Part shown: one piece after another, positions 1 to 64,000 of the stretch
Layout of the letters: the number at the start of each line of letters is the position of its first letter
Position numbering within the stretch: the first letter of the stretch is position 1
Assembly: GCA_009773165.1 (NCBI GenBank)
Contig: WOUZ01000001.1
Coordinates: forward strand, 620,001-684,000
DNA length: 64,000 nt
Reading direction: 5' to 3'
DNA from: Bacteroidota bacterium
GTDB taxonomy: Bacteria; Bacteroidota; Bacteroidia; Bacteroidales; F082
Program-made: the position numbers and the translations under genes
Notes under the pieces: model-generated
What the model was told of the DNA's origin: nothing
What the model saw: the letters and a program-made list of their open reading frames with translations, nothing else
Databases searched by the model: none

Positions 1-1028
1 AGGCTTACAAAATAAAACCCGGGGGCAAGAGGATCAACAGAAAGCGTATGAGAAGTTTCACCTTCATTGAGAGCCTGTGTTAATATCAGCTTACCTGTCA
101 TATCTGTTACATATAAAATGCGCTGAGATGCTGAGGTGTTACCAAAAAATTCGATACTAACAGATTGATTAGCAGGATTAGGCCACAGTTTGAAAGCGGA
201 TATTTTGTTGTCGGAGATTGATGCAGTGGGATCCCATATCAGCCCTGCAAATTCGGGATGATCAATAAATGGATTTCTATTGAGTTGAATTTGAAAAATG
301 GCGTTGTTTCGTGCTATTTCTTTATCACTTACAGGGTCTTGTTCATGCCACTGAAGTAAAAGTGCACGTGCCCAGAGTTTTAAGTCAGCGCCCAATGTCA
401 TATCACTACCCGGCCAATTCGAATCTTCCTGATAATATCTGGCCGACATATACATCAGTCCACGTGCCAAATCGCCTTTATAGGCATCAATGGGTTCAAA
501 AACAGTACCTCCGTATCCGGCAGTAACACTACCTCCAACACGGGACCCATTGGTGGAAGTCCAGCTTGCCTGCCCAACTTCACCAAAAGGAAAATTTCCA
601 CGCCTGTTGTTCACATAGCCATCGGCAGGAACAATATGAAACAAATCGGTGTACATCGGGGGTTGATCGTCAAACCAACTGGCCGGCCACGAGTGCTCGC
701 GGTTGTAACAACTTCCTTCGCCACTGTAATTTCCACATTGATCACTCACAAAAGTATATTCGTAAGCTGGAGTTCCTCCCGGCACATCAGAATACATATC
801 CCAAACTTTTCCGTTTGGTTTTTGATCAGTGACGATGAAATCTTGCCAAAGCTGTGAATAGGTGTGTGGCTGATGATTTTTTATTATTGTATGCAGTGCC
901 GCTTTTAACGCTTCTCCATTCAATTGTGCTGTACCATCATAATATCCTGATGGAATCTGAGCCTTCAGATGAAGGGACAGGGTTAAAATGATACTTCCAG
1001 TGAGAAAGTAAAGCAGACTTTTTTGCAT
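1..1028 (-). CDS. Secreted endonuclease I family nuclease with T9SS sorting tail (3' end beyond window)
   Basis: A signal peptide (about residues 1-23, ending LHLKA) is followed by an endonuclease I (PF04231-like) domain. It carries the motif NREHSWP at about residues 109-115, the family's catalytic His motif, and a later NNRRGNFPFG stretch. Such enzymes cut extracellular DNA or RNA nonspecifically. The last visible part (roughly positions 1-200) has the pattern KLWPNPA...VTDMTGKL...GFYFVSL, typical of a type A T9SS C-terminal sorting domain, so the protein is probably exported through the outer membrane. The reading frame is still open at position 1, so the C-terminus is missing. The start codon overlaps the stop of the upstream membrane-protein gene by one base (TAATG), which suggests translational coupling. 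Confidence 0.9.
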   Translation of the reverse strand, partial: MQKSLLYFLTGSIILTLSLHLKAQIPSGYYDGTAQLNGEALKAALHTIIKNHQPHTYSQLWQDFIVTDQKPNGKVWDMYSDVPGGTPAYEYTFVSDQCGNYSGEGSCYNREHSWPASWFDDQPPMYTDLFHIVPADGYVNNRRGNFPFGEVGQASWTSTNGSRVGGSVTAGYGGTVFEPIDAYKGDLARGLMYMSARYYQEDSNWPGSDMTLGADLKLWARALLLQWHEQDPVSDKEIARNNAIFQIQLNRNPFIDHPEFAGLIWDPTASISDNKISAFKLWPNPANQSVSIEFFGNTSASQRILYVTDMTGKLILTQALNEGETSHTLSVDPLAPGFYFVS

Positions 1029-1588
1029 TAAAACCAGTTGTTGGTAAGTAGATAAACGAGCGCTACAACAAAAATGACTGCAGCAGCTACAAGGTGCATT
1101 AAACTTGACAAAAGAATGTTGGTTCGGGAAAGGTTCATGCTGATACCTGCAATCGACCAGCAGAAACCGGCAATCACCAATAAAATTGGCATTAATCCAT
1201 TGAAGGGTGAAAAATGACCGGCTGTCATTCCGATAATCAATGCGTTTATACCTGCAGCAACAGCCATTATGACAAATTTTACATAATTATCAAATGAAAA
1301 CAATCGTTCTCCTCTTCTTATACGTAAAGCTTCCAAAATCATACGGATGCTTACTGCACCCAATATACCGAAGATGACCCATTTGTAACGAATTACAAAT
1401 ACGTGCATAAATGTGTCGCCAAGCAATGCTCCCATATGATACATAAGCCCTTGTAATAAACCAAAAACAGTGGCTAACAAAAGATTGGTAAGGTGGGAAT
1501 TACGGTGATCACGATTAAGACCTAATGCCAGTGGAAACGTATTATAAGCCACTGATGCAATGAATAATATGTAAAGAGTTTCTTTCAA
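1028..1588 (-). CDS. MntP-like six-TM membrane protein
   Basis: The 186-aa protein is almost entirely hydrophobic, with about six predicted membrane helices in two groups of three. Its length and layout match the MntP (DUF204) manganese exporters. The helix contexts that normally hold the conserved acidic residues are recognisable, but the Asp is Asn in both: SVAYNTF near residue 16 where the family has xSMDAF, and AAGINAL near residue 113 where it has SLDAM. If the alignment is right, the ion-binding acids are gone, so manganese export is doubtful. It lies directly upstream of the secreted nuclease gene, overlapping it by one base. Family assignment is by eye and moderately secure; substrate is unknown. 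Confidence 0.55.
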   Translation of the reverse strand: MKETLYILFIASVAYNTFPLALGLNRDHRNSHLTNLLLATVFGLLQGLMYHMGALLGDTFMHVFVIRYKWVIFGILGAVSIRMILEALRIRRGERLFSFDNYVKFVIMAVAAGINALIIGMTAGHFSPFNGLMPILLVIAGFCWSIAGISMNLSRTNILLSSLMHLVAAAVIFVVALVYLLTNNWF

Positions 1589-1694
1589 GGATTGTTTGTA
1601 ATTGCGTGCAAAAATAACACAAATTGAATGACTGTTACATATTGGTGAAAAAGGTGATTCAGAATATTAAACAGTATGCCTGAAAACGTAAATG

Positions 1695-2162
1695 TTATAA
1701 AGAGCCGTAAACTAAACCAACAATTTTTTCCAGCCAAAAAGCGTCTGTTTCATCAAATGATGAGAATTCGCTGCTATCGACATCCAAAACTCCAATCAGC
1801 CTTTCTTCTTTATCGCATAAAGGCACAACAATTTCTGATTTAGAGCGGCTGTCGCAAGCAATGTGCCCCGGAAAAGCATGCACATTAGCTACTATCTGAG
1901 TTTTGCTGGTAGTGACTCCCGCCCAGCAAACGCCTGTTTCTTTTGCCAGATTGATACAAGCCAATGAACCCTGATAAGGCCCCACCTGAAGTTTCCCATC
2001 TTGTAGAAGATAGAATCCTGTCCAGAAAAAGTAGTCCATTTTATGATGCAAAACAGCTACAATAGTTGCCATATTGGAAATCGGATTGTTGCTTTTTACC
2101 AATAACTCGCTGATTTGCTGATACAGGCGCTCATATCGCCCCGATTTTTTATCTATATCCAT
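1695..2162 (-). CDS. msrC: Free-methionine-(R)-sulfoxide reductase (GAF domain)
   Basis: A 155-aa GAF-fold enzyme that reduces free L-methionine-(R)-S-oxide, a cytosolic antioxidant repair reaction. All three cysteines expected in the family are present: C69 in YQGSLACI, C79 in KETGVCWAG, and C103 in GHIACDSRSKSE, with C103 corresponding to the catalytic Cys118 of E. coli YebR and the other two to resolving cysteines. The C-terminal GVLDVDS motif is also typical. The open frame extends upstream to 2348, but that extension is AT-rich and unlike the family, so I place the start at the ATG at 2162, which gives the usual 150-165 aa length. Confidence 0.88.
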   Translation of the reverse strand: MDIDKKSGRYERLYQQISELLVKSNNPISNMATIVAVLHHKMDYFFWTGFYLLQDGKLQVGPYQGSLACINLAKETGVCWAGVTTSKTQIVANVHAFPGHIACDSRSKSEIVVPLCDKEERLIGVLDVDSSEFSSFDETDAFWLEKIVGLVYGSL

Positions 2163-2389
2163 TCGAATGATGTCTTTTTGAATGAAAAAATTTTGTCTAA
2201 AACAGTGCAAAAGTACCGCTTCACCTGCTAAAATAATGTTAAAAAAATTCAAAATGGTATAAATCAAGCGTTTCCGAAACCGTTTGATGTTTATATGTGT
2301 TTTGAGCATAAACCATCTAACAAGCTGATTTATAATTAAATACATCACAAACTAATAATCAGCTAAAATACTAACAAGTTGAAAATGAC

Positions 2390-2397
2390 TATTTTTG
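2390..2397 (+). promoter_or_regulatory. TAnnTTTG promoter element of the CBM48 gene
   Basis: The sequence TATTTTTG matches the Bacteroidota -7 consensus TAnnTTTG. It lies about 63 bases before the ATG at 2461, which would give a leader of roughly 55-60 bases. No clear TTTG -33 element is visible. Confidence 0.5.
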
Positions 2398-2460
2398 CAT
2401 CTGCAATACATCTAAAAAAAATAGGGTGGTTGCATTTTTTACTCACTAAAACTGATAACA

Positions 2461-2766
2461 ATGAGCATCAAAAAACAAGTTCTCAAAAGCAAACCTGTTT
2501 GCAAAGTGACTTTTAAAGTAACAAAAGCAGAAGCTGGTGCAGCAGGCGAAGTAGCTGTTTTGGGCGATTTCAATGAATGGAATCCAACGGCTGATGTTAT
2601 GAGCAAGCTGAAAGACGGTTCTTTCAGTCATGTAATTGAAGTGGAAACTGGCAAAAGCTACCATTTCCGTTATTTGGCAGATGGAGCTAACTGGTTCGAT
2701 GAACCAGAAGCTGACGCTCACCAAACCAGCGAATTCGGATCGGCTAACAATGTAATCAACGCATAA
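2461..2766 (+). CDS. Stand-alone CBM48 / AMPK glycogen-binding-like protein
   Basis: The whole 101-aa protein is one carbohydrate-binding module of the isoamylase N-terminal/AMPK-beta type (CBM48). The diagnostic stretch is VAVLGDFNEWNP (residues about 32-43), followed by YHFRYLADGANWFDEPEAD. In glycogen enzymes this module binds alpha-1,4-glucan, but here there is no catalytic domain and no signal peptide, so it should be cytoplasmic. A role as a glycogen-binding adaptor or regulator is inference. The gene stands alone with its own promoter element upstream and a strong terminator 40 bases downstream. Confidence 0.85.
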   Translation: MSIKKQVLKSKPVCKVTFKVTKAEAGAAGEVAVLGDFNEWNPTADVMSKLKDGSFSHVIEVETGKSYHFRYLADGANWFDEPEADAHQTSEFGSANNVINA

Positions 2767-2804
2767 TAGCCTGTTTTGGGCCTTTAGCCCGAAAAAGACG
2801 TGAC

Positions 2805-2842
2805 AATGCTTCCCTGTTTTTGCAGGGAAGCATTATTTTTTT
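2805..2842 (+). terminator. Rho-independent terminator after the CBM48 gene
   Basis: A perfect 12-bp stem (AATGCTTCCCTG at 2805-2816 with CAGGGAAGCATT at 2823-2834) with a 6-base loop is followed by a run of seven T starting at 2836. Confidence 0.9.
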
Positions 2843-4223
2843 ATTTCTTTTTGAGTTGAACAGTGAAATGCCTCAAAATAGGAGCTTCTTTTGTTATCTC
2901 ATATCCTGAAGTTATCTGATCTCTTCTCTCAAACACATTGATCAAACTGGCAGCAACATACCGCATGTGATTATTGGTATACGTACGGCGAGGTATTGCC
3001 AAACGCACCAACTCAAGATTGGGATAACGGTTTTCGCGTGTGCTTGGGTCGCGGTCGGCCATAATTGTACCGATTTCGACCCCTCTCACTCCACCTTCAA
3101 CGTACAATTCAACTGCCAGTGTCTGGGCAATGTACTGTTCTTGAGGTAAATGAGGCAAAAAACGGCGTGCATCTACAAAAATTGCATGTCCACCAAAGGG
3201 ATATTGAACAGGCACACCGGCTTCCTTGAGCAACGATCCTAAAAAAGCGACCTGCCGGATGCGTGTTTCCAGATAGTCGAATTCCGTTCCTTCATATAAC
3301 CCTTGAGCTAAAGCATTCATATCACGACCCGACATGCCTCCATAAGTGATAAAACCCTCGAACATAATATTGAAAACACTGGCTTTCTGAAAGAGAGCCT
3401 CCTCTCTGATACCAATGAAACCACCCATATTTACAATAGCATCCTTTTTACTGCTCATGGTCATAGCGTCGCCATACGAAAACATCTCAAGCACAATCTC
3501 ACGGATACTTTTGTCGGCATAACCTTCTTCTCTGGTTTTGATGAAATAGGCGTTTTCGGCAAAACGAGCTGCATCAAAAACAACTTTTACTCCATATTGC
3601 TTCGATAATGCAGCTACCTCTTTGATGTTTTGCATCGAAACTGGTTGACCGCCGGATGTATTGCATGTTACGGTGATGATGATCAACGGGATTTTTTCGA
3701 TCGGGTGAGTAGTGTATACCTTCTCAAGCTTATTCAAGTCGATGTTTCCTTTGAAAGGATGATCCAGTGTGGTGTCGAAAGCCTCGTCAATGGTGCAATC
3801 AACAGCCGTGGCCTTTCTGAATTCGATATGGCCTTTTGTTGTGTCGAAATGAGCATTGCCGGGAATAAAATCACCGCTGTTGATCATTGCAGAAAAAAGC
3901 ACATTCTCGGCAGCACGGCCTTGATGGGTAGGCAGAAAAAAGTCAAAACCTGTAATATCTGTGATGGCGTTTTTCAATTTAAAGTAGGAGGAAGCTCCGG
4001 CATACGACTCATCCCCCAGCATCATTTCCGACCACTGACGATCGCTCATAGCACCCGTTCCCGAGTCGGTGAGTAAGTCAACAAAAACCTGATCACTTCG
4101 CAGGTTGAAAAGATTATAATGAGCGTCTTTGATCCATTGTTCACGTTCATGACGCTGGCTTCGCCTTAAAGGTTCCACCATTTTTATTTTATACGATTCA
4201 GCAAATGGCAATTCCATAAACAT
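2841..4223 (-). CDS. tnaA: Tryptophanase (tryptophan indole-lyase)
   Basis: A 460-aa PLP-dependent beta-eliminating lyase that degrades L-tryptophan to indole, pyruvate and ammonia. Visible family motifs include LLTDSGTGAMS (51-60), PTHQGRAAEN (98-107) and SSKKDAIVNMGG, in which K260 aligns with the PLP lysine K270 of E. coli TnaA. The FDTTKGH motif (126-132) matches tryptophanase rather than tyrosine phenol-lyase, which has FTTTRYH, and the protein strongly resembles Bacteroides tryptophanases. A start two codons further in (MELPF, 4217) is equally plausible. The gene has a long untranslated leader with a promoter element at 4379-4386 and a short ORF at 4289-4354. No permease is adjacent. 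Confidence 0.93.
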   Translation of the reverse strand: MFMELPFAESYKIKMVEPLRRSQRHEREQWIKDAHYNLFNLRSDQVFVDLLTDSGTGAMSDRQWSEMMLGDESYAGASSYFKLKNAITDITGFDFFLPTHQGRAAENVLFSAMINSGDFIPGNAHFDTTKGHIEFRKATAVDCTIDEAFDTTLDHPFKGNIDLNKLEKVYTTHPIEKIPLIIITVTCNTSGGQPVSMQNIKEVAALSKQYGVKVVFDAARFAENAYFIKTREEGYADKSIREIVLEMFSYGDAMTMSSKKDAIVNMGGFIGIREEALFQKASVFNIMFEGFITYGGMSGRDMNALAQGLYEGTEFDYLETRIRQVAFLGSLLKEAGVPVQYPFGGHAIFVDARRFLPHLPQEQYIAQTLAVELYVEGGVRGVEIGTIMADRDPSTRENRYPNLELVRLAIPRRTYTNNHMRYVAASLINVFERRDQITSGYEITKEAPILRHFTVQLKKK

Positions 4224-4288
4224 CTGATTTTTAATAAATTAATAATGAAAATTGAGCCTTTTACAGGCTAAAACATGGAATACAGGAA

Positions 4289-4354
4289 TCAGATAAACCT
4301 GTCGCGCTCTTTGATATTGAGGAAATTCAGCTGTGTGTGTAGCTGATTAGCCAT
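4289..4354 (-). CDS. Possible 21-residue leader peptide upstream of tryptophanase
   Basis: Between the promoter element and tnaA there is a 22-codon frame, ATG to TGA, encoding a 21-residue peptide whose C-terminal part reads LNIKERDRFI. It lies 65 bases before the tnaA start. Its place and size, the N-I core and the UGA stop recall the enterobacterial TnaC leader, whose stalling controls tna operons, but there is no tryptophan codon. A 9-bp inverted repeat pairs the leader start region (4352-4360) with sequence just after its stop (4271-4279). No homology is demonstrated, and a chance ORF of this size is quite possible. Confidence 0.35.
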   Translation of the reverse strand: MANQLHTQLNFLNIKERDRFI

Positions 4355-4378
4355 GTTTTTATTGTTTGGAATTGGCAA

Positions 4379-4386
4379 CAAAACTA
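4379..4386 (-). promoter_or_regulatory. TAnnTTTG promoter element for tnaA
   Basis: On the reverse strand the sequence reads TAGTTTTG, a match to the Bacteroidota -7 element. It lies about 25 bases before the putative leader ATG and about 155 bases before tnaA. Confidence 0.45.
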
Positions 4387-4553
4387 ATGCAAACGTTTGA
4401 AAAACGCAAGAAATGAATAAACATGCTGTTGAAGGCATAGATTGCCGGCTTTCCTGAAACCCCAACTTTAGACTTTAAGAGATTCTATTTTGAACCTGGC
4501 GATAATACAATCAATGATTGAAAGCACATTCGGCATTACTTTTTTAAATTTCC

Positions 4554-4561
4554 TATTTTTG
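4554..4561 (+). promoter_or_regulatory. TAnnTTTG promoter element abutting rnhA start
   Basis: TATTTTTG is followed by only four bases before the ATG at 4566. Transcription starting the usual few bases downstream would give an essentially leaderless mRNA. Confidence 0.5.
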
Positions 4562-4565
4562 CCAC

Positions 4566-5186
4566 ATGGCGAAGAAGAAATTTTATGTGGTTTGGAGTGG
4601 TCGCAAGATCGGAGTTTTTACAAGCTGGGATGCTTGTCAGGAGCAAATAGAGAACTTTAAAGGAGCACGTTTTAAATCATATCCTGACAGAGTTTTGGCT
4701 GAAAAAGCTTTCAAAGAAGGCCCTCCGGCAAAGGATGTACAAGTTGAACGGCCTCAAAATGAACCTTCATTGCTGGAACCACCCGAACCAAATTCATTGA
4801 CAGTGGATGCGGCATGCTCAGGCAATCCGGGTGATATGGAATACAGAGGCGTTTATACTGCAACAGCCACCGAAGTTTTCAAAAGCAAGGTTTATGCAAT
4901 GGGGACCAACAACATTGGGGAGTTTTTAGCTATCGTGCATGCTTTGGCATGGATGCAGCAAAAGAAAAGTCCGATGACCATTTACAGCGATTCGGAAAAT
5001 GCCATAAAGTGGGTGAGAGCAGGCAAAGCACGTACCAAACTCGAGCCAACAGCAAAAAACGTAGCAATTTTTGATCTCATAAGCAGGGCAGAGGCATGGC
5101 TGAGTAAAAATACCATAACTGTTCCGATACGAAAATGGGAAACCCGCGACTGGGGTGAAAATCCTGCTGATTTTGGAAGAAAATAA
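4566..5186 (+). CDS. rnhA: Ribonuclease H with N-terminal viroplasmin-like domain
   Basis: A 206-aa RNase H1-type enzyme that cleaves the RNA strand of RNA-DNA hybrids. Residues 3-50 (KKFYVVWSGRKIGVF...) form the caulimovirus viroplasmin-like RNA/DNA hybrid-binding domain seen in eukaryotic RNase H1 and many Bacteroidota proteins. A proline/glutamate-rich linker (about 58-76) leads to the catalytic domain. All four acidic active-site residues are visible: D81 (TVDAACSGNPG), E119 (NNIGEFLAI), D142 (IYSDSENA) and D202 (NPADFGRK). It is a single gene, convergent with rlmH, with a promoter element immediately before the start codon. Confidence 0.92.
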   Translation: MAKKKFYVVWSGRKIGVFTSWDACQEQIENFKGARFKSYPDRVLAEKAFKEGPPAKDVQVERPQNEPSLLEPPEPNSLTVDAACSGNPGDMEYRGVYTATATEVFKSKVYAMGTNNIGEFLAIVHALAWMQQKKSPMTIYSDSENAIKWVRAGKARTKLEPTAKNVAIFDLISRAEAWLSKNTITVPIRKWETRDWGENPADFGRK

Positions 5187-5204
5187 TCCTCCTTCTAAAA
5201 TGAA

Positions 5205-5678
5205 TTAATCGTGGTGATAAGGCTCTCCTTTAGTGATACTTAAGGCTCTGTAAACTTGCTCTAGGAAGATCAGCCGCACCATCTGATGCGAAAATGTCAT
5301 CGATGACAATGATATTTTTGAAGAGGCCCGCTCGTAAACAGCCGTTGAAAAACCATAAGGACCTCCAATAACAAAAACCAAACGCTTCGGTCCGGTTATC
5401 ATTTTTCGTTCCAAAAACACAGAAAACGACCTTGATGAAAAATGCTTGCCGTTTTCGTCGAGCAACACGAGCTCATCGCCGGCCTGCAGCTGCTCCAAAA
5501 TCACTTCACCTTCCATTTGTTTTTGTTGATCCATAGAAAGGCTTTTCCTGTTTTTTAAGTCAGGAACTATTTTCAGCTCAAAAGGCAGGTAATGAACAAT
5601 ACGGTCGTGGTACTTTTTCATGCCCTCTTCCAGGTATTTTTCATCAGTTTTACCTACGGCTAAAAGCAGAATTTTCAT
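5205..5678 (-). CDS. rlmH: 23S rRNA pseudouridine-1915 N3-methyltransferase RlmH
   Basis: The 157-aa SPOUT methyltransferase modifies pseudouridine 1915 in helix 69 of 23S rRNA on assembled ribosomes. The start MKILLLAVGKTDEKY and the knot region FVIGGPYGF, followed by SKISLSSMTFSHQMVR and EQVYRALSI...YHHD, are hallmarks of the family, and the length is the usual 155-160 aa. It is the last gene of a probable nitroreductase-HEAT-rlmH operon, 30 bases after the HEAT protein. Confidence 0.96.
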   Translation of the reverse strand: MKILLLAVGKTDEKYLEEGMKKYHDRIVHYLPFELKIVPDLKNRKSLSMDQQKQMEGEVILEQLQAGDELVLLDENGKHFSSRSFSVFLERKMITGPKRLVFVIGGPYGFSTAVYERASSKISLSSMTFSHQMVRLIFLEQVYRALSITKGEPYHHD

Positions 5679-5708
5679 TTAAAGTTTGATCTTTTTAGTG
5701 ATATATAC

Positions 5709-6284
5709 TTACTTATCAATAAGTTGAAGTTTTTTAAGTATGATTTTCCCGCGTGATTGGAAACCAGCCGTTCCATAATCCATCAAAGCTTCGATATGGT
5801 TGCGCAACTCTGGAATCAAAGCGGGTTCAAGGCAACTGATACGGTAAAGCAGTTGCATGGCATTGGCACGAACAGCAATGGCATGATTTTCAGAAATCAT
5901 CCAGCGAAGTGCGGTATCGAACAGAATTCCTAACTGATCTTCCTTCAAAGGGAGACCTTCCAGAATCCGAAGCAGGTTTCGGCGAACGCTATCTGAAGTT
6001 GTTGTGAGTACAGCCTGAACCATTTGCGGCTGCCATTCCCTAAGTAGTTCAGGACTCGAATCGTACAAATGACTTAAAAGCCATGAGGCCACCATCGCAT
6101 CGTGCTGATGGCTGCTTTGCACTATTTCAAGGGTAAATCCGAGCAATTGCGGACGACTCTCAACAATTTTTGCCACCATCAGTATATGATTACGTGAAAG
6201 TGGCTGTTGCAACAATGCAAAAAGGGTTGATTCCTCTTCCGATTCAAAAGTCACTCGTTTTTCGATTGATGATCTCACAGCCAT
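5709..6284 (-). CDS. HEAT-repeat-like alpha-helical protein, function unknown
   Basis: The 191-aa protein is soluble and all helical, with no signal peptide. Several roughly 35-residue helix pairs can be made out (for example SRNHILMVAKIVESRPQLL, DSVRRNLLRILEG, and AVRANAMQLLYRIS), consistent with HEAT/ARM-type repeats and a protein-binding scaffold. I do not recognise a named family. Its start overlaps the end of the nitroreductase gene by 10 bases and rlmH follows, so the three are probably co-transcribed. Confidence 0.75.
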   Translation of the reverse strand: MAVRSSIEKRVTFESEEESTLFALLQQPLSRNHILMVAKIVESRPQLLGFTLEIVQSSHQHDAMVASWLLSHLYDSSPELLREWQPQMVQAVLTTTSDSVRRNLLRILEGLPLKEDQLGILFDTALRWMISENHAIAVRANAMQLLYRISCLEPALIPELRNHIEALMDYGTAGFQSRGKIILKKLQLIDK

Positions 6285-6796
6285 TCAACGATTTCATCAA
6301 GGGGCTTGCGCGATTTTGGGCGTACGGTCTTTATGCCTACAGGGGTATATCCTAAAGGAGTGATGGCAAAAACAACTTCATCCGGGTTTAAACCGAGAGC
6401 TTCACGCAACTTTTCGGGATCGAAGGCCTCTATCCAACATGTTGAAAGACTTTCAGCATGAGCAGCTTGTACAAGATGGGTCATTAAAATGCTCAGGTCG
6501 GTTTCAATGGAATTGTAACCATCCACATTTCGTGTCCAGGCCTCATCGGGATAGCCTTTTACAACCAACACGGTGTTAGCCTGTGCAAACCAGGGTGCGG
6601 GATAAGCTTCATGCAGTTTCTGCAACAAAATTTCCGATTGTATCACCATGATTTTCCATGGTTGACGGTTAGCTGCTGATGGTGCCATTCGCGCTGTCTC
6701 GAGCACACGCATCAACTTTTCCTTACTGATTTGATGATCAAAATCATAGCTTCTGACACTGTATCTTGATGTAACAAAGTTGAAATAATCTTCCAT
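6275..6796 (-). CDS. Nitroreductase-family FMN oxidoreductase
   Basis: A 173-aa member of the small FMN-dependent nitroreductase family. The N-terminal FMN-phosphate motif SRYSVRSYD (residues 10-18) and the APSAANRQPW motif (38-47) are clear, and the C-terminal ITPLGYTPVG completes the flavin site. Members reduce nitroaromatics, quinones or flavins using NAD(P)H; the substrate cannot be read from sequence. It is the first gene of the three-gene operon with the HEAT protein and rlmH, divergent from dut. Confidence 0.9.
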   Translation of the reverse strand: MEDYFNFVTSRYSVRSYDFDHQISKEKLMRVLETARMAPSAANRQPWKIMVIQSEILLQKLHEAYPAPWFAQANTVLVVKGYPDEAWTRNVDGYNSIETDLSILMTHLVQAAHAESLSTCWIEAFDPEKLREALGLNPDEVVFAITPLGYTPVGIKTVRPKSRKPLDEIVEWL

Positions 6797-7054
6797 CTTT
6801 TAGTGGTTAGAATTTTAATAGTTAAACCGTTTTTCTTTCGTCACTTTATCGGCCAAATTTCGTTTTTTTTCTGATAGTAATAAGAAAATCTATCAACACT
6901 TATTAGGCAGTTAGTGCACTTCATTGGCAATAATGTTTCATCATAATACACTTGAGGCTGGTATAGGGTAAGTTTTGGCTATGTTTCAAATCCTCCCCGC
7001 ATGACAATCAAAAGGATATCATCGGAGCGGTGACCATTTATGTACATTTATCAC

Positions 7055-7062
7055 TATTTTTG
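7055..7062 (+). promoter_or_regulatory. TAnnTTTG promoter element of the dut operon
   Basis: TATTTTTG lies 22 bases before the dut ATG at 7085. This supports choosing 7085 over the upstream in-frame ATG at 7040, which would lie outside the transcript. Confidence 0.55.
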
Positions 7063-7084
7063 TCGTGTTTTTGAAGTTAATATC

Positions 7085-7516
7085 ATGCAAATTAAACTAG
7101 TAAACCACTCTAATAATCCTTTACCGGCTTACGAGACGGAGCATGCTGCCGGAATGGATCTTCGTGCTTATCTTACTGAACCTATCATTGTTAGTCCATT
7201 ACAACGTGTTTTGGTTCCAACCGGTTTGTTTATTGAACTTCCGGTCGGTTTTGAGGCTCAGGTGCGACCAAGAAGCGGCCTGGCTTTTAAATACGGAGTG
7301 ACAGTTTTGAACAGTCCGGGGACGATTGATGCCGATTACAGAGGTGAAATAAAAGTGATTCTGATAAATTTATCCGACACCGGTTTTACGATTCAAAACG
7401 GCGATCGTATAGCACAAATGGTCATCAGTCGTCACGAGAAAGCTGATTGGATGCAAGTTGTTGAACTTTCGGAAACGCAGCGCGGCGAAGGTGGCTTTGG
7501 CCATACCGGCAAATAA
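7085..7516 (+). CDS. dut: dUTP diphosphatase
   Basis: The enzyme hydrolyses dUTP to dUMP and pyrophosphate, keeping uracil out of DNA and supplying dTMP synthesis. All five trimeric dUTPase motifs are visible: [26 protein letters not shown] with the catalytic Asp, RIAQMV, and the mobile C-terminal [10 protein letters not shown] that closes on the substrate. With the start at 7085 the protein is 143 aa, normal for the family. It opens a forward cluster with a nucleotidyltransferase, a TPR protein, a DUF4292 lipoprotein and an EnvC-like protein, an order I recall as common in Bacteroidota. Confidence 0.97.
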
Positions 7517-7559
7517 AACCTATAACAAACCAAATCAATCACATAAACAAAAAACTGCA

Positions 7560-8576
7560 ATGAACATCATTATTCCAATGGCCGGAATGGGCAAAAGGCT
7601 TCGCCCGCATACACTCACAACTCCTAAACCCCTGCTCCCTGTGGCCGGAAAACCTATCGTTCAGCGTTTGGTAGAAGATATTGCAAAGGTGATAGCTGAA
7701 CAGATTGACGAGATAGCTTTCGTTATTGGTGAGTTTGGTAAAGAAGTTGAAAATCAACTACTTGAAATTGCTCAATCGGTTGGAGCAAAAGGTAGTATTC
7801 ATTACCAACACGAGGCACTGGGTACTGCTCACGCCATTTTATGTGCTGAAAAACTTTTGGTTGGAAAAGTAGTTGTTGCGTATGCCGACACCTTGTTTCG
7901 GGCCGATTTTAAACTCGACGACCACAAAGAAGGAGCAATCTGGGTGAAACAAGTTGCAACACCCGAACAGTTTGGCGTTGTTAAACTGAATGATGACGGA
8001 AGTATAGAAGGGTTTTATGAAAAACCAAAGACCTTTATTTCTGATCTGGCCATCATAGGTATCTACTATTTCCGCGACGGCGAATACCTGCATAAAGAGT
8101 TGCAATACCTCCTCGATCAAAAAATTACGACAGGCGGTGAATATGGAATTACCGACGCATTGCAGAATATGATGAAAAAAGGAACCCGTTTTCATACTGA
8201 AAGTGTTGAAGCCTGGTTGGATTGTGGCAACAAAGACGCTACCGTGGATACCAATAAACAGGTTTTGGCGTTTGCAATGGAAGATGACCAGTTCGAAGAC
8301 CTGATCTCTGATGAAGCCGACATCGAAGATTCACTTATTGTGGAACCATGTTTTATTGGAAAAGGGGCTGTAATAACACACTCTGTTATTGGACCTTATG
8401 TATCGGTAGGTGAGGGCGCTGTCATCCATCAGTCGGTCATTCGAAACAGTATTATTCAAAATAACGCGGTGATAGAAGGCAAATTACTTCAAAACAGCAT
8501 GATAGGAAAATATGCAAAATTAACCGGACAGTTCGATGAACTGAGTTTGGGTGATTATAACGAACTATTGAGCTAG
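7560..8576 (+). CDS. Sugar-phosphate nucleotidyltransferase with left-handed beta-helix tail
   Basis: A 338-aa NDP-sugar pyrophosphorylase. The N-terminus has the nucleotide-binding signature GMGKRLRPHT followed by TPKPLLPVAGKP. The central part is the usual Rossmann-like transferase domain (QHEALGTAHAIL, YADTLF, FYEKP). From about residue 255 the sequence turns into hexapeptide-like repeats (DSLIVEPCFIGKGAVI, HSVIGPYVSVGEGAVI), forming a beta-helix. It resembles glucose-1-phosphate thymidylyl- or mannose-1-phosphate guanylyltransferase-like proteins; the exact sugar is uncertain. The start is the ATG at 7560; the longer open frame from 7458 overlaps dut and lacks family similarity. Confidence 0.88.
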   Translation: MNIIIPMAGMGKRLRPHTLTTPKPLLPVAGKPIVQRLVEDIAKVIAEQIDEIAFVIGEFGKEVENQLLEIAQSVGAKGSIHYQHEALGTAHAILCAEKLLVGKVVVAYADTLFRADFKLDDHKEGAIWVKQVATPEQFGVVKLNDDGSIEGFYEKPKTFISDLAIIGIYYFRDGEYLHKELQYLLDQKITTGGEYGITDALQNMMKKGTRFHTESVEAWLDCGNKDATVDTNKQVLAFAMEDDQFEDLISDEADIEDSLIVEPCFIGKGAVITHSVIGPYVSVGEGAVIHQSVIRNSIIQNNAVIEGKLLQNSMIGKYAKLTGQFDELSLGDYNELLS

Positions 8577-8619
8577 AAAGCTATTACTCTGAAACGAAAC
8601 GGAAACTAAACAATCCCTG

Positions 8620-10368
8620 ATGAAATATATCTCTGGAAGCATTTTCCTGATTTTTATAGTACTATTTTGCGTTGCTCCTGATGCAACAGCACAACGAAAG
8701 AAAAGTAAAAGTGAAGTTAAAGCGCTAAATGACAGTTTGTTATTTGCTTCTCAACGTAAGAGCGCAGTGCTTTTTTCGGATGGTTTACGTGAAAAACTGG
8801 CTGGAAATAATGTTAAAGCTATTGAAAAATTTGAGGCTGCTTTAGCTGCTTACAGCGATGATCACGGCAGTATGTATGAGTTGAGTGACCTCTACGCACG
8901 TGAAGGACGTTTTGATGAATCGCTGGATTTTATGCAAAAAGCAGTGGCCTTAATGCCTGAAAAAGAGTGGTATCAAATTCGTCTAGCTCAACTGTTTAAA
9001 GTAAAGGGCGATTACAAAGCATATGCAAAAGTGTATCGTTCGTTGCTCGATTTGAGGCCGGGCAACATTGAGTATTGCGGCGAACTGTCCTCAGCGTTGG
9101 TTCTGCTTGAGGAATATGATGAGGCGATCAGAATATTCAATGAAATTGAGCAGCAGATTGGTGTCAATGAAATGTTGTCGTTACAAAAACAAGCAATTTA
9201 CCTGGCAAAAAATCAGCCAGAAAAAGCCGTTGCCGAAATACAGCGCCTTTCGGATGCTTTTCCATATGAGGCACGTTATCTGACCATGTTGGCTGATTTA
9301 TACAAGAAATTTGGCCCTCCCGAAAAAGCATTGGAGGTGTATCAGAAATTGGTTCAACTCGACCCGAACGAGCCTTATGCGCATATCGCTTTGGCTGAAT
9401 ATAACAGGGATCTAGGCAAAGAAGACGAGGCATTTGAATCGCTGCTGAAAGCCTTTTCAAGCAAAGGACTGGAGGTTGACAACAAAATTCAGATCATGAT
9501 ATTATGGTTCGAGGGCCAAAGCTACACAGATGAGGTGAATGCAAAAATTGAACGGATTGCAGCTGTTTTACTCGAATCAAATCCTGAAAGTCCGCGTGGA
9601 TATCAGCTTTTTGCTGATGTATATCTGCGCAAGAAAGAATATGAGAAAGCCAGGGTAAACATCCTGAAATCGTTCGAATTTGATAAAAACAACTATCAGA
9701 TGTGGGAGAGTCTATTGTTCGCCGACGTTCAGTTACAGGACTTTAAGACATTGAATGAGCATGCCCTCGAAACCATTAGCCTGTTTCCGGAACAGCCATT
9801 ACCTTACTTTTTTAATGGCATCGCTTATTTTCAACTAAAAAATTACGAAGAAGCGCTAAAGGCTTATGAAACAGGTAGAAAATTTGTTGTACGTAACGAC
9901 GAACTTCTGGCTGAGTTTTATAGCAATATCGGCGACACCCAGCAGCGCTTGAATAACCCGGCGGCTTCTGATGCTGCTTATGAAAAATCATTATCGATTG
10001 ATCCTTCAAATGCTTTGGTTTTAAATAATTACGCATATTTTCTTTCTTTACGCGGCGATCAGCTTGAAAAAGCCCGCGAGATGTCGGAAAAATCGTTGGA
10101 GCTCCAGCCAGAGAATTCGTCGTATCTTGATACTTATGCATGGATTCTTTTTAAACAAAAGGATTACCAAAATGCTTTAGTTTGGATTGAGAAAGCCATT
10201 GAAAAAACAACAGAAGTAAACGGAACACTGCTCGAACATTATGGCGATATCCTTTTTCACCTGAACAGGATCGATGAAGCCGTTAGTTTTTGGAAAAAAG
10301 CACTTGAAGCCGGCGAAACATCGGCCCTTATCCAACAAAAGATAAATGATAGCAGTTATTATGAATAG
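8620..10368 (+). CDS. Periplasmic TPR-repeat protein
   Basis: The 582-aa protein has a signal peptide (about 1-24, ending ATAQ) and then consists of tandem tetratricopeptide repeats to the end, about twelve by eye. Clear units include AIEKFEAALAAYSDDH, ALEVYQKLVQLDPNEPYAH, AYEKSLSIDPSNALVLNNYAYFL and ALVWIEKAIEKT. TPR arrays bind proteins, so this is probably a periplasmic or outer-membrane-associated scaffold. Its conserved position beside an EnvC-like amidase activator and a DUF4292 lipoprotein suggests an envelope role, which is inference. The next gene starts 8 bases before its stop. Confidence 0.88.
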   Translation: MKYISGSIFLIFIVLFCVAPDATAQRKKSKSEVKALNDSLLFASQRKSAVLFSDGLREKLAGNNVKAIEKFEAALAAYSDDHGSMYELSDLYAREGRFDESLDFMQKAVALMPEKEWYQIRLAQLFKVKGDYKAYAKVYRSLLDLRPGNIEYCGELSSALVLLEEYDEAIRIFNEIEQQIGVNEMLSLQKQAIYLAKNQPEKAVAEIQRLSDAFPYEARYLTMLADLYKKFGPPEKALEVYQKLVQLDPNEPYAHIALAEYNRDLGKEDEAFESLLKAFSSKGLEVDNKIQIMILWFEGQSYTDEVNAKIERIAAVLLESNPESPRGYQLFADVYLRKKEYEKARVNILKSFEFDKNNYQMWESLLFADVQLQDFKTLNEHALETISLFPEQPLPYFFNGIAYFQLKNYEEALKAYETGRKFVVRNDELLAEFYSNIGDTQQRLNNPAASDAAYEKSLSIDPSNALVLNNYAYFLSLRGDQLEKAREMSEKSLELQPENSSYLDTYAWILFKQKDYQNALVWIEKAIEKTTEVNGTLLEHYGDILFHLNRIDEAVSFWKKALEAGETSALIQQKINDSSYYE

Positions 10369-11191
10369 CAAGATGCAACATATTATAAAACAAGCGATTG
10401 TAATACTCTTGATACTGCTTTCTGTTGTCGCTTGTAAAACACCTCGCAGCATTATCAGAGCCCCGCTCAAAAACGAAGGAGAACAATTTTTATTGGGCAA
10501 AATGGCTTCTGCTGAAATGCGCTACAGTTTTTATAATGCCAAAGTTGCCATTACGCTCATTGATGAAAAAAAGAGCAAAACAAACCTCAGCGGGCAGGTG
10601 CGTATCAAAAAAGACAGCATTATTTGGATTTCGCTTTCGCCGGCACTGGGTATTGAAGCAGCCCGGCTGGTGCTTACAACCGACTCAATTAAGTTTATTA
10701 ACCGTCTCGACAAATCCTATTTTACCGGAGATTATAACTTTATTAATCAATATTTTGGCACTACCATCGACTACGATATGGTACAGGCTTTGATTACAGG
10801 AAACGATTTGGAGAGCTATGAAGACGAAAACTTTCGTGCCTCAGTTGATAATCTTGAGTACAAACTTTCAGCCACAAACCGACTGAAGCGCAAAAAGTTT
10901 CTGAAGCAAAAAGATACTCCCAATGTTCTTATACAAAATATCTGGCTCAACCCCGAAACTTTTAAAATCATGAAAATCAACATGAAAGAGTATACGGATG
11001 AGAATAAGCGCCTTCAGGCAGCATACACTGATTTTAATAATGTTAATGGTCAGCTGGTTCCGTTTAGCGTTTTCTTTGAACTGCAGGGTGGTAAAAAAAT
11101 GGACATCAACTTGTCTTTTACACGACTTGAACTCGATACCGAACAAACATTTCCTTTCAAAATTCCGGAAAACTTCAGCAAAATGAAGTAA
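10361..11191 (+). CDS. DUF4292-like lipoprotein
   Basis: A 276-aa lipoprotein with a hydrophobic leader ending in the lipobox VVAC at about residue 25. The body is beta-rich (SGQVRIKKDSIIWISLSP, GIEAARLVLTTDSIKFINR), the pattern of DUF4292, a Bacteroidota family that recalls LolA/LolB-type lipid-binding sheets; that structural link is inference. The chosen ATG at 10361 overlaps the TPR gene's stop by 8 bases. An ATG at 10373 would also preserve the signal sequence. It lies in the dut cluster, directly before the EnvC-like gene. Confidence 0.8.
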   Translation: MNSKMQHIIKQAIVILLILLSVVACKTPRSIIRAPLKNEGEQFLLGKMASAEMRYSFYNAKVAITLIDEKKSKTNLSGQVRIKKDSIIWISLSPALGIEAARLVLTTDSIKFINRLDKSYFTGDYNFINQYFGTTIDYDMVQALITGNDLESYEDENFRASVDNLEYKLSATNRLKRKKFLKQKDTPNVLIQNIWLNPETFKIMKINMKEYTDENKRLQAAYTDFNNVNGQLVPFSVFFELQGGKKMDINLSFTRLELDTEQTFPFKIPENFSKMK

Positions 11192-11202
11192 TTTAATGTT
11201 TT

Positions 11203-12435
11203 ATGAGGCATAACTATTCCTTCCTTATTCTGTTCGCGATACTGACACTTTTGCCAGGCCCGAACGTTTTATTTGGACAGGACAAAAAAGCTACGCTGGA
11301 ACAAACAAAAAAGAAGTTGGAAGAGGAAATAAACCTGACCAATCAACTGCTTGAAGAAACAAAGAAAACAAAGAACTTAAGCCTCAACGAATTAACTATT
11401 CTTCAATCAAAAATTCGTCAGCGTGAAAACTTAATAGCGACTCTTCGGAAACAGATTGAGAATACCGAAAACAAGCTCCAGCGAACTGAAAAAGAACTTA
11501 AAAAAACCGAAGACGAGCTCACATCACTCCGTAAAGAATACGCACGGATGATTGCTTTTGCCTATAAAAACAGGAATGGGCTCAATAAACTCATGTTTCT
11601 TTTTGCCGCAGATGATTTCAATCAGGCATACCGCCGACTGAAATACCTTCAGCAATACAGCGCCTTGAGGCAATCGCAAATCAGCCGGATGAGTGCGGCC
11701 CAGCAACAACTTGCATCGCAAAAAAAGCAACTTGAGGACGAACGAACTGAAAAAACCACGCTCTTTGAATCCGAACGAAAACAACAAATTATTCTTTCAA
11801 ACGAAAAAACACAGGTTGACCAAACAGTTCGGAAAATCAGTCTTCAGGAAAAACAACTTCAGAAGGAATTACGGCAAAAAGAGCAGGATGCACTCAAATT
11901 ACAGCGTCAGATAGAAGCAATTATTGCCGATGAGATTAAAAAAGCAAGCGAGAGAAAAGGAGAAAAAACGGCTGCAACACCTGATAAGCTTATGAATTTG
12001 ACTCCGGAAGAACTACGCCTCAGCAATAGTATTACTCAAAACAGAGGCAAACTTCCATGGCCTGTTGAACGTGGCGTCATTTCATCACGCTTCGGCCAGC
12101 AACCCCATCCGGTGTTGAAGAAAGTAACCATCAATAACAACGGTATTGATATTGCAACCCCAAAAGGTAGCGATGCACGTGCTGTTTTTGAAGGCGTTGT
12201 GGTTAGCGTGAATAAAATTACCCCAACAAACAATGCTGTTATTATACGCCATGGCGATTACTTTACGGTCTATTCCAATCTGGAAAAAGTGTTTGTAAAA
12301 CGAGGAGATCAAATTGCAACTAAGCAATTGCTTGGTAGCATACACACCGACAAGATTGATGGTAAGACAGAAATACACTTTGAAATATGGCAAGGCAGAA
12401 CCTTGTTGAACCCGTCACTTTGGCTGGCAGATTAG
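11203..12435 (+). CDS. EnvC-like murein hydrolase activator with degenerate LytM (M23) domain
   Basis: The 410-aa protein has a signal peptide (about 1-25), a long coiled coil (about 30-260, heptads such as ENKLQRTEKELKKTEDEL), and a C-terminal LytM/M23 domain from about 285. In active M23 peptidases the domain has HxGxDI and HxH zinc motifs. Here the first is NNNGIDIA and the second region reads VYSNL, so both positions carry Asn instead of His, although HFEIW is kept. That matches EnvC-type proteins, which do not cleave but activate cell-division amidases. It is the last gene of the dut cluster. Confidence 0.88.
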   Translation: MRHNYSFLILFAILTLLPGPNVLFGQDKKATLEQTKKKLEEEINLTNQLLEETKKTKNLSLNELTILQSKIRQRENLIATLRKQIENTENKLQRTEKELKKTEDELTSLRKEYARMIAFAYKNRNGLNKLMFLFAADDFNQAYRRLKYLQQYSALRQSQISRMSAAQQQLASQKKQLEDERTEKTTLFESERKQQIILSNEKTQVDQTVRKISLQEKQLQKELRQKEQDALKLQRQIEAIIADEIKKASERKGEKTAATPDKLMNLTPEELRLSNSITQNRGKLPWPVERGVISSRFGQQPHPVLKKVTINNNGIDIATPKGSDARAVFEGVVVSVNKITPTNNAVIIRHGDYFTVYSNLEKVFVKRGDQIATKQLLGSIHTDKIDGKTEIHFEIWQGRTLLNPSLWLAD

Positions 12436-12527
12436 CTAGCAGAGCATTTCAAAGGCGTTTTATTCTGTTGCAGCCCCGCATCTTTCCTCTCTTAAACCAA
12501 AAATTAGTGTCAATCAAATCATTTTTT

Positions 12528-12535
12528 TAATTTTG
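12528..12535 (+). promoter_or_regulatory. TAnnTTTG promoter element abutting the glycyl-tRNA synthetase start
   Basis: TAATTTTG ends four bases before the ATG at 12540, the same arrangement as at rnhA, and predicts a leaderless or nearly leaderless transcript. Confidence 0.5.
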
Positions 12536-12539
12536 CAGC

Positions 12540-14069
12540 ATGATGAATCAGGAAGACTTTTTTAAAAAGATTACATCCCATGCCAAAGAGTATGGGTTTG
12601 TTTTTCAGTCGAGTGAAATATACGACGGCCTCAGCGCTGTGTATGATTACGGACAAAATGGTGTTGAACTTAAAAACAACATCCGCAAATATTGGTGGCA
12701 GGCCATGGTACAGTTCAACGAAAATATCGTTGGCATCGACTCTGCCATCTTCATGCACCCCACAATCTGGAAAGCCTCAGGTCATGTGGATGCTTTTAAT
12801 GATCCTTTGATTGACAATAAAGACTCTAAAAAACGCTACCGTGCCGATGTGTTGGTTGAAGATTTTTTGGCTAAGATCGAAGATAAAATCAACAAGGAAG
12901 TTGAAAAAGCCCGCAAGCGCTTTGGCGAAACTTTTGACGAACAACAGTTTATCACCACCAATGCCCGCGTGCTCGAGCTCAAAGATCAACATGCAACTAC
13001 CAGCAAAAAACTCTATAGCATCATGGAAGCCAATGATTTGGTGGCTTTTAAACAGTTGATCGAAGATATTGGTGTTGTTTGTCCTATTTCAGGAACACGC
13101 AACTGGACGGATGTTCGCCAGTTCAATCTGATGTTTTCAACTCAAATGGGTTCAACAGCCGAAGGAGCAAGTGAAATTTACCTGCGACCCGAAACAGCAC
13201 AGGGCATTTTTGTGAACTACCTCAACGTTCAGAAAACCGGCCGCATGAAGATTCCTTTTGGCATAGCCCAAACAGGAAAAGCCTTCCGCAATGAAATTGT
13301 TGCCCGTCAGTTTATCTTCAGAATGCGTGAGTTTGAACAAATGGAGATGCAGTTTTTTGTGCGTCCTGGCGATGAGCTTGCCTGGTTCGAACATTGGAAG
13401 AAAGAACGCATGAAATGGCATCTTTCACTCGGCATTCCGGCTTCTAAATACCGTTTCCATGATCATGAAAAATTGGCGCATTATGCCAATGCTGCAGCCG
13501 ACATCGAGTTTGAATTCCCGTTTGGTTTTAAAGAATTGGAAGGAATCCATTCCCGTACCGACTTCGACCTGAGCGCACATCAAAAGTTTTCGGGCAAAAA
13601 GATACAATACTTCGATCCGGAGCTCAACGAAAGCTATGTTCCTTTTGTGGTTGAAACCTCCATCGGACTCGACCGCATGTTTCTGGCCATGCTCAGCAAT
13701 TCGTACAACGAAGAAAAGCTCGAAGACGGCAGCGAACGCGTGGTGCTGAAACTACCAGCCGTGTTGGCCCCTGTAAAAGCAGCCATCCTGCCGCTTGTGG
13801 CCAAGGACGGACTGCCCGAAAAAGCCCGCGAAATACTCCAAAGCCTGCGCTACGACTTCTATTGCCAATACGAGGAAAAAGACTCCATTGGCAAACGCTA
13901 CCGTCGTCAGGATGCCATTGGCACACCTTATTGCATTACAGTGGATCATCAAACACTTGAAGATAATACCGTTACCCTGCGCGACCGCGACAGCATGCAA
14001 CAGGAACGCGTCAGCATCAGCGATTTACATACATTGATTGCCAAAAAAATCAGGCCGGAGTATAATTAG
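12540..14069 (+). CDS. glyQS: Glycyl-tRNA synthetase (single-chain, alpha2 type)
   Basis: A 509-aa class II synthetase that charges tRNA-Gly, of the homodimeric type found in eukaryotes, archaea and some bacteria, not the E. coli alpha2beta2 type. The start EYGFVFQSSEIYDG...YDYGQNGVELK, motif 2 region (AQTGKAFRNEI, FRMREFEQMEMQFF), motif 3 (ETSIGLDRMFLAML) and a C-terminal anticodon-binding domain (PVKAAILPLVAKDG) are all visible. The second ATG (12543) is an alternative start. It is transcribed alone, with a promoter element directly before it and a hairpin terminator after it. Confidence 0.96.
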   Translation: MMNQEDFFKKITSHAKEYGFVFQSSEIYDGLSAVYDYGQNGVELKNNIRKYWWQAMVQFNENIVGIDSAIFMHPTIWKASGHVDAFNDPLIDNKDSKKRYRADVLVEDFLAKIEDKINKEVEKARKRFGETFDEQQFITTNARVLELKDQHATTSKKLYSIMEANDLVAFKQLIEDIGVVCPISGTRNWTDVRQFNLMFSTQMGSTAEGASEIYLRPETAQGIFVNYLNVQKTGRMKIPFGIAQTGKAFRNEIVARQFIFRMREFEQMEMQFFVRPGDELAWFEHWKKERMKWHLSLGIPASKYRFHDHEKLAHYANAAADIEFEFPFGFKELEGIHSRTDFDLSAHQKFSGKKIQYFDPELNESYVPFVVETSIGLDRMFLAMLSNSYNEEKLEDGSERVVLKLPAVLAPVKAAILPLVAKDGLPEKAREILQSLRYDFYCQYEEKDSIGKRYRRQDAIGTPYCITVDHQTLEDNTVTLRDRDSMQQERVSISDLHTLIAKKIRPEYN

Positions 14070-14111
14070 TGCTTGTCTTTAAAGCCCGATGGCTTCGTTA
14101 TAAATTCATTC

Positions 14112-14150
14112 ATGACAGGAGGTTCAATTTTCTGAGATTCCTGTCATTTC
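14112..14150 (+). terminator. Probable terminator after glyQS
   Basis: A 9-bp stem (ATGACAGGA at 14112-14120 with TCCTGTCAT at 14139-14147) is followed by TTTCTTT-like sequence. The 18-base loop is large and the T run imperfect. Confidence 0.5.
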
Positions 14151-14293
14151 TTTCCGGCATGCCTTGTTATATTGAATATTAATGCACCGGCATTGAACTT
14201 TTGCATCAGAAGCTATTTCATTGGAAGTATAAAAATCAAATGGTAACAAGTTATTTACATGTGATTTCACTATCTTTGACTAAAATTTACCTT

Positions 14294-14551
14294 ATGAATA
14301 GGATGATAAACATAACCTATCCGGAATCACTTGCGAACTCGATGAAACTAAGTGTTCATGAATTTGAGAAGGAAATCAAGCTTAGTTCCTTAGTTAAGCT
14401 TTATGAATTAGGTAAAATTTCCTCGGGAATAGCTGCGAAAGTTTTAGGATTATCAAGGTTAGACTTCCTGGATATTGTTGCACAATACAAGGTGTCTATC
14501 ATAGAATTTTCTGATATTGATGAACTCAATAATGATATAATGAATGCGTAA
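14294..14551 (+). CDS. UPF0175-family antitoxin (HTH)
   Basis: An 85-aa protein with the features of UPF0175: an N-terminal ITYPESL strand, then a helical part with LYELGKISSGIAAKVLGLSRLDFLDIVAQYKV, a helix-turn-helix-like segment. UPF0175 proteins are typically encoded just before PIN-domain DUF3368 toxins, as here, and act as antitoxins and probable autorepressors. The start is taken at the ATG at 14294; the longer frame from 14201 is unlike the family. Its last codons overlap the next gene's start by 8 bases. Confidence 0.82.
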   Translation: MNRMINITYPESLANSMKLSVHEFEKEIKLSSLVKLYELGKISSGIAAKVLGLSRLDFLDIVAQYKVSIIEFSDIDELNNDIMNA

Positions 14552-15025
14552 GGTTGTTTCAAATACAACTCCTTTAATTTCTCTGTTGAAGCTATCCAAA
14601 TTAGAACTTCTTAAGGAATTGTATAAAGAGATATCAATACCTTTTGCTGTTTTTCAAGAGATTGAAGCTGGCAGAAACAAGGCTTTCTACCAAGATTTAT
14701 CGACAATAACATGGATTAAAATACATGAGATTAAGGATAAGAAAGCACTAAAATATTTTCTTGAACTTGACACAGGCGAAGCTGAAGCAATTGTATTGGC
14801 GAATGAAATTGGAGCTGATCTTATTATTTTGGATGAAAAATAGGGCGGTTTCATGCCAAACATGCTGATTTACAAGTTACAGGAACGATAGGGATATTGC
14901 TAAAAGCGAAGTCAATGGGATTAATATCAGCAATAAAGCCGTTACTTCAAGAACTTATTGATAAAGATGTTTGGATAAGTGGGACTCTCATGAATGAGAT
15001 TCTCCAAAAAGCCAACGAGAAATAA
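14544..15025 (+). pseudogene. PIN-domain (DUF3368) toxin split by a -1 frameshift
   Basis: The first frame (14544-14843) encodes a PIN nuclease start: SNTTPLISL with the first acidic-site region, DTGEAEAIVLANE with conserved acidic residues, then LIILDEK before a TAG stop. In the -1 frame from 14840 the family continues without a break: IGRFHAKHADLQVTGTIG, LLKAKSMGLI, KPLLQELI and WISGTLMNEIL, ending at 15025. One extra A in the run of five A at 14836-14840 would restore a protein of about 160 aa. This is a recent single-base deletion, a sequencing error, or less likely programmed slippage. Confidence 0.8.
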
Positions 15026-15288
15026 AACATTTCATTGGTCATCTCCGGGTAAATAAGTCAAATCACTTTTACAGAATTTTTTTGTTAGAGAGTACATTGA
15101 GGAATCGTTTCTACTTTCAGGAATCAGAAAATGAACATGATTTGCTTGCTTGTCCAATTATTTAAGATTTTTGGACATGCCTGTGTGATAAAATCTAATA
15201 AATGAGGGCTTCATCGGATGAAACCAATAAGTTTCTGCTTAAATAATTCATCATAGATCTTAGCTTGATCCTGTGAGGCACATGCCGC

Positions 15289-15684
15289 CTATTCAAACAC
15301 CCCTACATCCATCGTCACCATCATGTTCATATTGCAATTGCAATCAGGGCAATCGGGTGTGGTGCAGTCGCATTTCACAAAGGGGTAGGTGTCGGTGAAA
15401 CTGACTGCACAGGCAGTGCATGATTCCCCTTTACAGCTGATGGTCGGGCTACCCAAGCCATTCATATCCATTGATTTGGCCAAAGTACTTTTTCCGCTCA
15501 ATACATATACTTTGCCCTCGTGAATCAGGGCGATGATGCCAACACTGGAAATTTTCTCCGAATTTCCTTTCACCGTGGTGCCGATATACACATGTTTCTG
15601 ATCGGGAAGCAGGGTGGCGGTGAGCTCGCTCAACTTTCCGTTGTTGTCGAGCTGGCTTCTGAAATGATCTGCCAGGACAACCAT
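15289..15684 (-). pseudogene. Cys-rich secreted protein, 5'-truncated copy
   Basis: A 131-aa frame whose C-terminal two thirds are nearly identical to the copies at 21348-21878 and 17566-17727. The conserved tail holds SCKGESCTACAV and KCDCTTPDCPDCNCNMN, about nine cysteines, then a Met-rich end. The copy at 21878 begins with a signal peptide and some 25 more residues, which are absent here; upstream sequence in this frame is open but has lost similarity and has no good start. I therefore treat this as a decayed copy. A metal- or disulfide-rich secreted protein is likely; the function is unknown. Confidence 0.6.
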
Positions 15685-15764
15685 CTTTTCCCTACAGCTG
15701 CCAGGAATAAGATGATCAACAGAATGGTTCAGCGCAAAAATTCTATTTTCTGATTATAAAACAC

Positions 15765-16571
15765 TTAACGTTTACCCCAACCCTTTTTCAAGCTTGCTGA
15801 AAATTGCAATCCAAGGTAATTCCCTGATAAATCATAATACCCTCTGGTATCTGGGGAGGTAAATAAGTTAGCAAACTGATACTCTCCGGAAATTGTATTT
15901 TGGAAATTCATAACATAAATAATGTTTGCTTTGAGTAACACTTTATCCAAAGCATATGAACAACCGGTTCCGATAACAAAACCACCCTGAATTGAATTTT
16001 CAGGACTTTCAAGTTTTAAACCAAAAATTTCACGATAATCAGAAAGCTGCTCATCTGATATTGCATAAGTATATTCCGACTCTCCATGAGGAAAATACAT
16101 CGCTTTTAACCCAACTGTAAAAGACGCGAATGTTTTTTTACCTGTTTGAAGATTAAATCTTAATGATATTGGAAATGAAAATGAGTAAAGCGCATATGAT
16201 TTATATTCATTAATCAAATCACCAGGATAATTTTCGTATAAGTCATTATGTGAGATTTTGAAGGATATTGAAGAGATTGGTTCCTTTGCAACAATCAATC
16301 CGGTTTGAAATGACCACTTCTTTTCAGGATGGAAATCATACAGAACACCAATATTAAACCCTAACATTGGTTTGTTTTCAAAAGTAAGGTCGCCATATTG
16401 AGGTGTCAGTTTAGCCTTGTCATAAAGAACAGGACCTGCCACAATGCTCCATTTTGAAAAGCTTTTCAGTTCATCGTAGCTTTTTTGCACCTGAGAAAAT
16501 GAGCGTGTGACGAATGCCACGTGGAGCATCACCACAAGCGCTAAAGACCTAACCATCCCTATTTTCATCAT
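15765..16571 (-). CDS. Outer-membrane beta-barrel protein, tandem paralog A
   Basis: The 268-aa protein has a signal peptide (about 1-26, RSFSQ) followed by alternating amphipathic strands (WSFQTGLIVAKEP, ISLRFNLQT, FTVGLKAMYFP), as in Bacteroidota PorT/OmpL-like barrels. It is a close paralog of the next gene upstream: the first 70 residues and the last 70 are nearly the same, and the middle diverges. Both end KKGWGKR. The 25-base spacing suggests one transcript and an origin by tandem duplication. No specific function can be assigned. Confidence 0.75.
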   Translation of the reverse strand: MMKIGMVRSLALVVMLHVAFVTRSFSQVQKSYDELKSFSKWSIVAGPVLYDKAKLTPQYGDLTFENKPMLGFNIGVLYDFHPEKKWSFQTGLIVAKEPISSISFKISHNDLYENYPGDLINEYKSYALYSFSFPISLRFNLQTGKKTFASFTVGLKAMYFPHGESEYTYAISDEQLSDYREIFGLKLESPENSIQGGFVIGTGCSYALDKVLLKANIIYVMNFQNTISGEYQFANLFTSPDTRGYYDLSGNYLGLQFSASLKKGWGKR

Positions 16572-16596
16572 CTAAATTTTGTTGTTTTGAAAACAC

Positions 16597-17403
16597 TTAA
16601 CGTTTGCCCCAGCCTTTTTTCAAACTCGCCGAAAACAACAAGCCGAGGTAGTTGCCCGAAAGGTTGTAATAACCACGTGTAGGTGGTGAGCTGAATAAAT
16701 TGCCAAACTGGTATTCGCCACTGATGGTGTTTTGAAAATTCATCACGTAAATGAAATTTGCTTTGAGCAGGACTTTATCCAAGGCATAAGAACAGCCGGT
16801 TCCGATAACAAAACTACCTTGAAATGCATTTTCAGGGCTGTTTAGTCGCAAACCGAACATCTCCCGTGTCTCCGTTCGGTCTTCATTGCCCATAGTAACT
16901 GTAAAGTATGCTTCTCCAGTCGGGAAATATTTGGCTTTTAAACCAGTTAATAAATAAACATACAGTCTATTAAACACTTGTATATTCAATCGAATCATTA
17001 TTGGAACAGAAAACGAAACAATTGAGCTAGCCTTTTCATCATCAACCCAGTCTTTTAAGTAGTGAGGGTAATTATCCTCGATGGCTATTTTATATCTGAA
17101 CTTGTAAATAGGCTCCTTTGTCAGAATAAGTCCAGTTATTATTGACCATTTTTTTTCCGGATAAAAATCATATTCGAAACCTGCGTTAAACCCAATAATT
17201 GGTTTATTATCAAACGAAAGATCACCGTATTGAGGTGATAATGTGGCTTTGTCAAATAGCACAGGACCTGCCACAATGCTCCATTTTGAAAAGCTTTTCA
17301 GTTCATCGTAGCTTTTTTGCTCCTGAGAAAACGAGCGTGTGACGAATGCCGCGTGGAGTATCACCACAAGCGCAAAAGACCTAACCACCCCTATTTTCAT
17401 CAT
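16597..17403 (-). CDS. Outer-membrane beta-barrel protein, tandem paralog B
   Basis: A 268-aa paralog of the neighbouring barrel, with the same signal peptide and the same C-terminal half (FVIGTGCSYALDKVLLKAN, LKKGWGKR). The central strands differ (IEDNYPHYLKDWVDDEK here against SHNDLYENYPGDLINEYK), so the variable part lies in what would be surface loops. A decayed third copy lies just upstream at 17429-17493. Transcription would pass through both intact copies and then into the truncated Cys-rich frame. Confidence 0.75.
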   Translation of the reverse strand: MMKIGVVRSFALVVILHAAFVTRSFSQEQKSYDELKSFSKWSIVAGPVLFDKATLSPQYGDLSFDNKPIIGFNAGFEYDFYPEKKWSIITGLILTKEPIYKFRYKIAIEDNYPHYLKDWVDDEKASSIVSFSVPIMIRLNIQVFNRLYVYLLTGLKAKYFPTGEAYFTVTMGNEDRTETREMFGLRLNSPENAFQGSFVIGTGCSYALDKVLLKANFIYVMNFQNTISGEYQFGNLFSSPPTRGYYNLSGNYLGLLFSASLKKGWGKR

Positions 17404-17428
17404 CTAAGTTTTGTTGTTTTGAAAACAC

Positions 17429-17493
17429 TTAACGTTTACCCCAGCTTTTTTTTACCTACCGTAAAAAGTGAGTTGAGGTTTTGCCTGATAAAT
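17429..17493 (-). pseudogene. 3' remnant of a third barrel paralog
   Basis: About 65 bases match the end of the two barrel genes: a degraded LSG segment, then KKSWGKR and TAA in frame, with an internal TAG and small deletions. It shows that the array once had a third member. Confidence 0.65.
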
Positions 17494-17565
17494 CAATTTT
17501 GATCCGGTTCCCCAGGCAAATACATAACGAAGACTTTGTGAAAAGATTGTGGAAAATATAGTTCC

Positions 17566-17727
17566 CTATTCAAACTCCCCCATATCCATCGTCACCATCA
17601 TGTTCATATTGCAATTGCAATCCGGGCAATCGGGTGTGGTACAGTCGCATTTCACAAAGGGGTAGGTGTCGGTGAAACTGACTGCACAGGCAGTGCATGA
17701 TTCGGATTTGCAGCTGATAGTTGGGCC
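17566..17727 (-). pseudogene. 3' fragment of the Cys-rich secreted protein
   Basis: This segment encodes PTISCKSESCTACAV...KCDCTTPDCPDCNCNMN...MGEFE and a TAG stop, matching the last 53 residues of the copy at 15289. Upstream of the Pro-Thr-Ile the similarity ends abruptly and unrelated sequence begins, so only the 3' third survives. The same DNA read in another frame gives a spurious longer ORF to 17953. Confidence 0.8.
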
Positions 17728-18034
17728 TAATATTAGACTTAATCCTTAAATATGGTAGCTGCTGTTTCATCAGGTCGTTGGACATAATGAAATAGTAAGG
17801 ATACACCATAATGCTATCAACCAGCGAATCGAAGAGTTCTGTATCGTACTTAAAGTTGCTGAAGTCTTCTAAAAGGATGGGGTTCTTGAAAATTCCTGGA
17901 TAGACTACAACCGGGAAGATATTGAGCATGGAACAGCTGATTACTATCACCAACTCACCTAAGTTTTGTATGGGTTTAATATGGCGAAAGTTGGTCTCCG
18001 TCAGAGGGCATGTTATACCACGAATCCAATCCTT
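17728..18034 (-). pseudogene. Open fragment of an unrecognised protein fused to the Cys-rich remnant
   Basis: An open frame of about 100 codons without a convincing start, reading CPLTETNFRHIKPI then LVIVISCSMLNIFPVVVYPG and LFDSLVDSIMVYPYYFIMS. It has the composition of a real protein, not of random sequence, and ends where the Cys-rich 3' fragment begins. I do not recognise a family. The likely reading is a deletion junction between two genes. Confidence 0.4.
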
Positions 18035-18182
18035 TTATAAACTTAAAAATAATCATAAAATTGGAACTAGTGTGTCAGTTTTTGAGACTGTTGCCATAGT
18101 ATTTTTGCCTTAACGATAGGGCTTGAAGAGTGATTCAGTTTTATCACATGGTTTATTACTCATAACATATATTCAATTGTTT

Positions 18183-19268
18183 ATGAAAAGATATTGTATT
18201 GAATACTTCATCCTCCCCATTTTTGTAATGATTGGCACAGTTTTATTTGCTCAAACAGTGGCTGAGCAAGATCCCCATTGGCAGATTGATTGGCAGGATG
18301 ATTTTCACATTTTCAACCCAAGTATATGGGAAGCAAAAAACAATTGGGATCATTGGGCAAGTCTTGCAAAACCAGGAGAACAACGACAAAAACTCGTTTA
18401 CTTAAATAATCAAAACAATGTGAGGGTTCAAGGAGGTAGCCTTATTTTGCAATCTTATCAGCAAACCTACTCTTGTCCACCATCTTACTGGCATCATGAA
18501 CATTGTTCCTATCAAGACACAATTCCAAGCCACCCTCCTTATACGTACACCTCAGGATGGGTTCAAACAAAAAATACAAATTTGTTGTACGGATTGGTTG
18601 AAGCCCGGATAAAAGTCAGTTATGGAATGGGCCTGAACTCAGCGTTTTGGATGATTCATAAACCAGGGCTTCCTGATTGGTATTATAGTGAAATTGACAT
18701 TTTTGAGATGATACCCGGATACGATCCTAATGAAAATTTTGACACTCTATTTCATGACCATTTCTGGATGTCCAATAATATTCATTGGAATTCCGTTCCA
18801 TATGGTTTTGTTGTTACGAACTACAATCCAAATATGATAGGCGACTATACTCAATGGCACATTTATACCCTTGAATGGACGCCGAATTCAATCAAGTTTT
18901 ACCTTGATGGCGAACTTATTAGAAGTGAAACTAATAAAGGAAATTTTGAACCAATGCAACTTATATTGAATATTGGACTTACAAATCATCAACCAAATGC
19001 AGGTACTTTCCCTTCTAAAATGGAAATCGACTGGATAAGATGGTACAAACTCAAAAAAGATTGCAATGCACCAATGGATTATTGTTCGTACAATTTTCAG
19101 AATCACGACAACAAAGTAAAAAAGTACATCCGAATCGGGGGTAGTGGATGTTCAAACATTTTAACATCCAAAACGGTTTTGAAAGCCAAAGAAGACATTA
19201 CGATTTTTGGAGCTTTTGAAGTACCTTTGGGGACAGGTTTAAATATGGATGTACGCGCATGTTATTAA
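18183..19268 (+). CDS. Secreted glycoside hydrolase family 16 (beta-glucanase/laminarinase-like)
   Basis: A 361-aa secreted enzyme. The signal peptide spans about residues 1-24 (VLFAQ). The catalytic domain covers about 30-300, with the GH16 signature SEIDIFE at 169-175, giving nucleophile E170, D172 and acid/base E175. WTPNSIKFYLDGELI is the usual downstream strand. The last 50 residues (SNILTSKTVLKAKEDITIFGAFEVPLG) form a repeat-like module common at the ends of secreted Bacteroidota proteins. GH16 enzymes cut beta-1,3/1,4-glucans or related galactans. The ATG at 18183 directly precedes the signal peptide and is preferred over 18123. A lipoprotein and an S74-type protein follow in an apparent operon. 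Confidence 0.88.
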   Translation: MKRYCIEYFILPIFVMIGTVLFAQTVAEQDPHWQIDWQDDFHIFNPSIWEAKNNWDHWASLAKPGEQRQKLVYLNNQNNVRVQGGSLILQSYQQTYSCPPSYWHHEHCSYQDTIPSHPPYTYTSGWVQTKNTNLLYGLVEARIKVSYGMGLNSAFWMIHKPGLPDWYYSEIDIFEMIPGYDPNENFDTLFHDHFWMSNNIHWNSVPYGFVVTNYNPNMIGDYTQWHIYTLEWTPNSIKFYLDGELIRSETNKGNFEPMQLILNIGLTNHQPNAGTFPSKMEIDWIRWYKLKKDCNAPMDYCSYNFQNHDNKVKKYIRIGGSGCSNILTSKTVLKAKEDITIFGAFEVPLGTGLNMDVRACY

Positions 19269-19281
19269 TTCTTAATTTGTA

Positions 19282-19758
19282 ATGAAAACCACTTCAATTC
19301 TTTTTTTAATGCTGATCTTATTGATAGCATGCAAAAAACAACCTCCTCCGGAAGGGTCGTATGTTGGAACATTTTCGGGATCATATTCCAAAAATGGGGA
19401 ATATATAAATCGTGACCGAATTCTCTATATGAGAATTACAAGCTCATCGGCGAATGAGCTTGTATTCAAACATAATGAGCGCGGAGATCCAGCGTATGAG
19501 TCTATTTTAGAGCTTAATGGCAAAACAATACATGGTTTAATTCTTACCTGGTTCTCCTATAGTAATACAAGTGGAGAAGGTCTAGTAGGACACACAGACA
19601 AATACATCGATATTGAAGGACGATGGGAAAAACTTGGAGGAGAATATGTGATAACGGGCAAATTCAATTCCATTTACCATTTTGTTTCAACTGCTGCGAA
19701 CATCGATGAAGAGTATCCTGTTGAAGGAAGTTTTATTATTAAACCCAATAACGAATAA
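19282..19758 (+). CDS. Small lipoprotein, unknown
   Basis: A 158-aa protein with a signal sequence and lipobox LLIAC (Cys at residue 17), followed by a beta-rich body (GSYVGTFSGSYS, YIDIEGRWEK, YVITGKFNSIYHF). The pattern resembles small calycin-like lipoproteins, but I cannot assign a family. It lies 13 bases after the GH16 gene and 3 bases before the next, so the three are probably co-expressed at the cell surface. Confidence 0.7.
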   Translation: MKTTSILFLMLILLIACKKQPPPEGSYVGTFSGSYSKNGEYINRDRILYMRITSSSANELVFKHNERGDPAYESILELNGKTIHGLILTWFSYSNTSGEGLVGHTDKYIDIEGRWEKLGGEYVITGKFNSIYHFVSTAANIDEEYPVEGSFIIKPNNE

Positions 19759-19761
19759 ATT

Positions 19762-20694
19762 ATGAAAAAACTAACTTTAGTAATGTGGCTTTTTATAGCA
19801 TTTTCGGTTTCGCTATCTGCCCAATTCAAGATTCAAACAAATGGTGAGGCTCGTTTATGGACTAACAATGCTGGTCCATGGGATAATACCTTTATGACTT
19901 ATCCCTCTCACGACTATTCCAAGTGCTACATCGTTCAAAAAAATAACCAATCCAGGTTTTATGTAACAGGAAATGGTGAAGCCTGGTCAACCGGATTTAT
20001 GAACTTATCTGATAGACGGTTTAAAAAGAACATTCAATCGATAGAGATCGTTCAAAACCTGTATAGCCTGGAGGCAAAAAAGTATCAGTTCAAAGCTATT
20101 GATTCAAGTTCCGTTGAATCCGAAAGCGATTTTTATTCACAGGAACACTTTGGCTTTATTGCTCAAGATGTTAAAGAATTGTTCCCTTCCCTCATTTCTG
20201 AAGACGAACATGGTTTTTTAGCAATTAACTATGTTGAGTTGATTCCGGTTATAGTGGAAGGTATGAAGCAACAAAAAAACAATTTGGACTTACTTCAATT
20301 GCAGAACGAAAACCTTCAGACTGAGGTTTTAGCGCTTAGAGAGGACATCAACTCCATCAGAGCAATATACATGCAAACTAAAGGCAGAAATAAATCCTCA
20401 TCCATAGAAACAATCGATGTTAATGCGTCAAAAGCATCATTACTTAATTGCAAGCCAAATCCGTTTAATGACGAAACGACCATTGAATACTTTATTCCAT
20501 CTGATTTGGTTTCAGCTTACATCGTGATACATGATACGCAAGGCAATGAAGTTAAAAAAATTGATCTGACTCAATCAGGCAACTTCTTTATCGTTGTTAA
20601 GTCAGACGATCTGAAAGCCGGCCTCTACTCCTATTCTCTCGTATTTAACGGGAAACTGATTGATACTAAAAAGATGATCCTAACTACTCAATGA
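19762..20694 (+). CDS. Secreted protein with S74 (endosialidase-type) chaperone domain and T9SS tail
   Basis: A 310-aa protein. A signal peptide (1-20) is followed by a short beta region. The intramolecular chaperone domain of the peptidase S74 type begins at SDRRFKKNIQ (about 87) and continues with FGFIAQDVKELFP and INYVELIPVIVEGMKQQ, ending in a coiled coil. In phage tail spikes this domain folds a trimer and may self-cleave. The C-terminus (KPNPFNDETTIEYFIP...GLYSYSLVFNGK) is a type A T9SS sorting domain, so the product is a surface or secreted trimer candidate. It ends the GH16 operon; a strong terminator follows 98 bases later. Confidence 0.82.
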   Translation: MKKLTLVMWLFIAFSVSLSAQFKIQTNGEARLWTNNAGPWDNTFMTYPSHDYSKCYIVQKNNQSRFYVTGNGEAWSTGFMNLSDRRFKKNIQSIEIVQNLYSLEAKKYQFKAIDSSSVESESDFYSQEHFGFIAQDVKELFPSLISEDEHGFLAINYVELIPVIVEGMKQQKNNLDLLQLQNENLQTEVLALREDINSIRAIYMQTKGRNKSSSIETIDVNASKASLLNCKPNPFNDETTIEYFIPSDLVSAYIVIHDTQGNEVKKIDLTQSGNFFIVVKSDDLKAGLYSYSLVFNGKLIDTKKMILTTQ

Positions 20695-20792
20695 CATTTT
20701 TAACTCCTCATCACAAATGACTAAAAAAGTGATTTGTCAATAGATATTCTAGTGAGTTAATTTAAGATTCTAAAAATTTCATCATAATCAGA

Positions 20793-20829
20793 AAAAGGGA
20801 GTTTTAAGTTACTCCCTTTTCTTTTGTAG
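20793..20829. terminator. Bidirectional hairpin terminator after the GH16 operon
   Basis: A 10-bp stem (AAAAGGGAGT at 20793-20802 with ACTCCCTTTT at 20811-20820) with an 8-base loop is followed by TTTTCTTTT-type sequence on the plus strand. The A run on the left could serve the reverse gene at 20964 as well. Confidence 0.8.
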
Positions 20830-20963
20830 CTTTATTTGTTGTATCATTCATAAAGTATGAAGACATCCATTGGTTTCAAATATAAATCAGGGCAACATCA
20901 GATAAAGCAAAAGAAAATAATACGGTGGCTTCATTTATCAGATGCCTTGAGGAGAATGAAACC

Positions 20964-21203
20964 CTATGTTATTGACTTAAACCGATTTCGCACTTCACTG
21001 TTTTCAATAAAATAAAATGTTCTCCTGGAGAAGCAAAATCCAATATTGTATCCCATTGCCTTTAAGTCGTCAATATATCTAAAAAGCGTACTCCTCGACA
21101 CAGCTATTTTATTTGCAAATTCATTTGCATTTCCTGTATTTTCTCTACGGATATAGTCAATCATTCTCTCCAGTTTATCCATTTTGTTGTTAAACGTCGT
21201 CAT
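20964..21203 (-). CDS. Minimal HTH regulator (HTH_11-like), copy 1
   Basis: A 79-aa protein that is little more than one helix-turn-helix: KLERMIDYIRRENTGNANEFANKIAVSRSTLFRYIDDLKAMGYNI, matching the N-terminal domain of DeoR/WYL-type regulators without any effector domain. It is clearly related to the 68-aa protein at 27879-28085; both share SxRTL(F/Y)R, DLKxMGYNIG and RR(T/S)(F/Y)Y. It is upstream, in reading direction, of no obvious partner except the Cys-rich pseudogene on the same strand behind it. A DNA-binding role is likely; the target is unknown. Confidence 0.7.
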   Translation of the reverse strand: MTTFNNKMDKLERMIDYIRRENTGNANEFANKIAVSRSTLFRYIDDLKAMGYNIGFCFSRRTFYFIENSEVRNRFKSIT

Positions 21204-21347
21204 TTTAGTACTTGTTTGTTTATGTTATGTTTTACATATGCTCACGAAAAAACGCTTCATCTTTATTACTAACCAAAAGTGAGTTGCCTTCGAAAGAGAA
21301 TCTTTATCTCTGGGTTATATTCAAAAATTTCGTTTTCGAAATCAAAG

Positions 21348-21878
21348 CTAAATTTGCGTATACTCAAAAACCCCCATATCCATCGTCACCATCATGGTCA
21401 TATTGCAAAGGCAATCAGAGCAATCGGGTGTGGTGCAGTCGCATTTCACAAAGGGGTAGGTGTCTGTGAAACTGACTGCACAGGCGGTGCATGTTTCGCC
21501 TTTGCAGCTGATGGTCGGGCTACCCAAACCATTCATATCCATTGATTTGGCCAAAGTGCTTTTTCCAGTCAGCACATACACCTTGGCTTCGTGAAGCAAG
21601 CCAACGATGCCAACACTGGAAATTTTCTCCGAATTTCCTTTCACCGTGGTGCCGATTTACACATTCTTCTGATTGGGAAGCAGGGTGGCGGTGAGTTCGC
21701 TCAACTTTCCGTCGTTGTCGAGCTGGCTTCTGAAATGCTCCGCCAAAGCCACCACCTTTGTGAGGACGATCTGTTCGTTTTCAAACCTGCCAACCACTTC
21801 TTCGTTTGTTTCTTGTGCACGAACACTCAAGACAGCGAATAAAACCGCTGCCAGACTTACTAAAATTTGTTTTTTCAT
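21348..21878 (-). pseudogene. Cys-rich secreted protein, full-length copy with nonsense mutation
   Basis: The most complete of three copies. From the ATG at 21878 it has a signal peptide (KKQILVSLAAVLFAVL, VRAQ), a middle part (FRSQLDNDGKLSELTATLLP) and the Cys-rich tail (SCKGETCTACAV, KCDCTTPDCSDCLCNMT). Codon 74 is TAA (21657-21659) where the copy at 15289 has TAT (Tyr), so the 176-aa product is cut in two; the frame is otherwise intact. A protein with a secreted, cysteine-dense C-terminus may bind metal or form a disulfide-stabilised fold; that is inference. Confidence 0.75.
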
Positions 21879-22371
21879 AAGGATGATTTTTTTGTTGTTA
21901 AAAATCTGATTTTCTGCCTTTTTGCATCCGGCAGAGAGGGGATGTATATTAATCATTTTTTTCGATGTTAACGTCCAACAAACGGGTATGGGTAATTCAT
22001 TGATGTTTTGGTGAATACCAATACTTGTGTTGGGTAAATGCTTTTTTCATAGATTCATAAACTGTTGTGAAAATAAAATCCTAATGTCAAGCTGTTGATA
22101 GCATTGACTTTCAAATTGATATGATAGTCATACACTATTTTTGAGCGAAGACTAAGCCTGAAATACTTCAAGAAAATAAAATGAAAGGCCTGATTCATAT
22201 CGAAACAGTATTTATACAAATGGGGTAAATCGTGCATGACAACCCTTGCCTGACTGAAATTTTCATAGTACACATTTTTATATATTTGATGGAGCGGGGC
22301 TTACTTTAGGCCACAAGCTGTCTTCAACTTAAATAAATACAGTCTGTTATCACAACCGCGTTGAAAACGAA
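21879..22371. other. Intergenic region without a supported gene
   Basis: About 490 bases between the Cys-rich pseudogene and the DUF4249 gene. A 72-codon reverse frame at 22055-22273 has no recognisable features and atypical composition, so I do not call it. The promoter of the Cys-rich gene should lie at the left end. Confidence 0.5.
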
Positions 22372-23280
22372 TCATTTGCTAAGTTCTGACCACAGGATTT
22401 CCTTTTCAACAACTGCATAGGCACCGAAAACACCTTGTGCATTTGTTAAATTACTGGGGACAATAACATATTGTGCAAAAGGATCGCCCAAGGCAATATC
22501 GAAATCTTCCAGTGCTTTTAAATAGGTGTATGTAAAACCCTCTAAATGAATAAGTTTAAGGTTAATGCTCAAAGCAGTTGAATGGCATTGATAAGGGTAA
22601 AACCGATCAAATACGCTCAGGTCGGCATTCTGATGGAATGTTTGACCATCGCGGGTTTGGTCGGATATTAAAGGGCTGTAATCGAAAATCATACTCATTT
22701 CGGTTGTTATTTCCACAGCCGTATCCGTTTGGCAAACGGTCTCTATTTCTGCTGTACCAAACAATTGGTAGTTGTTTTGAATGCCCGCCGAATCGTTGAT
22801 AAAGGCTTTAAAATAATAGTCTTTGACGTATTGGCTGGTATTTGAATCTGTTTTAATAATTCCAAAATTCTCATTAGGAAAAGGAACAACAACAGCAGAT
22901 TCAATCAATGGATGATCAGCAATAGCGACAGACAGTGTGTATTGTTGACCGGCAGTTATGCGCAAAGCGTTACCATCAATAGCATAAGTACTGTCATTGG
23001 GGTTATACATCAACCTAAGTTTACCACTTTGGGCATTGGCTATAAGAACCTCAGCATTTTCAACGGGTATGATTAATCCGGTTTGTATCTGGGCATTCAG
23101 CGAATAAGCCTGATGCACATACACTTTTACTGTATCCATTCCCGGATAGAGATAGGAGCTAACTACATAAGGACCTGGAATATCTGCAATGTCAATTTCT
23201 TCCTCAAACTTGGTACATGCTACTAAAAGATAAAAGCACAGAAAACAGATCGTGGCAATATTAAAGCTGACTTTTTTCAT
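22372..23280 (-). CDS. DUF4249-family lipoprotein, partner of TonB receptor
   Basis: A 302-aa lipoprotein with leader MKKVSFNIATICFLCFYLLV and lipobox VAC at residue 22. The start of the mature part (EEEIDIADIPGPYVVSSYLYPGMDTVKVYV) followed by NAEVLIAN and SAVVVPFP is typical of DUF4249, a Bacteroidota outer-membrane lipoprotein usually encoded beside a TonB-dependent receptor, as here. It probably caps or assists the receptor; the ligand is unknown. The start at 23280 lies four bases after the receptor stop and directly before the signal peptide; the in-frame ATG at 23301 would overlap the receptor gene. Confidence 0.83.
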   Translation of the reverse strand: MKKVSFNIATICFLCFYLLVACTKFEEEIDIADIPGPYVVSSYLYPGMDTVKVYVHQAYSLNAQIQTGLIIPVENAEVLIANAQSGKLRLMYNPNDSTYAIDGNALRITAGQQYTLSVAIADHPLIESAVVVPFPNENFGIIKTDSNTSQYVKDYYFKAFINDSAGIQNNYQLFGTAEIETVCQTDTAVEITTEMSMIFDYSPLISDQTRDGQTFHQNADLSVFDRFYPYQCHSTALSINLKLIHLEGFTYTYLKALEDFDIALGDPFAQYVIVPSNLTNAQGVFGAYAVVEKEILWSELSK

Positions 23281-23284
23281 TGAA

Positions 23285-25615
23285 TTAAAATTTGCGAACA
23301 TAGGTTATCGAGGGTATAAAAGGAAATAAAGTCGTTTTCTTCAATATCCTTTTATCGGTTCCATATAAATTATCCACATAATACATAAATGGGTTGTAAT
23401 GATTGTAGGCATTATAAACACCAATTTCCCAGGTTCTTTCACCATGCTTTAGGGGCTTAGTAAGCTGAAGGGCTAAATCAAGGCGGTGGTAGTTATCGGT
23501 ACGATAATTATTCCGTTCTCCATAATAGTCAATGTTTATAAAAGATGTTGGTGAAGTATATCCCTCAAAATCATAAGGTTTGTGGGCAACGGAGGTATGA
23601 TATGGCAATGTTACCGGGTGTCCTGTCATGTAAGTCCATGAGGCGGAGACTTTTCTGTTTGGTTTGAAATCGTAGGAAAGCACAATAGAAATGTCGTGCC
23701 TGCGGTCATAATCCGATGGAAACCAATCTCCTGAATTGATCTCATTGAATCTCACACTTGACTTAGACCAACCATAGCCCAGCCAACCATTCAATTTGCC
23801 CTGTTTTTTATGCAGCATTGCTTCAAAGCCGAAAGCTTTTGCTTTTCCTGATGTAACATTTGCCTCCCAATTGATTTGTTGCGGGGGGTTTGAGGCATCA
23901 ATAAAGAAAAAATTTGCCCCATCACGGTAGGTTAACACATTTGATGATGTTTTGTAATATGCTTCAAGACTAAAATCAGCCTTTAGCCTGCTAAACTCAC
24001 GTTCATATCCAATTGAATATTGAATACTCTGCTGAGCCTGAATACTTTTAGTTGCAGGCAACCAAATATCAGCAGGCAGCATTGTCCCTGTTGAACTCAT
24101 CAGGTGAATAAACTGGTTCATCATTGTAAATGATGCTTTTATAGAGGATTTATTGCCAATTAAATAGCCGATAGTAATTCTTGGCTCTGCACGCACCAGC
24201 CAATGCTTGCCAGAGGTATAGAAATTTTGTCTCAGGCCAATATTATACATCCATTTATCATAAACAAATTCGTCCTCTATGTAGAACGAAAGTAATCCTG
24301 ATTGTGAACTTTCAGATTCATTGTCATATTCATTCGTGAATTCATTTTTTAAAACAATTTTTCGAGGCATGAATTGATAATAACTCAGCGAGCTCCCGAA
24401 GCGGATTGTATGCCGGGGAACGGCTCCCAAAACAAAATCTGATTTCAAACTGATATCTTTCAGCCCGTTTGAATGTTCAATATGATAAGATTTATTAATA
24501 TGATTATCCTCTTGATTCAAATAATAACCCGAATTGTATTGACTGAACACCAGCGTGTTATTCATGAATAAGCCATTGCTCAAGAGCGTATTCAGCCTGA
24601 CATTGGCCAGAATATTCCTCCAATTCAACCCCATTTTATTGACTATATCGTGTTCAGAGGAGCGCGTATTCAATTCGTCCTTTCCCAGAAAAGCACTAAT
24701 GTAAAGACGATTTTTTTCATTCAGAACAAAGTTTGTTTTGAGGTTCAGGTCGTAAAAAAAATAGGCCGGTTGTTCGTTTTCGCTTAAAAATGGTCGGGAA
24801 AGCAGATCGAAATAGGTGCGTCTTCCCGCGATCATAAAAGATGATTTTCCGGCTTTTATCGGGCCTTCAAACATGATACGTGAAGCAATCAGGCCAATTC
24901 CTGCTTCTCCATGATATGCAGACATATCCCCTTCCTTCATCGTAATATCAATCACAGATGATAACCTGCCTCCGTAACGCGCCGGAAATCCTCCTTTGAT
25001 TAATGACACTTCTTTGATGGCCTGTCCGTTAAATAATGAAAAAAATCCGAAAAGGTGGTTGGCATTATACACCACAGCATCATCAAGAATGATCAGGTTT
25101 TGATCGCTGCCACCACCTCTGACAAACAAACCTCCTGTGCCTTCTTTTCCGCTTTGCACACCCGGCATCAGCTGAAATGCTTTCAAGACGTCTTTCTCAC
25201 CCATTAAGGCAGGTATTGAGGCAGCCTGAATCATTGGAATATGCAATATGCCCATTTGAGGATTTTGAAGTTGAGACATCCGGGCTTTTACCTCTATCTC
25301 ATGGAGTTCGATGGAAGGGTTCAACTTAATATCCAATCTTTCAGCCTTTTGCAGTTGAAAAGGAAGCTCTAAAGGATTGTACCCGACATAACTTATTTTT
25401 AAAATATAATCTCCCGGAGGCAAAGTAAGGACATAAAAGCCATAATTATTTGTTATAACTCCTGTGTTAGTAGCTTGCACAAACACATGCGCCCCCGGAA
25501 GGCTTTCGCCAGTGATGGCATCGCGAACCAAACCGCTGATGCTGCATGATTTTATTTGTGCTTGTGCAGAAAAGCAGCTTAAAAACAAGAACAAAACAAG
25601 CATTGATCTTCTCAT
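23285..25615 (-). CDS. TonB-dependent outer-membrane receptor with CarboxypepD_reg-like domain
   Basis: A 776-aa receptor. After the signal peptide (1-19, AQAQ) comes a carboxypeptidase-regulatory-like beta-sandwich (about 25-105, ISGLVRDAITGESLPGAHVFV...GDYILKISYVGY). A plug domain (about 130-225, VLKAFQLMPGVQSGKEGTGGLFVRGG, LDDAVVYN) follows, then a 22-strand-type barrel to the end. It belongs to the smaller receptor type that pairs with DUF4249 and is shorter than SusC. Such receptors import large or scarce substrates using TonB energy. The DUF4249 gene follows four bases later. Confidence 0.9.
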   Translation of the reverse strand: MRRSMLVLFLFLSCFSAQAQIKSCSISGLVRDAITGESLPGAHVFVQATNTGVITNNYGFYVLTLPPGDYILKISYVGYNPLELPFQLQKAERLDIKLNPSIELHEIEVKARMSQLQNPQMGILHIPMIQAASIPALMGEKDVLKAFQLMPGVQSGKEGTGGLFVRGGGSDQNLIILDDAVVYNANHLFGFFSLFNGQAIKEVSLIKGGFPARYGGRLSSVIDITMKEGDMSAYHGEAGIGLIASRIMFEGPIKAGKSSFMIAGRRTYFDLLSRPFLSENEQPAYFFYDLNLKTNFVLNEKNRLYISAFLGKDELNTRSSEHDIVNKMGLNWRNILANVRLNTLLSNGLFMNNTLVFSQYNSGYYLNQEDNHINKSYHIEHSNGLKDISLKSDFVLGAVPRHTIRFGSSLSYYQFMPRKIVLKNEFTNEYDNESESSQSGLLSFYIEDEFVYDKWMYNIGLRQNFYTSGKHWLVRAEPRITIGYLIGNKSSIKASFTMMNQFIHLMSSTGTMLPADIWLPATKSIQAQQSIQYSIGYEREFSRLKADFSLEAYYKTSSNVLTYRDGANFFFIDASNPPQQINWEANVTSGKAKAFGFEAMLHKKQGKLNGWLGYGWSKSSVRFNEINSGDWFPSDYDRRHDISIVLSYDFKPNRKVSASWTYMTGHPVTLPYHTSVAHKPYDFEGYTSPTSFINIDYYGERNNYRTDNYHRLDLALQLTKPLKHGERTWEIGVYNAYNHYNPFMYYVDNLYGTDKRILKKTTLFPFIPSITYVRKF

Positions 25616-25634
25616 GGGCTATATCATTGGCCGA

Positions 25635-26240
25635 TTAAAAGTGATAGTTAATTTTAAAGGATGGGACGTGTTTTTTGCCATTTGCAAAATAGTAAGTTGC
25701 TGCTTTATAAGAAATATCCACACTCAACCTATCATTTCGCGAACGGAAACTAAGACCGGGAGACAAATATATTCCTCCTGAGAACTTCTTTGAATCAACA
25801 AAAGGCTTACTGCTTCCCGGCACTTTGTTTTGGTCGTATTTTACTACATCAAAATTAATAGAAGGGGAAGTCTCGACAAAAAAAGACAATCGCTTAAATT
25901 TTAAAAACTCATACCTGAACAATGGGCCAAAACGAAAGGTTCTGACCCGGTAATAAGGTCCGTTATTCCAATAAAAATTACCCTCAAGACCAATACTAAA
26001 TTTAGCATGATAAGATTGTCGTTTAAAGTATCTTAGAGCAATATTCCAGTCAATGCGTTCAAAATTAGCAGAAATGATATAATCACTCCAATAGGGATTA
26101 AATTGAACGCCAATGGCATGTTTTTTCTCGATTGGCGTTGGTTCTGCGTTTCCCTCCTCCTGGCAAAATATCTCTTGAGTTGAAATCAAAGAAATGATTG
26201 CGAAGAGAAAAATTGATAAAATTGTTGATTTGGTTTGCAT
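25635..26240 (-). CDS. Small outer-membrane beta-barrel protein
   Basis: A 201-aa protein with a signal peptide (about 1-26, IFCQ) and a body of alternating strands ending in Phe (SYKAATYYFANG...KINYHF), typical of eight-stranded outer-membrane barrels. The start at 26240 sits directly before the signal peptide; the longer frame to 26315 runs into untranslated sequence. It lies 19 bases upstream of the TonB receptor on the same strand and may be co-transcribed with it. No family name is secure. Confidence 0.68.
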   Translation of the reverse strand: MQTKSTILSIFLFAIISLISTQEIFCQEEGNAEPTPIEKKHAIGVQFNPYWSDYIISANFERIDWNIALRYFKRQSYHAKFSIGLEGNFYWNNGPYYRVRTFRFGPLFRYEFLKFKRLSFFVETSPSINFDVVKYDQNKVPGSSKPFVDSKKFSGGIYLSPGLSFRSRNDRLSVDISYKAATYYFANGKKHVPSFKINYHF

Positions 26241-26347
26241 TTTATAATCGGTTAATGATAGGAAATTAAGGATTTGTTTCAAACATATCGTTGTAACCAT
26301 TGTGTTAGGTTGCAACGATATGTTTATTTTAACTAATCAATGACATA

Positions 26348-27346
26348 TTAGTTAAACATCTGATTATTATTCACATAAATCCAAGTAGGGTTTCTTAATC
26401 CCGTGTGATTTATTAAGCAAGAACTCCATGGATAAGGTCTTGGGGTACTACTTCCCGTGTTTACGATGTTTCTTTGAATATCGGAGGAATTGTTGTATTG
26501 CCAGCTAGCAGCTGGGAGATTGATGGTTGTACCATCATAACAACTAACGGAACACCCAAAATGATTTATGCCAACTGCATCGGCATTTTCCTGAATCCAA
26601 ACACCCAAATACCGTCTTTGCGCAGTGGTTCGTGCATCCCAATCATTACCATTGAGAGGTGGTCTATTATAAAACTTATACAATCTTGCTACTATTCTTC
26701 TCGCATCACCCCAATAAGCTGTTTTGTAACTATACTCTTCTTGCTTAAGCATTACTTCACTCGACCTACTAACCTCGATTCGACTTTGTCTCTTTTCAAT
26801 GAGTTCTTGAACTTTGATCTTGTTAGAAATACCATCATCTATTCTTTCAGATTTGTATACCAACAAAGAGTCTAAAGTGAACTTAATCAAAGTGTCATTT
26901 ACAATTAACATAGCCTCTGTGTTTAATAGGTATGACATCAGACTCGACCCCGGAAAGCTATATATTTCTGAATCTCCGGTGTTTTCCTTGTAAAACACTT
27001 TTGGATACTTCGAAACATAGTTTTTAAACTCATTGGTGCCATAGAGTTTCATACCGTTGTTGTAGATTTCCCTTACACTTTGTATCGAATAATTCTGCTT
27101 GATATAATTGACAAGAAATTCCTCCCGGTCTTGATTTTCAAAAAGAAAGGCATATAATTCTCCAAAATCCTCTTTAGAGGAAAAAGATATTATACTTTCA
27201 GGGTCAATTTCATTTTGCTTCTCAATAAAAACTGTTTCATCTGTCATAATCTTTTCAACTTCATCTATTTTGTTACATGAGAAGATCGTTGTGAGGACAA
27301 ATAGAAAAACGGTTAACATTAATAAAACTAATGTAATTCTTTTCAT
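26348..27346 (-). CDS. Lipoprotein of unknown function
   Basis: A 332-aa lipoprotein, with leader KRITLVLLMLTVFLFVLTT and lipobox FSC at about residue 24. The N-terminal half is helical and charged; the C-terminal third (AYWGDARRIVARLYKFYNRP, AVGINHFGCSVSCYDG, YPWSSCLINH) has three cysteines and many aromatics, suggesting a small disulfide-containing domain. I do not recognise the family. The ATG at 27346 is preferred because it directly precedes the leader; the frame is open to 27409. Confidence 0.65.
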   Translation of the reverse strand: MKRITLVLLMLTVFLFVLTTIFSCNKIDEVEKIMTDETVFIEKQNEIDPESIISFSSKEDFGELYAFLFENQDREEFLVNYIKQNYSIQSVREIYNNGMKLYGTNEFKNYVSKYPKVFYKENTGDSEIYSFPGSSLMSYLLNTEAMLIVNDTLIKFTLDSLLVYKSERIDDGISNKIKVQELIEKRQSRIEVSRSSEVMLKQEEYSYKTAYWGDARRIVARLYKFYNRPPLNGNDWDARTTAQRRYLGVWIQENADAVGINHFGCSVSCYDGTTINLPAASWQYNNSSDIQRNIVNTGSSTPRPYPWSSCLINHTGLRNPTWIYVNNNQMFN

Positions 27347-27878
27347 TTTAGTATTGTTTCTTCGCCTACTTTCAGAATTTTGTGCTTTGGCCGCTGTTTC
27401 GGCGTACATTCCGGCCTTATTCCCTTAACGCAGGTATAAAAACACGATAGCGCAGGTTCATTCGTAGCCTCAGGCCACAGCCACACACGCTAAAACCTGT
27501 AAAGGCGTGTGCCGCCACCCCTGTGATGTGTGTAAACATCAAATAAAACGCTGTTGCGGGTTGGTTTCAATAAGCGTTGTTGTATCTTTGCGCGGCCTTC
27601 TCTGGATTTGGTTAAAGTTATGTTTCTGGTGAAATGCTTGACTGACTCCTTGGGAGGTTTTTGTTTTTCGGGTGGCCGGCTCGTTTTATAAAAGCAATGT
27701 ATTAATTCGTTGTTTTATTATAAATCATTGTGAAATGTATTTAGATTAATTATTGGTTTTGAATTGGTTTCTGAATTCGACCACAAAGATAAATAGAAGT
27801 GACTGCCATATCCCGGCAGTCAGTTGCCAATTTTTCATTGTTATTGAAATTTTTCATCTAGCGGTGTTCAGTGTTATT
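27347..27878. other. Intergenic region with hairpins and an orphan forward promoter element
   Basis: No gene is supported in these 530 bases. It contains a hairpin (CACACGC at 27484-27490 with GCGTGTG at 27505-27511), a second (AACGCT at 27547-27552 with AGCGTT at 27573-27578), and just after it the promoter-like TATCTTTG at 27583-27590 pointing forward, with no forward gene downstream. A small RNA is possible; nothing in the sequence proves it. Confidence 0.35.
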
Positions 27879-28085
27879 TTATGAGATTAGATAATAGGAT
27901 CGCCGGACAGCACAATATCCTATGTTATAACCCATCTGTTTTAGATCACTGATGCAGCGATAAAGCGTGCGCTTAGAGGTGCAACTTCTTTCACTTAAAT
28001 AATCAGCACTAATGCCTTCACCATTTTGGATCAAAAGAAGCAGATAATCAAGTTTCTTTTTTTTAGCTAAAAAGTTCATTGTCAA
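27879..28085 (-). CDS. Minimal HTH regulator (HTH_11-like), copy 2
   Basis: A 68-aa protein made of one helix-turn-helix (KLDYLLLLIQNGEGISADYLSERSCTSKRTLYRCISDLKQMGYNIGYC) plus a short beta-hairpin (RRSYYLIS). It is a paralog of the 79-aa protein at 20964-21203. Neither has a ligand-binding domain. It stands alone between two long non-coding stretches; the gene it controls cannot be inferred from position. Confidence 0.7.
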   Translation of the reverse strand: MTMNFLAKKKKLDYLLLLIQNGEGISADYLSERSCTSKRTLYRCISDLKQMGYNIGYCAVRRSYYLIS

Positions 28086-28834
28086 TTGTTTTTATTGGTT
28101 AAATCATTAATAGTAATTGAAAGTTGTTTTTGTGCATGCGTAATCCGTCAACTGAATCGTATCCCTCTTAAACATCAGAAAGAATGAAGTGAGCGATAAA
28201 TGAATGTATGATAGTGTTATGTAGGCAATCCAATACACGAAGCATTTTGCCTGTCTCGGGTGGGGGGCGGTTAATCGTGTTCTGCATAGTCATGTATTTT
28301 TCTCAGAAATTTCATTTATGGCTATAATTGTTCATCATCTAATTTATTGGAACAAAAAAAGTCGTCTATATATTAGTACCAGAAAAATGGAAAAACGCAT
28401 CACTTTTTTTTACTTTATTTTACTTTTATTAAAAAGTGCCTTTGTAACAAATAGATAATGAGTGTATTATAAACGAAAAAATATTTCATTTTTTGAAAAA
28501 CCGTTTTCACTTTTTTGCTGAATTTGCCCATTTTTTGCTCATTTTTGCCTGTTTTCAGTCGCTTTTTGAATAGTATTATTGCTTGGCTTTTCTCGTAACA
28601 CAGAATTATTTCACAATTAGTAATTCCATTTTCTTACAATTTGTACTAAAGTCAGAGCAAAATGCAGCGGCTTCAGCTGGAGTTGTTCAACTGATTATCA
28701 TGATTGAAAAAGAAGATTTTTAGAGTGAAACCAATCACAAACCCACAAAAAGAACGTATGAATTTTTAGCTAAGGGAATGATGATTTGGTTTATGGGCTG
28801 GTATTTTGATGATTCAACCAATTCCCGCGAGTGG
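28086..28834. other. Long AT-rich intergenic region
   Basis: About 750 bases with no supported gene. Two weak traces are present: a 23-codon ATG frame at 28387 whose product looks like a bare signal peptide (MEKRITFFYFILLLLKSAF), and an open stretch ending at about 28722 that reads QNAAASAGVVQLIIMIEKEDF without a start. They may be remnants of a lost secreted protein. Confidence 0.35.
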
Positions 28835-29398
28835 CTATTTGTTGTTGTATAACGTCATCGTTCGCTCAATACCAATTGAGACAAAACTTTTGATGATTTC
28901 AACGGCAACAGGAATGCGGGGCTCGATGGTTTCAATCTCCTGCCTGTTCCATTCGCCCAAAACATAATCCACTTGTTTTCCGCGTGGGAAGTCATCGCCA
29001 ATACCAAATCTGAGTCGGGCATATTGATTATTTCCAAGGGTTTGCATGATATTTTCCAATCCATTATGACCTGCATCGCCACCCTTTGATTTGAGGCGCA
29101 GAACTCCCAAAGGCAAAGCAAGATCATCAACAACCACTAATAAATTTTCCTGTGGAATGTTTTCCTGACGCAGCCAGTATTGTACCGCTTTACCGCTCAG
29201 GTTCATATAAGTGGTAGGTTTTATAACAACCAATACACGACTTTTATATTTAAGCGTGGCAAGCTGGGCAAGACGTGTTGTTTCAAATTTTCCGGCCAGG
29301 TCAGCACACAGATAATCGCCCACCCTAAAACCAATATTATGACGGGTGTTGGCATATTCCGGGCCAATATTTCCCAAACAGGCAATGAGGTATTTCAT
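28835..29398 (-). CDS. pth: Peptidyl-tRNA hydrolase
   Basis: The 187-aa enzyme releases tRNA from peptidyl-tRNA that drops off the ribosome. Motifs of the bacterial Pth family are clear: CLGNIGPEYANTRHNIGF with the catalytic His in TRHNIG (residue about 20), KPTTYMNLSGKAV, VVVDDLALPLG with the catalytic Asp, and KGGDAGHNGL. The start is the ATG at 29398; the TTG two codons upstream is less likely. It lies in a reverse block with rplY and prs, a combination widespread in bacteria, but a terminator separates it from rplY. Confidence 0.96.
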   Translation of the reverse strand: MKYLIACLGNIGPEYANTRHNIGFRVGDYLCADLAGKFETTRLAQLATLKYKSRVLVVIKPTTYMNLSGKAVQYWLRQENIPQENLLVVVDDLALPLGVLRLKSKGGDAGHNGLENIMQTLGNNQYARLRFGIGDDFPRGKQVDYVLGEWNRQEIETIEPRIPVAVEIIKSFVSIGIERTMTLYNNK

Positions 29399-29444
29399 AT
29401 GCAAAGGTTCATAAATTGTTTTTAAAACAAAAGGGTAGTCATGA

Positions 29445-29478
29445 AAAAAGGCATAAAAACAATGTTTTATGCCTTTTT
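29445..29478. terminator. Strong hairpin terminator between rplY and pth
   Basis: A 14-bp A/T-flanked stem around GGCAT/ATGCC (left arm 29445-29458, right arm 29465-29478, 6-base loop) has A and T runs on both sides, so it can end transcription in either direction; here it follows rplY. Confidence 0.85.
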
Positions 29479-29496
29479 ATATGCTAAAATAAGCGT

Positions 29497-30063
29497 TTAT
29501 TCTTCATCGGTAAGAACTATGCCACGAGCTGCTGTAACTTCAACTACAACTGAATTACTGTTGTTGAGGATGTTTAGCTTTTCGAATTCAAGGTTCTTTA
29601 CTTTAATGCTTTGATTGACATTCAACTTCGCGATGCTGATTTCGATAAATTCAGGCATGTTGGCTATCAATCCTTTTACGTTAAGGCGGGTCATTTTCAA
29701 CTTCATTTTACCACCGCGGATTACTCCAGGTGAGGTGCCTTTGAGTTTAACAGGTAATGAAACAACAACAGGTTTGTCGTCTTTCACTTCATAAAAATCG
29801 GCATGTAATACATGGTCACCAACCGGATGATACTGAACGTCTTTCAGTAAGGTTTTGTAAGTTTTGCTACCAATTTTGATTTCGATAAGAAATGTTTCAG
29901 GAGTAAAAAGGATGACTTTAAAATCTACCTGATTCATTTGGAAATGAACCTGCTCTGCACCACCATACAAAACACAGGGAACTTTCCCGGCGTAGCGAAG
30001 TGTTTTAGCATCTTTTTTCCCTACGTTCTCTCTTGGAGAACCGCTCAATGATACTGTTTTCAT
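29497..30063 (-). CDS. rplY: 50S ribosomal protein L25 (Ctc type, two-domain)
   Basis: A 188-aa protein with the N-terminal L25 5S-rRNA-binding beta-barrel (LSGSPRENVGKKDAKTLRYAGKVPCVLYGG) and the C-terminal TL5/Ctc beta domain (VVSLPVKLKGTSPGVIRGGKM, EFIEISIAKLNV). It belongs to the longer CTC form, found outside the gamma-proteobacteria. It lies 18 bases after prs on the same strand, so the two are probably co-transcribed, with a strong terminator after it. Confidence 0.95.
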   Translation of the reverse strand: MKTVSLSGSPRENVGKKDAKTLRYAGKVPCVLYGGAEQVHFQMNQVDFKVILFTPETFLIEIKIGSKTYKTLLKDVQYHPVGDHVLHADFYEVKDDKPVVVSLPVKLKGTSPGVIRGGKMKLKMTRLNVKGLIANMPEFIEISIAKLNVNQSIKVKNLEFEKLNILNNSNSVVVEVTAARGIVLTDEE

Positions 30064-30081
30064 TTTTAATGATTTAATTAA

Positions 30082-31029
30082 TTATTTGGAACTTGGAATT
30101 TGAAACAACGAGCTGATGGATTCGTAGTTCTCCACTCTTCGGATAACTTCAGCAAATAAATCAGCAGTTGACAATACTTTTATTTTATCACACTCTTGTT
30201 TGAGAGGGATGGTATCTGTTACGATTACTTCTGTAAATGGAGAGGCTGCAATGCGCTCGTAGGCCTTGCCTGAAAAGACAGGGTGCGTACAAAAAGCGCG
30301 AACGCTTGCAGCACCGTTATTCATGATCAATTCTCCTGCTTTGGTGATCGATCCGGCTGTGTCAATGATATCATCCATCAAAATTACATCACGTCCGGTG
30401 ACATCACCAATAAGCGACATATCTTCCACCTCGTTGGGTTTCGCACGATGTTTATAACAGATTACAAAACCGGTATTCAACATTTTGGCATAAGAAGCAG
30501 CCCTTCGTGTTCCTCCTGTATCGGGCGATGCCAGCGTGAGGTTGGGCAGTTGCAGGCTGTGGATGTATGGAACGAAAATATTGGAAGCATAAAGATGATC
30601 AACAGGCACATCGAAAAATCCCTGTATTTGGTCAGCATGCAAATCAATGGTGATGATACGTGTGATTCCTGCAGTGATGAGCAAATTGGCAACGAGCTTT
30701 GCTGCTATGGCAACCCGCGATTTGTCTTTCCGATCCTGTCGGGCAAAACCAAAATAGGGTATTACAGCGGTGATTTTACGTGCCGAAGCTCTGCGTGCTG
30801 CATCGGCCATCAACAGTATTTCAAAGAGGTTTTCGGTGGGCGCAAAGGTTGATTGAACGATAAAAACGTCTCTTCCTCTTATGTTTTCCTCGAAAGAAGG
30901 TTGAAATTCACCATCAGAAAAATCAACGAAAGTTGTCTTTCCAAGGGGAGTACCGTAACTTTTTGCAATTTTTTTTGCCAAATATTCAGATGCTCTACCC
31001 GAAAAAATACTTACAAGAGGCTCAGCCAT
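30082..31029 (-). CDS. prs: Ribose-phosphate pyrophosphokinase (PRPP synthase)
   Basis: The 315-aa enzyme makes PRPP from ribose-5-phosphate and ATP, feeding nucleotide, histidine and tryptophan synthesis. Recognisable segments are FSDGEFQPSFEENIRGRDVF, YFGFARQDRK, the ribose-phosphate and ATP regions (DLHADQIQGFF), and the PRPP loop VILMDDIIDTAGSI. Length and motifs fit class I enzymes. It has its own promoter element at 31061-31068 and leads into rplY. Confidence 0.97.
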   Translation of the reverse strand: MAEPLVSIFSGRASEYLAKKIAKSYGTPLGKTTFVDFSDGEFQPSFEENIRGRDVFIVQSTFAPTENLFEILLMADAARRASARKITAVIPYFGFARQDRKDKSRVAIAAKLVANLLITAGITRIITIDLHADQIQGFFDVPVDHLYASNIFVPYIHSLQLPNLTLASPDTGGTRRAASYAKMLNTGFVICYKHRAKPNEVEDMSLIGDVTGRDVILMDDIIDTAGSITKAGELIMNNGAASVRAFCTHPVFSGKAYERIAASPFTEVIVTDTIPLKQECDKIKVLSTADLFAEVIRRVENYESISSLFQIPSSK

Positions 31030-31060
31030 AATAACTTGTGTTTTCGTTAAAATCTGGGTG

Positions 31061-31068
31061 CAAAAGTA
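31061..31068 (-). promoter_or_regulatory. TAnnTTTG promoter element of prs-rplY
   Basis: On the reverse strand the sequence is TACTTTTG, about 32 bases before the prs start codon, giving a leader of roughly 25 bases. Confidence 0.55.
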
Positions 31069-31195
31069 GTTAATTCCTGATTATCAGACAAGAAAATTTG
31101 CTTTTATGTAAAGGAATTGTTTCCGCAGCGTAAAACATGTCGAAAATCAAAATGACAATCAGCCCTGTCGCAGCGCGATTCGACAAAAAAACAAC

Positions 31196-31867
31196 TTATT
31201 CTTCAGCGGTATCTTTTGGTTCAAAACTTGCTAAAATAGATTCAACAATATTATATGCTCCGTCCCAGATGTCAGCTATTGAGGCATCAAGCATGTAACA
31301 GGGTGTTGTAAAAACCTTTTTTTCGTGATCGCACACCACATCGCCATGTTCTGTTTGAATATGAGTGCCACCAAAAGCTTCGATAACTTGCGCTGTACCT
31401 TCATCATTGCCGATTGTCACATTAACATCACCAAGGATTTTAGCTATGAAAGCTGGTGAGATACACATGGCACCAATGGGTTTCTTTTGGTTGAACATGG
31501 CTTTCACTGCCTTTTCCACATCGGGCTGAACTGTAGCTTTTGGTCCGTCGAAGGCAACTGTTGAAAGATTTTTGGCAGCGCCAAAACCTCCCGGAAAGAA
31601 AAGCACATCGAATGAATCCGCATCAAATTGCGATAGTGGCATGATGCTTCCTCTGGCGATTCGTGCCGCTTCAACAAGCACATTACGCTTTTCATTCATT
31701 ACCTCACCTGTAAGATGATTGATCACATGGTATTGCTCCATGTCTGGCGCAAAGCACTGATAGTCATTACCCGACTGTTTTATTGCCAACATTGCCAAGG
31801 TGGCTTCATGAATTTCAGCACCATCATAAACACCACAACCGGCTAAAACTACTGCAAATTTTTTCAT
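31196..31867 (-). CDS. elbB: ElbB-like glyoxalase / DJ-1-PfpI superfamily protein
   Basis: A 223-aa protein of the ElbB branch of the DJ-1/PfpI superfamily. The start KKFAVVLAGCGVYDGAEIHEA, the LFFPGGFGAAKNLS turn, and the nucleophile elbow GAMCISPAFIAKILG with Cys are characteristic. E. coli ElbB has glyoxalase activity and was once linked to isoprenoid biosynthesis; the physiological role is not settled. The frame is open upstream to 32020, but the promoter element at 31891-31898 and the family start place the true start at 31867. Confidence 0.9.
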   Translation of the reverse strand: MKKFAVVLAGCGVYDGAEIHEATLAMLAIKQSGNDYQCFAPDMEQYHVINHLTGEVMNEKRNVLVEAARIARGSIMPLSQFDADSFDVLFFPGGFGAAKNLSTVAFDGPKATVQPDVEKAVKAMFNQKKPIGAMCISPAFIAKILGDVNVTIGNDEGTAQVIEAFGGTHIQTEHGDVVCDHEKKVFTTPCYMLDASIADIWDGAYNIVESILASFEPKDTAEE

Positions 31868-31890
31868 GATTTCGTTTTCTTGATTTACGA

Positions 31891-31898
31891 CAAATATA
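31891..31898 (-). promoter_or_regulatory. TAnnTTTG promoter element of elbB
   Basis: TATATTTG on the reverse strand, 24 bases before the ATG at 31867. It argues against the longer open frame being translated. Confidence 0.55.
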
Positions 31899-32117
31899 CA
31901 GTTAATTGACGGAAATAAAATGCAACCACTTTTACTTTGTAACATGAGAAGTGTGATTTTTTCTTCCGAAAACGGAGCTGCGAGCAGGCATCTTATTTCA
32001 GTTTCAGAGACACGACGCAAAGATTAAGATTCTTTTAGTGAAGGCTTTGTGTAAACGAAACCCTGCTAATAAAATTCAAATCAGGGAGTTGTTACTCCCT
32101 AAAAGGTTATTAGTCAA

Positions 32118-32591
32118 TTACTTAAAAAACATCCATACCGGATATAAAAATCCGGCTAACATCAAAAGAAGGATAAATGGACGGTTGATATTTTGCCACT
32201 TATAGTTTTTATGGCGTATGGCGTCAATGCTATGATTGATGGCCGAGAGTGTAAAGAAGAAAAAGAAAACGAATAAAATGGTGAGTTCGGCATAAATGCC
32301 CCAGCTGGTAAAATAAACCAGCATAGCCCCGGCTGCATAGGACAACAATGCAAATGACGACTGTTTCTGGTAATTGCTGCCTGTTTCAAAACCTTTGGCC
32401 CGGGCTGTTCTTTTACCAAAAATCAACCCTTCCAGGCCTGAGATACCGGCAATGGCAACAATTACAACAGGTATCATAAAATGAAGTTGGGCAACAGGGT
32501 TGTAGGTTGTGTCGAAACCGATGGAATATCCCACATAAAAAGCGATTCCTACCAAAACAATCCGCAAGATGTCGAGCAATTGAATGAGCAT
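32118..32591 (-). CDS. Four-TM membrane protein, unknown
   Basis: A 157-aa protein with about four hydrophobic helices (near residues 5-25, 38-58, 80-122 as one or two, and 138-156) and a basic cytoplasmic loop (FGKRTARAKGFETG). No catalytic motif is seen and I do not recognise the family. It follows the antiporter gene by 51 bases on the same strand, so they may be co-transcribed. Confidence 0.7.
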   Translation of the reverse strand: MLIQLLDILRIVLVGIAFYVGYSIGFDTTYNPVAQLHFMIPVVIVAIAGISGLEGLIFGKRTARAKGFETGSNYQKQSSFALLSYAAGAMLVYFTSWGIYAELTILFVFFFFFTLSAINHSIDAIRHKNYKWQNINRPFILLLMLAGFLYPVWMFFK

Positions 32592-32642
32592 TTCTTTAAG
32601 TTTTAAGTGAGTTTAACTGTTTTATTACCTTATTAATAGTTA

Positions 32643-34781
32643 TTATTCAGCTTTTTTAAAGAAGCTGCCTACACCTTTTCCAAGCCTGTTCAGCGTTTCA
32701 ACACCACGCAACAATGGTTCAGCATCAATGTCTTTATAACGATCATTGACGTATTCAACATGATGCTGTTGAGGAAAAATAATGATACGGCTGTTATGCA
32801 CAAATTGTTTTTCCATCTTTGTAGGAAGGTGGTCGTGAGCGCTGAGATAAGAGGCCGATCCTTTTCTTGCTGAAACGAGAACAAGGATATCATCCTGTGT
32901 TATGTCATTGGAAAGTAACAAAATACTATCCCAAGAGGTAAACTCAACAAAAAATGGTTTCGGGGCAGTAAGCTTTACTTGTCGGTTTTCTTCAATTATT
33001 TTTCGGGTCAAAGCAGTGGTATAAAAACCTGTTGAAGTGCCTATCTCACTTGAAAACTGCAGCATTTTTTTGATCCACAACGTGAACCCTTGCTCTAATT
33101 CGGCAAAGGGTGGCACTGCGATTATGATACGTTTATGATTGATAAGTGGTTTAGAAAAATGACAGATGAAAACTGTTTTATCAATGTTGTAAATCACACT
33201 GTCAAGCTTGTTGCCAATGACTTTTTCTATCAATCCTTCGGTTTGAGGCCATCCTAATAATATGATGCTGGCAAGAGATTCTTTTGCAGTTCGTATGATT
33301 CCTGCAGAAGCATTGTGATCGATGGTAGCAACAACATCCACTTTTGATTCAGCAGCTGAAATATGTTGAGCAAATCCCTGCAGACGCTCTCTTGCTTTGC
33401 GCAGGTTAACCTCTGCTTCGGCATCATTTGGCACAACAGAAAAAATGGTAATAGGCTGCGTGTTTTGTTTGTTTTTGATAAAAATACCAAAATCGAGCAG
33501 CTTTTCCATATTGGCAAAATTCGCAATAGGGAGCAGTATTTTTTCTGATGAATCCACCGAAGGTTGATCATTTTTTGCAGAGCTGTCAGTTTCCAGCAAA
33601 ATTCGTTTTGAGGCCCGTTCGGTCACAACAGAAGCTATAATACAGCTAAACAAAATGAGGATAATAGTACCATTGAGGATGTTTTCGTCGATAATTCCAT
33701 TTTGGAAACCTACAAGAATTACAGCTATGGTGGCTGCTGCGTGGGAGCTGCTTAATCCGAATATGAGCTGCTGCTGTGCATGGCTGTAATTAAAGCTGTA
33801 ACGTGTTGCCAAAGCTGCAAGCCACTTTCCGGCTAATGCCACAGTTGTGAGTATGGCGGCGATTATCAGTGCCTGGGGCCCCTGCAGTATTACACTCACA
33901 TCAACAAGCATCCCAACACTGATGAGGAAAAAGGGGATGAAAAGAGAAGAACCGATAAATTCAATACGATTCATCAAGACAGAGGAATGTGGGATGAACC
34001 GGTTAAGCACCAAACCAGAAACAAAAGCACCGATAATGGGCTCAACACCAGCAATTTCGGCTAAAAAGGCGGCTAAAAAAACAATTGCCAAAACATAAAT
34101 ATAATGGGAATATTTTTCACTCTCCATCTTTTTAAAAAACCATGCAGTGATGATGGGGACAAGCCAAAAAAGGATGACCGAAAAAATTACAGCTGAAATC
34201 AGCATCTGTATCCAAAAACCTGGCTCAACACTGCCTTTCTCAGCGCTCATAATGTAAGCCAGAAGCAGAAGAACAGCGGTATCAGTAAGTATTGTTCCCC
34301 CAACGGTGATCGCTACTGCTTGATTTTTGGATACTCCCATTCGGCTAACAATCGGATAAGCCACAAGGGTATGTGTACTGAACATACTGGCAATCAACAA
34401 ACTGGCATAATAATCATAGTCCAGAATAAAGTAACACACAGGAAAACCTATTGCTAAGGGGATGATGAAGGTGTACAATCCAAAAACGAGACTTTTATTG
34501 CGGTATAGCCGGAACTCACTCAGATTAAGCTCAAGTCCGGCTATGAACATAATATACAGTAACCCAATGGTAGAAAAGAGATTGACAGCTGAATTGTTTT
34601 CAATTATGTTGAATCCAAATGGGCCAATAACCACGCCTGATAGTATTAAACCCACGATACCAGGCACTTTCAACATCCTCAATATGATAGGGGAGAGCAA
34701 TATGATCAGTAAAATCACCGCAAATACAAGTACGGGATTTTGTAAAGGCAACTGAAACTCATGCAGAAAGTTTTCGATCAT
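32643..34781 (-). CDS. CPA2-type cation:proton antiporter with UspA-like C-terminal region
   Basis: A 712-aa protein. Residues about 15-395 form a 12-13-helix Na+/H+ exchanger domain of the CPA2 family, with SGVVIGPFGFN in an early helix, TVGGTILTDTAVLLLLAY carrying the conserved Asp region, and GAFVSGLVLNR. From about 415 the soluble part (ILLPIANFANMEKLLDFGIFIK..., ASIILLGWPQ) resembles paired universal-stress-protein folds, which in related transporters bind nucleotides. It probably exchanges Na+ or K+ for H+ at the inner membrane; ion preference is not evident. Confidence 0.88.
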   Translation of the reverse strand: MIENFLHEFQLPLQNPVLVFAVILLIILLSPIILRMLKVPGIVGLILSGVVIGPFGFNIIENNSAVNLFSTIGLLYIMFIAGLELNLSEFRLYRNKSLVFGLYTFIIPLAIGFPVCYFILDYDYYASLLIASMFSTHTLVAYPIVSRMGVSKNQAVAITVGGTILTDTAVLLLLAYIMSAEKGSVEPGFWIQMLISAVIFSVILFWLVPIITAWFFKKMESEKYSHYIYVLAIVFLAAFLAEIAGVEPIIGAFVSGLVLNRFIPHSSVLMNRIEFIGSSLFIPFFLISVGMLVDVSVILQGPQALIIAAILTTVALAGKWLAALATRYSFNYSHAQQQLIFGLSSSHAAATIAVILVGFQNGIIDENILNGTIILILFSCIIASVVTERASKRILLETDSSAKNDQPSVDSSEKILLPIANFANMEKLLDFGIFIKNKQNTQPITIFSVVPNDAEAEVNLRKARERLQGFAQHISAAESKVDVVATIDHNASAGIIRTAKESLASIILLGWPQTEGLIEKVIGNKLDSVIYNIDKTVFICHFSKPLINHKRIIIAVPPFAELEQGFTLWIKKMLQFSSEIGTSTGFYTTALTRKIIEENRQVKLTAPKPFFVEFTSWDSILLLSNDITQDDILVLVSARKGSASYLSAHDHLPTKMEKQFVHNSRIIIFPQQHHVEYVNDRYKDIDAEPLLRGVETLNRLGKGVGSFFKKAE

Positions 34782-34870
34782 ATATACTTATTTAGATGCA
34801 AAAGTAATATACAATTGCATACCCGTGAAGGGATCACTACTTATTAAAAATAAGGAATATCGGCGGTCTG

Positions 34871-36475
34871 CTAGTGTATCACAATTTTTTTTGTAACAAA
34901 AAACCTGTCTTCAGCAACAATTGTAACCTGCAAATTTTGTTGGGCTGATGAAATTGACGGGCGAATTAATTTTGATTGTTTCCCGTTGTTTTTTTCATTT
35001 AAAAATCCCTCATCGATGATCGCACCAGCAGTGTTAGTAAGGTAATAATAGACATCAACCGACGCATCTGCTTCAACTTCGAGCGTGAAGTCGCCTTTGG
35101 AAGGATTTGGAAATACATTCAGCTGATAGGGATTAGTACCATCAATTTTTTGTACCCCAACCACTGATGATGGAATCAGCCTGACTGCATAGATACGCGC
35201 GTCAGCCGAAGTTTGAGAGGTTTGATTCGATGAGAAAGGGTTCAAAAGAGGGCTGTAAATACCTCCGAAAATATGCCCCAGCAAAAGGGTATCGTTTTGG
35301 CATTTATGTAACAGAATGGAGCCGGTAGCATTGAGAGGCAAATCGGGATTTACAATAAATTCAGCTCCCGAACCTTGAAAGCCAGGCATCTCTTCTGTCA
35401 TCTGATATTCCTGCAAACTACCATCTGCATAACGGGTGAGCCGGCTGATGGTTTTTACAAAAGGAACAAGATTATCCTGTATAAGTGTACCGTTTTGGTA
35501 ATAATACTGACTCATGCCTCCAAAAAACAAGTTATGCATCTGCTGCGAAACGCTGTCGTATAAACCAATGTTTGCTGCATGATAATTACATAAATATTGA
35601 TTAAAAGTTGTTATTGGTGTATAACTGTTCTCTCTGATGTCAACCGGATACAGAAAAGGCAAATCAACTCCCAATTGAAAAACGCCTGATGAGATCGTGT
35701 AGCCTTGTGTTCCGTCAGGAAAAACCTGAGCTATAAGGTTATAATCTCTTCTTCTCAGATGAACGGGATCAGTAATGGCACTGTAATTTCCATAAGTCAG
35801 CTGATTACCGCTGTTGTTTATTGTGAACATTCGTATTTGATTCGAATAGGACTGTACATAGGTTGGATTTCCCATGGGATTATAACGGCCATCAAACCGA
35901 TGACCTCCGACGAGGTAAAAATATGCACCCATTTTAACAAGGTGTCCTCCTGTAATAGCAAAAACATCGTTTGTGATTTGCTTGACGAACGGAGTCAGGG
36001 GCTCGTTGTTAATCACAGCTTCAATCACAGATGAGACGGTGATAGTTGTAAGATAAGGAAACGTAATATGATCGTTTTCTGAAGCTGCAAACGCGTATCC
36101 TCCAATGACATACAAGGTGTCGCCATCTTGTGAAAAATTCATATTGGTCGATTGCAACTGCTCTCTTATACTCACTGTAAGCGTTTCCATTGAGGAGCTC
36201 CAAAGCTCACCTGAGGCAATATCAGCAACATAAATCATGGTGTTATTACCCGATTGAGGAAAGGCATTGAACGGCTGCCGGGCATGAAGTCCATCTTTTC
36301 TACCACCGATAATCAGCCACTTACTTTCATGCTGTGCATAAATATATGATTGTAATCCGGGTAAACCGGGCAAAACAATTTCTTCAAGGGCGATCGAATA
36401 ATCAAAATCTGATTGAGTTTTTGCAGGTAGATACAGTGCAAGCAGTATCAGCAGGATGGAGGTAAATCGTGTCAT
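34871..36475 (-). CDS. Secreted T9SS-sorted protein, kelch/propeller-like
   Basis: A 534-aa secreted protein with a signal peptide (1-20, LPAKTQ). The body has recurring blade-like segments in which IGG or GGxxF is followed by strands (WLIIGGRKDGLHA, LYVIGGYAFAA, FYLVGGHRFDG, NLFFGGMSQYY, LLGHIFGGIYSP), consistent with a kelch-type beta-propeller. The C-terminus (LNVFPNPSKGDFTLEVEADA) is a T9SS sorting domain. Function unknown. The ATG at 36475 directly precedes the signal peptide; the frame is open upstream, but it runs through the old tRNA-Leu terminator. A near-consensus promoter element TATATTTA precedes the gene. Confidence 0.8.
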   Translation of the reverse strand: MTRFTSILLILLALYLPAKTQSDFDYSIALEEIVLPGLPGLQSYIYAQHESKWLIIGGRKDGLHARQPFNAFPQSGNNTMIYVADIASGELWSSSMETLTVSIREQLQSTNMNFSQDGDTLYVIGGYAFAASENDHITFPYLTTITVSSVIEAVINNEPLTPFVKQITNDVFAITGGHLVKMGAYFYLVGGHRFDGRYNPMGNPTYVQSYSNQIRMFTINNSGNQLTYGNYSAITDPVHLRRRDYNLIAQVFPDGTQGYTISSGVFQLGVDLPFLYPVDIRENSYTPITTFNQYLCNYHAANIGLYDSVSQQMHNLFFGGMSQYYYQNGTLIQDNLVPFVKTISRLTRYADGSLQEYQMTEEMPGFQGSGAEFIVNPDLPLNATGSILLHKCQNDTLLLGHIFGGIYSPLLNPFSSNQTSQTSADARIYAVRLIPSSVVGVQKIDGTNPYQLNVFPNPSKGDFTLEVEADASVDVYYYLTNTAGAIIDEGFLNEKNNGKQSKLIRPSISSAQQNLQVTIVAEDRFFVTKKIVIH

Positions 36476-36507
36476 GATTTTTTTGTTAAAACGAGGAGTA
36501 AATATAC

Positions 36508-36546
36508 AAAAAAACAACCCCTTGAAAAGGTTGTTTTCAAGGGGTT
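36508..36546 (-). terminator. Original tRNA-Leu terminator, now detached from its tRNA
   Basis: On the reverse strand a 13-bp stem (36534-36546 with 36516-36528) is followed by GTTTTTTT. It sits just downstream of the short tRNA 3' copy at 36552. Before the element inserted, it would have ended tRNA-Leu transcription directly. Confidence 0.75.
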
Positions 36547-36551
36547 TCATC

Positions 36552-36572
36552 GTACCCGGAGCCGGGATTGAA
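36552..36572. repeat. attL: duplicated tRNA-Leu 3' end
   Basis: Matches 20 of 21 positions of the T-arm/acceptor end of tRNA-Leu at 42904-42924 (one C/T difference at 36569). Only the 3' end of the tRNA is present, so this is an integration scar and not a gene. Confidence 0.88.
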
Positions 36573-36591
36573 ATCTGCATTTTTGCAATGT

Positions 36592-36611
36592 TCTAAAACA
36601 CTCTAAAACAC
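36592..36611. repeat. Two tandem 10-bp repeats next to attL
   Basis: TCTAAAACAC occurs twice in direct succession, 24 bases inside the element from attL. Position suggests a recombination-protein site; this is inference. Confidence 0.45.
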
Positions 36612-36694
36612 GCACTATTATTGAGAAAACAAATATAATCAATATGTTAACACAAAAATAAATATTGCAAATAATTTTAAAATATTTCGTTTGG

Positions 36695-36713
36695 TGGTGC
36701 AACGGTGGTGCAA
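36695..36713. repeat. Left arm-type site (TGGTGCAACGGTGGTGCAA)
   Basis: A 19-bp sequence with two GGTGCAA units, repeated exactly and in the same orientation at 42830-42848 near the other end. Such paired inner sites flanking att cores are usual for integrase arm binding. This copy overlaps the region where the integrase promoter would be controlled. Confidence 0.65.
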
Positions 36714-36719
36714 GTGTTG

Positions 36720-36727
36720 TATATTTG
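36720..36727 (+). promoter_or_regulatory. TAnnTTTG promoter element of the integrase
   Basis: TATATTTG 29 bases before the integrase ATG, followed by GCACAA. The ATTTGCACAA here recurs at 42414-42423 before the last gene of the element and contains an inverted arm-type half-site (TTGCAC). Confidence 0.55.
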
Positions 36728-36755
36728 CACAACCGATATTTAAAAAACTAAAATT

Positions 36756-38084
36756 ATGGCATCAGTTAGAGCGTTTATAAGAGTATCAACAAAAAAGGTT
36801 ATTTCGGCAAATGTTCGTTTTCGTTTGACAGACGGAAGAAAAATTCAATTATGGCATAAGAGCGAAATAGAGATAAACCCGGCTCTTTGGGATACAGGCA
36901 AACAGGCAATAAAAGCAAAAGTGATTTTTGATGCAGTCGAAAGAGCAAAATTTAATAAGGCCGTCAATGAGCGTAAAAATTTATTGATTGAGATTTATAA
37001 TGCTGAACATGATAAATCATTGTTAACGTCTGAATGGATGGAGTTGGAAATTGACAAATCCCTAAATCCGGGAAAGTACCTCCCGGCCGAAATTGCGCCC
37101 CAAACGTTTTTTGAGTCATTTGATGATTTTCTGGAAAAGCATAAATTATCGGATGTTCGTAAAAAGAATTACAAGGTTATTAAAAGAGCTTTGCAGCGTT
37201 TTGAATTGTATGTATCAAAAACCAAAAAGACAGCGTATGCTTTAACCTTTGAAAACATCACTTCAGCAACTTTGAGAGAGTTTGAAATGTTTGTCGTACA
37301 GGAACACGAACTTTTTATAAAACACCCGGAAATTTATAAAGAAATCCCGGAGGTAAGGACACCACAGAAAAGAGGCCAAAATACGATCAATGATATTTTT
37401 ACAAAATTTCGGACGTTTTACTTATGGTCAATTGATGCAGGCAAAACGATAAACAACCCTTTTAAAGGGTTCAAGGTCGAAGAGTGTGTTTATGGCACTC
37501 CCTTTTACATCACTATTGAAGAAAGAAACACCCTATACAATTGCGACCTTTCACACCTCCCGGAGTTGGCAATTCAAAGAGATATTTTTGTATTTCAATG
37601 TTTAATTGGTTGCAGAATTGGAGACCTTTACAAAATGAAAGCTAACAGCGTAATGAATGGAGCCATTGAGTATATACCACGAAAGACGAAAGACGGCCGT
37701 CCGGTTACTGTCAGAGTGCCACTGAATGCCACAGCAAAAGAGATTTTGAACCGTTACCCGGCAAATGAGAATGAAAAATTGTTGCCTTTTATTCCAGAGC
37801 AACAATATAACTATGCGATAAAAGATGCTTTTAAAGCGGCCGGGATTACAAGAATGGTTACTATTATAAACCCGACAACCCGACAAGAAGAGAAACGTCC
37901 GATAAATGAAATAGTATCCAGTCATACAGCCCGGAAATCGTTTGTCGGGAACCTCTATAAGCAAGTTAAAGACCCTAATTTGGTAGGTGTATTGTCAGGC
38001 CATAAGGAAGGGAGTAAAGCCTTTGCACGTTACCGGGAAATAGACGAACAAATGAAATTAGACCTTGTGAACCTTTTAAACTAA
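36756..38084 (+). CDS. int: Tyrosine recombinase (integrase) of the element
   Basis: A 442-aa integrase of the Bacteroidota type. Residues 1-90 form the arm-DNA-binding domain (VRFRLTDGRKIQLWHKS), about 115-225 the SAM-like core-binding domain, and 230-442 the catalytic domain. Active-site residues are visible: R287 (IGCRIGDLYKM), H390 and R393 (SSHTARKSF), H416 (LSGHKEG) and nucleophile Y426 (FARYREI). It would recombine the tRNA-Leu 3' end with a copy on the excised circle. It is the first gene inside attL, pointing inward, with the next gene only 6 bases after its stop. Confidence 0.94.
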   Translation: MASVRAFIRVSTKKVISANVRFRLTDGRKIQLWHKSEIEINPALWDTGKQAIKAKVIFDAVERAKFNKAVNERKNLLIEIYNAEHDKSLLTSEWMELEIDKSLNPGKYLPAEIAPQTFFESFDDFLEKHKLSDVRKKNYKVIKRALQRFELYVSKTKKTAYALTFENITSATLREFEMFVVQEHELFIKHPEIYKEIPEVRTPQKRGQNTINDIFTKFRTFYLWSIDAGKTINNPFKGFKVEECVYGTPFYITIEERNTLYNCDLSHLPELAIQRDIFVFQCLIGCRIGDLYKMKANSVMNGAIEYIPRKTKDGRPVTVRVPLNATAKEILNRYPANENEKLLPFIPEQQYNYAIKDAFKAAGITRMVTIINPTTRQEEKRPINEIVSSHTARKSFVGNLYKQVKDPNLVGVLSGHKEGSKAFARYREIDEQMKLDLVNLLN

Positions 38085-38090
38085 GTCAAG

Positions 38091-38864
38091 ATGAGAACGA
38101 AAATAATTGAAAGTGATTTTTCGAAAACAAGTGTTGATTTTGACCTTTACAAAGAAGGATTAAAACATTTGGGAAAAATAAGACTGGAATTTGATTCTGA
38201 AATGAGAGAGTTTTACGAAAAGAGAAAAGCAGACTATAATCTGAACGGGGAAAAATCTCAGTTGTTAGGCCAAAGCTATGACAAACCATTTCGCCCTAAT
38301 CTTGAAAACACTTATACACAGAATTTCAAAGAGTATAGTCAGGACAAACCATTTGCTTTAGAAAAAGCCTTTATTCAATACGAAATTGAACGAATTGAAA
38401 GCATAAAACGTACTATAAAAGATTATTTAAAAGATGACTTTGAATCTCCAGAAATGGACACAATAGACGCATACATTGATTTTTTGAACGTTAAAGAGGC
38501 CGGAAAACAAAAGAAATCTTTTGCCGGAAATGATGAAAAGTACAAAGATTATTATCCTGTATTGACGAAAATATATGAATTATGTGTTAATGACAAATCT
38601 CAAAAACCTGTATTTGATTGTAAATTAATTGAATTTTTAGAAGCTATCGAAACCTCAAATTTTACGAATATCAACATAAAAGTAATTTATAAAATGCAAC
38701 ACCTGACTTATAAACTTTCTAATTTGCTCGGGGAGGCATGGTATAGTGATGTTACTCAAAATATGAATTGGAATAAAAAAAGGTGTTCTGGATTAACTCA
38801 CGAATCACTTTATCTTTTTCAAACAAAATTGGATAGGATCTTACCTCCATTGGGTAAAGAATGA
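38091..38864 (+). CDS. Unknown protein co-transcribed with the integrase
   Basis: A 257-aa soluble, charged and mostly helical protein (EGLKHLGKIRLEFDSEMREF, AFIQYEIERIESIKRTIKDYL), with no signal peptide or membrane segment. I recognise no family or catalytic motif. It begins 6 bases after the integrase stop and is followed by a strong terminator, so integrase and this protein form one transcript. A role with the integrase, or a cargo function such as host or phage interference, is possible; neither is shown by the sequence. Confidence 0.75.
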   Translation: MRTKIIESDFSKTSVDFDLYKEGLKHLGKIRLEFDSEMREFYEKRKADYNLNGEKSQLLGQSYDKPFRPNLENTYTQNFKEYSQDKPFALEKAFIQYEIERIESIKRTIKDYLKDDFESPEMDTIDAYIDFLNVKEAGKQKKSFAGNDEKYKDYYPVLTKIYELCVNDKSQKPVFDCKLIEFLEAIETSNFTNINIKVIYKMQHLTYKLSNLLGEAWYSDVTQNMNWNKKRCSGLTHESLYLFQTKLDRILPPLGKE

Positions 38865-38927
38865 ATTTAAAGTAAATCATTGCATAATGATATACTAACC
38901 ACAAAAAAAATAGATTCATTTATTTTA

Positions 38928-38964
38928 GTGAATTGATACACAGTGTATTAATTCACTTTTTTTT
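38928..38964 (+). terminator. Terminator of the integrase operon
   Basis: A 13-bp stem with one G-T pair (GTGAATTGATACA at 38928-38940, TGTATTAATTCAC at 38944-38956) has a 3-base loop and is followed by eight T. Confidence 0.85.
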
Positions 38965-39077
38965 GTGCTTTACCACAAAGAAACCACAAAGAAACGGCAA
39001 TAGTTTTGCGATATGCTAAACAAGCCTTTGCAGTAGCTACCAAAGGCAGAAAAGCAAAAAATTAAAAATCTTGCAAA

Positions 39078-39380
39078 ATGAATATCAATGAATTACTTGA
39101 AAGCAAAGCAAAAATAAGTATTACCGCTACAGGCGAAGACTTGTTAATGTTTGCGGACTATCTACTTGAAAAGAAAACAAGAGCCTTAGAAGAAGCTGTA
39201 ATTTCTGACAAGGCAGAAACCTATCCAAGCCCGAAACAAGTTGCTGAAATCTTAGGCGTTGACCTGTCAACCCTTTGGAGATGGACACGAAAAAACTATT
39301 TAGTCCCGGTTGAAATCGGAGGCAAACGCAGGTACAAAATGAGTGATGTAAAAGCCTTACTAAATGGTGGCAAAAGGTAA
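39078..39380 (+). CDS. Excisionase-like HTH protein
   Basis: A 100-aa protein with a winged-helix MerR/excisionase-type domain (HTH_17) in its C-terminal half: PSPKQVAEILGVDLSTLWRWTRKNYLVPVEIGGKRRYKMSDVKALL. Such proteins bend att DNA for excision or repress the integrase. Here it follows the integrase terminator and starts a second transcript; a pair of ACCACAAAGAA repeats lies just upstream. The N-terminal 45 residues are helical and of unknown role. Confidence 0.83.
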   Translation: MNINELLESKAKISITATGEDLLMFADYLLEKKTRALEEAVISDKAETYPSPKQVAEILGVDLSTLWRWTRKNYLVPVEIGGKRRYKMSDVKALLNGGKR

Positions 39381-39455
39381 GATGAAGGCAAAAAAAAGCC
39401 CGGTAATCGGGCTAAATATTGCTGAAGACGAACATTATGTAAACATCACAAAGAT

Positions 39456-39953
39456 ATGAAAAAACCATACAGAAAGAGCGAAGCATTAAAGATTCTGGAA
39501 AAGATGGATTTTGAAAACCTTGTATCTCAATATCCCAACACTCCAACGAAGTACTTACCAAAGCCTACATATAGCGACAATGATGCAAACAGCCTGACTA
39601 AAGCCATAATTAGATTTATCTGGTTAAAAAATGGACAGGCCGAAAGGGTGAATTCAATCGGAAAACAGATTGACCGGAGAGAGACGGTAACCGACATTTG
39701 CGGCCGTACGAGACAGGTAGGCTCTTTGCAATGGATTAGAAGCACCGGAACCACAGGAACAGCCGATATATCAGCAACCATTGCCGGACGTTCAGTAAAG
39801 ATCGAAGTCAAATGTTCAGCAACTGGTGATCGATATCAGAGCGAAGCGCAAAAAGCCTATGAGCGTTCTATACTTAAGGCCGGAGGCCTGTATTTCATTG
39901 CTACCGACTTTGAACAGTTTTATAATTGGTACAATCAAAACTTTGGGAGATGA
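39456..39953 (+). CDS. VRR-NUC / PD-(D/E)XK-like nuclease
   Basis: A 165-aa protein. The segment STGTTGTADISATIAGRSVKIEVKCS (about 97-122) has the order Gly-Thr-Ala-Asp...Glu-Val-Lys expected of the PD-(D/E)XK fold as found in VRR-NUC phage nucleases, and QKAYERSILKAGGLYFIA gives the downstream Gln/Ala-Gly-Gly helix-strand. Such enzymes resolve branched DNA or process replication intermediates, which would suit a replicating element. Its stop overlaps the next ATG (ATGA), so the pair is translationally coupled. Confidence 0.78.
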   Translation: MKKPYRKSEALKILEKMDFENLVSQYPNTPTKYLPKPTYSDNDANSLTKAIIRFIWLKNGQAERVNSIGKQIDRRETVTDICGRTRQVGSLQWIRSTGTTGTADISATIAGRSVKIEVKCSATGDRYQSEAQKAYERSILKAGGLYFIATDFEQFYNWYNQNFGR

Positions 39954-40666
39954 AAGAAAACGACTACAAAGAAAGTGATTACCTCAACTTTCCTATTCAG
40001 ATGGTTGAAGGATTAATCCCTGACAGGCATAGAAATAGTCCTAAAAGAATTTATGATGAAATTGCTTATTATGCAATCTACCGCCAAAGTCGAAAATCAA
40101 AAGAATGGACTGAAATCAAAAGAATAAAAGATGCGATAAATTTTTTTGATTTTTCGATTAGAGATGAATCTCTCGCATATTCAGATGGGAAAAGATTATA
40201 TGAAAGATATCCATTAAACAGTCCACGTACTGGAATTTCTAAACAACTGTTTTTTGAATTTTCCAAAAACGACAAGACGGATTTTGAGATAGCAACTCTA
40301 ACAGCGTTTTTAGCCCTCAAGAGTATTGTAGGAGATAAACCATATATGCGTATCAGCAACCTATTTATGCTATCCAGAATGGACGGAAAAGTTAAGTCAG
40401 TGAAGGATAAAAAAGAACTTAGTTCAGCGGTTAGAAAATACGCAACAGAGTATTATGCAAAAAGACTAAGAAATGAATTATTTGACAATTGGGGTCTGGT
40501 TTACGTTCAATCGAGAGGCGTTTGTATTTCATTCACATTAACACTAAATGAGCTGCAAACAGCTGCTTTAAAAGAGACTGTTAAATCCAAAGACAGATTT
40601 AGAAGTAAGCAGATGAGAGAGGCTAAAGAAGAGGCCGTAAAACAGGTTAATGCTAAACAGAAATAG
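39950..40666 (+). CDS. Probable replication initiator or winged-helix DNA-binding protein
   Basis: A 238-aa soluble protein, start chosen at the ATGA overlap with the nuclease gene. The middle (FEIATLTAFLALKSIVGDKPYMRISNLFMLSRMDGKVKSV) and the following AVRKYATEYYAKRLRNEL resemble helix-strand patterns of replication-initiator winged helices, and the C-terminus is strongly basic. I cannot prove the family. Its main support as an initiator is position: the iteron and 13-mer array begins 10 bases after its stop, the usual place for a plasmid origin near its rep gene. Confidence 0.55.
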   Translation: MKENDYKESDYLNFPIQMVEGLIPDRHRNSPKRIYDEIAYYAIYRQSRKSKEWTEIKRIKDAINFFDFSIRDESLAYSDGKRLYERYPLNSPRTGISKQLFFEFSKNDKTDFEIATLTAFLALKSIVGDKPYMRISNLFMLSRMDGKVKSVKDKKELSSAVRKYATEYYAKRLRNELFDNWGLVYVQSRGVCISFTLTLNELQTAALKETVKSKDRFRSKQMREAKEEAVKQVNAKQK

Positions 40667-40675
40667 TATGAAAAC

Positions 40676-40842
40676 ATCACGGACTTATCACGACCTTATC
40701 ACGACCTTATCACGGACTATAATAAGGGGATTTTGGAAGGTGTTGTTTTTTTTGTTTAGAAATGATCTTAAAAAAATCACGGACTATAATAATGTCTTTA
40801 AATAATGTCTATAAATAATATCTTTAAAAAATGTATATAATG
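40676..40842. other. Candidate replication origin: iterons plus four 13-mers
   Basis: Four 11-bp units follow each other without gaps from 40676 to 40719 (ATCACGGACTT, ATCACGACCTT, ATCACGACCTT, ATCACGGACTA). The last is part of a 17-bp ATCACGGACTATAATAA that recurs exactly at 40776-40792. From 40791 to 40842 there are four phased 13-mers (AATGTCTTTAAAT, AATGTCTATAAAT, AATATCTTTAAAA, AATGTATATAATG). Iterons beside AT-rich 13-mers is the layout of iteron plasmid origins, where the 13-mers open first. A G-rich stretch and long T run follow, with two AATTTTTTGAA repeats at 40873-40897. Confidence 0.65.
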
Positions 40843-40922
40843 GGGGTGTGGGGGGAAGCTCTTTTTTTTTTTAATTTTTTGAATTCAATTTTTTGAAAAT
40901 AACATTTAACTACAAAAACACA

Positions 40923-41240
40923 ATGGGACAAAAAAAAGGAAATACAGGAAATCCGGCCGGACGGCCAAAGGGTTCAAAAAACAAAGTAAGCACTGAATTA
41001 AAAACATGGGTTCAAATGCTTATTACATCGAACACAGAGCAACTGGAAAAAGACCTCCAGAGCTTGGAGCCTAACCAGAAATGGGTAATAATTGAAAAAT
41101 TATTGCAATTCGTTATTCCCAAAGCGACAATACATCTGGAAACGAAAGACACGACACCACCACGACCGACACCGCCCGCAAGGATATTAAGACGGGATGA
41201 GTTGAAAGAATATTTTGAGCAACTTGAAAAGGAATATTAA
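40923..41240 (+). CDS. DUF5681-like protein with AT-hook-like N-terminus
   Basis: A 105-aa protein. The start GNTGNPAGRPKGSKNKV is the hallmark of DUF5681, common in phages and mobile elements; its GRPKG core resembles an AT-hook, so minor-groove DNA binding is likely. The rest is helical with a proline-rich segment (PPRPTPPARI) near the end. The ATG at 40923 directly precedes the motif. It is the first gene after the candidate origin. Confidence 0.72.
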   Translation: MGQKKGNTGNPAGRPKGSKNKVSTELKTWVQMLITSNTEQLEKDLQSLEPNQKWVIIEKLLQFVIPKATIHLETKDTTPPRPTPPARILRRDELKEYFEQLEKEY

Positions 41241-41284
41241 CACGCTAAAAATTGGCGAAATTATAAACTTAAAACTTTACAAAA

Positions 41285-41455
41285 ATGGACACGAAAGAAA
41301 TTGAAAAAATCAGAAATGACTTTGAAAAAAAAGCCATAATTGAAGACCTTAAAACGAAACAAAAGGAAATTGAGAAAAAACTTTATGAGCTTCAAAATGA
41401 AGTACCGGAAAAGTTACAAGATTTTTTTAAAAATGGTTCTAAAGAAAAATTTTAA
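41285..41455 (+). CDS. Small coiled-coil protein, 56 aa
   Basis: An ATG-to-TAA frame of 56 codons with strongly coding composition: a charged coiled coil (KKAIIEDLKTKQKEIEKKLY) throughout. It sits 44 bases after the DUF5681 gene and 11 bases before the next, so it fills the operon neatly. No family is recognised. Confidence 0.65.
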   Translation: MDTKEIEKIRNDFEKKAIIEDLKTKQKEIEKKLYELQNEVPEKLQDFFKNGSKEKF

Positions 41456-41466
41456 ACATCCCACAA

Positions 41467-42066
41467 ATGAAAAAAGTAAAAATTAGTGTAGATCAATGGA
41501 AATTGAGACGTGAGACGGATGCAATGCCACTTGCTTTAAAAGATTGCCACACGTTAAAAAGCTATTTAAATGATGTTGGTCTTAAGCTGACAACCGAAAC
41601 CCTCACAGATGCAGCCGGAACGTGTTCATTGATTGAATCTCAAATTAGGGAAAGCGTTCAATCCGATATTGCCAATATTAAAAATCCGATTCTCATTGCT
41701 TCGCTGACAGCCGGAACGAATGCTGCCATAGCTGAACTGAAGCAAAAAATACAGCGTTTGGATGCTATTCACGCAGTGAAAGAATTCATTGAGCTTATTG
41801 AGGTAATTGACGAACAGCCTCGTTTAGTGCTGAATTGGAGAAATATCATTGAAGAAAGAGCTTCATATTACATCACAGAGCCTAAAGAAATCGCTATCTA
41901 TGAAGCACAACTCAAAATCATTGAGGCCGTCAATGAGCTTGCAAAGGTTAAAGGGACTAAAATTCCATTAAATAACCTGGTCTTTCAAATGATGAAATTT
42001 AATGATTTTGAAGCAATACCGGAGCCGTTGAATTATTCACTTGTTGCTGTAGATAAAGAAAGTTAA
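41467..42066 (+). CDS. Unknown protein of the element, 199 aa
   Basis: A soluble, mainly helical protein (SIAELKQKIQRL-type amphipathic helices; EFIELIEVIDEQPRLVLNW). There are no membrane segments, signal peptide or recognised catalytic motif. It belongs to the forward transcript behind the DUF5681 and coiled-coil genes. I cannot assign a function. Confidence 0.7.
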   Translation: MKKVKISVDQWKLRRETDAMPLALKDCHTLKSYLNDVGLKLTTETLTDAAGTCSLIESQIRESVQSDIANIKNPILIASLTAGTNAAIAELKQKIQRLDAIHAVKEFIELIEVIDEQPRLVLNWRNIIEERASYYITEPKEIAIYEAQLKIIEAVNELAKVKGTKIPLNNLVFQMMKFNDFEAIPEPLNYSLVAVDKES

Positions 42067-42162
42067 TTTATTAAAGTCTAAGGACGTTGAAAGAGGGAAA
42101 AGTTTGACTCCTGAAAATTTAGGAACCGGACTTTTTTTCTCTTTTTTTTTCTTTAACCTGTA

Positions 42163-42256
42163 AATCCAAAATTGGATTATCGTCATAGGTAAGCTCAAAA
42201 TTGAGCCGTCAATAGGTAAGCTGAATTTTTAGCCGTCAATCCGTCCAAATCTGGAC
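42163..42256. repeat. Array of four short palindromes in tandem repeats
   Basis: Four inverted repeats occur in 94 bases: AATCCAAAATTGGATT (42163), GCTCAAAATTGAGC (42193), GCTGAATTTTTAGC (42220) and GTCCAAATCTGGAC (42243). The second and third lie in a 27-bp direct repeat with the shared spacer CGTCAATAGGTAA. This is in the 381-base gap 42067-42447, which has no gene. It may bind a regulator or a partition or replication protein. Confidence 0.5.
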
Positions 42257-42447
42257 AGGTCTCAGCACATTTGCTTAGTGCTTAAATATCAAATAGTTAT
42301 ACGATTCACCAAAATTGGGGAGTCCTCAAAGTGTTTGTAATACAATCATTTTCAATAAGTTACGACAATAATAATTAAAAGTCAATAGTACAATTTCAAA
42401 ATCTTTGTTTCACATTTGCACAATTATTAATCTAAAAACTATCCATC

Positions 42448-42816
42448 ATGCAAAATCAAATCGCAAACAGTGAAGCACACATTGATCTATTCACAAAGAT
42501 TAGACATGAGTATTATTATGGCTGTCAATCAGAGCAACAAATCTATTATCATCACATAGAACTGTTAAGCAGTTTTTTGTCAAAGATCAATGACTTACAG
42601 GCCTTAGATTTGAAGTTGATTCAAAATGTTTTTATTTTCTACTTAATGAATAATCCAAATAATCCAAATGAGGCAATTCAGAAAACTAAGGTTTTGTCTG
42701 AACTGGAAAAGCTGACAGATTATGCTTCTGTTATTGATGCTTATGGAGACGATCTACCATTATGGAACGAATTTTATAATGATTTGGCCAATGGTCTGGA
42801 AGAGAAAATAAGTTGA
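42448..42816 (+). CDS. Unknown protein at the right end of the element
   Basis: A 122-aa acidic, helical protein (LFTKIRHEYYYGCQSEQQIYY, IDAYGDDLPLWNEFYNDL). No family is recognised. It has its own upstream region with ATTTGCACAA at 42414, as before the integrase, and sits next to the right arm site, so it is transcribed separately from the gene before it. The position inside attR is typical of accessory or cargo genes. Confidence 0.68.
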   Translation: MQNQIANSEAHIDLFTKIRHEYYYGCQSEQQIYYHHIELLSSFLSKINDLQALDLKLIQNVFIFYLMNNPNNPNEAIQKTKVLSELEKLTDYASVIDAYGDDLPLWNEFYNDLANGLEEKIS

Positions 42817-42829
42817 AAATTTATTGAAT

Positions 42830-42848
42830 TGGTGCAACGGTGGTGCAA
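42830..42848. repeat. Right arm-type site (TGGTGCAACGGTGGTGCAA)
   Basis: Identical to 36695-36713 and in the same orientation, 56 bases inside the right att core. Confidence 0.65.
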
Positions 42849-42861
42849 ATCCATAAAAACC

Positions 42862-42899
42862 AAAAACGCAACTATTGATATTCAACTAGTTGCGTTTTT
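42862..42899. terminator. Bidirectional terminator at the right end, replacing the tRNA-Leu terminator
   Basis: A 13-bp stem (AAAAACGCAACTA at 42862-42874 with TAGTTGCGTTTTT at 42887-42899) has an inner TTGA/TCAA pair and A/T runs on both sides. It ends tRNA-Leu transcription from the right and the element's last gene from the left. Confidence 0.82.
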
Positions 42900-42903
42900 T
42901 TAT

Positions 42904-42924
42904 GTACCCGGAGCCGGGATCGAA
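42904..42924. repeat. attR: tRNA-Leu 3' end
   Basis: The att core lies inside the intact tRNA; insertion preserved the tRNA sequence. Confidence 0.88.
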
Positions 42925-42988
42925 CCGGCACGAGTGTAACCTCACTGGTTTTTGAGACCAGCGCGTCTACCAATTCCGCCATCCGGGC
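42905..42988 (-). tRNA. tRNA-Leu (anticodon CAA)
   Basis: On the reverse strand the 84-nt cloverleaf has acceptor stem GCCCGGA/TCCGGGT (one G-T pair at the end), discriminator A, D-arm GGCGGAATTGGTAGACGC, anticodon stem CTGGT/ACCAG with loop CTCAAAA giving anticodon CAA, a class II variable arm (TGAG/CTCG) and T-arm GCCGG-TTCGATC-CCGGC. CCA is not encoded. It decodes UUG. The 3' end is the integration site of the element. Confidence 0.96.
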
Positions 42989-43013
42989 CTCTCCTGTTAT
43001 TTACACAGGGCTG

Positions 43014-43021
43014 CAAAAGTA
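43014..43021 (-). promoter_or_regulatory. TAnnTTTG promoter element of tRNA-Leu
   Basis: TACTTTTG on the reverse strand, about 26 bases before the tRNA 5' end. Confidence 0.6.
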
Positions 43022-43166
43022 ATACTTTTTATGTATTACAACACCAGTAACCTTAAAAAAATGACTGAAAAGCAGATTTGTTCCGGCACTGATGGGTTGG
43101 CAAAAAAATAGTATCTTGTGCCTGTTTTGAAATAGTGCTTCATCATACTTTTTAAGCATCCTGCAT

Positions 43167-43382
43167 ATGGAATCAGAAAACAAAACAGCAAAAATGATGC
43201 GCATACAGATCGTTGCCAACGGTCCGGCGCTCATTCAGGGTCCGGTGGAAATCATCGATCAATTTGGTAATAAAGAGGAGAAAACAAGCATGTTTGCCCT
43301 CTGCCGTTGCGGCGCTTCACATAGTCGTCCGTATTGTGATGGAACCCACAATTACAATGGATTTACTGACGAAAAAAAATAA
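43167..43382 (+). CDS. CDGSH iron-sulfur domain protein
   Basis: A 71-aa protein with the [2Fe-2S] motif [16 protein letters not shown]: ligands C46, C48, C57 and H61. Bacterial stand-alone CDGSH proteins are small electron-transfer or redox-sensing proteins; the partner is not known. It precedes the CoA-transferase genes by 7 bases, so it is probably in their operon. Confidence 0.9.
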
Positions 43383-43389
43383 TTCAATC

Positions 43390-44088
43390 ATGAAAAAAGT
43401 TGTAAAAAACGCTACAGAGGCCATTGCCGGAATAGCAGATCATATGACGCTCATGCTCGGAGGTTTTGGCTTGTGTGGAATACCGGAAAACAGCATTCAG
43501 GCACTTGTTGAAAGCAAAGTAAAAGGACTCACATGTATATCAAACAACGCGGGTGTTGATGATTTTGGATTGGGATTGCTGCTTCAGCAACGACAAATCA
43601 AAAAGATGGTTTCATCCTATGTTGGTGAGAATGCTGAGTTTGAACGTCAGATGCTCAGCGGAGAACTGGAAGTTGAATTGAACCCGCAAGGAACGCTTGC
43701 CGAACGTTGTCGTGCTGGTGGTGCTGGTATTCCTGCCTTTTTTGTGCCTGCCGGAGTGGGCACTGAAGTGGCTGAAGGAAAAGAAACACGTGAGTTTAAC
43801 GGAAAAATGTACTTAATGGAACATGCACTTGTTGCCGACTTTGCTATCGTTAAAGCATGGAAGGGTGACACTCATGGCAACCTTATTTACCGTAATACGG
43901 CAAATAATTTTAATCAGGCGATGGCAATGGCTGGAAAAATTACCATTGCTGAGGTGGAAGAACTTGTACCGGCCGGCACACTCGACCCCAATCAGATACA
44001 TACTCCAGGAATCTTTGTGCAACGCATCTTTCAGGCTGAGAACCTGGAAAAACGTATTGAATTTGTAACAACACGTCCCAAATCGTAA
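43390..44088 (+). CDS. scoA: 3-oxoacid CoA-transferase subunit A
   Basis: A 232-aa alpha subunit of succinyl-CoA:3-ketoacid (or acetoacetyl) CoA-transferase, which moves CoA between succinyl-CoA and acetoacetate. Family motifs are clear: [16 protein letters not shown] near the start, [24 protein letters not shown], and [16 protein letters not shown]. The start at 43390 is the family start; the open frame further upstream overlaps the CDGSH gene in another frame. It is followed by the beta subunit 12 bases later. Confidence 0.95.
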
Positions 44089-44100
44089 AACCGAAATAAA

Positions 44101-44757
44101 ATGGCTTTAGATAAAAACGGAATAGCAAAACGTATAGCTCAGGAACTAAAAGACGGGTTTTACGTGAACCTTGGAATTGGCATACCGACATTGGTTGCAA
44201 ACTATATACCTGATGGAATGGAAGTTATACTTCAGTCGGAGAACGGCTTACTGGGAATTGGTCCATTTCCTTTTGAAGGTGAAGAAGATCCTGATTTGAT
44301 CAACGCAGGGAAGCAAACGATCACATACACGAAAGGTGCTGCCTTTTTCGATTCAAGTACCAGCTTTGCCATGATAAGAGGCGGCCATGTTGATCTCACC
44401 GTTTTAGGTGCTTTTGAAGTTTCGGAAAGAGGCGACCTCTCAAGTTGGAAAATTCCGGGCAAAATGGTAAAAGGCATGGGTGGTGCGATGGATCTCGTTG
44501 CCTCAGCAAAAAATATCATTGTAGCAATGACACATACCGATCCGAAAGGAAATTCTAAGTTGTTGCCATCATGCACTTTACCCTTGACAGGTATCGGCTG
44601 TGTGAAACGAATAGTGACAGACCTGGCCGTTGTTGATGTGACCAGTAATGGCTTTCGGTTGCTCGAACGTGCACCGGGAGTGAGTGTAGATGAAATTATT
44701 TCAAAAACAGCCGCTCCCCTCATTGTGGATAGCGATGTGCCCGAAATGAAGCTCTGA
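44101..44757 (+). CDS. scoB: 3-oxoacid CoA-transferase subunit B
   Basis: A 218-aa beta subunit that pairs with the preceding gene. Motifs include [13 protein letters not shown], the catalytic glutamate in [26 protein letters not shown] and [14 protein letters not shown]. Together they allow ketone-body use or fatty-acid degradation to acetoacetate. A hairpin follows 10 bases downstream. Confidence 0.95.
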
Positions 44758-44766
44758 AATTAATGA

Positions 44767-44789
44767 TTGATCAAAAAGGTTTTGATCAA
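44767..44789. terminator. Hairpin between convergent scoB and the DUF4914-like gene
   Basis: TTGATCAAAA (44767-44776) pairs perfectly with TTTTGATCAA (44780-44789), with a 3-base loop. The T run after it is weak on the plus strand. Confidence 0.5.
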
Positions 44790-44819
44790 AATTTATGCAA
44801 ACATCTGCCAGCAAATCAA

Positions 44820-46706
44820 TTAATTAACCGATTTCTTGGTTATGAGTTTTTCGTAATCCTCAATAGTTCCATTGTTCAGACAGGTTTCAATGATTCTGCG
44901 GCCTAGTTCCGACAAATCGGGTGTAAGGTATTGTTCCAACTCTTTTCTGAAAAATTCTGTAAGAATGGCAGCGCCTTTATCATAACCTTCAAAACCTAAT
45001 TCCGGTTGCTTATAGGTCTTGAGGAAGCGCGAAGGAATTTTTGAGCCTTCAATTGTCAGAAACTCGAGTTCATATCCCAATAAAGGACAGCGGGCAGGTG
45101 AAATTTGATCAGGACGAAACTTGGAGTTTCCTCTGCGTGTAAGATATTCACGCATAAGCAATTGAGGCCGGAAACCAACTTTCCAAACACCAACATATTG
45201 ATTGGGTGTCAAAACATAATGGGTATCTGTTTTTGATGCAATCTGATCAAGCAGCAGGTTAGCATGACGCACTTTTTTGCCGGTAGCAAAAGGCCAGTAC
45301 GAACCAACACCTTCACTTTCCATTCCTTTGCCAAGGCTGATAATACTTGGGTTGGCGTGTCCACGAGGAGAAACCAAACGCCATAACCATGCAAGCGCAG
45401 GAGGAAGAAAATGAAACAACCCCAAAACACCATATGTTGGATCAAGCATCGAGCTGGGAGGAGTGCGTACGCCAAAACTTCGTACATCGATATGAACAGG
45501 ATGCGAAATGACTCCCTCAAATAATTCTCTGGGAACAACCACACGAGGATTAGGGCAAGGTTTACCTGGGGCATCTTCAATATGATTCCAGGGCAAAGCT
45601 GTTCCTCCAGGGTGAGTTTGTATATTCAAAAACAGCAGAGGCTGCTTTGCATTAATTGTGATTTTTTCAAGAACAGGGTCGATGCCGTAACCGGTAATAT
45701 TATCGGTGCGGATGAACCATGAATTTTCACCGTCAAGAAGTCGCAACCGTTTGCTCTCTGTTTGTAAGGAAGTGTGTACCGTTGCCATATCATCGCACAC
45801 AGGCCGGATTTCGCAAAAACGCGGGATCTGAATTGTTCTTTTTTCTCCCGTTATGCTGTTTGTTCCGATAAGAACTTCCCCACTGGGCTCGCGTACAATG
45901 TGTTGTAACATTTCACTTTTTCCACCTCCGCTTGCTCCTTCATGCATGAAGCGGGTGATGTTATCATAAGGGCTCACCGATTCAACGGCTGAACAATGAG
46001 TGGTAGCCCATCCTTCTTTTTCACCAATGGTAAGCAAAACACCATAAATTCCCTTTTTTGCGCTTGGGCCAGGATAGAGGTTATAAGAAAATATTTCGTA
46101 TTGATGATCTAAGCGATTGTGTACAACTACTTGTTTTCCGTCGAAATGGGTATGACGGAAGGGCGGTGCAACATAAACGGTTGCATAAATGTTTGTGCCA
46201 GCCGGAATTTCATCCAGATGAACAATTTTTTGCAACATTGCCAATCCCATAGCAAAAAAACCTGCATTTGCCGGAGCAACTGCCATCCCAAAAGGACTGT
46301 CGTCCATGAGTCCAATCTTAAAGAAGAAAACAACTAAATCCTGCTTCTTTAGCCACTCAAATGTTTGTGAACGTAACCCATCGAACGAATAACCCATGCG
46401 ATGCCTGAAAAGTTCCTTATCAGTTGGCTGTGTATCAGCGATGAGCATCGTATCGGGGTCGCGTCTGCGCATGTAAGGCTCAACATAATTGGCCGAAATA
46501 CCGTTAGTCACTTTATGAACGATAGCTTCTGTAACTAAGCCCTTTCCGGGGATATCGTAGCTCACCTCATAACTTAAACCATTTTCAGGCCCAAGGCTTA
46601 CCGCTGCCAGATCGGTATAGGTTTCAAAAAAACGCACTTCTTTTTTGCTTTGCCGAAGGATTTGATCAACCTCAACAGGTATATTGAAATGAAAGGGGTA
46701 TGTCAT
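44820..46706 (-). CDS. DUF4914-like P-loop protein, possibly PEPCK-related
   Basis: A 628-aa cytoplasmic protein. Residues 257-264 (GASGGGKS) form a Walker-A loop, preceded by CSAVESVSPYDNITRFMHE, a layout recalling the kinase site of phosphoenolpyruvate carboxykinase. Other conserved-looking regions are DYPKG-free but include NIQTHPGGTALPW and DPTYGVLGLFHFLPP. I believe it belongs to DUF4914, common in anaerobic Bacteroidota and Firmicutes, with no known function. An ATP/GTP-dependent activity is likely. It stands alone, convergent with scoB. Confidence 0.7.
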   Translation of the reverse strand: MTYPFHFNIPVEVDQILRQSKKEVRFFETYTDLAAVSLGPENGLSYEVSYDIPGKGLVTEAIVHKVTNGISANYVEPYMRRRDPDTMLIADTQPTDKELFRHRMGYSFDGLRSQTFEWLKKQDLVVFFFKIGLMDDSPFGMAVAPANAGFFAMGLAMLQKIVHLDEIPAGTNIYATVYVAPPFRHTHFDGKQVVVHNRLDHQYEIFSYNLYPGPSAKKGIYGVLLTIGEKEGWATTHCSAVESVSPYDNITRFMHEGASGGGKSEMLQHIVREPSGEVLIGTNSITGEKRTIQIPRFCEIRPVCDDMATVHTSLQTESKRLRLLDGENSWFIRTDNITGYGIDPVLEKITINAKQPLLFLNIQTHPGGTALPWNHIEDAPGKPCPNPRVVVPRELFEGVISHPVHIDVRSFGVRTPPSSMLDPTYGVLGLFHFLPPALAWLWRLVSPRGHANPSIISLGKGMESEGVGSYWPFATGKKVRHANLLLDQIASKTDTHYVLTPNQYVGVWKVGFRPQLLMREYLTRRGNSKFRPDQISPARCPLLGYELEFLTIEGSKIPSRFLKTYKQPELGFEGYDKGAAILTEFFRKELEQYLTPDLSELGRRIIETCLNNGTIEDYEKLITKKSVN

Positions 46707-46953
46707 ACGTAAATGTTCTTATTGTTAATCGAATAACAAATAAACGAAATTTAAGAGGTTTTGTTAGATTAAGAAGTTAGATTAACTCTTTTTTGAGTTG
46801 GAAACGGTTGCGGCGATTGAAAAGAAATGAATATCAGGAGGCTTGAAAATTAATTCAATCAACTAATTAAGATGTTGAATTACAATTTATTACAACGAAC
46901 AATATTCTTTTGAAATAAAAATTTGCAGGCAAAAAGTATGTTGTTTAAAACTG

Positions 46954-49365
46954 TCATTTATAAACGATCGTAACTGTTTCACCAGCTTCCATGTCGAACC
47001 AGAAAATGAGATCGTCTCCATTTTCTTTTGATTCAAACTGCTTTCCTTCAATTTCTATTTCAAAAGCTTTTACCGCCAGACTCACTCCCTTAATTGCTTG
47101 TTTTGAGTTATTGGTAATCAGTGTGGTGTTGCTGTTTGGATAAGAAAAAACCAATGTTTTAATAGCTAACTGATACCCTATCAAATCGCTGATTGTGATT
47201 GGAAGCAGCATTCTTTTTTCACGCAATACAGCTATCTTTGCAAGTGTCCGGTTAAAACCTTCCATTGCTTGTGCTTTGCCATCTTTGTCGAAATTCCAAT
47301 ATCCTTTACCTTCTTTGACCCATGCCGGATAAACATGGGTAATGATGATGCTTTTGTTTTCAATGAGTGAAACGAGTCGTTGCGGATGAAAATAATAATC
47401 CCATAAGGCGTCATTCGGTACTTCTAAAGTGCCGGTTGTTGACCACATAACGGCTTCAGGAACAGCAGGATGTATGCTGATCTGACGATCAGGAAAAGCA
47501 TCTCCAAAACCTGAGAAAGGGAGTTCCATATGACCATTATAACCCCAGTTTCTGTAAGGATTCAGCTCTTCGGTTGCTGCATTCCAGAAATACCGCTGCC
47601 CGTATTTGTCCCAAAGCGATCTTGCATAATGAGGCGATTCGGGTTGTAAACCATCGCAGATAGCATTTTCCCGGTTATTGGATTCCAGGTTGTTATATCC
47701 ATGATCAATCCAGCTCGGTGAACCAAAATGTTTTTGCATAAAACCAAGTGCTTCAGTCATGTTTTCTGAAGTGGAAGTGTATTGCTCAGGTGTGTGCAGG
47801 CATATTTCATGACCTTTTTTATGTAGCTGTTTTAAAAAGGTAAAAAAAGCGGTATCGCTCTGAATGGTGGAATGCAACCCTTTGAATAGCTGATCGCTGG
47901 CATCATCGTTTGTTACTTGGTCAGGGTTGTTATAAAACACACTTTTTGTAACCGGAATATTATAAGCAGCAAAACCACCTCTTGCCTGTTGGATGTCATG
48001 GATGTCTTCGTGGCCAAAATTTACAGCACGATGGGTTCTGATATCCGTCCAATCAGCATGCTCAGTCCACACAATTGCAGCATCATATCCCGATGGAATT
48101 GCAAGTAAACGGGGAACAAACAAGTCGTTTCCGCCAACAATCAACTTAAATGATCCAAAAAGTTGGTGTTTCCGGGGATAAATAAAAGCGGAAATGTCAA
48201 CAAAATAGTCGGAGCTATCGGGTTCTAACGGAAAATGAATCAAAGGATGATCAGCATCAAAGTCGATATTGAGGAATAGTTCCTTATTAAGCGTTTGCAG
48301 CTGCAAAGACGAAAGTTCAAAACCGGGAGGAATCAGAAGCTGGCGTGCCTTTTTTCCGATTGATACGCCGCCATTTCCCAGGTAATATTCTTGTTGAAAT
48401 GATTGGGCATCACAATGGCCATTTTTTCTGTAAACTGCCTCAGGTTCATCAATATAAGTTAATACAAGGCTTTGCCGAAGGAGTTTTACCTTTCGTTTAA
48501 TTTGGGTGTTGATTTCAAACTGAATGTCGTTCTGTTTTTTGGAACAATGTACCCGGACTGTTGTTTTGCCAGTGGAGTTACTACTTTGCAGCTCAAAAAT
48601 CATGCTGTCATTTTTTACCTTTTTGTCCTTTATTTTCCATTCGGTGGTTTGACTTGTAACTGCCCGACCTTTTTTTTCGATAATTGAAACGAGGTTAAAG
48701 GGAACAGTAAGTGCATTTCCTGAAGTATCGGATAAATAAAAGGAGCGTGATTTTTTTGAATGCCTCAGTTGATAAAAGGAATTATTGAAAAGAATATCCG
48801 ATGAACCAGGTATCGGTTGCTGCTTAATGGCAGGGATAAAGGTAGGCAGGCTGAGTTCGGTACCTTTAATTTCGATAGCATCCACATCGAAGTTGGCATT
48901 GGATTTATTCCAAATATACGCCTTGACAGTGAGTTGTTTGGTGTGTGAAGCCGGTAGAAAAAACGAATCAGATACATTACACCACTGATCTGCCTGAGTT
49001 AGATTGTTATCCAGTTTAACTCCGTGGTAATAGACCAAGGTATCAGAATGAAGAAAAGTAATGACGAAAACAGCCCCGGTTAAGAGTTGCTTTGGCCGAA
49101 CGGCAATACTAAAAAACCATTGCTGATTTTTCCCTGACAGCTCATCTGCAACCTCCTGCCGTAAATTACAGGAATACAACTGTTTGGAATCGATATGGCC
49201 GATATGTGTTCCTTGAAAAGCTGTTGTGTCGGCCAGGATTAGATGGTCTGACCAATTTCCAAAATAAGCGCTGTCCTCAAAATTTTGATACAGTCGTTGA
49301 GCTTCAACTGAAACGATCATGAAAAGAAAGTTCAGTGCAAGCAGCCAACGAATCGTTCTAAACAT
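46954..49365 (-). CDS. Secreted polysaccharide-deacetylase-like protein
   Basis: An 803-aa secreted protein with a signal peptide (1-22, SVEAQ). Residues about 25-170 are a beta-sandwich resembling a carbohydrate-binding module. A long beta-rich middle follows, and from about 430 a barrel related to carbohydrate esterase 4: AAIVWTEHADWTD, LHKKGHEICLHTPEQY, and SWIDHGYNN, where metal ligands Asp/His would lie. The classical NodB HxxxH motif is not exact, so activity is uncertain. Its first codons overlap the butyrate kinase stop by 8 bases. Confidence 0.62.
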   Translation of the reverse strand: MFRTIRWLLALNFLFMIVSVEAQRLYQNFEDSAYFGNWSDHLILADTTAFQGTHIGHIDSKQLYSCNLRQEVADELSGKNQQWFFSIAVRPKQLLTGAVFVITFLHSDTLVYYHGVKLDNNLTQADQWCNVSDSFFLPASHTKQLTVKAYIWNKSNANFDVDAIEIKGTELSLPTFIPAIKQQPIPGSSDILFNNSFYQLRHSKKSRSFYLSDTSGNALTVPFNLVSIIEKKGRAVTSQTTEWKIKDKKVKNDSMIFELQSSNSTGKTTVRVHCSKKQNDIQFEINTQIKRKVKLLRQSLVLTYIDEPEAVYRKNGHCDAQSFQQEYYLGNGGVSIGKKARQLLIPPGFELSSLQLQTLNKELFLNIDFDADHPLIHFPLEPDSSDYFVDISAFIYPRKHQLFGSFKLIVGGNDLFVPRLLAIPSGYDAAIVWTEHADWTDIRTHRAVNFGHEDIHDIQQARGGFAAYNIPVTKSVFYNNPDQVTNDDASDQLFKGLHSTIQSDTAFFTFLKQLHKKGHEICLHTPEQYTSTSENMTEALGFMQKHFGSPSWIDHGYNNLESNNRENAICDGLQPESPHYARSLWDKYGQRYFWNAATEELNPYRNWGYNGHMELPFSGFGDAFPDRQISIHPAVPEAVMWSTTGTLEVPNDALWDYYFHPQRLVSLIENKSIIITHVYPAWVKEGKGYWNFDKDGKAQAMEGFNRTLAKIAVLREKRMLLPITISDLIGYQLAIKTLVFSYPNSNTTLITNNSKQAIKGVSLAVKAFEIEIEGKQFESKENGDDLIFWFDMEAGETVTIVYK

Positions 49366-50434
49366 ATTCTAAAACTTCAACTTCTCCTTTCAGGACACTA
49401 AGGCCATTCATAGCATGTGCTTCGAGATCATTTACTGAGGGATAAAGAGCAATAGGAGCAAGTTTGCCTACTCGTTTTTTAACATTATCAAGGAAGAGTT
49501 CGCTGTTAAAAATCTGACCTGTCAGAATGATCGCATCAACATTGCATTCAAGAGTGGCAAAATAGCTGGCTATTTCTTTGCTAACTTGATAGGCACAAGC
49601 TTCTGAAATAAAGAGCGCTTTAGGATCTTTTAATGCAATCATATTATTGATTTGCTGTATGTTATCAGTTCCCAGATAAGCTGTATAACCACCTTTGCTG
49701 TTTACCATTTCCCTTATTTCATCTTCGTTGTATTTTCCACTGAAACACAAACTAATAAGCTGACCAACTGGTAAAGTTCCGGTTCGGGTGATCGAGAATG
49801 GTCCTCCACCGTCAAACGCCTGATTCACGTCAACAACTTGTCCTTTTTGATGCGCTCCGATTGAGATGCCTCCTAAGCCTACATGACAAACAATCAAGTT
49901 GAGTTCTTCATAAGGTTTGTTCACACTTTTTGCATATTTCTTTGCAAAATATTTATGACTCAGGGCATGAAAAATCGATTTACGCACAAATAGCGGATGT
50001 CCGGTAATACGTGCCAAATCCGATAGCTCGTCCACTACAACAGGGTCGGCCATATAAGCACAAATACCAATCATTGCAGCAATATCAAAGGCTATTATTC
50101 CACCCAGATTTGTTTCATGAACTCCCATAATACCTACCTTCAAATCTTCAACCATTCGGGCATTAACTTTGTAAACGCCAGATTTTAAAGGTTTTACCAG
50201 TCCGCTTCGCGCCATAACAATATCCACTTTCTGAATATCGAAGTCGTTGCGCCGAAGTTCCAGCAAAACAGCATCACGCCGGTAAGCTGTTTGATCGGGG
50301 ATGGCACTAAAACGGGCCAAATCTTCCTCAGGATGTTTGATGGTTTTGAGAAACATGGGTTCGGTATTGCGATATACAGCAATACGTGTTGACCGTTTTT
50401 CGGGGTAGATTACCAGGATTTTTTTCTGAAGCAT
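49358..50434 (-). CDS. buk: Butyrate kinase family acyl kinase
   Basis: A 358-aa acetokinase-family enzyme that interconverts butyryl-phosphate plus ADP and butyrate plus ATP (related members act on branched-chain acids). Visible motifs are the phosphate loop GLGGISIGAHQKG (about 195-207), FDGGGPFSITRTGTLP, and the NPE-type region AIILTGQIFNSELF. It is the usual length. A phosphotransacylase is not adjacent. With the nearby CoA-transferase it suggests fermentation or short-chain fatty acid metabolism. Confidence 0.92.
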   Translation of the reverse strand: MLQKKILVIYPEKRSTRIAVYRNTEPMFLKTIKHPEEDLARFSAIPDQTAYRRDAVLLELRRNDFDIQKVDIVMARSGLVKPLKSGVYKVNARMVEDLKVGIMGVHETNLGGIIAFDIAAMIGICAYMADPVVVDELSDLARITGHPLFVRKSIFHALSHKYFAKKYAKSVNKPYEELNLIVCHVGLGGISIGAHQKGQVVDVNQAFDGGGPFSITRTGTLPVGQLISLCFSGKYNEDEIREMVNSKGGYTAYLGTDNIQQINNMIALKDPKALFISEACAYQVSKEIASYFATLECNVDAIILTGQIFNSELFLDNVKKRVGKLAPIALYPSVNDLEAHAMNGLSVLKGEVEVLEYV

Positions 50435-50496
50435 GCAAATTTGATTTAAAAATTTGGTGTTAATGAACCGGTTTAAGGCTAAGGTACATCCGGATT

Positions 50497-51594
50497 TTAA
50501 ATATATTTTTCGCCTTTTTCCACTTTAATATCATTTACAAACTGGCGTATTTGTTGTTCGTCTTGCTTACGGCAAATGAGCAAGGCATTATCTTCTTCCA
50601 CAACGATGTAGTCGGTAAGTCCTTGCAAAACAACCAGTTTATCTTTAGGCATATTAACAACACAACCTGTTGAATCATAAGTTAGTACATTGTTGCCAAT
50701 AACTGAATTGTTATGACTGTCTTTTGGTCTGGTTTCATAAAGTGAGCCCCATGTGCCCAAATCGCTCCAGCCAAAATCAACTGACATCACATACACATTA
50801 TCTGCTTTTTCCATCACGCCATAGTCGATGGAGATATTACGGCACACCGCGTATGTTTGTTTAATAAATTCTGCTTCAAGGAGAGTGCTGTATTTGCCTG
50901 CGCCTTCTTTGAAAAGGTCATCAACTTCAGGCAGGTAACGGTCGAAAGCTTTGCTGATACTCTTGAGCGACCAGATAAATATGCCCGCATTCCACAGGAA
51001 ATCACCACTTTCGAGAAAAGAGACAGCGATATCATAGTTAGGCTTTTCGGTAAAGGTTTTTACTTTTCGCAGCGCGGGGGAATCATCCAAAACGTTTCCG
51101 TCGAGGTATTGAATATAACCGTAACCGGTATCAGGGCGGCTGGGCACAATACCAAGGGTTATCAGCCAGGGTTGTTCTTTGGCAGCTTTCATTGCTTCGA
51201 GCACGTTTTCGGTAAATACGGCTTCGTTGAGAATCACATGGTCGCTGGGTGCAACAACAATCACAGCATCAGGATTTCTTTGTTTGATTACGTGATTGGC
51301 ATAAGCAATGCAAGGGGCAGTATTTCTGCGTGCCGGTTCACAAAGCACTTGTGTTTCAGCAATAAGAGGTAGCTGCTGCATGACTTGTTCACGGTAAATC
51401 TCATTCGTAACGATATAAATATTTTCGGGCGGACAAATTTTTGCAAACCTGTCAAAAGTCATTTGGATAAGGGTCTTACCTACACCCAGAATGTCAATAA
51501 ATTGCTTTGGTCGGTTGGTAGTGCTCATGGGCCAGAAACGTGCTCCAACGCCACCTGCCATGATGACGCAATAATGGTTTTTGTGGATTGACAT
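50497..51594 (-). CDS. manC: Mannose-1-phosphate guanylyltransferase
   Basis: A 365-aa enzyme that makes GDP-mannose for polysaccharide and glycolipid synthesis. The signature VIMAGGVGARFWPMSTTNRPKQF at 10-32, EPARRNTAPCIAYA, VAPSDHVI and FTEKPNYDIA are typical, with the C-terminal region AFDRYLPEVD then VDFGWSDLGTWGSLYE. It is the single-domain form without a phosphomannose isomerase part. A promoter element lies upstream at 51629-51636, inside the preceding gene. Confidence 0.94.
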   Translation of the reverse strand: MSIHKNHYCVIMAGGVGARFWPMSTTNRPKQFIDILGVGKTLIQMTFDRFAKICPPENIYIVTNEIYREQVMQQLPLIAETQVLCEPARRNTAPCIAYANHVIKQRNPDAVIVVAPSDHVILNEAVFTENVLEAMKAAKEQPWLITLGIVPSRPDTGYGYIQYLDGNVLDDSPALRKVKTFTEKPNYDIAVSFLESGDFLWNAGIFIWSLKSISKAFDRYLPEVDDLFKEGAGKYSTLLEAEFIKQTYAVCRNISIDYGVMEKADNVYVMSVDFGWSDLGTWGSLYETRPKDSHNNSVIGNNVLTYDSTGCVVNMPKDKLVVLQGLTDYIVVEEDNALLICRKQDEQQIRQFVNDIKVEKGEKYI

Positions 51595-51610
51595 GGTAAT
51601 GATTTTTAGG

Positions 51611-52270
51611 TTATCCGATTTTTTTTGTCAAATATAAGGATTGATTTGCATTCTGTCCATCAAAGGGAACAACAACAGCTAACGGACTGAATAAATAAAA
51701 ACGATTGTCGTTCATACACAAGCATTTAAATCTTTTGCGACGTTGCTCAAGTTTCTGAAAAACACGCCCATCTGCCACTTGAAAAAGGCTTTTTTCGGGT
51801 AATGTTTCAACGGTGAAGCTATTTGAAGCGACGCGTTGGTTGTAATTATGCAACACCCTTCGCAGGTTAATATCGCTTCCGTTAGCCGCTTTTGAAACAT
51901 ACAGATACTCTCTCAACTCATGGCTAACATCTTGCGGAAACAATGGAATTGCGAGGTAAGGCTGCATAAGATCGCCAAAAAACTTTTTCCATTCCATACC
52001 GTGAGGCTGATGTTTGCGGCCATATTTTTCAAACGCATAAAGATGAGCCAACTCATGCACATAAGTAATGAGCATTTCGTATGGGTTCAAGTCGTGATTG
52101 AGCGAAATACGATGAGGTTTTCCTTTCAAAGCAGGCCTGTAATCGCCCAGTTTTGATGCCCTGCTTTTGCTGAAACGGAGCAAAATATTTTTTTCCGTCA
52201 GCGAGCTCAAAACAGTATCGACAGCCGCTTGAGGAAAATACTTCTGCAAAGTTGTTCTGTCATCCTTCAT
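51611..52270 (-). CDS. SprT-like zinc metalloprotease-family protein
   Basis: A 219-aa protein with zinc motif VHELAHLYAF (H72, E73, H76) and a third-ligand region HQPHGMEWKKFFGDLM, as in SprT/Spartan-like families. The C-terminal part carries only two cysteines (KCLCMN), fewer than the zinc ribbon of typical SprT proteins. Members of this superfamily act on DNA-protein crosslinks in eukaryotes; the bacterial role is unclear. It starts 11 bases before the end of the small lipoprotein gene. Confidence 0.85.
   Translation of the reverse strand: MKDDRTTLQKYFPQAAVDTVLSSLTEKNILLRFSKSRASKLGDYRPALKGKPHRISLNHDLNPYEMLITYVHELAHLYAFEKYGRKHQPHGMEWKKFFGDLMQPYLAIPLFPQDVSHELREYLYVSKAANGSDINLRRVLHNYNQRVASNSFTVETLPEKSLFQVADGRVFQKLEQRRKRFKCLCMNDNRFYLFSPLAVVVPFDGQNANQSLYLTKKIG
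51629..51636 (-). promoter_or_regulatory. TAnnTTTG promoter element of manC, inside the SprT-like gene
   Basis: TATATTTG on the reverse strand, 34 bases before the manC ATG and within the last codons of the SprT-like gene. Confidence 0.45.
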
Positions 52271-52445
52271 AAGTTAATGCTTGATTTGGAACTTGTTGCA
52301 AAAGGTTGTACGACCATTTTGGGCAATCGCAATCACGTTTCTTTTTTTTGACTCCTGACGGATGCAGAATCTTCGGACTACAGCCAACAAAAATCAAAAG
52401 AAGGAATATTACTACAAAGGGCTTAACTATATTTTTTAAATACAT
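52260..52445 (-). CDS. Small lipoprotein
   Basis: A 61-aa protein with a leader ending in the lipobox FVGC (residue about 22), then a short basic segment and DCDCPKW. The mature part is only about 40 residues. I do not recognise a name. The start at 52445 directly precedes the leader. Confidence 0.7.
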   Translation of the reverse strand: MYLKNIVKPFVVIFLLLIFVGCSPKILHPSGVKKKKRDCDCPKWSYNLLQQVPNQALTYEG

Positions 52446-52625
52446 CAGGTTCAGTCTGTTGTGATAATCAGGATACGACCTGACTGATGACAAAAATAGA
52501 AAGATTTTTTATGCAATTGTGACCTTTTAAAGAGTATCGCTGTCATTATGAAAGATATAATTCGATGGCATTTCTTTGATTGATTCAGAATGTTGTAATT
52601 TTATCCGCTGATAAATCTTCAACCT

Positions 52626-53360
52626 ATGCTCAAACTATTGGGAGAATACCTCTTACTTCTGTATGATATTTTTAAACGTCCGGATAAAGGTCCCGTTTTT
52701 CGTAGGCAATTGCTTGTGGAATTTGTTGGACTTGGTGTTGATTCGATTGGAATTGTTGCTATTATTTCGGTTTTTACCGGAGCTATTGTGGCCATTCAAA
52801 CAGCATACAACATCGACTCTCCGTTGATTCCACTTACGATGGTAGGTTTTACAACACGTCAGATGATGATTCTGGAGTTTTCACCAACTATTATCAGTTT
52901 GATTCTAGCCGGAAAAGTAGGCTCACGTATTGCTTCTGAAATAGGAACGATGCGCGTAACAGAGCAAATAGATGCCCTGCGCGTAATGGGTGTCAATCCA
53001 GCTAACTACTTGATATTACCAAAGATAACAGCCAGCATGCTGTTTAATCCTGTGCTTATTATTTTTAGTATCGTGGTCGGTATCTGGGGTGGATGGTTTG
53101 CTTGTCTTGTCACGGGATTGGTGACCTCAGCCGATTTTATTGCCGGATTACGCGGATGGTTTGAGCCATTTACTGTTGGCTATGCAATGATCAAAACTGT
53201 TGTTTTTGCTTTCATCATCGCTTCCGTGTCCGGATTTCTGGGCTATAATGTTGATGGAGGTTCGGTAGAAGTTGGAAAAGCCAGCACTAAAGCTGTTGTT
53301 GTCAGCAGCATTCTAATTATCTTTTTCGACCTTATCCTCACACAATTACTACTCGTATGA
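52626..53360 (+). CDS. mlaE: MlaE-family ABC transporter permease
   Basis: A 244-aa integral membrane protein with about five to six helices and the MlaE pattern AIISVFTGAIVAIQTAYNI, GKVGSRIASEIGTMRVTEQIDALRVMGV and LPKITASMLFNPVL. MlaE-type permeases shuttle phospholipids between the membranes to keep outer-membrane asymmetry, using an MCE protein. The next gene, the ATPase, overlaps it by 4 bases (ATGA). Confidence 0.95.
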   Translation: MLKLLGEYLLLLYDIFKRPDKGPVFRRQLLVEFVGLGVDSIGIVAIISVFTGAIVAIQTAYNIDSPLIPLTMVGFTTRQMMILEFSPTIISLILAGKVGSRIASEIGTMRVTEQIDALRVMGVNPANYLILPKITASMLFNPVLIIFSIVVGIWGGWFACLVTGLVTSADFIAGLRGWFEPFTVGYAMIKTVVFAFIIASVSGFLGYNVDGGSVEVGKASTKAVVVSSILIIFFDLILTQLLLV

Positions 53361-54103
53361 TTCATGTTCAGGGTATAAATAAGTCGTTCGGTACACATCA
53401 GGTGCTTAAAAACGTGAGTACCATTTTTGAGAAGGGAAAAACTAACCTGATCATCGGACAAAGTGGTTCTGGAAAAACTATCTTGATGAAATGTTGCATC
53501 GGACTCGTTGAACCCGACGGAGGAGATATAAGTTTCGATGAGCGGCCTTTCTTGGCACTTGCCGAAAAACGAAAGAAGGACATACGTAAGGAAATGGGGG
53601 TGCTTTTTCAGGGCGGAGCACTGTTCGACTCACTGACAGTGGAGCAGAATGTGATGTTTCCGCTTAATATGTTTACAGATATGACTCCTGAGGAGAAACT
53701 TGATCGTGTAAACTTTTGTCTGAGAAGGGTCAATCTGGAAAATGTCAATCAACTTTTTCCTTCTGAAATAAGCGGGGGGATGATGAAACGTGTTGCTATC
53801 GCACGTGCAATTTCCAACAACCCCAGCTATTTATTTTGCGACGAACCGAACTCAGGACTCGATCCTAAAACAGCAGAAGTGATTGATCAGCTGATCAGTG
53901 AGATCACCGAGGAATATGATATAACAACCGTTATTAACACCCACGACATGAATTCGGTGCTGCAGATAGGCCAAAAAATTAATTTTCTTTACAAGGGTGA
54001 ATTGTGGTGGACCGGCGACAAAAACACCATTCTGAACACTCAAAATGAAGAGCTGAACGATTTTGTTTTTTCAACAGAACTCACACGACGTATCCGTAAA
54101 TAA
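53357..54103 (+). CDS. mlaF: MlaF-family ABC transporter ATPase
   Basis: A 248-aa ATPase partner of the permease. Walker A is GQSGSGKT (about 35-42), the Q-loop is in VLFQGGALFDSLT, the signature is SEISGGMMKRVAIARAI in place of the canonical LSGGQ, and Walker B is YLFCDEPNSGLDP. GALFDS and SGGM are typical of the MlaF subgroup. It energises phospholipid transport. Confidence 0.95.
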   Translation: MIHVQGINKSFGTHQVLKNVSTIFEKGKTNLIIGQSGSGKTILMKCCIGLVEPDGGDISFDERPFLALAEKRKKDIRKEMGVLFQGGALFDSLTVEQNVMFPLNMFTDMTPEEKLDRVNFCLRRVNLENVNQLFPSEISGGMMKRVAIARAISNNPSYLFCDEPNSGLDPKTAEVIDQLISEITEEYDITTVINTHDMNSVLQIGQKINFLYKGELWWTGDKNTILNTQNEELNDFVFSTELTRRIRK

Positions 54104-54112
54104 TTCAAAACC

Positions 54113-54658
54113 ATGAATATAGTTGATATCATTCTTGTAATCTTACTGGTAATTAGTGTTTTTAACGGTTACCGCAAAGGATTTGTGCATGAGTTTACTG
54201 CTTTAGCAGCCCTTTTCATAGGGATTTATGCAGCTTTTCACTTTTCAGATGTAACGGCAGAGTTTATCAATGAATTTCTTGGAGTAGGTGGTAAATACCT
54301 AAAAATCATTGCTTTTATTCTTACGGTAGTACTTGTAATAGTCTTGGTATCTATTGTAGGCAAAATCCTTGAGAAGGTATTGGAAACCATCATGTTGGGC
54401 TTACTGAACAGTTTAGCCGGAGCCGTTTTTGGCCTTGTAAAAGGTATTTTGATGCTTAGTCTTTTTATCATGTTTCTTGGTTACCTGAAGGTTGAGGACA
54501 AGTTGATTTCACCTGAGAAACAAAAAGAAGCTCGTTTTTATGATGAAATTAAGAGTTTTGCCCCCTATGTTTTTCATCGTTTTGATATCGATGAAAAAAT
54601 CAATGACCTGGAAATATGGGAAAAGGAAGAACAAAAAAAGACGAATCCTGTGATATAA
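54113..54658 (+). CDS. CvpA-family membrane protein
   Basis: A 181-aa protein with four hydrophobic helices and the CvpA pattern IVDIILVILLVISVFNGYRKGFVHE at the N-terminus and LLNSLAGAVFGLVKGILML in the middle. CvpA proteins affect envelope integrity and, in E. coli, colicin V production. It follows mlaF by 9 bases and ends the operon. Confidence 0.9.
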   Translation: MNIVDIILVILLVISVFNGYRKGFVHEFTALAALFIGIYAAFHFSDVTAEFINEFLGVGGKYLKIIAFILTVVLVIVLVSIVGKILEKVLETIMLGLLNSLAGAVFGLVKGILMLSLFIMFLGYLKVEDKLISPEKQKEARFYDEIKSFAPYVFHRFDIDEKINDLEIWEKEEQKKTNPVI

Positions 54659-55346
54659 ATGACCGCAAGTGAGTTAAGTTTGTGAAATGTTTTTTTTTAC
54701 AGGAATAGCTTCATCAAACACAATGGAATTTATTCAGTTTTGGAAAGCATGTTAAATTATATTTTTCGAAAACCTTAAGTCTTGCTCCAGCGTTTTCGAA
54801 ATATTTTCATTTATCTTTCAAAGAGTGATAATCATAAATCACCAATCTTTTTGATTAATCGTTTATGATTGAGTGTGCACTTATAATCAATCATAATTTC
54901 ATAGTTCTCATTTTCTATAATAAATAGAATCATCTATATTTAATGATTCTATTTTAATTAGTGATTTTATACCTCTAAGAAGTATATCAACTATTATTAT
55001 CAAACTGGTGTATGGCATGATTGTTTTAATAAATGGCTAACAAATTGTCTGCAATCAAATGCTTCTTTTATGTGACAATAATTGTAATTAGTTGTTACTA
55101 AAGTACCGAAATAGGATGATATTATAACAGAGATCTATTTAGATAGAATTCAATTATTAATTTTAAAATCAACGAAAAGAGCATTAAACTGCACTATTAT
55201 TTGCATATTATTTGAATAGACGCTTGATTTTAATAAAAAGTGCGGTATAATGCACATTTTGATGAATAAAAATGATATCGCTTTTGTAACTGTTGTCTTT
55301 CCCTTTACAAAATGACACGTAAAATGAAGGCTGTTAGGTCTCTGAA
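54659..55346. other. AT-rich intergenic region with a dyad
   Basis: About 690 bases, very AT-rich, between convergent cvpA and the YitT-family gene. No gene or tRNA is visible. It contains a GTGC-N8-GCAC dyad flanked by A and T runs at 55240-55255, and several AATCATAAA/TTTATGATT repeats near 54832-54884. Nothing here supports a function. Confidence 0.4.
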
Positions 55347-56234
55347 TTAATGTTTTGAACCCACATTTTTAACAATTCCGCCGTTAACTTCTTTAATGCT
55401 TTGAATGTAAAAAAACGCATCAGGGTCAATTTCCAAAACAGCTCGCTTAATTCGGTTTACCTCCAGCCGTGTGATTATGGTCATAATAATATCGCAGTCA
55501 TATTTTTCGTTAAAGATACCCGGCAGGTAGCCACGTTCACCTTTATAGACTGAAATACCTTTTCCGAAATCATTAACAATTAATGATTTAACAGTTTCAT
55601 ATTCTTTTGAGATTATAGTAAGTGCGGTATATTCTTCAAAGCCATCAACAATATAATCGGAGGTCTTCATGGCTGTGAAGTAGACTAAAATTGAATACAT
55701 GGCTGTTTCGATACCAAAATGGATGGCAGCGATAAGAAAAATCAGTGAGTTGAAAGTGAGGATGAGCTCGCTTGTTGTAAACCCTGATCTGTTGTGGGTG
55801 TAATGTGCAATCACTTCAAGCCCGTCAATGACACCTCCACCCCTGATAACCAGGCCAATGCCTAAGCCAATGAAGAAACCGCCGAACACCGCAATCAGCA
55901 CCTTGTCGGTTGTAAAAGTTGGAATACTAACAAATGTCATCAATGCAGCCAGGAGTAATACAGCCAGAGTAGCACTAACACTGAAGGTTTTGCCCAAATG
56001 CTTGTATCCCAGAATCAGAAACGGGATGTTGAATGCAATGAGCAACAGGCTGATGTGGATACCGAAAATTTCCTCAACCAGGATCGAAATCCCTGTTACT
56101 CCACCATCGAGAAAATGGTTGGGAATCATAAAGCCCTGCAATGCTACCACAGCTGAAGCTACACCTAAGACTGTATATGTTATGGATGATAATGAAAATA
56201 TTGATTTCCAGTCTATTTGCTTTGATGTTGTCAT
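55347..56234 (-). CDS. YitT-family (DUF161/DUF2179) membrane protein
   Basis: A 295-aa protein. About six helices form the DUF161 part (LGVASAVVALQGFMIPNHFLDGGVTGISIL, GGVIDGLEVIAHY), and residues about 215-285 are the cytoplasmic DUF2179 domain (YTALTIISKEYETVKSLIV, YDCDIIMTIITRLE). Family members are widespread in bacteria; transport substrate is unknown. It lies 74 bases downstream of the cyclase gene on the same strand. Confidence 0.9.
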   Translation of the reverse strand: MTTSKQIDWKSIFSLSSITYTVLGVASAVVALQGFMIPNHFLDGGVTGISILVEEIFGIHISLLLIAFNIPFLILGYKHLGKTFSVSATLAVLLLAALMTFVSIPTFTTDKVLIAVFGGFFIGLGIGLVIRGGGVIDGLEVIAHYTHNRSGFTTSELILTFNSLIFLIAAIHFGIETAMYSILVYFTAMKTSDYIVDGFEEYTALTIISKEYETVKSLIVNDFGKGISVYKGERGYLPGIFNEKYDCDIIMTIITRLEVNRIKRAVLEIDPDAFFYIQSIKEVNGGIVKNVGSKH

Positions 56235-56308
56235 TTCACTTAGTTATTTGTTGGTATCAATTTTAGAATTCCCTTATGATCAAGCCATCTGAGTTTTAAG
56301 AGAAGTAA

Positions 56309-57349
56309 TTAGTTTTTTACCTGATAAACTGTAATAGCCGATTCCTTATTTTTAAAATTCATTTCACCTACCTTTTCGCAAACAAATGATTCGTTAATAA
56401 GCTTGTAGCTTGACTCTGTAATAAGAATCTGGCTCACGCCAGCGGCTCCCTGTAAACGGGCTGCAACATTAACGGCATCACCTATAACCGTATAATCAAG
56501 CCGTCGCAGGGTTGATGATCCAATGTTTCCGGTAACCATCTCACCACTGTTGATTCCGATAGAAACATGAGGCTTATAACCCGATACACCATCAAATGGA
56601 GGCAATTCATCAATGGTTTTCCTGATGCTGAGACAAGCATCAATAGCCCGGTCAAGATGAAACGGACCTTTGAAAACAGCCATAATCGCATCTCCGATAA
56701 ATTTATCGACGATTCCTTTTTCCTGAATAATTTCCTTCACCATAATATCGAAGTAATCATTCAGAAGCTTAACAACTTTATCCGGCGTTTCTGTTTCACT
56801 GATAGCAGTGAAACCACAAATATCAATGAAGGCTACAGTGGCTTCTATCGTTTCATTCTCGAGCAGTGAAGATTCAAACTCACGGCTTCCCATGAAGTTA
56901 AGCACAGTTTCGTCCACATACATCCGCAAAATGTTATTTTCTTTAATGGCCTGAAGGGTATCGCGGATTTGTTTGACATAATGCATTGTTTTTTCGATAG
57001 TTATTTCCAGGTCTCTAAAATTAACCGGTTTAGTAATAAAATCGAAAGCACCTCTGTTCATGGCAGTCCTGATGTTTTCCATATCACCATAAGCAGAAAT
57101 TATTACTGATTTCAACAGACTGTTTTGTTCGCTCAGTTTACTGAGTAACGTAAGGCCATCCATAACAGGCATGTTGATGTCACTTAAAACCAGATCAATA
57201 TCATCATTTTGTTTTACCAGTTCCAGGGCTTGTTTTCCATTGGAGGCAAAAATAAATTCATATTCCTGCTGCCGGATTTTCTGTCTGAATTTTTGCTTTA
57301 TCAGAATCTCAAGATCTGATTCATCATCTACAACGAGAATTTTAGTCAT
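56309..57349 (-). CDS. Response regulator with class III adenylate cyclase domain
   Basis: A 346-aa protein. The receiver domain (1-120) has the phosphoacceptor D57 (LVLSDINMP) and K107. The class III cyclase domain (about 165-346) shows metal ligands D176 (FIDICGFT) and D220 ([10 protein letters not shown]), adenine-specifying K216 and D285 ([12 protein letters not shown]), and transition-state N294 and R298 (NVAARLQ). All residues needed for cAMP synthesis from ATP are present. Phosphorylation by one of the adjacent kinases probably controls the cyclase. It overlaps the CheY-like gene by 8 bases. Confidence 0.9.
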
Positions 57350-57722
57350 GATTGATATTCTTAATTTTTTCTTTTAATTGTTTAAAATCCAATGGCTTGG
57401 TCAAAAAATCATCTGCGCCAAGTTTCATTGCAGTGGTGTAATTTTCCTGGTCACCATATGCAGTTATCATCATAACAATGGGTGGTGGCAGGCTGAACTT
57501 TTGTTTAATTTTCGCCAACAAATCGAGTCCGCTCATTCCAGGCATATTGATATCGGAAAGTATTAAAACAGCATGCTGTTCTTTGTCAATGAGATAATTC
57601 AAGGCTTCTTCTCCTGAATGAGCAAAGGCCAAATCAAGCTCATTGTTCTTTATTTCTTTTCTGAAACGCTGTTCAAAGAGTGTCCGTATGTCTCTTTCAT
57701 CGTCTACAATCAAAATTCTCAT
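57342..57722 (-). CDS. CheY-like single-domain response regulator
   Basis: A 126-aa receiver domain only: acidic pocket DDE at 7-9, phosphoacceptor D57 (LILSDINMP), Thr in MMITAYG and K109 (LTKPLD). It is closely related to the receiver of the next gene, so duplication is likely. Without an output domain it may relay phosphate or bind another protein. It is within the kinase cluster. Confidence 0.93.
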
Positions 57723-57784
57723 AGGTAAAATTAATTAAATTTATTGATTCATGCGTACGTTTTTGCCTATACAACAAAGTTTTT

Positions 57785-59083
57785 TTATCTGGTTTTGCTA
57801 GTTGGTAATAAGATAATAAATTTTGTACCCTCTCCGGCATGAGATTTCATTATCAGATCGCCTTCATGTGCTTTTACTATATCATAAGCCAGCGAAAGCC
57901 CCAAACCAGTTCCTTGCCCGGGAGGTTTCGTTGTAAAGAAAGGCTGAAAAATCTTTTCCTTAATGGAATCAGGTATTCCATTTCCATTGTCATGAATGGT
58001 GATTCTGATACCAGTGTCTAATTTTTGAGTTTGGATAAGGACTTCAGGCTCAAAGCTTGGGATTTCTTCCTTTGCTTTTTCATTTACCGCATAAAAAGCA
58101 TTGGTGATCAAATTAAGCAATACCCTCCCAATATCCTGAGGAATGATGTTGATTTCCGGCAACGATTCATGGAATTCAGTTTTGAAATCAGCATTAAAAG
58201 ATTTATCCTTTGCCCGTAATCCGTGATAGCTCAATCGCAGGTATTCATCGCATAAAGCATTGATATCTGTTAGCTCTTTTTCCCCGTTACTGGTTCGACT
58301 GTGTTGCAGCATTCCTTTTACGATGGCATCAGCGCGTTTGCCATGCTGAAGAATTTTTTCTTCGTTGATGGCAATATCATCAGCAATGGCCTTAATATCT
58401 TCCATACTTCCCGATTCCAGCTCCTCTTTCAGTTCGGCGATCAACTCCACGTTGACTTCAGAGAAATTATTCACAAAGTTCAGCGGATTTTGTATTTCAT
58501 GGGCAATGCCGGCGGTGAGTTCACCGAGGCTTGCCATTTTTTCGGATTGGATGAGTTGGGATTGGGTGGATTTGAGTTCGGCTAGTGATTTTTCCAACTC
58601 CTTAGTTCTTTCGTAAACCTGTTGTTCCAATTCCCTGTTGCGAAGCATTATTTTTTCGGTTGTCATATATTCTCCTTCAGCCAGCCTGTAGTCAGGCACT
58701 GACCCATGAACATGAACAATTTTCCAGGAATCTGCTTCATAATTAAGTAATGTAGTACTTCGGACCAGCTCAGCCGAAACTTTGCCATTTATGCTTTGTT
58801 TCCAGATTACTTCTGATGTCACACATGCCAGTTTGTTAAACATTGAAATATTGGTCCATAAGAATTCTATTTGGAAATGTTCTGGAAATTGACTTACTCC
58901 TTTTTGATTAATGTTCCTGTATTCAGCTTTATTAGCTGCTTTTTCATACAAACCTGTTCCAATAAATGTGACATCTTCAGAACAAAAGGAAAATCTAAGG
59001 TCAACATCACGGTTTGCAAGGGCCTCCCAGAATAAATTATGGACATAGATTACTTTCTGCTCCTGTTCAGTATATTTTGACAT
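57785..59083 (-). CDS. Sensor histidine kinase with SnoaL-like N-terminus
   Basis: A 432-aa kinase. Residues about 5-130 form a SnoaL/NTF2-like domain (FWEALANRDVDLRFSFCSEDVTFIGTG, SWKIVHVHGSVPDY), a rare sensory module for kinases. A coiled coil follows (about 145-185), then HisKA with the phosphorylated His in AHEIQNPLNF, and the HATPase domain with N-box LLNLITNAFYAV, GxG-type HDNGNGIPDSI and GTGLGLSLAYDI. No membrane segment, so cytoplasmic. It probably phosphorylates the adjacent receivers. Confidence 0.92.
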   Translation of the reverse strand: MSKYTEQEQKVIYVHNLFWEALANRDVDLRFSFCSEDVTFIGTGLYEKAANKAEYRNINQKGVSQFPEHFQIEFLWTNISMFNKLACVTSEVIWKQSINGKVSAELVRSTTLLNYEADSWKIVHVHGSVPDYRLAEGEYMTTEKIMLRNRELEQQVYERTKELEKSLAELKSTQSQLIQSEKMASLGELTAGIAHEIQNPLNFVNNFSEVNVELIAELKEELESGSMEDIKAIADDIAINEEKILQHGKRADAIVKGMLQHSRTSNGEKELTDINALCDEYLRLSYHGLRAKDKSFNADFKTEFHESLPEINIIPQDIGRVLLNLITNAFYAVNEKAKEEIPSFEPEVLIQTQKLDTGIRITIHDNGNGIPDSIKEKIFQPFFTTKPPGQGTGLGLSLAYDIVKAHEGDLIMKSHAGEGTKFIILLPTSKTR

Positions 59084-59131
59084 ACTAAAGTTTATTTATT
59101 GAGTTTTCTTTTATATTTAAATCCACTGTAA

Positions 59132-62100
59132 TCATAATGACATTAACCGGATAATGAACTCTGATCCTTCACCTTCCCTTGTTTCCAACTTCAACTCCCC
59201 TCCGTGTGCTTTAATGATATCATAAGCCAATGAAAGGCCAAGTCCCGTTCCTTGCCCGGTGGGTTTGGTGGTGAAGAAGGGCTGAAATATCTTTTTCTTA
59301 ATTTCCTCCGGAATGCCGTTCCCATTATCTTTTACTGAGATTTCAATGTTTTCACTGAGGTTTTTAGTAGAAATGGTAACTGTGGGCTCGTAGTTATCCA
59401 ACTCTGTCATACTTCTTTGCTTCTCAGCAACTGCATAAAATGCGTTGTTAATCAAATTAAGCAAAACCCTTCCAATATCCTGCGGAATGATATTGATTTC
59501 AGGCAACGACTCATCGAATTCATTGTTGAAATCAGCATTGAAACTTTTATCTTTTGCACGCAGGCCGTGATAGCTTAGGCGTAAATATTCATCAGCCAAA
59601 GCATTGATATCGGTAAGTTCTTTTACGCCATTGCTGCTTCTGCTATGTTGCAGCATTCCTTTTACGATGGCATCAGCGCGTTTTCCATGCTGAAGAATTT
59701 TTTCTTCGTTGATGGCAATATCATCAGCAATGGCCTTAATATCTTCCAGATTGCCTGCCTCAAGTTCCTCTTTCATTTCGGCGATCAACTCCACGTTGAC
59801 TTCAGAGAAATTGTTCACAAAGTTGAGCGGATTTTGGATTTCGTGGGCAATGCCGGCAGTGAGTTCGCCGAGGGAAGCCATTTTTTCGGATTGGATGAGT
59901 TGGGCTTGTGTTGCTTTGAGCACCGATAGCGCTTCTTCTGCATTTTGTCTGGCTACTTTTATGGCAATTAGGTCTTTTTCTGCCCGCACTGCATGTGCCT
60001 CTGCTTTTTGGAGGTCTAGAAAGCGGGTGTGTGCAAATTCAAAAACATCAGCAAACCTGTGAATAACTTGTAAAATGTCAGCAGGAAGTTGTTCGTTTTG
60101 AATAAGCCCTAACCAACCATGCTTAAAAAATATCAAATGCCAAAAAATGGGATCGGGATAAATCCTTAATACGTTTTCAAATTGATCCTCAGTATAGTTG
60201 CCCATTTCCCGGTTTGCCTCTATAAAAGAAATTCGCCTGCTGCCGCTAAGCTCAGCGATAAAAAACGGGTATCCGCTATCCCAACTTGTCTCCAACTGTG
60301 CAGTAAAACCCGGGATATGTTGATCCAATTTATCGTACATTGCCTTGATTGAGAGGGTTTCATATACACCTTGATGGGCTACTTCTTTTGCACGCCATAG
60401 CTCGTATTTATCCTTTTCCCTGTCAAAAACCATAATACTAAAACCCTTTGGGTTTATATCCATTTTTTCAAGTTCATAAAAGAGCAGATCAGATACATCT
60501 CCAACCTCTGTGCTATTGTGCATTATCAGGGCGCGCGATCTTATCCTTTCAAGTGCTGCTTCTATACGGGCTTCGCGGGCTTGGGCCTCTGCTTTTTGCA
60601 GATCAAGAAAACGTTGATAAGCCATGTTAAACGCACCTGCCATTTTTATTACAATGGTTTTAGTGTCTTCGGAAGGAGGATTGATGAGGTCAATGGACAA
60701 TACTCCATCTGACAGGCGTCCAACAGGATTCCACTGATGGTTCAGGCTTCCGGATTCGATCGCATTTTTAAATTTAATGCCCATCTCAGGATGTATTTCT
60801 TTGAATTCTTCGACAGCTTTAATCAGCTTTTCTTTTGGAGCATCCAGTACAAAATAATCCTCATGCGTTGTTTTCCAAATTTCAACCCATTCACCCATGA
60901 CCGGGTATTTTTTTGCATCATATTTTATGGAATAGCTGTTGGGAATGCTCATGTTTCCCGGGCTTGAGAGATCCCAGATTGTTACGGTATCATATTCATC
61001 AACAAGGTAAATACTAACACCTGTTAATCCATCTACCTTAAGCTTATATAATTGGTTAAGAACTTCCTCATTAACCTTATGTAAATCGGCGGTTTGGTAC
61101 ATTGCCATGGATTGAGCCCTGACACGTTCTACTGCAGCTTCAATCTGAGCTTCGCGTGCCTGCGCTAATGCGAGCTTAATATCAGTAAACCGGCGGTAGG
61201 CAAGTGTAAAAACATTATGAAACCGCTTGAATATTTCAAGTCCTTCTTCCGACAAAGATTTGTAAGTAGATAAGCCCAAGCCACCCTGACCAATGGAATA
61301 GAAATAATAGTGGATTGAATCCACTTCGTCGAGCAAAGGATCGGGAAACTGGTTGTATTGTTTTCTCCATTCACGGAATGTATTCAGTTCCAAACCGTCC
61401 AGGCTTCCGCTGAAGGTTGAATGAGCCGACTTTTTCATTTCCTGAGCCATGGCAAAAGAAGTTGGGTGAAGGTTGTAGTCCGTCTCTTCTATAACACCTT
61501 CGTTATATGCTGCAAAATATTGGTAGTTGAGATATGTGCCTTTTTGTTCATTGATGATTGCTGTTTGCACGTTTCTGATATCAGTTACGCCCAGCAGTTG
61601 AAGCTGATCAGAGATAACCTTGCATACTTGAACCATATCGGCAGGCTCATTCATGGCCAATGCAGATGAACGTACTTTTTCAAGGGTAGTTTCAATTTCA
61701 AGTTCTCTGTTTTTATTTTCCAGTTCAATAGTTCTGTTTTTTACCGCTTCCAGCAGCTTCAAATTTTCTACCTTTACTGCATCAATTGAAAAAGCCTCGC
61801 CCTCCGTTGCTTTCATGTCGGGATATGAGCCATGTTGATGCAAAGCAATCCAACCGGTATCAGTCCTCTCCAACAGAGATGACATTCGAAAAGGGCCATA
61901 CAGTGTCCATTCGCCATCTATTTTTACATAGAGATCAGTGAATTCATTCACCATCAGGTATTCGCCATAAGGTATCACCTCAATCTCGCGATTGCGAATC
62001 TCCACTGAACCAAGCATCTGGTCCATGATGCTATTGGTGTAATCAATAATTTCCTGCTTGCTGTTCCAGATTTCTTCCTTTGTGCCACCTATATTTCGAT

Positions 62101-62212
62101 AGTCGTGCCGAATAAAAGTTGCCCAGGTTTCAATATCCCCTTTGAGATAAGTGTTCCAATAGGTATCGAGCCAATTAGCCAACTCTTGTTTTAATGCTGG
62201 AGTTACTTTCAT
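59132..62212 (-). CDS. Large sensor histidine kinase with SnoaL-like and repeated GAF-like domains
   Basis: A 1026-aa cytoplasmic kinase. The N-terminal 140 residues are SnoaL-like (LKGDIETWATFIRHDYRNIGG, TGWIALHQHGSYPD). Then come three roughly 190-residue sensory repeats, each begun by a signalling helix of the type AQIEAAVERVRAQSMAM or ARIEAALERIRSRALIM, probably GAF-like. A coiled coil leads into HisKA (AHEIQNPLNF) and HATPase (GTGLGLSLAYDI). The catalytic core is almost the same as in the two neighbouring kinases. It lies 3 bases from the next kinase gene. Confidence 0.92.
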   Translation of the reverse strand: MKVTPALKQELANWLDTYWNTYLKGDIETWATFIRHDYRNIGGTKEEIWNSKQEIIDYTNSIMDQMLGSVEIRNREIEVIPYGEYLMVNEFTDLYVKIDGEWTLYGPFRMSSLLERTDTGWIALHQHGSYPDMKATEGEAFSIDAVKVENLKLLEAVKNRTIELENKNRELEIETTLEKVRSSALAMNEPADMVQVCKVISDQLQLLGVTDIRNVQTAIINEQKGTYLNYQYFAAYNEGVIEETDYNLHPTSFAMAQEMKKSAHSTFSGSLDGLELNTFREWRKQYNQFPDPLLDEVDSIHYYFYSIGQGGLGLSTYKSLSEEGLEIFKRFHNVFTLAYRRFTDIKLALAQAREAQIEAAVERVRAQSMAMYQTADLHKVNEEVLNQLYKLKVDGLTGVSIYLVDEYDTVTIWDLSSPGNMSIPNSYSIKYDAKKYPVMGEWVEIWKTTHEDYFVLDAPKEKLIKAVEEFKEIHPEMGIKFKNAIESGSLNHQWNPVGRLSDGVLSIDLINPPSEDTKTIVIKMAGAFNMAYQRFLDLQKAEAQAREARIEAALERIRSRALIMHNSTEVGDVSDLLFYELEKMDINPKGFSIMVFDREKDKYELWRAKEVAHQGVYETLSIKAMYDKLDQHIPGFTAQLETSWDSGYPFFIAELSGSRRISFIEANREMGNYTEDQFENVLRIYPDPIFWHLIFFKHGWLGLIQNEQLPADILQVIHRFADVFEFAHTRFLDLQKAEAHAVRAEKDLIAIKVARQNAEEALSVLKATQAQLIQSEKMASLGELTAGIAHEIQNPLNFVNNFSEVNVELIAEMKEELEAGNLEDIKAIADDIAINEEKILQHGKRADAIVKGMLQHSRSSNGVKELTDINALADEYLRLSYHGLRAKDKSFNADFNNEFDESLPEINIIPQDIGRVLLNLINNAFYAVAEKQRSMTELDNYEPTVTISTKNLSENIEISVKDNGNGIPEEIKKKIFQPFFTTKPTGQGTGLGLSLAYDIIKAHGGELKLETREGEGSEFIIRLMSL

Positions 62213-62215
62213 CCG

Positions 62216-63610
62216 TTAATAGTATTTGATTGGAATTTGAATAATAAACACACTTCCTTTCCCTTGCTCAGTCTCTACTATAAGTTCCCCGCCATGCGCT
62301 TTCACAATATCATACGCCAAACTCAATCCCAATCCGGTGCCTTGTCCGGTGGGTTTGGTTGTAAAAAAGGGCTGAAATATTTTGTTCATAATTTCCTCCG
62401 GAATACCGTTTCCATTGTCTTTTACTGAGATTTCAATGCTTTCAATGAGGTTTTTAGTAGAAATGGTAACTGTAGGCTCGTAGTTATCCAACTCGGCCAT
62501 ACTTCTCTTCTTCTCAGCAACTGCATAAAAAGCATTGTTGATTAAATTCAATAAAACCCTTCCAATATCCTGTGGAATGGTATTGATTTCTGGCAAAAAC
62601 GCATCAAATTCAGTTTTGAAATCAGCATTAAAAGAATTGTCTTTTGCCCGTATTCCATGAAATGCCAAGCGTAAATACTCGTCGCATAAAACATTTATAT
62701 CGGTTAATTCTTTCTGTCCGTTATTAGTGCGGCTGTGTTGGAGCATGCCTTTTACGATGGCATCAGCACGTTTGCCATGATGAAGAATTTTTTCTTCGTT
62801 GATGGCAATATCATTTGCTATGGCCTTAATATCTTCCAGATTACCTGCATCCAGCTCTTCTTTGAGTTCTGAGATCAACTCCATATTGACTTCGGAGAAA
62901 TTATTGACAAAGTTGAGTGGGTTTTGTATTTCATGAGCAATGCCGGCTGTGAGCTCACCGAGAGATGCCATTTTCTCGGATTGGATGAGTTGGGATTGAG
63001 TGGCAATCAGGTCTGCATTCTTCTTCTGTACACTTTCGAGAGCCCTGTTTTTACTGTTTTCATAAACAAGCAGGATAAAAAAGATGGTAACATTTGTTCC
63101 TACCAGTGAGCTAAAAAAAAACATTCGCTGTTTTTCCTGATCATATCCTATTTGCAAAGGGCCGATTGCTGATTCATAAATTAAAAATATGGTTGTCATC
63201 ATTACTGAGATGATTACCCACCAGACAGCGGGCTTTTTGCCAAGAATCAACATGGCAACTGCCGGCAATAAAAAGAATGCAGCCGGAGCGGGTGCCATCA
63301 AACCACCCTGGAAGTATGCCTGGATTAAAAAGCTTACTGCATGCTGTGAAAGAAACAGGTGAGCCGCTACAGTTTTGGATAAGCCATTTTTATAAAGATA
63401 CAGTAATAGGATGTTAATTGCTGCATTTGCAAAAAGCAGGTAAGCAAGTACTGCAATGTTAATCTCAATTGCCAGGTTAATTCCTAGCAGGTCCGACAAG
63501 GCAGCAATAAGCAAAACGGATATAAAAATCCTTTCTGTTCTCAGATTATCAGTATCAGAACTGAGCCATGCCGGCAAAAAGTAATTAACAAGTTTAGCTA
63601 CCATTTTCAC
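62216..63610 (-). CDS. Membrane sensor histidine kinase
   Basis: A 464-aa kinase. The first about 200 residues hold six membrane helices (for example IFISVLLIAALSDLLGI, HLFLSQHAVSFLIQ, and FFILLVYENS), suggesting a membrane-embedded sensor. HisKA (AHEIQNPLNFVNNFSEVN) and HATPase (VKDNGNGIPEEI, GTGLGLSLAYDIV) follow. It differs from the two soluble kinases only in the input part. The short 4-TM gene before it overlaps its start by 17 bases. Confidence 0.92.
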   Translation of the reverse strand: MKMVAKLVNYFLPAWLSSDTDNLRTERIFISVLLIAALSDLLGINLAIEINIAVLAYLLFANAAINILLLYLYKNGLSKTVAAHLFLSQHAVSFLIQAYFQGGLMAPAPAAFFLLPAVAMLILGKKPAVWWVIISVMMTTIFLIYESAIGPLQIGYDQEKQRMFFFSSLVGTNVTIFFILLVYENSKNRALESVQKKNADLIATQSQLIQSEKMASLGELTAGIAHEIQNPLNFVNNFSEVNMELISELKEELDAGNLEDIKAIANDIAINEEKILHHGKRADAIVKGMLQHSRTNNGQKELTDINVLCDEYLRLAFHGIRAKDNSFNADFKTEFDAFLPEINTIPQDIGRVLLNLINNAFYAVAEKKRSMAELDNYEPTVTISTKNLIESIEISVKDNGNGIPEEIMNKIFQPFFTTKPTGQGTGLGLSLAYDIVKAHGGELIVETEQGKGSVFIIQIPIKYY

Positions 63611-63986
63611 TAGATTTTAAAAGTCCTAATAAAGTTCCGTGCCGTTTCCAAAGAATATAAATAAAAACGTTATCCAGCATAAAACAACTTACACCAAGCA
63701 ATTGAACAAACTGGTTTTCAGGATAAAAAATAAACATTGAAACGGTTATTAAACCGGTTCCCAGCATTCTTGACCATGCCAGAAGCATTGAGAACTTAGC
63801 CGTATCCTTTGTTTGAAACAAAAGGAAAACGCATTGCATCGACAAAACCACGTTGATAATATATCCTGAATTTGCACCAATCATTGTATCGTAACCCTCG
63901 TTCATATATGTATAGGAGAATAAAATCCAAAAGGCAAAATTGATCAGGCTAAAAAGGATAAAATGCTTTTTTGTTTCTGAATTCAT
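63594..63986 (-). CDS. Four-TM membrane protein of the kinase operon
   Basis: A 130-aa protein with four hydrophobic segments (FILFSLINFAFWILFSY, GYIINVVLSMQCVFLLF, LAWSRMLGTGLITVSMFIF, LLGVSCFMLDNVFIYIL), and no known motif. Overlapping the kinase gene by 17 bases, it is surely co-expressed and may be a sensor partner. The start ATG is at 63986, close to the window end; upstream genes of the operon may lie beyond. Confidence 0.75.
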   Translation of the reverse strand: MNSETKKHFILFSLINFAFWILFSYTYMNEGYDTMIGANSGYIINVVLSMQCVFLLFQTKDTAKFSMLLAWSRMLGTGLITVSMFIFYPENQFVQLLGVSCFMLDNVFIYILWKRHGTLLGLLKSSENGS

Positions 63987-64000
63987 TGGTTGCTTGGTTC

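Follow-up and report, generated by a model that had tools for sequence, protein, structure and literature searches.

A compact element at a Bacteroidota tRNA-Leu gene, probably a minimal member of a phage satellite family

In iteron plasmids and lambda-type origins, an initiator gene adjoins iterons and 13-mers in an AT-rich stretch, and the small integrating elements of Bacteroidota include NBU1-type IMEs, which carry a tyrosine integrase. IMEs such as NBU1 are named in the sections of PMC11389934 drawn on here. Among phage satellites, PICIs are described in parts of PMC6092414 as having an integrase, a small HTH regulator, a rep gene followed directly by an origin, sometimes terS, a specific att site and no structural or lytic genes. 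PICMIs are minimalist satellites of Vibrionaceae that encode a primase and lie next to fis, with PICMI115 spanning 6110 bp (excerpts of PMC10803314). A major capsid gene of their own is carried by cf-PICIs, which borrow tails, and by the Mulch/Flayer satellites of Streptomyces (portions of PMC10690885). Here we describe a 6352-bp element (about 6.35 kb) between 21-bp direct repeats at tRNA-Leu(CAA) of a Bacteroidota bacterium, whose layout is best read as PICI-like, but with an unrelated rep and no primase. In our judgement it is probably an integrated phage satellite, a minimal member of a Bacteroidota family.

A direct-repeat search and a match count over the window, the whole 64-kb stretch of DNA analysed, located attL at 36552–36572 (+) and attR at 42904–42924 (+), the latter forming the 3′ end of the tRNA-Leu(CAA) gene (42904–42988, −), which is the integration target and is left intact. 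The copies agree at 20 of 21 positions, 17 bp being exact, just as the first-pass annotation had read them, and they are spaced 6352 bp apart; with two mismatches allowed they are the only two matches in the window, and 100 shuffles gave none. The host terminator adjoining attL (36500–36551) resembles, at the DNA level, the one beside tRNA-Leu in the empty-site genome G642 (L036/L067); a flanking gene is kelch-type. The repeats, the intact tRNA and the empty sites in relatives together show integration at tRNA-Leu, which is well supported, and activity is presumed; as in PICI-type elements, a specific att site comes with an integrase. A static genomic island without transfer, retained for host benefit with orf2, orf8 and orf9 as cargo, would suit the absence of a known function for about half of the genes, and mobility is predicted from sequence. 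That reading is nevertheless very improbable, given that the element is missing at the same tRNA in all six regions compared from relatives (five of the same genus, one of the same family) and that related elements sit at tRNAs for nine amino acids. Beyond what had been annotated, an inner 19-bp direct repeat occurs as exact copies at both element ends (36695–36713 and 42830–42848, both +; none in 100 shuffles). Its left copy lies just upstream of TAnnTTTG at 36720, which we take to be a promoter-like motif upstream of int, and the repeat could be an Int/Xis arm site. A repeat search also placed a pair of 27-bp direct repeats with 85% similarity in the gap separating orf8 from orf9 (42185–42238, +), possibly a regulatory or recognition site.

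The focal reading frames are all open and closely spaced on the + strand: int and orf2 come first, then the HTH gene, the VRR-type nuclease gene and rep, and behind the origin DUF5681 and orf8. The tyrosine integrase (36756–38084, 442 aa; Pfam and PHROGs) matches Phage_int_SAM_5 (3e-9) and Phage_integrase (5.5e-7) in Pfam and aligns at 37% to the integrase of L018 (332 columns) and at 35% to that of L014 (321 columns). The following orf2 (38091–38864, 257 aa) has no assigned family; a gene recurs in this slot between int and HTH among relatives, but a reading of the occupants as homologues was rejected because their divergence is too great. The excisionase-like protein is an HTH_17 regulator of MerR/excisionase type (39078–39380, 100 aa; Pfam, PHROGs and NCBIfam) that matches HTH_17 (2e-11) and phrog_66, "excisionase and transcriptional regulator" (7.6e-9); no divergent repressor gene was recognised. 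For the nuclease (39456–39953, 165 aa), alignments revealed the motif GTxGTxDxxA...GRxVxIEVK...SEAQ, and a four-sequence profile searched against the PDB matched 4qbo, a nuclease of solved structure (E 0.008), and 4qbl, of which the chain bears the name VRR-NUC (E 0.16). It has a weak PHROG endonuclease match (0.003) and none in Pfam or NCBIfam; a phylum-wide search for it was positive in 4 of 395 genomes, its own among them, and a single-protein scan of viral contigs returned no relative. These assignments bear out the integrase, excisionase-like protein and nuclease of the first-pass annotation, as well as its count of about half of the products lacking a known function.

Downstream of the origin, orf7 (41285–41455, 56 aa) and orf9 (42448–42816, 122 aa) come from the ORF list, orf7 with no assigned family and orf9 with no credible match in Pfam, PHROGs or NCBIfam. 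Between them, orf8 (41467–42066, 199 aa) is a remote relative of a protein that sits just after the origin and before the portal gene in the larger members L119 and L121 (hhalign probability 91.9, E 6.8e-7); an HMM built without orf8 recovered it at E 1.4e-4, and the profile of this protein type gave a chance-level match among solved structures (E 0.5). In all nine focal proteins, Pfam and PHROGs detected no credible virion, lysis, relaxase or conjugation family, as the first-pass annotation had stated for virion and conjugation genes, and no primase family; NCBIfam likewise detected none of the former in the eight proteins scanned, orf7 lying outside that scan. The capsid, portal, tail and lysis genes of a prophage and the major capsid, portal, protease and terminase genes of a cf-PICI are missing by the same two collections, and no TerS (threshold E ≤ 0.001) or capsid-remodelling gene was recognised. 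The relaxase or mobilisation protein of an IME was sought in Pfam, PHROGs and NCBIfam and not found, the PICMI combination of int, alpA and primase beside fis in Vibrionaceae does not occur here, and PADLOC matched none of six focal proteins.

The 238-aa product of rep (39950–40666, +) has no credible family match in Pfam, PHROGs or NCBIfam. We read its AlphaFold model (pLDDT 90) as a largely helical fold whose C-terminal half resembles a winged helix. Searched against the PDB, this fold gave nothing at E ≤ 0.001 and the sequence profile gave no match, and against BFVD the top three folds scored E 0.007–0.05, one of them named "replication initiator protein". No relative was found in 50,697 phage and 72,556 plasmid records or by a single-protein scan of viral contigs. 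Behind rep lies an origin-like region comprising 11-bp iterons (40676–40714, +, with ATCACG at 40676, 40687, 40698 and 40709; repeat search), paired CACGRMCTATAATAA-type boxes and AT-rich 13-bp tandem units that may be an unwinding region (40788–40839, +). A box motif search placed box 1, CACGGACTATAATAA, at 40711–40725 (+) and an identical box 2 67 bp further at 40778–40792 (+); neither box had been annotated. The array itself had been, and it is real (P = 0.005 against 200 shuffles).

The same anatomy recurs in other members. Across 25 of 27 chromosomal loci (L061 was not included and L085 is too short), the 13-bp periodicity has its peak behind rep, with none within the gene, and 13 is the best lag in 17 of the 25. 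The box motif was found in 15 of 25, a descriptive count since the expression was written after inspecting the same sequences. An independent test of the motif came from a DNA-only search of 2.9 million viral contigs for the commoner CACGACC form of the box pair, which the focal CACGGAC does not match: four contigs were returned, all with rep just upstream, and a later rep alignment search recovered the same four. The conserved pairing with an origin-like region and the weak fold matches make Rep a probable replication initiator, as first proposed. Its gene is followed by a putative origin as in PICIs, and the anatomy, with the rep–origin linkage in other members, suggests that the element can replicate. 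The first-pass description, a compact element integrated in tRNA-Leu whose replication region is like that of a plasmid, is thereby supported.

The focal element was compared with 26 further chromosomal loci that have rep. One of these lies in the same genome, a second element that the first-pass annotation had not recorded. All 27 contain rep by selection, and the counts leave out L015 and L088 (treated as a single contig because their maps and lengths agree; a primase-like gene accompanies rep), L016, L017, L019–L021, L059, L060 and L062 (rep-like genes with no int–HTH–nuclease neighbourhood or a longer rep), L026 and L028 (found through the nuclease) and L095 (where the contig ends inside rep). 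Repeats bracket the element from the tRNA end in 16 of the 17 loci that contain a tRNA, and repeat-bounded elements span 4.95–13.6 kb. Members in named isolates include those of Flavobacterium sasangense DSM 21067 (L078:6863–12669, with DUF5681), Maribacter zhoushanensis SA7, Cyclobacterium xiamenense CGMCC 1.12432 and Leeuwenhoekiella aequorea LMG 22550. After the int–HTH–nuclease–rep–origin core, other members carry TerS (5 of 27 chromosomal loci), a tape measure (4 of 27) or portal and terminase. The tape-measure gene is present in L014, L018, L075, L080 and L119–L122, and a virion structural protein in L091 and L094; the absence of structural genes that is typical of PICIs holds for the focal element and not for these. 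HMMs built from the viral contigs detected portal or TerL in none of the 27, but three of the four viral contigs encode portal, MuF, both terminase subunits (TerS and TerL) and a tape measure. Phage_capsid, the one capsid family searched, was found in none of the four, the largest members included.

These relatives bear on several readings. An integrative plasmid-like element that replicates itself once excised, and is moved by natural transformation or the conjugation of a co-resident element rather than by phage, would account for a rep with an iteron origin, for a focal element in which neither structural nor packaging genes of phages are recognised and for a similar rep beside a primase-like gene in L015. 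It also draws on the 11 of 27 chromosomal loci in which TerS, DUF5681, tape measure and virion structural protein are all missing at threshold, of which L076, L079 and L085 are short contigs. However, no relaxase or mobilisation family appears in the nine focal proteins, nor do the 25 PHROG and Pfam families met most often in 121 element proteins include one, and the plasmid records hold no rep relative. A phage satellite is favoured because relatives carry TerS, tape measure, portal and terminase and no mobilisation gene was found, and we regard the plasmid reading as unlikely. Of the two options in the first-pass annotation, a new replicating satellite or an integrative plasmid, the relatives favour the former; the element is not unique, though, but one member of a family.

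That annotation would have been contradicted by a match of the genes to a known phage family with virion genes elsewhere. This holds by half: some relatives do carry virion genes, yet none has a recognised major capsid protein. Decay of prophages of one family, with int and replication genes retained, could likewise explain small elements alongside larger ones with portal, terminase and tape measure, and in both L121 and L122 the tape measure is spread over two ORFs. Against this, the focal genes are intact in appearance, the core is kept at the various tRNAs with repeat pairs still present, TerS or DUF5681 recurs behind rep in distant genera, and none of the 50,697 phage records has rep. Since virion-gene relatives have no recognised major capsid protein and tRNA duplications are the rule, satellites are preferred, and decayed phages appear improbable.

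The gene behind the origin encodes a 105-aa DUF5681 protein (40923–41240, +; Pfam 5e-8), a family present in 8 of 27 chromosomal loci, the focal one included. At E ≤ 0.001, none of 31 loci combines DUF5681 (9 loci) with TerS (8 loci; P = 0.04, uncorrected for relatedness). L076 is a possible exception: next to a weak DUF5681 match (0.026) it has a TerS-like gene, scoring 5e-8 in PHROGs and 4e-4 in Pfam, where it stays under the cut-off. The position of the focal DUF5681 protein makes it a candidate TerS-like packaging factor, through which the focal element might be packaged. One phage encodes a protein similar to the L086 DUF5681 protein at a position that overlaps the beginning of TerL, a copy that the family profile misses; a closer relative in Bacteroides phage BF1-TP2 and another in a Hafnia phage have no adjoining terminase, genome G843 has four DUF5681 genes without recognised int or rep genes, and the AlphaFold model is poor (pLDDT 69). 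On these grounds DUF5681 as a proven TerS was rejected. A gene behind a weak DUF5681 match in L114 was read by eye as a terminase, which two TerL profiles did not confirm.

We propose that the satellite is excised as a 6.35-kb circle between the att copies by the integrase and the excisionase-like HTH protein, and that the circle could reinsert at the tRNA-Leu 3′ end. Behind its own gene, Rep would bind the CACG-boxes and the 11-bp iterons; melting of the 13-mers would follow, and host or helper polymerases would copy the circle. In the weakest step, the DUF5681 protein, located where some relatives carry TerS, would steer a helper phage terminase to satellite DNA, which would then exit in helper particles. 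The nuclease and orf8 probably serve replication or processing and helper interaction, although this is a guess. As no shell gene was recognised in the larger members, the element probably moves in the particles of other viruses. Terminase_6N, the one terminase family tried, is absent from the host genome, so no resident helper was found, and that genome has no second copy of the L014 tape measure.

More tentatively, one module of rep and box/13-mer origin may drive a ladder of Bacteroidota phage satellites, from about 5 kb (int, rep and a TerS or DUF5681 adaptor) to 17 kb (own portal, MuF, terminase and tape measure, no shell protein). If so, large members would take capsid and tail components from a helper and substitute their own portal, motor and tail ruler for those of the helper, a division of labour opposite to that of capsid-forming PICIs. 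Self-packaging of such members into borrowed shells would be a new way of sharing virion-making work. The literature searched, with most subscription papers outside its scope, contained no phage-satellite family for Bacteroidota, and this one is apparently undescribed. Because it is defined by rep and by an origin signature in the DNA that is open to pattern searches, satellites and possible helpers should be findable in a major phylum, and the named isolates open induction and packaging to testing.

Compared with known systems, the focal initiator gene adjoins iterons and AT-rich 13-mers as in iteron plasmids and lambda-type origins, but its product has no sequence relative in the solved structures or plasmid records searched. 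The element is a small, integrating Bacteroidota element with a tyrosine integrase like NBU1-type IMEs, yet no mobilisation protein was found. Like the PICMIs of PMC10803314, as far as the excerpts describe them, it is about 6 kb long and combines an integrase, a small regulator, a replication gene and unassigned genes with no capsid remodelling; it differs in its rep with an iteron-type origin, its tRNA site and a possible packaging factor. Judged by the portions of PMC10690885 used, the largest family members resemble cf-PICIs and Mulch/Flayer satellites in carrying portal and both terminase subunits, and the lack of a primase is shared with Mulch/Flayer, whereas no capsid protein was recognised in the family and a tape-measure gene is carried. 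PICIs, as outlined in parts of PMC6092414, differ in size (about 15 kb against 6.35 kb), in host phylum (here Bacteroidota) and in having a primase; their regulator is a divergent master repressor (Stl/Rpr) or of AlpA/MerR type, and here an HTH_17/MerR-like gene is present while no divergent repressor was recognised; terS, found in some PICIs, is missing from the focal element, which has DUF5681 instead, a VRR-type nuclease and a rep with no detectable relative, but is present in 5 of the 27 chromosomal loci. The focal element nonetheless shares with PICIs, on that partial account, the integrase, the small HTH regulator, the order of rep then putative origin, the specific att site and a gene set free of structural and lytic functions.

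The focal element is bounded by copies of GTACCCGGAGCCGGGAT(T/C)GAA at 36552 and 42904, spaced 6352 bp apart, the right copy forming the 3′ end of a tRNA-Leu(CAA) gene that remains intact; a third copy is absent from the window, G000:C1:620001-684000, with up to two mismatches allowed (0 in 100 shuffles). Nine genes, all on one strand, lie between the att copies, and the element has a G+C content of 34.9% versus 39.7% for the remaining window. An exact 19-bp second repeat sits immediately internal to both ends (36695 and 42830), its left copy shortly upstream of a promoter-like TAnnTTTG before int; the repeat is a possible arm site for integrase or excisionase. Two 27-bp direct repeats also occupy the intergenic stretch between orf8 and orf9 (42185-42238). 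The first-pass annotation had placed an integrative element in this tRNA-Leu and proposed a comparison with empty sites in relatives, which do exist: regions from six relatives (five congeners and one further member of the family) hold the same tRNA-Leu with the same CoA-transferase neighbours, and the element is seen there in none of the six. The att core was found only as the tRNA copy in genomes G641, G642 and G644, and in G642 a terminator similar to that of the focal left flank directly follows the tRNA end; G638 has the tRNA and no exact match to the core. G653 and G645 (L063 around 6105/6460; L064 around 36/476) each have an additional att core, roughly 0.35-0.44 kb away from tRNA-Leu, and these cores are possibly scars of other insertions.

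The element encodes an integrase, an HTH_17/MerR-like regulator assigned to an excisionase-like PHROG, a VRR-NUC-type nuclease (profile match to the solved nuclease 4qbo, E 0.008) and a DUF5681 protein, while family searches gave no credible match for orf2, orf7, orf8, orf9 or a 238-aa protein. Two more integrases, weakly related, are found in the same genome (G000:C26:14404-14916 and C35:6012-6527). The 238-aa protein is predicted to adopt a confident fold (pLDDT 90) with no PDB neighbours at E≤0.001, and its nearest neighbours among viral models (E 0.007 to 0.05, none ≤0.001) are named as HTH proteins and a replication initiator. We named it rep because of its pairing with an origin-like region. 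Starting 10 bp past the rep stop codon, ATCACG occurs four times at 11-bp steps (40676-40709), followed by two copies of the box CACGGACTATAATAA, 67 bp apart, the second of which runs into AT-rich 13-bp units.

Analysis of the 300 bp behind rep in 25 loci revealed 13 bp as the strongest mean periodicity, with echoes at 26 and 39 and a mean lag-13 match score of 17.8 of 26 versus 12.3 inside rep. Lag 13 was the best of nine lags in 17 loci and reached P≤0.05 (200 shuffles) in 16; of the nine above 0.05, L074 (0.055) and L079 (0.08) came close, and L089, L093, L018, L014, L086, L092 and L084 gave no signal (P 0.12-0.95). The repeats of L014 instead follow its second rep-like gene, and those of L018 are longer. 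The box motif is present in 15 of the 25 loci and paired in 12 of these, the spacing being 64-85 bp in 11 pairs and 118 bp in that of L077; the arrangement is reversed in L077 and L091. A DNA-only pattern, CACGACCTATAN{52,82}CACGACCTATA, which holds no protein information, matched four of 2.9 million viral contigs, and all four carry rep just upstream, thus linking the box pair to rep; a later scan of viral contigs with the rep alignment returned the identical four. The focal element is very probably an integrative element with a likely replicon of its own.

A single-protein query detected relatives of rep (E≤0.001) in 8 of 247 genomes of the order, and a six-sequence alignment did so in 12 of 393 genomes, own genome included in both. 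A scan of genome contigs recovered 23 loci, whose record titles assign 22 to Bacteroidota isolates or MAGs and one to a Candidatus Kapaibacterium MAG. We compared 27 chromosomal loci (the focal one and 26 others) and four viral contigs (L119-L122). All 27 chromosomal loci have rep, by selection, accompanied by int in 24, the HTH gene in 26 and the nuclease in 19. A tRNA gene is present in 17 of 28 loci checked for att sites, and in 16 of these a 13-48 bp repeat at the tRNA flanks int and rep on both sides; the shortest repeats (13-15 bp, 7/16) are weaker evidence than the others. These bracketed elements measure 4.95 to 13.6 kb and target tRNAs for nine amino acids, L074 sharing its tRNA-Leu(CAA) end with the focal element. 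The focal genome holds a second element of 12.0 kb at tRNA-Thr, about 100 kb to the left (L014:4417-16409, on G000:C1), with a tape measure, phrog_5377 and two rep-like genes. By eye, a second integrase-like gene adjoins the tRNA at L075:18428-19654, which suggests tandem elements, and a CHC2-type primase-like gene lies beside or near an HTH gene in the element-like loci L026 and L015, as if replication modules had been swapped. A type IIG restriction-methyltransferase (PADLOC) near the rep and TerS genes of L087 (9546-14426) is possible defence cargo.

The viral contigs, which are viral by an IMG/VR listing that does not show packaging, may be fragments since IMG/VR classes the records as linear. 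L119 (16.7 kb), L121 (18.5 kb) and L122 (17.0 kb) encode rep, origin, portal, a MuF-type head protein, TerS, TerL, tape measure and integrase, of which L122 has just a fragment, located where the contig ends; L120 (14.4 kb) lacks portal and TerL and encodes MuF, a tape measure and two DUF5681 proteins. The split of the tape measure into two ORFs (L121:12501-16035, L122:9452-13435) may reflect decay or sequencing error. The Phage_capsid family was found in none of the four, and none of the ORFs that follow portal without an assignment in L119, L121 and L122 is longer than 183 aa.

Among the 27 chromosomal loci, TerS occurs in five (L018, L027, L087, L089, L093) and DUF5681 in eight (focal, L058, L073, L075, L078, L080, L081, L086), never together at E≤0.001; across all 31 loci the counts are eight and nine with no overlap (P = 0.04, uncorrected for relatedness). 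L076, where a TerS-like gene (PHROG 5e-8; Pfam below its cut-off) adjoins a weak DUF5681 match, is a possible exception. An open tape-measure gene is present in L014, L018, L075 and L080, that of L014 matching tape measures of Porphyromonas phages at 33% identity and 80% coverage, and L091 and L094 encode a large PHROG 'virion structural protein'. Eleven of the 27 have, at the threshold used, no TerS, DUF5681, tape measure or virion structural protein. A family scan of 121 other proteins from 17 repeat-bounded elements (five focal and 116 of 141 unlabelled ORFs, with short ORFs, one integrase-like gene and the tape measure of L075 set aside) showed no portal, TerL, major capsid or lysis family among the 25 commonest of 41 PHROG and the 25 commonest of 35 Pfam families.

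Profile comparison identified orf8 as a remote relative of the L119/L121 protein between origin and portal (E 6.8e-7); an HMM built without orf8 matched it at 1.4e-4, and the single L119 protein as query missed it. This likeness, together with rep and the origin, ties the minimal focal element to the portal-bearing members. The proposal that DUF5681 acts as a packaging adaptor is the weak point. Phage ctMEh928 encodes a protein resembling the L086 one and overlapping the TerL start, a copy to which the DUF5681 family profile gave no match; the closer relative is among small genes near the integrase of Bacteroides phage BF1-TP2, and another is near tRNA genes in a Hafnia phage. DUF5681 was also located at eight more sites in other genomes, and four of these, all in G843, are without recognised int or rep genes. 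In L111, L112 and L113 the gene appears by eye to be paired with replication-type genes of other kinds, either HUH-like or unknown; DUF5681 may be common to several small element types.

On balance we favour a phage satellite, with moderate confidence, as the identity of the focal element. Searches of the accessible satellite literature yielded no described Bacteroidota family, and PMC12324425 concerns marine archaeal elements. PICIs, by the definition in PMC6092414, have the layout int-regulator-rep-ori-(terS) in common with the focal element but differ in primase, recognised master repressor and size, so it is not classed as a PICI. PICMI115 is equal in size but has a primase and a fis site (PMC10803314). 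For the family, we suggest only tentatively that large members package themselves without a capsid of their own; cf-PICIs, as PMC10690885 describes them, carry their own capsid.
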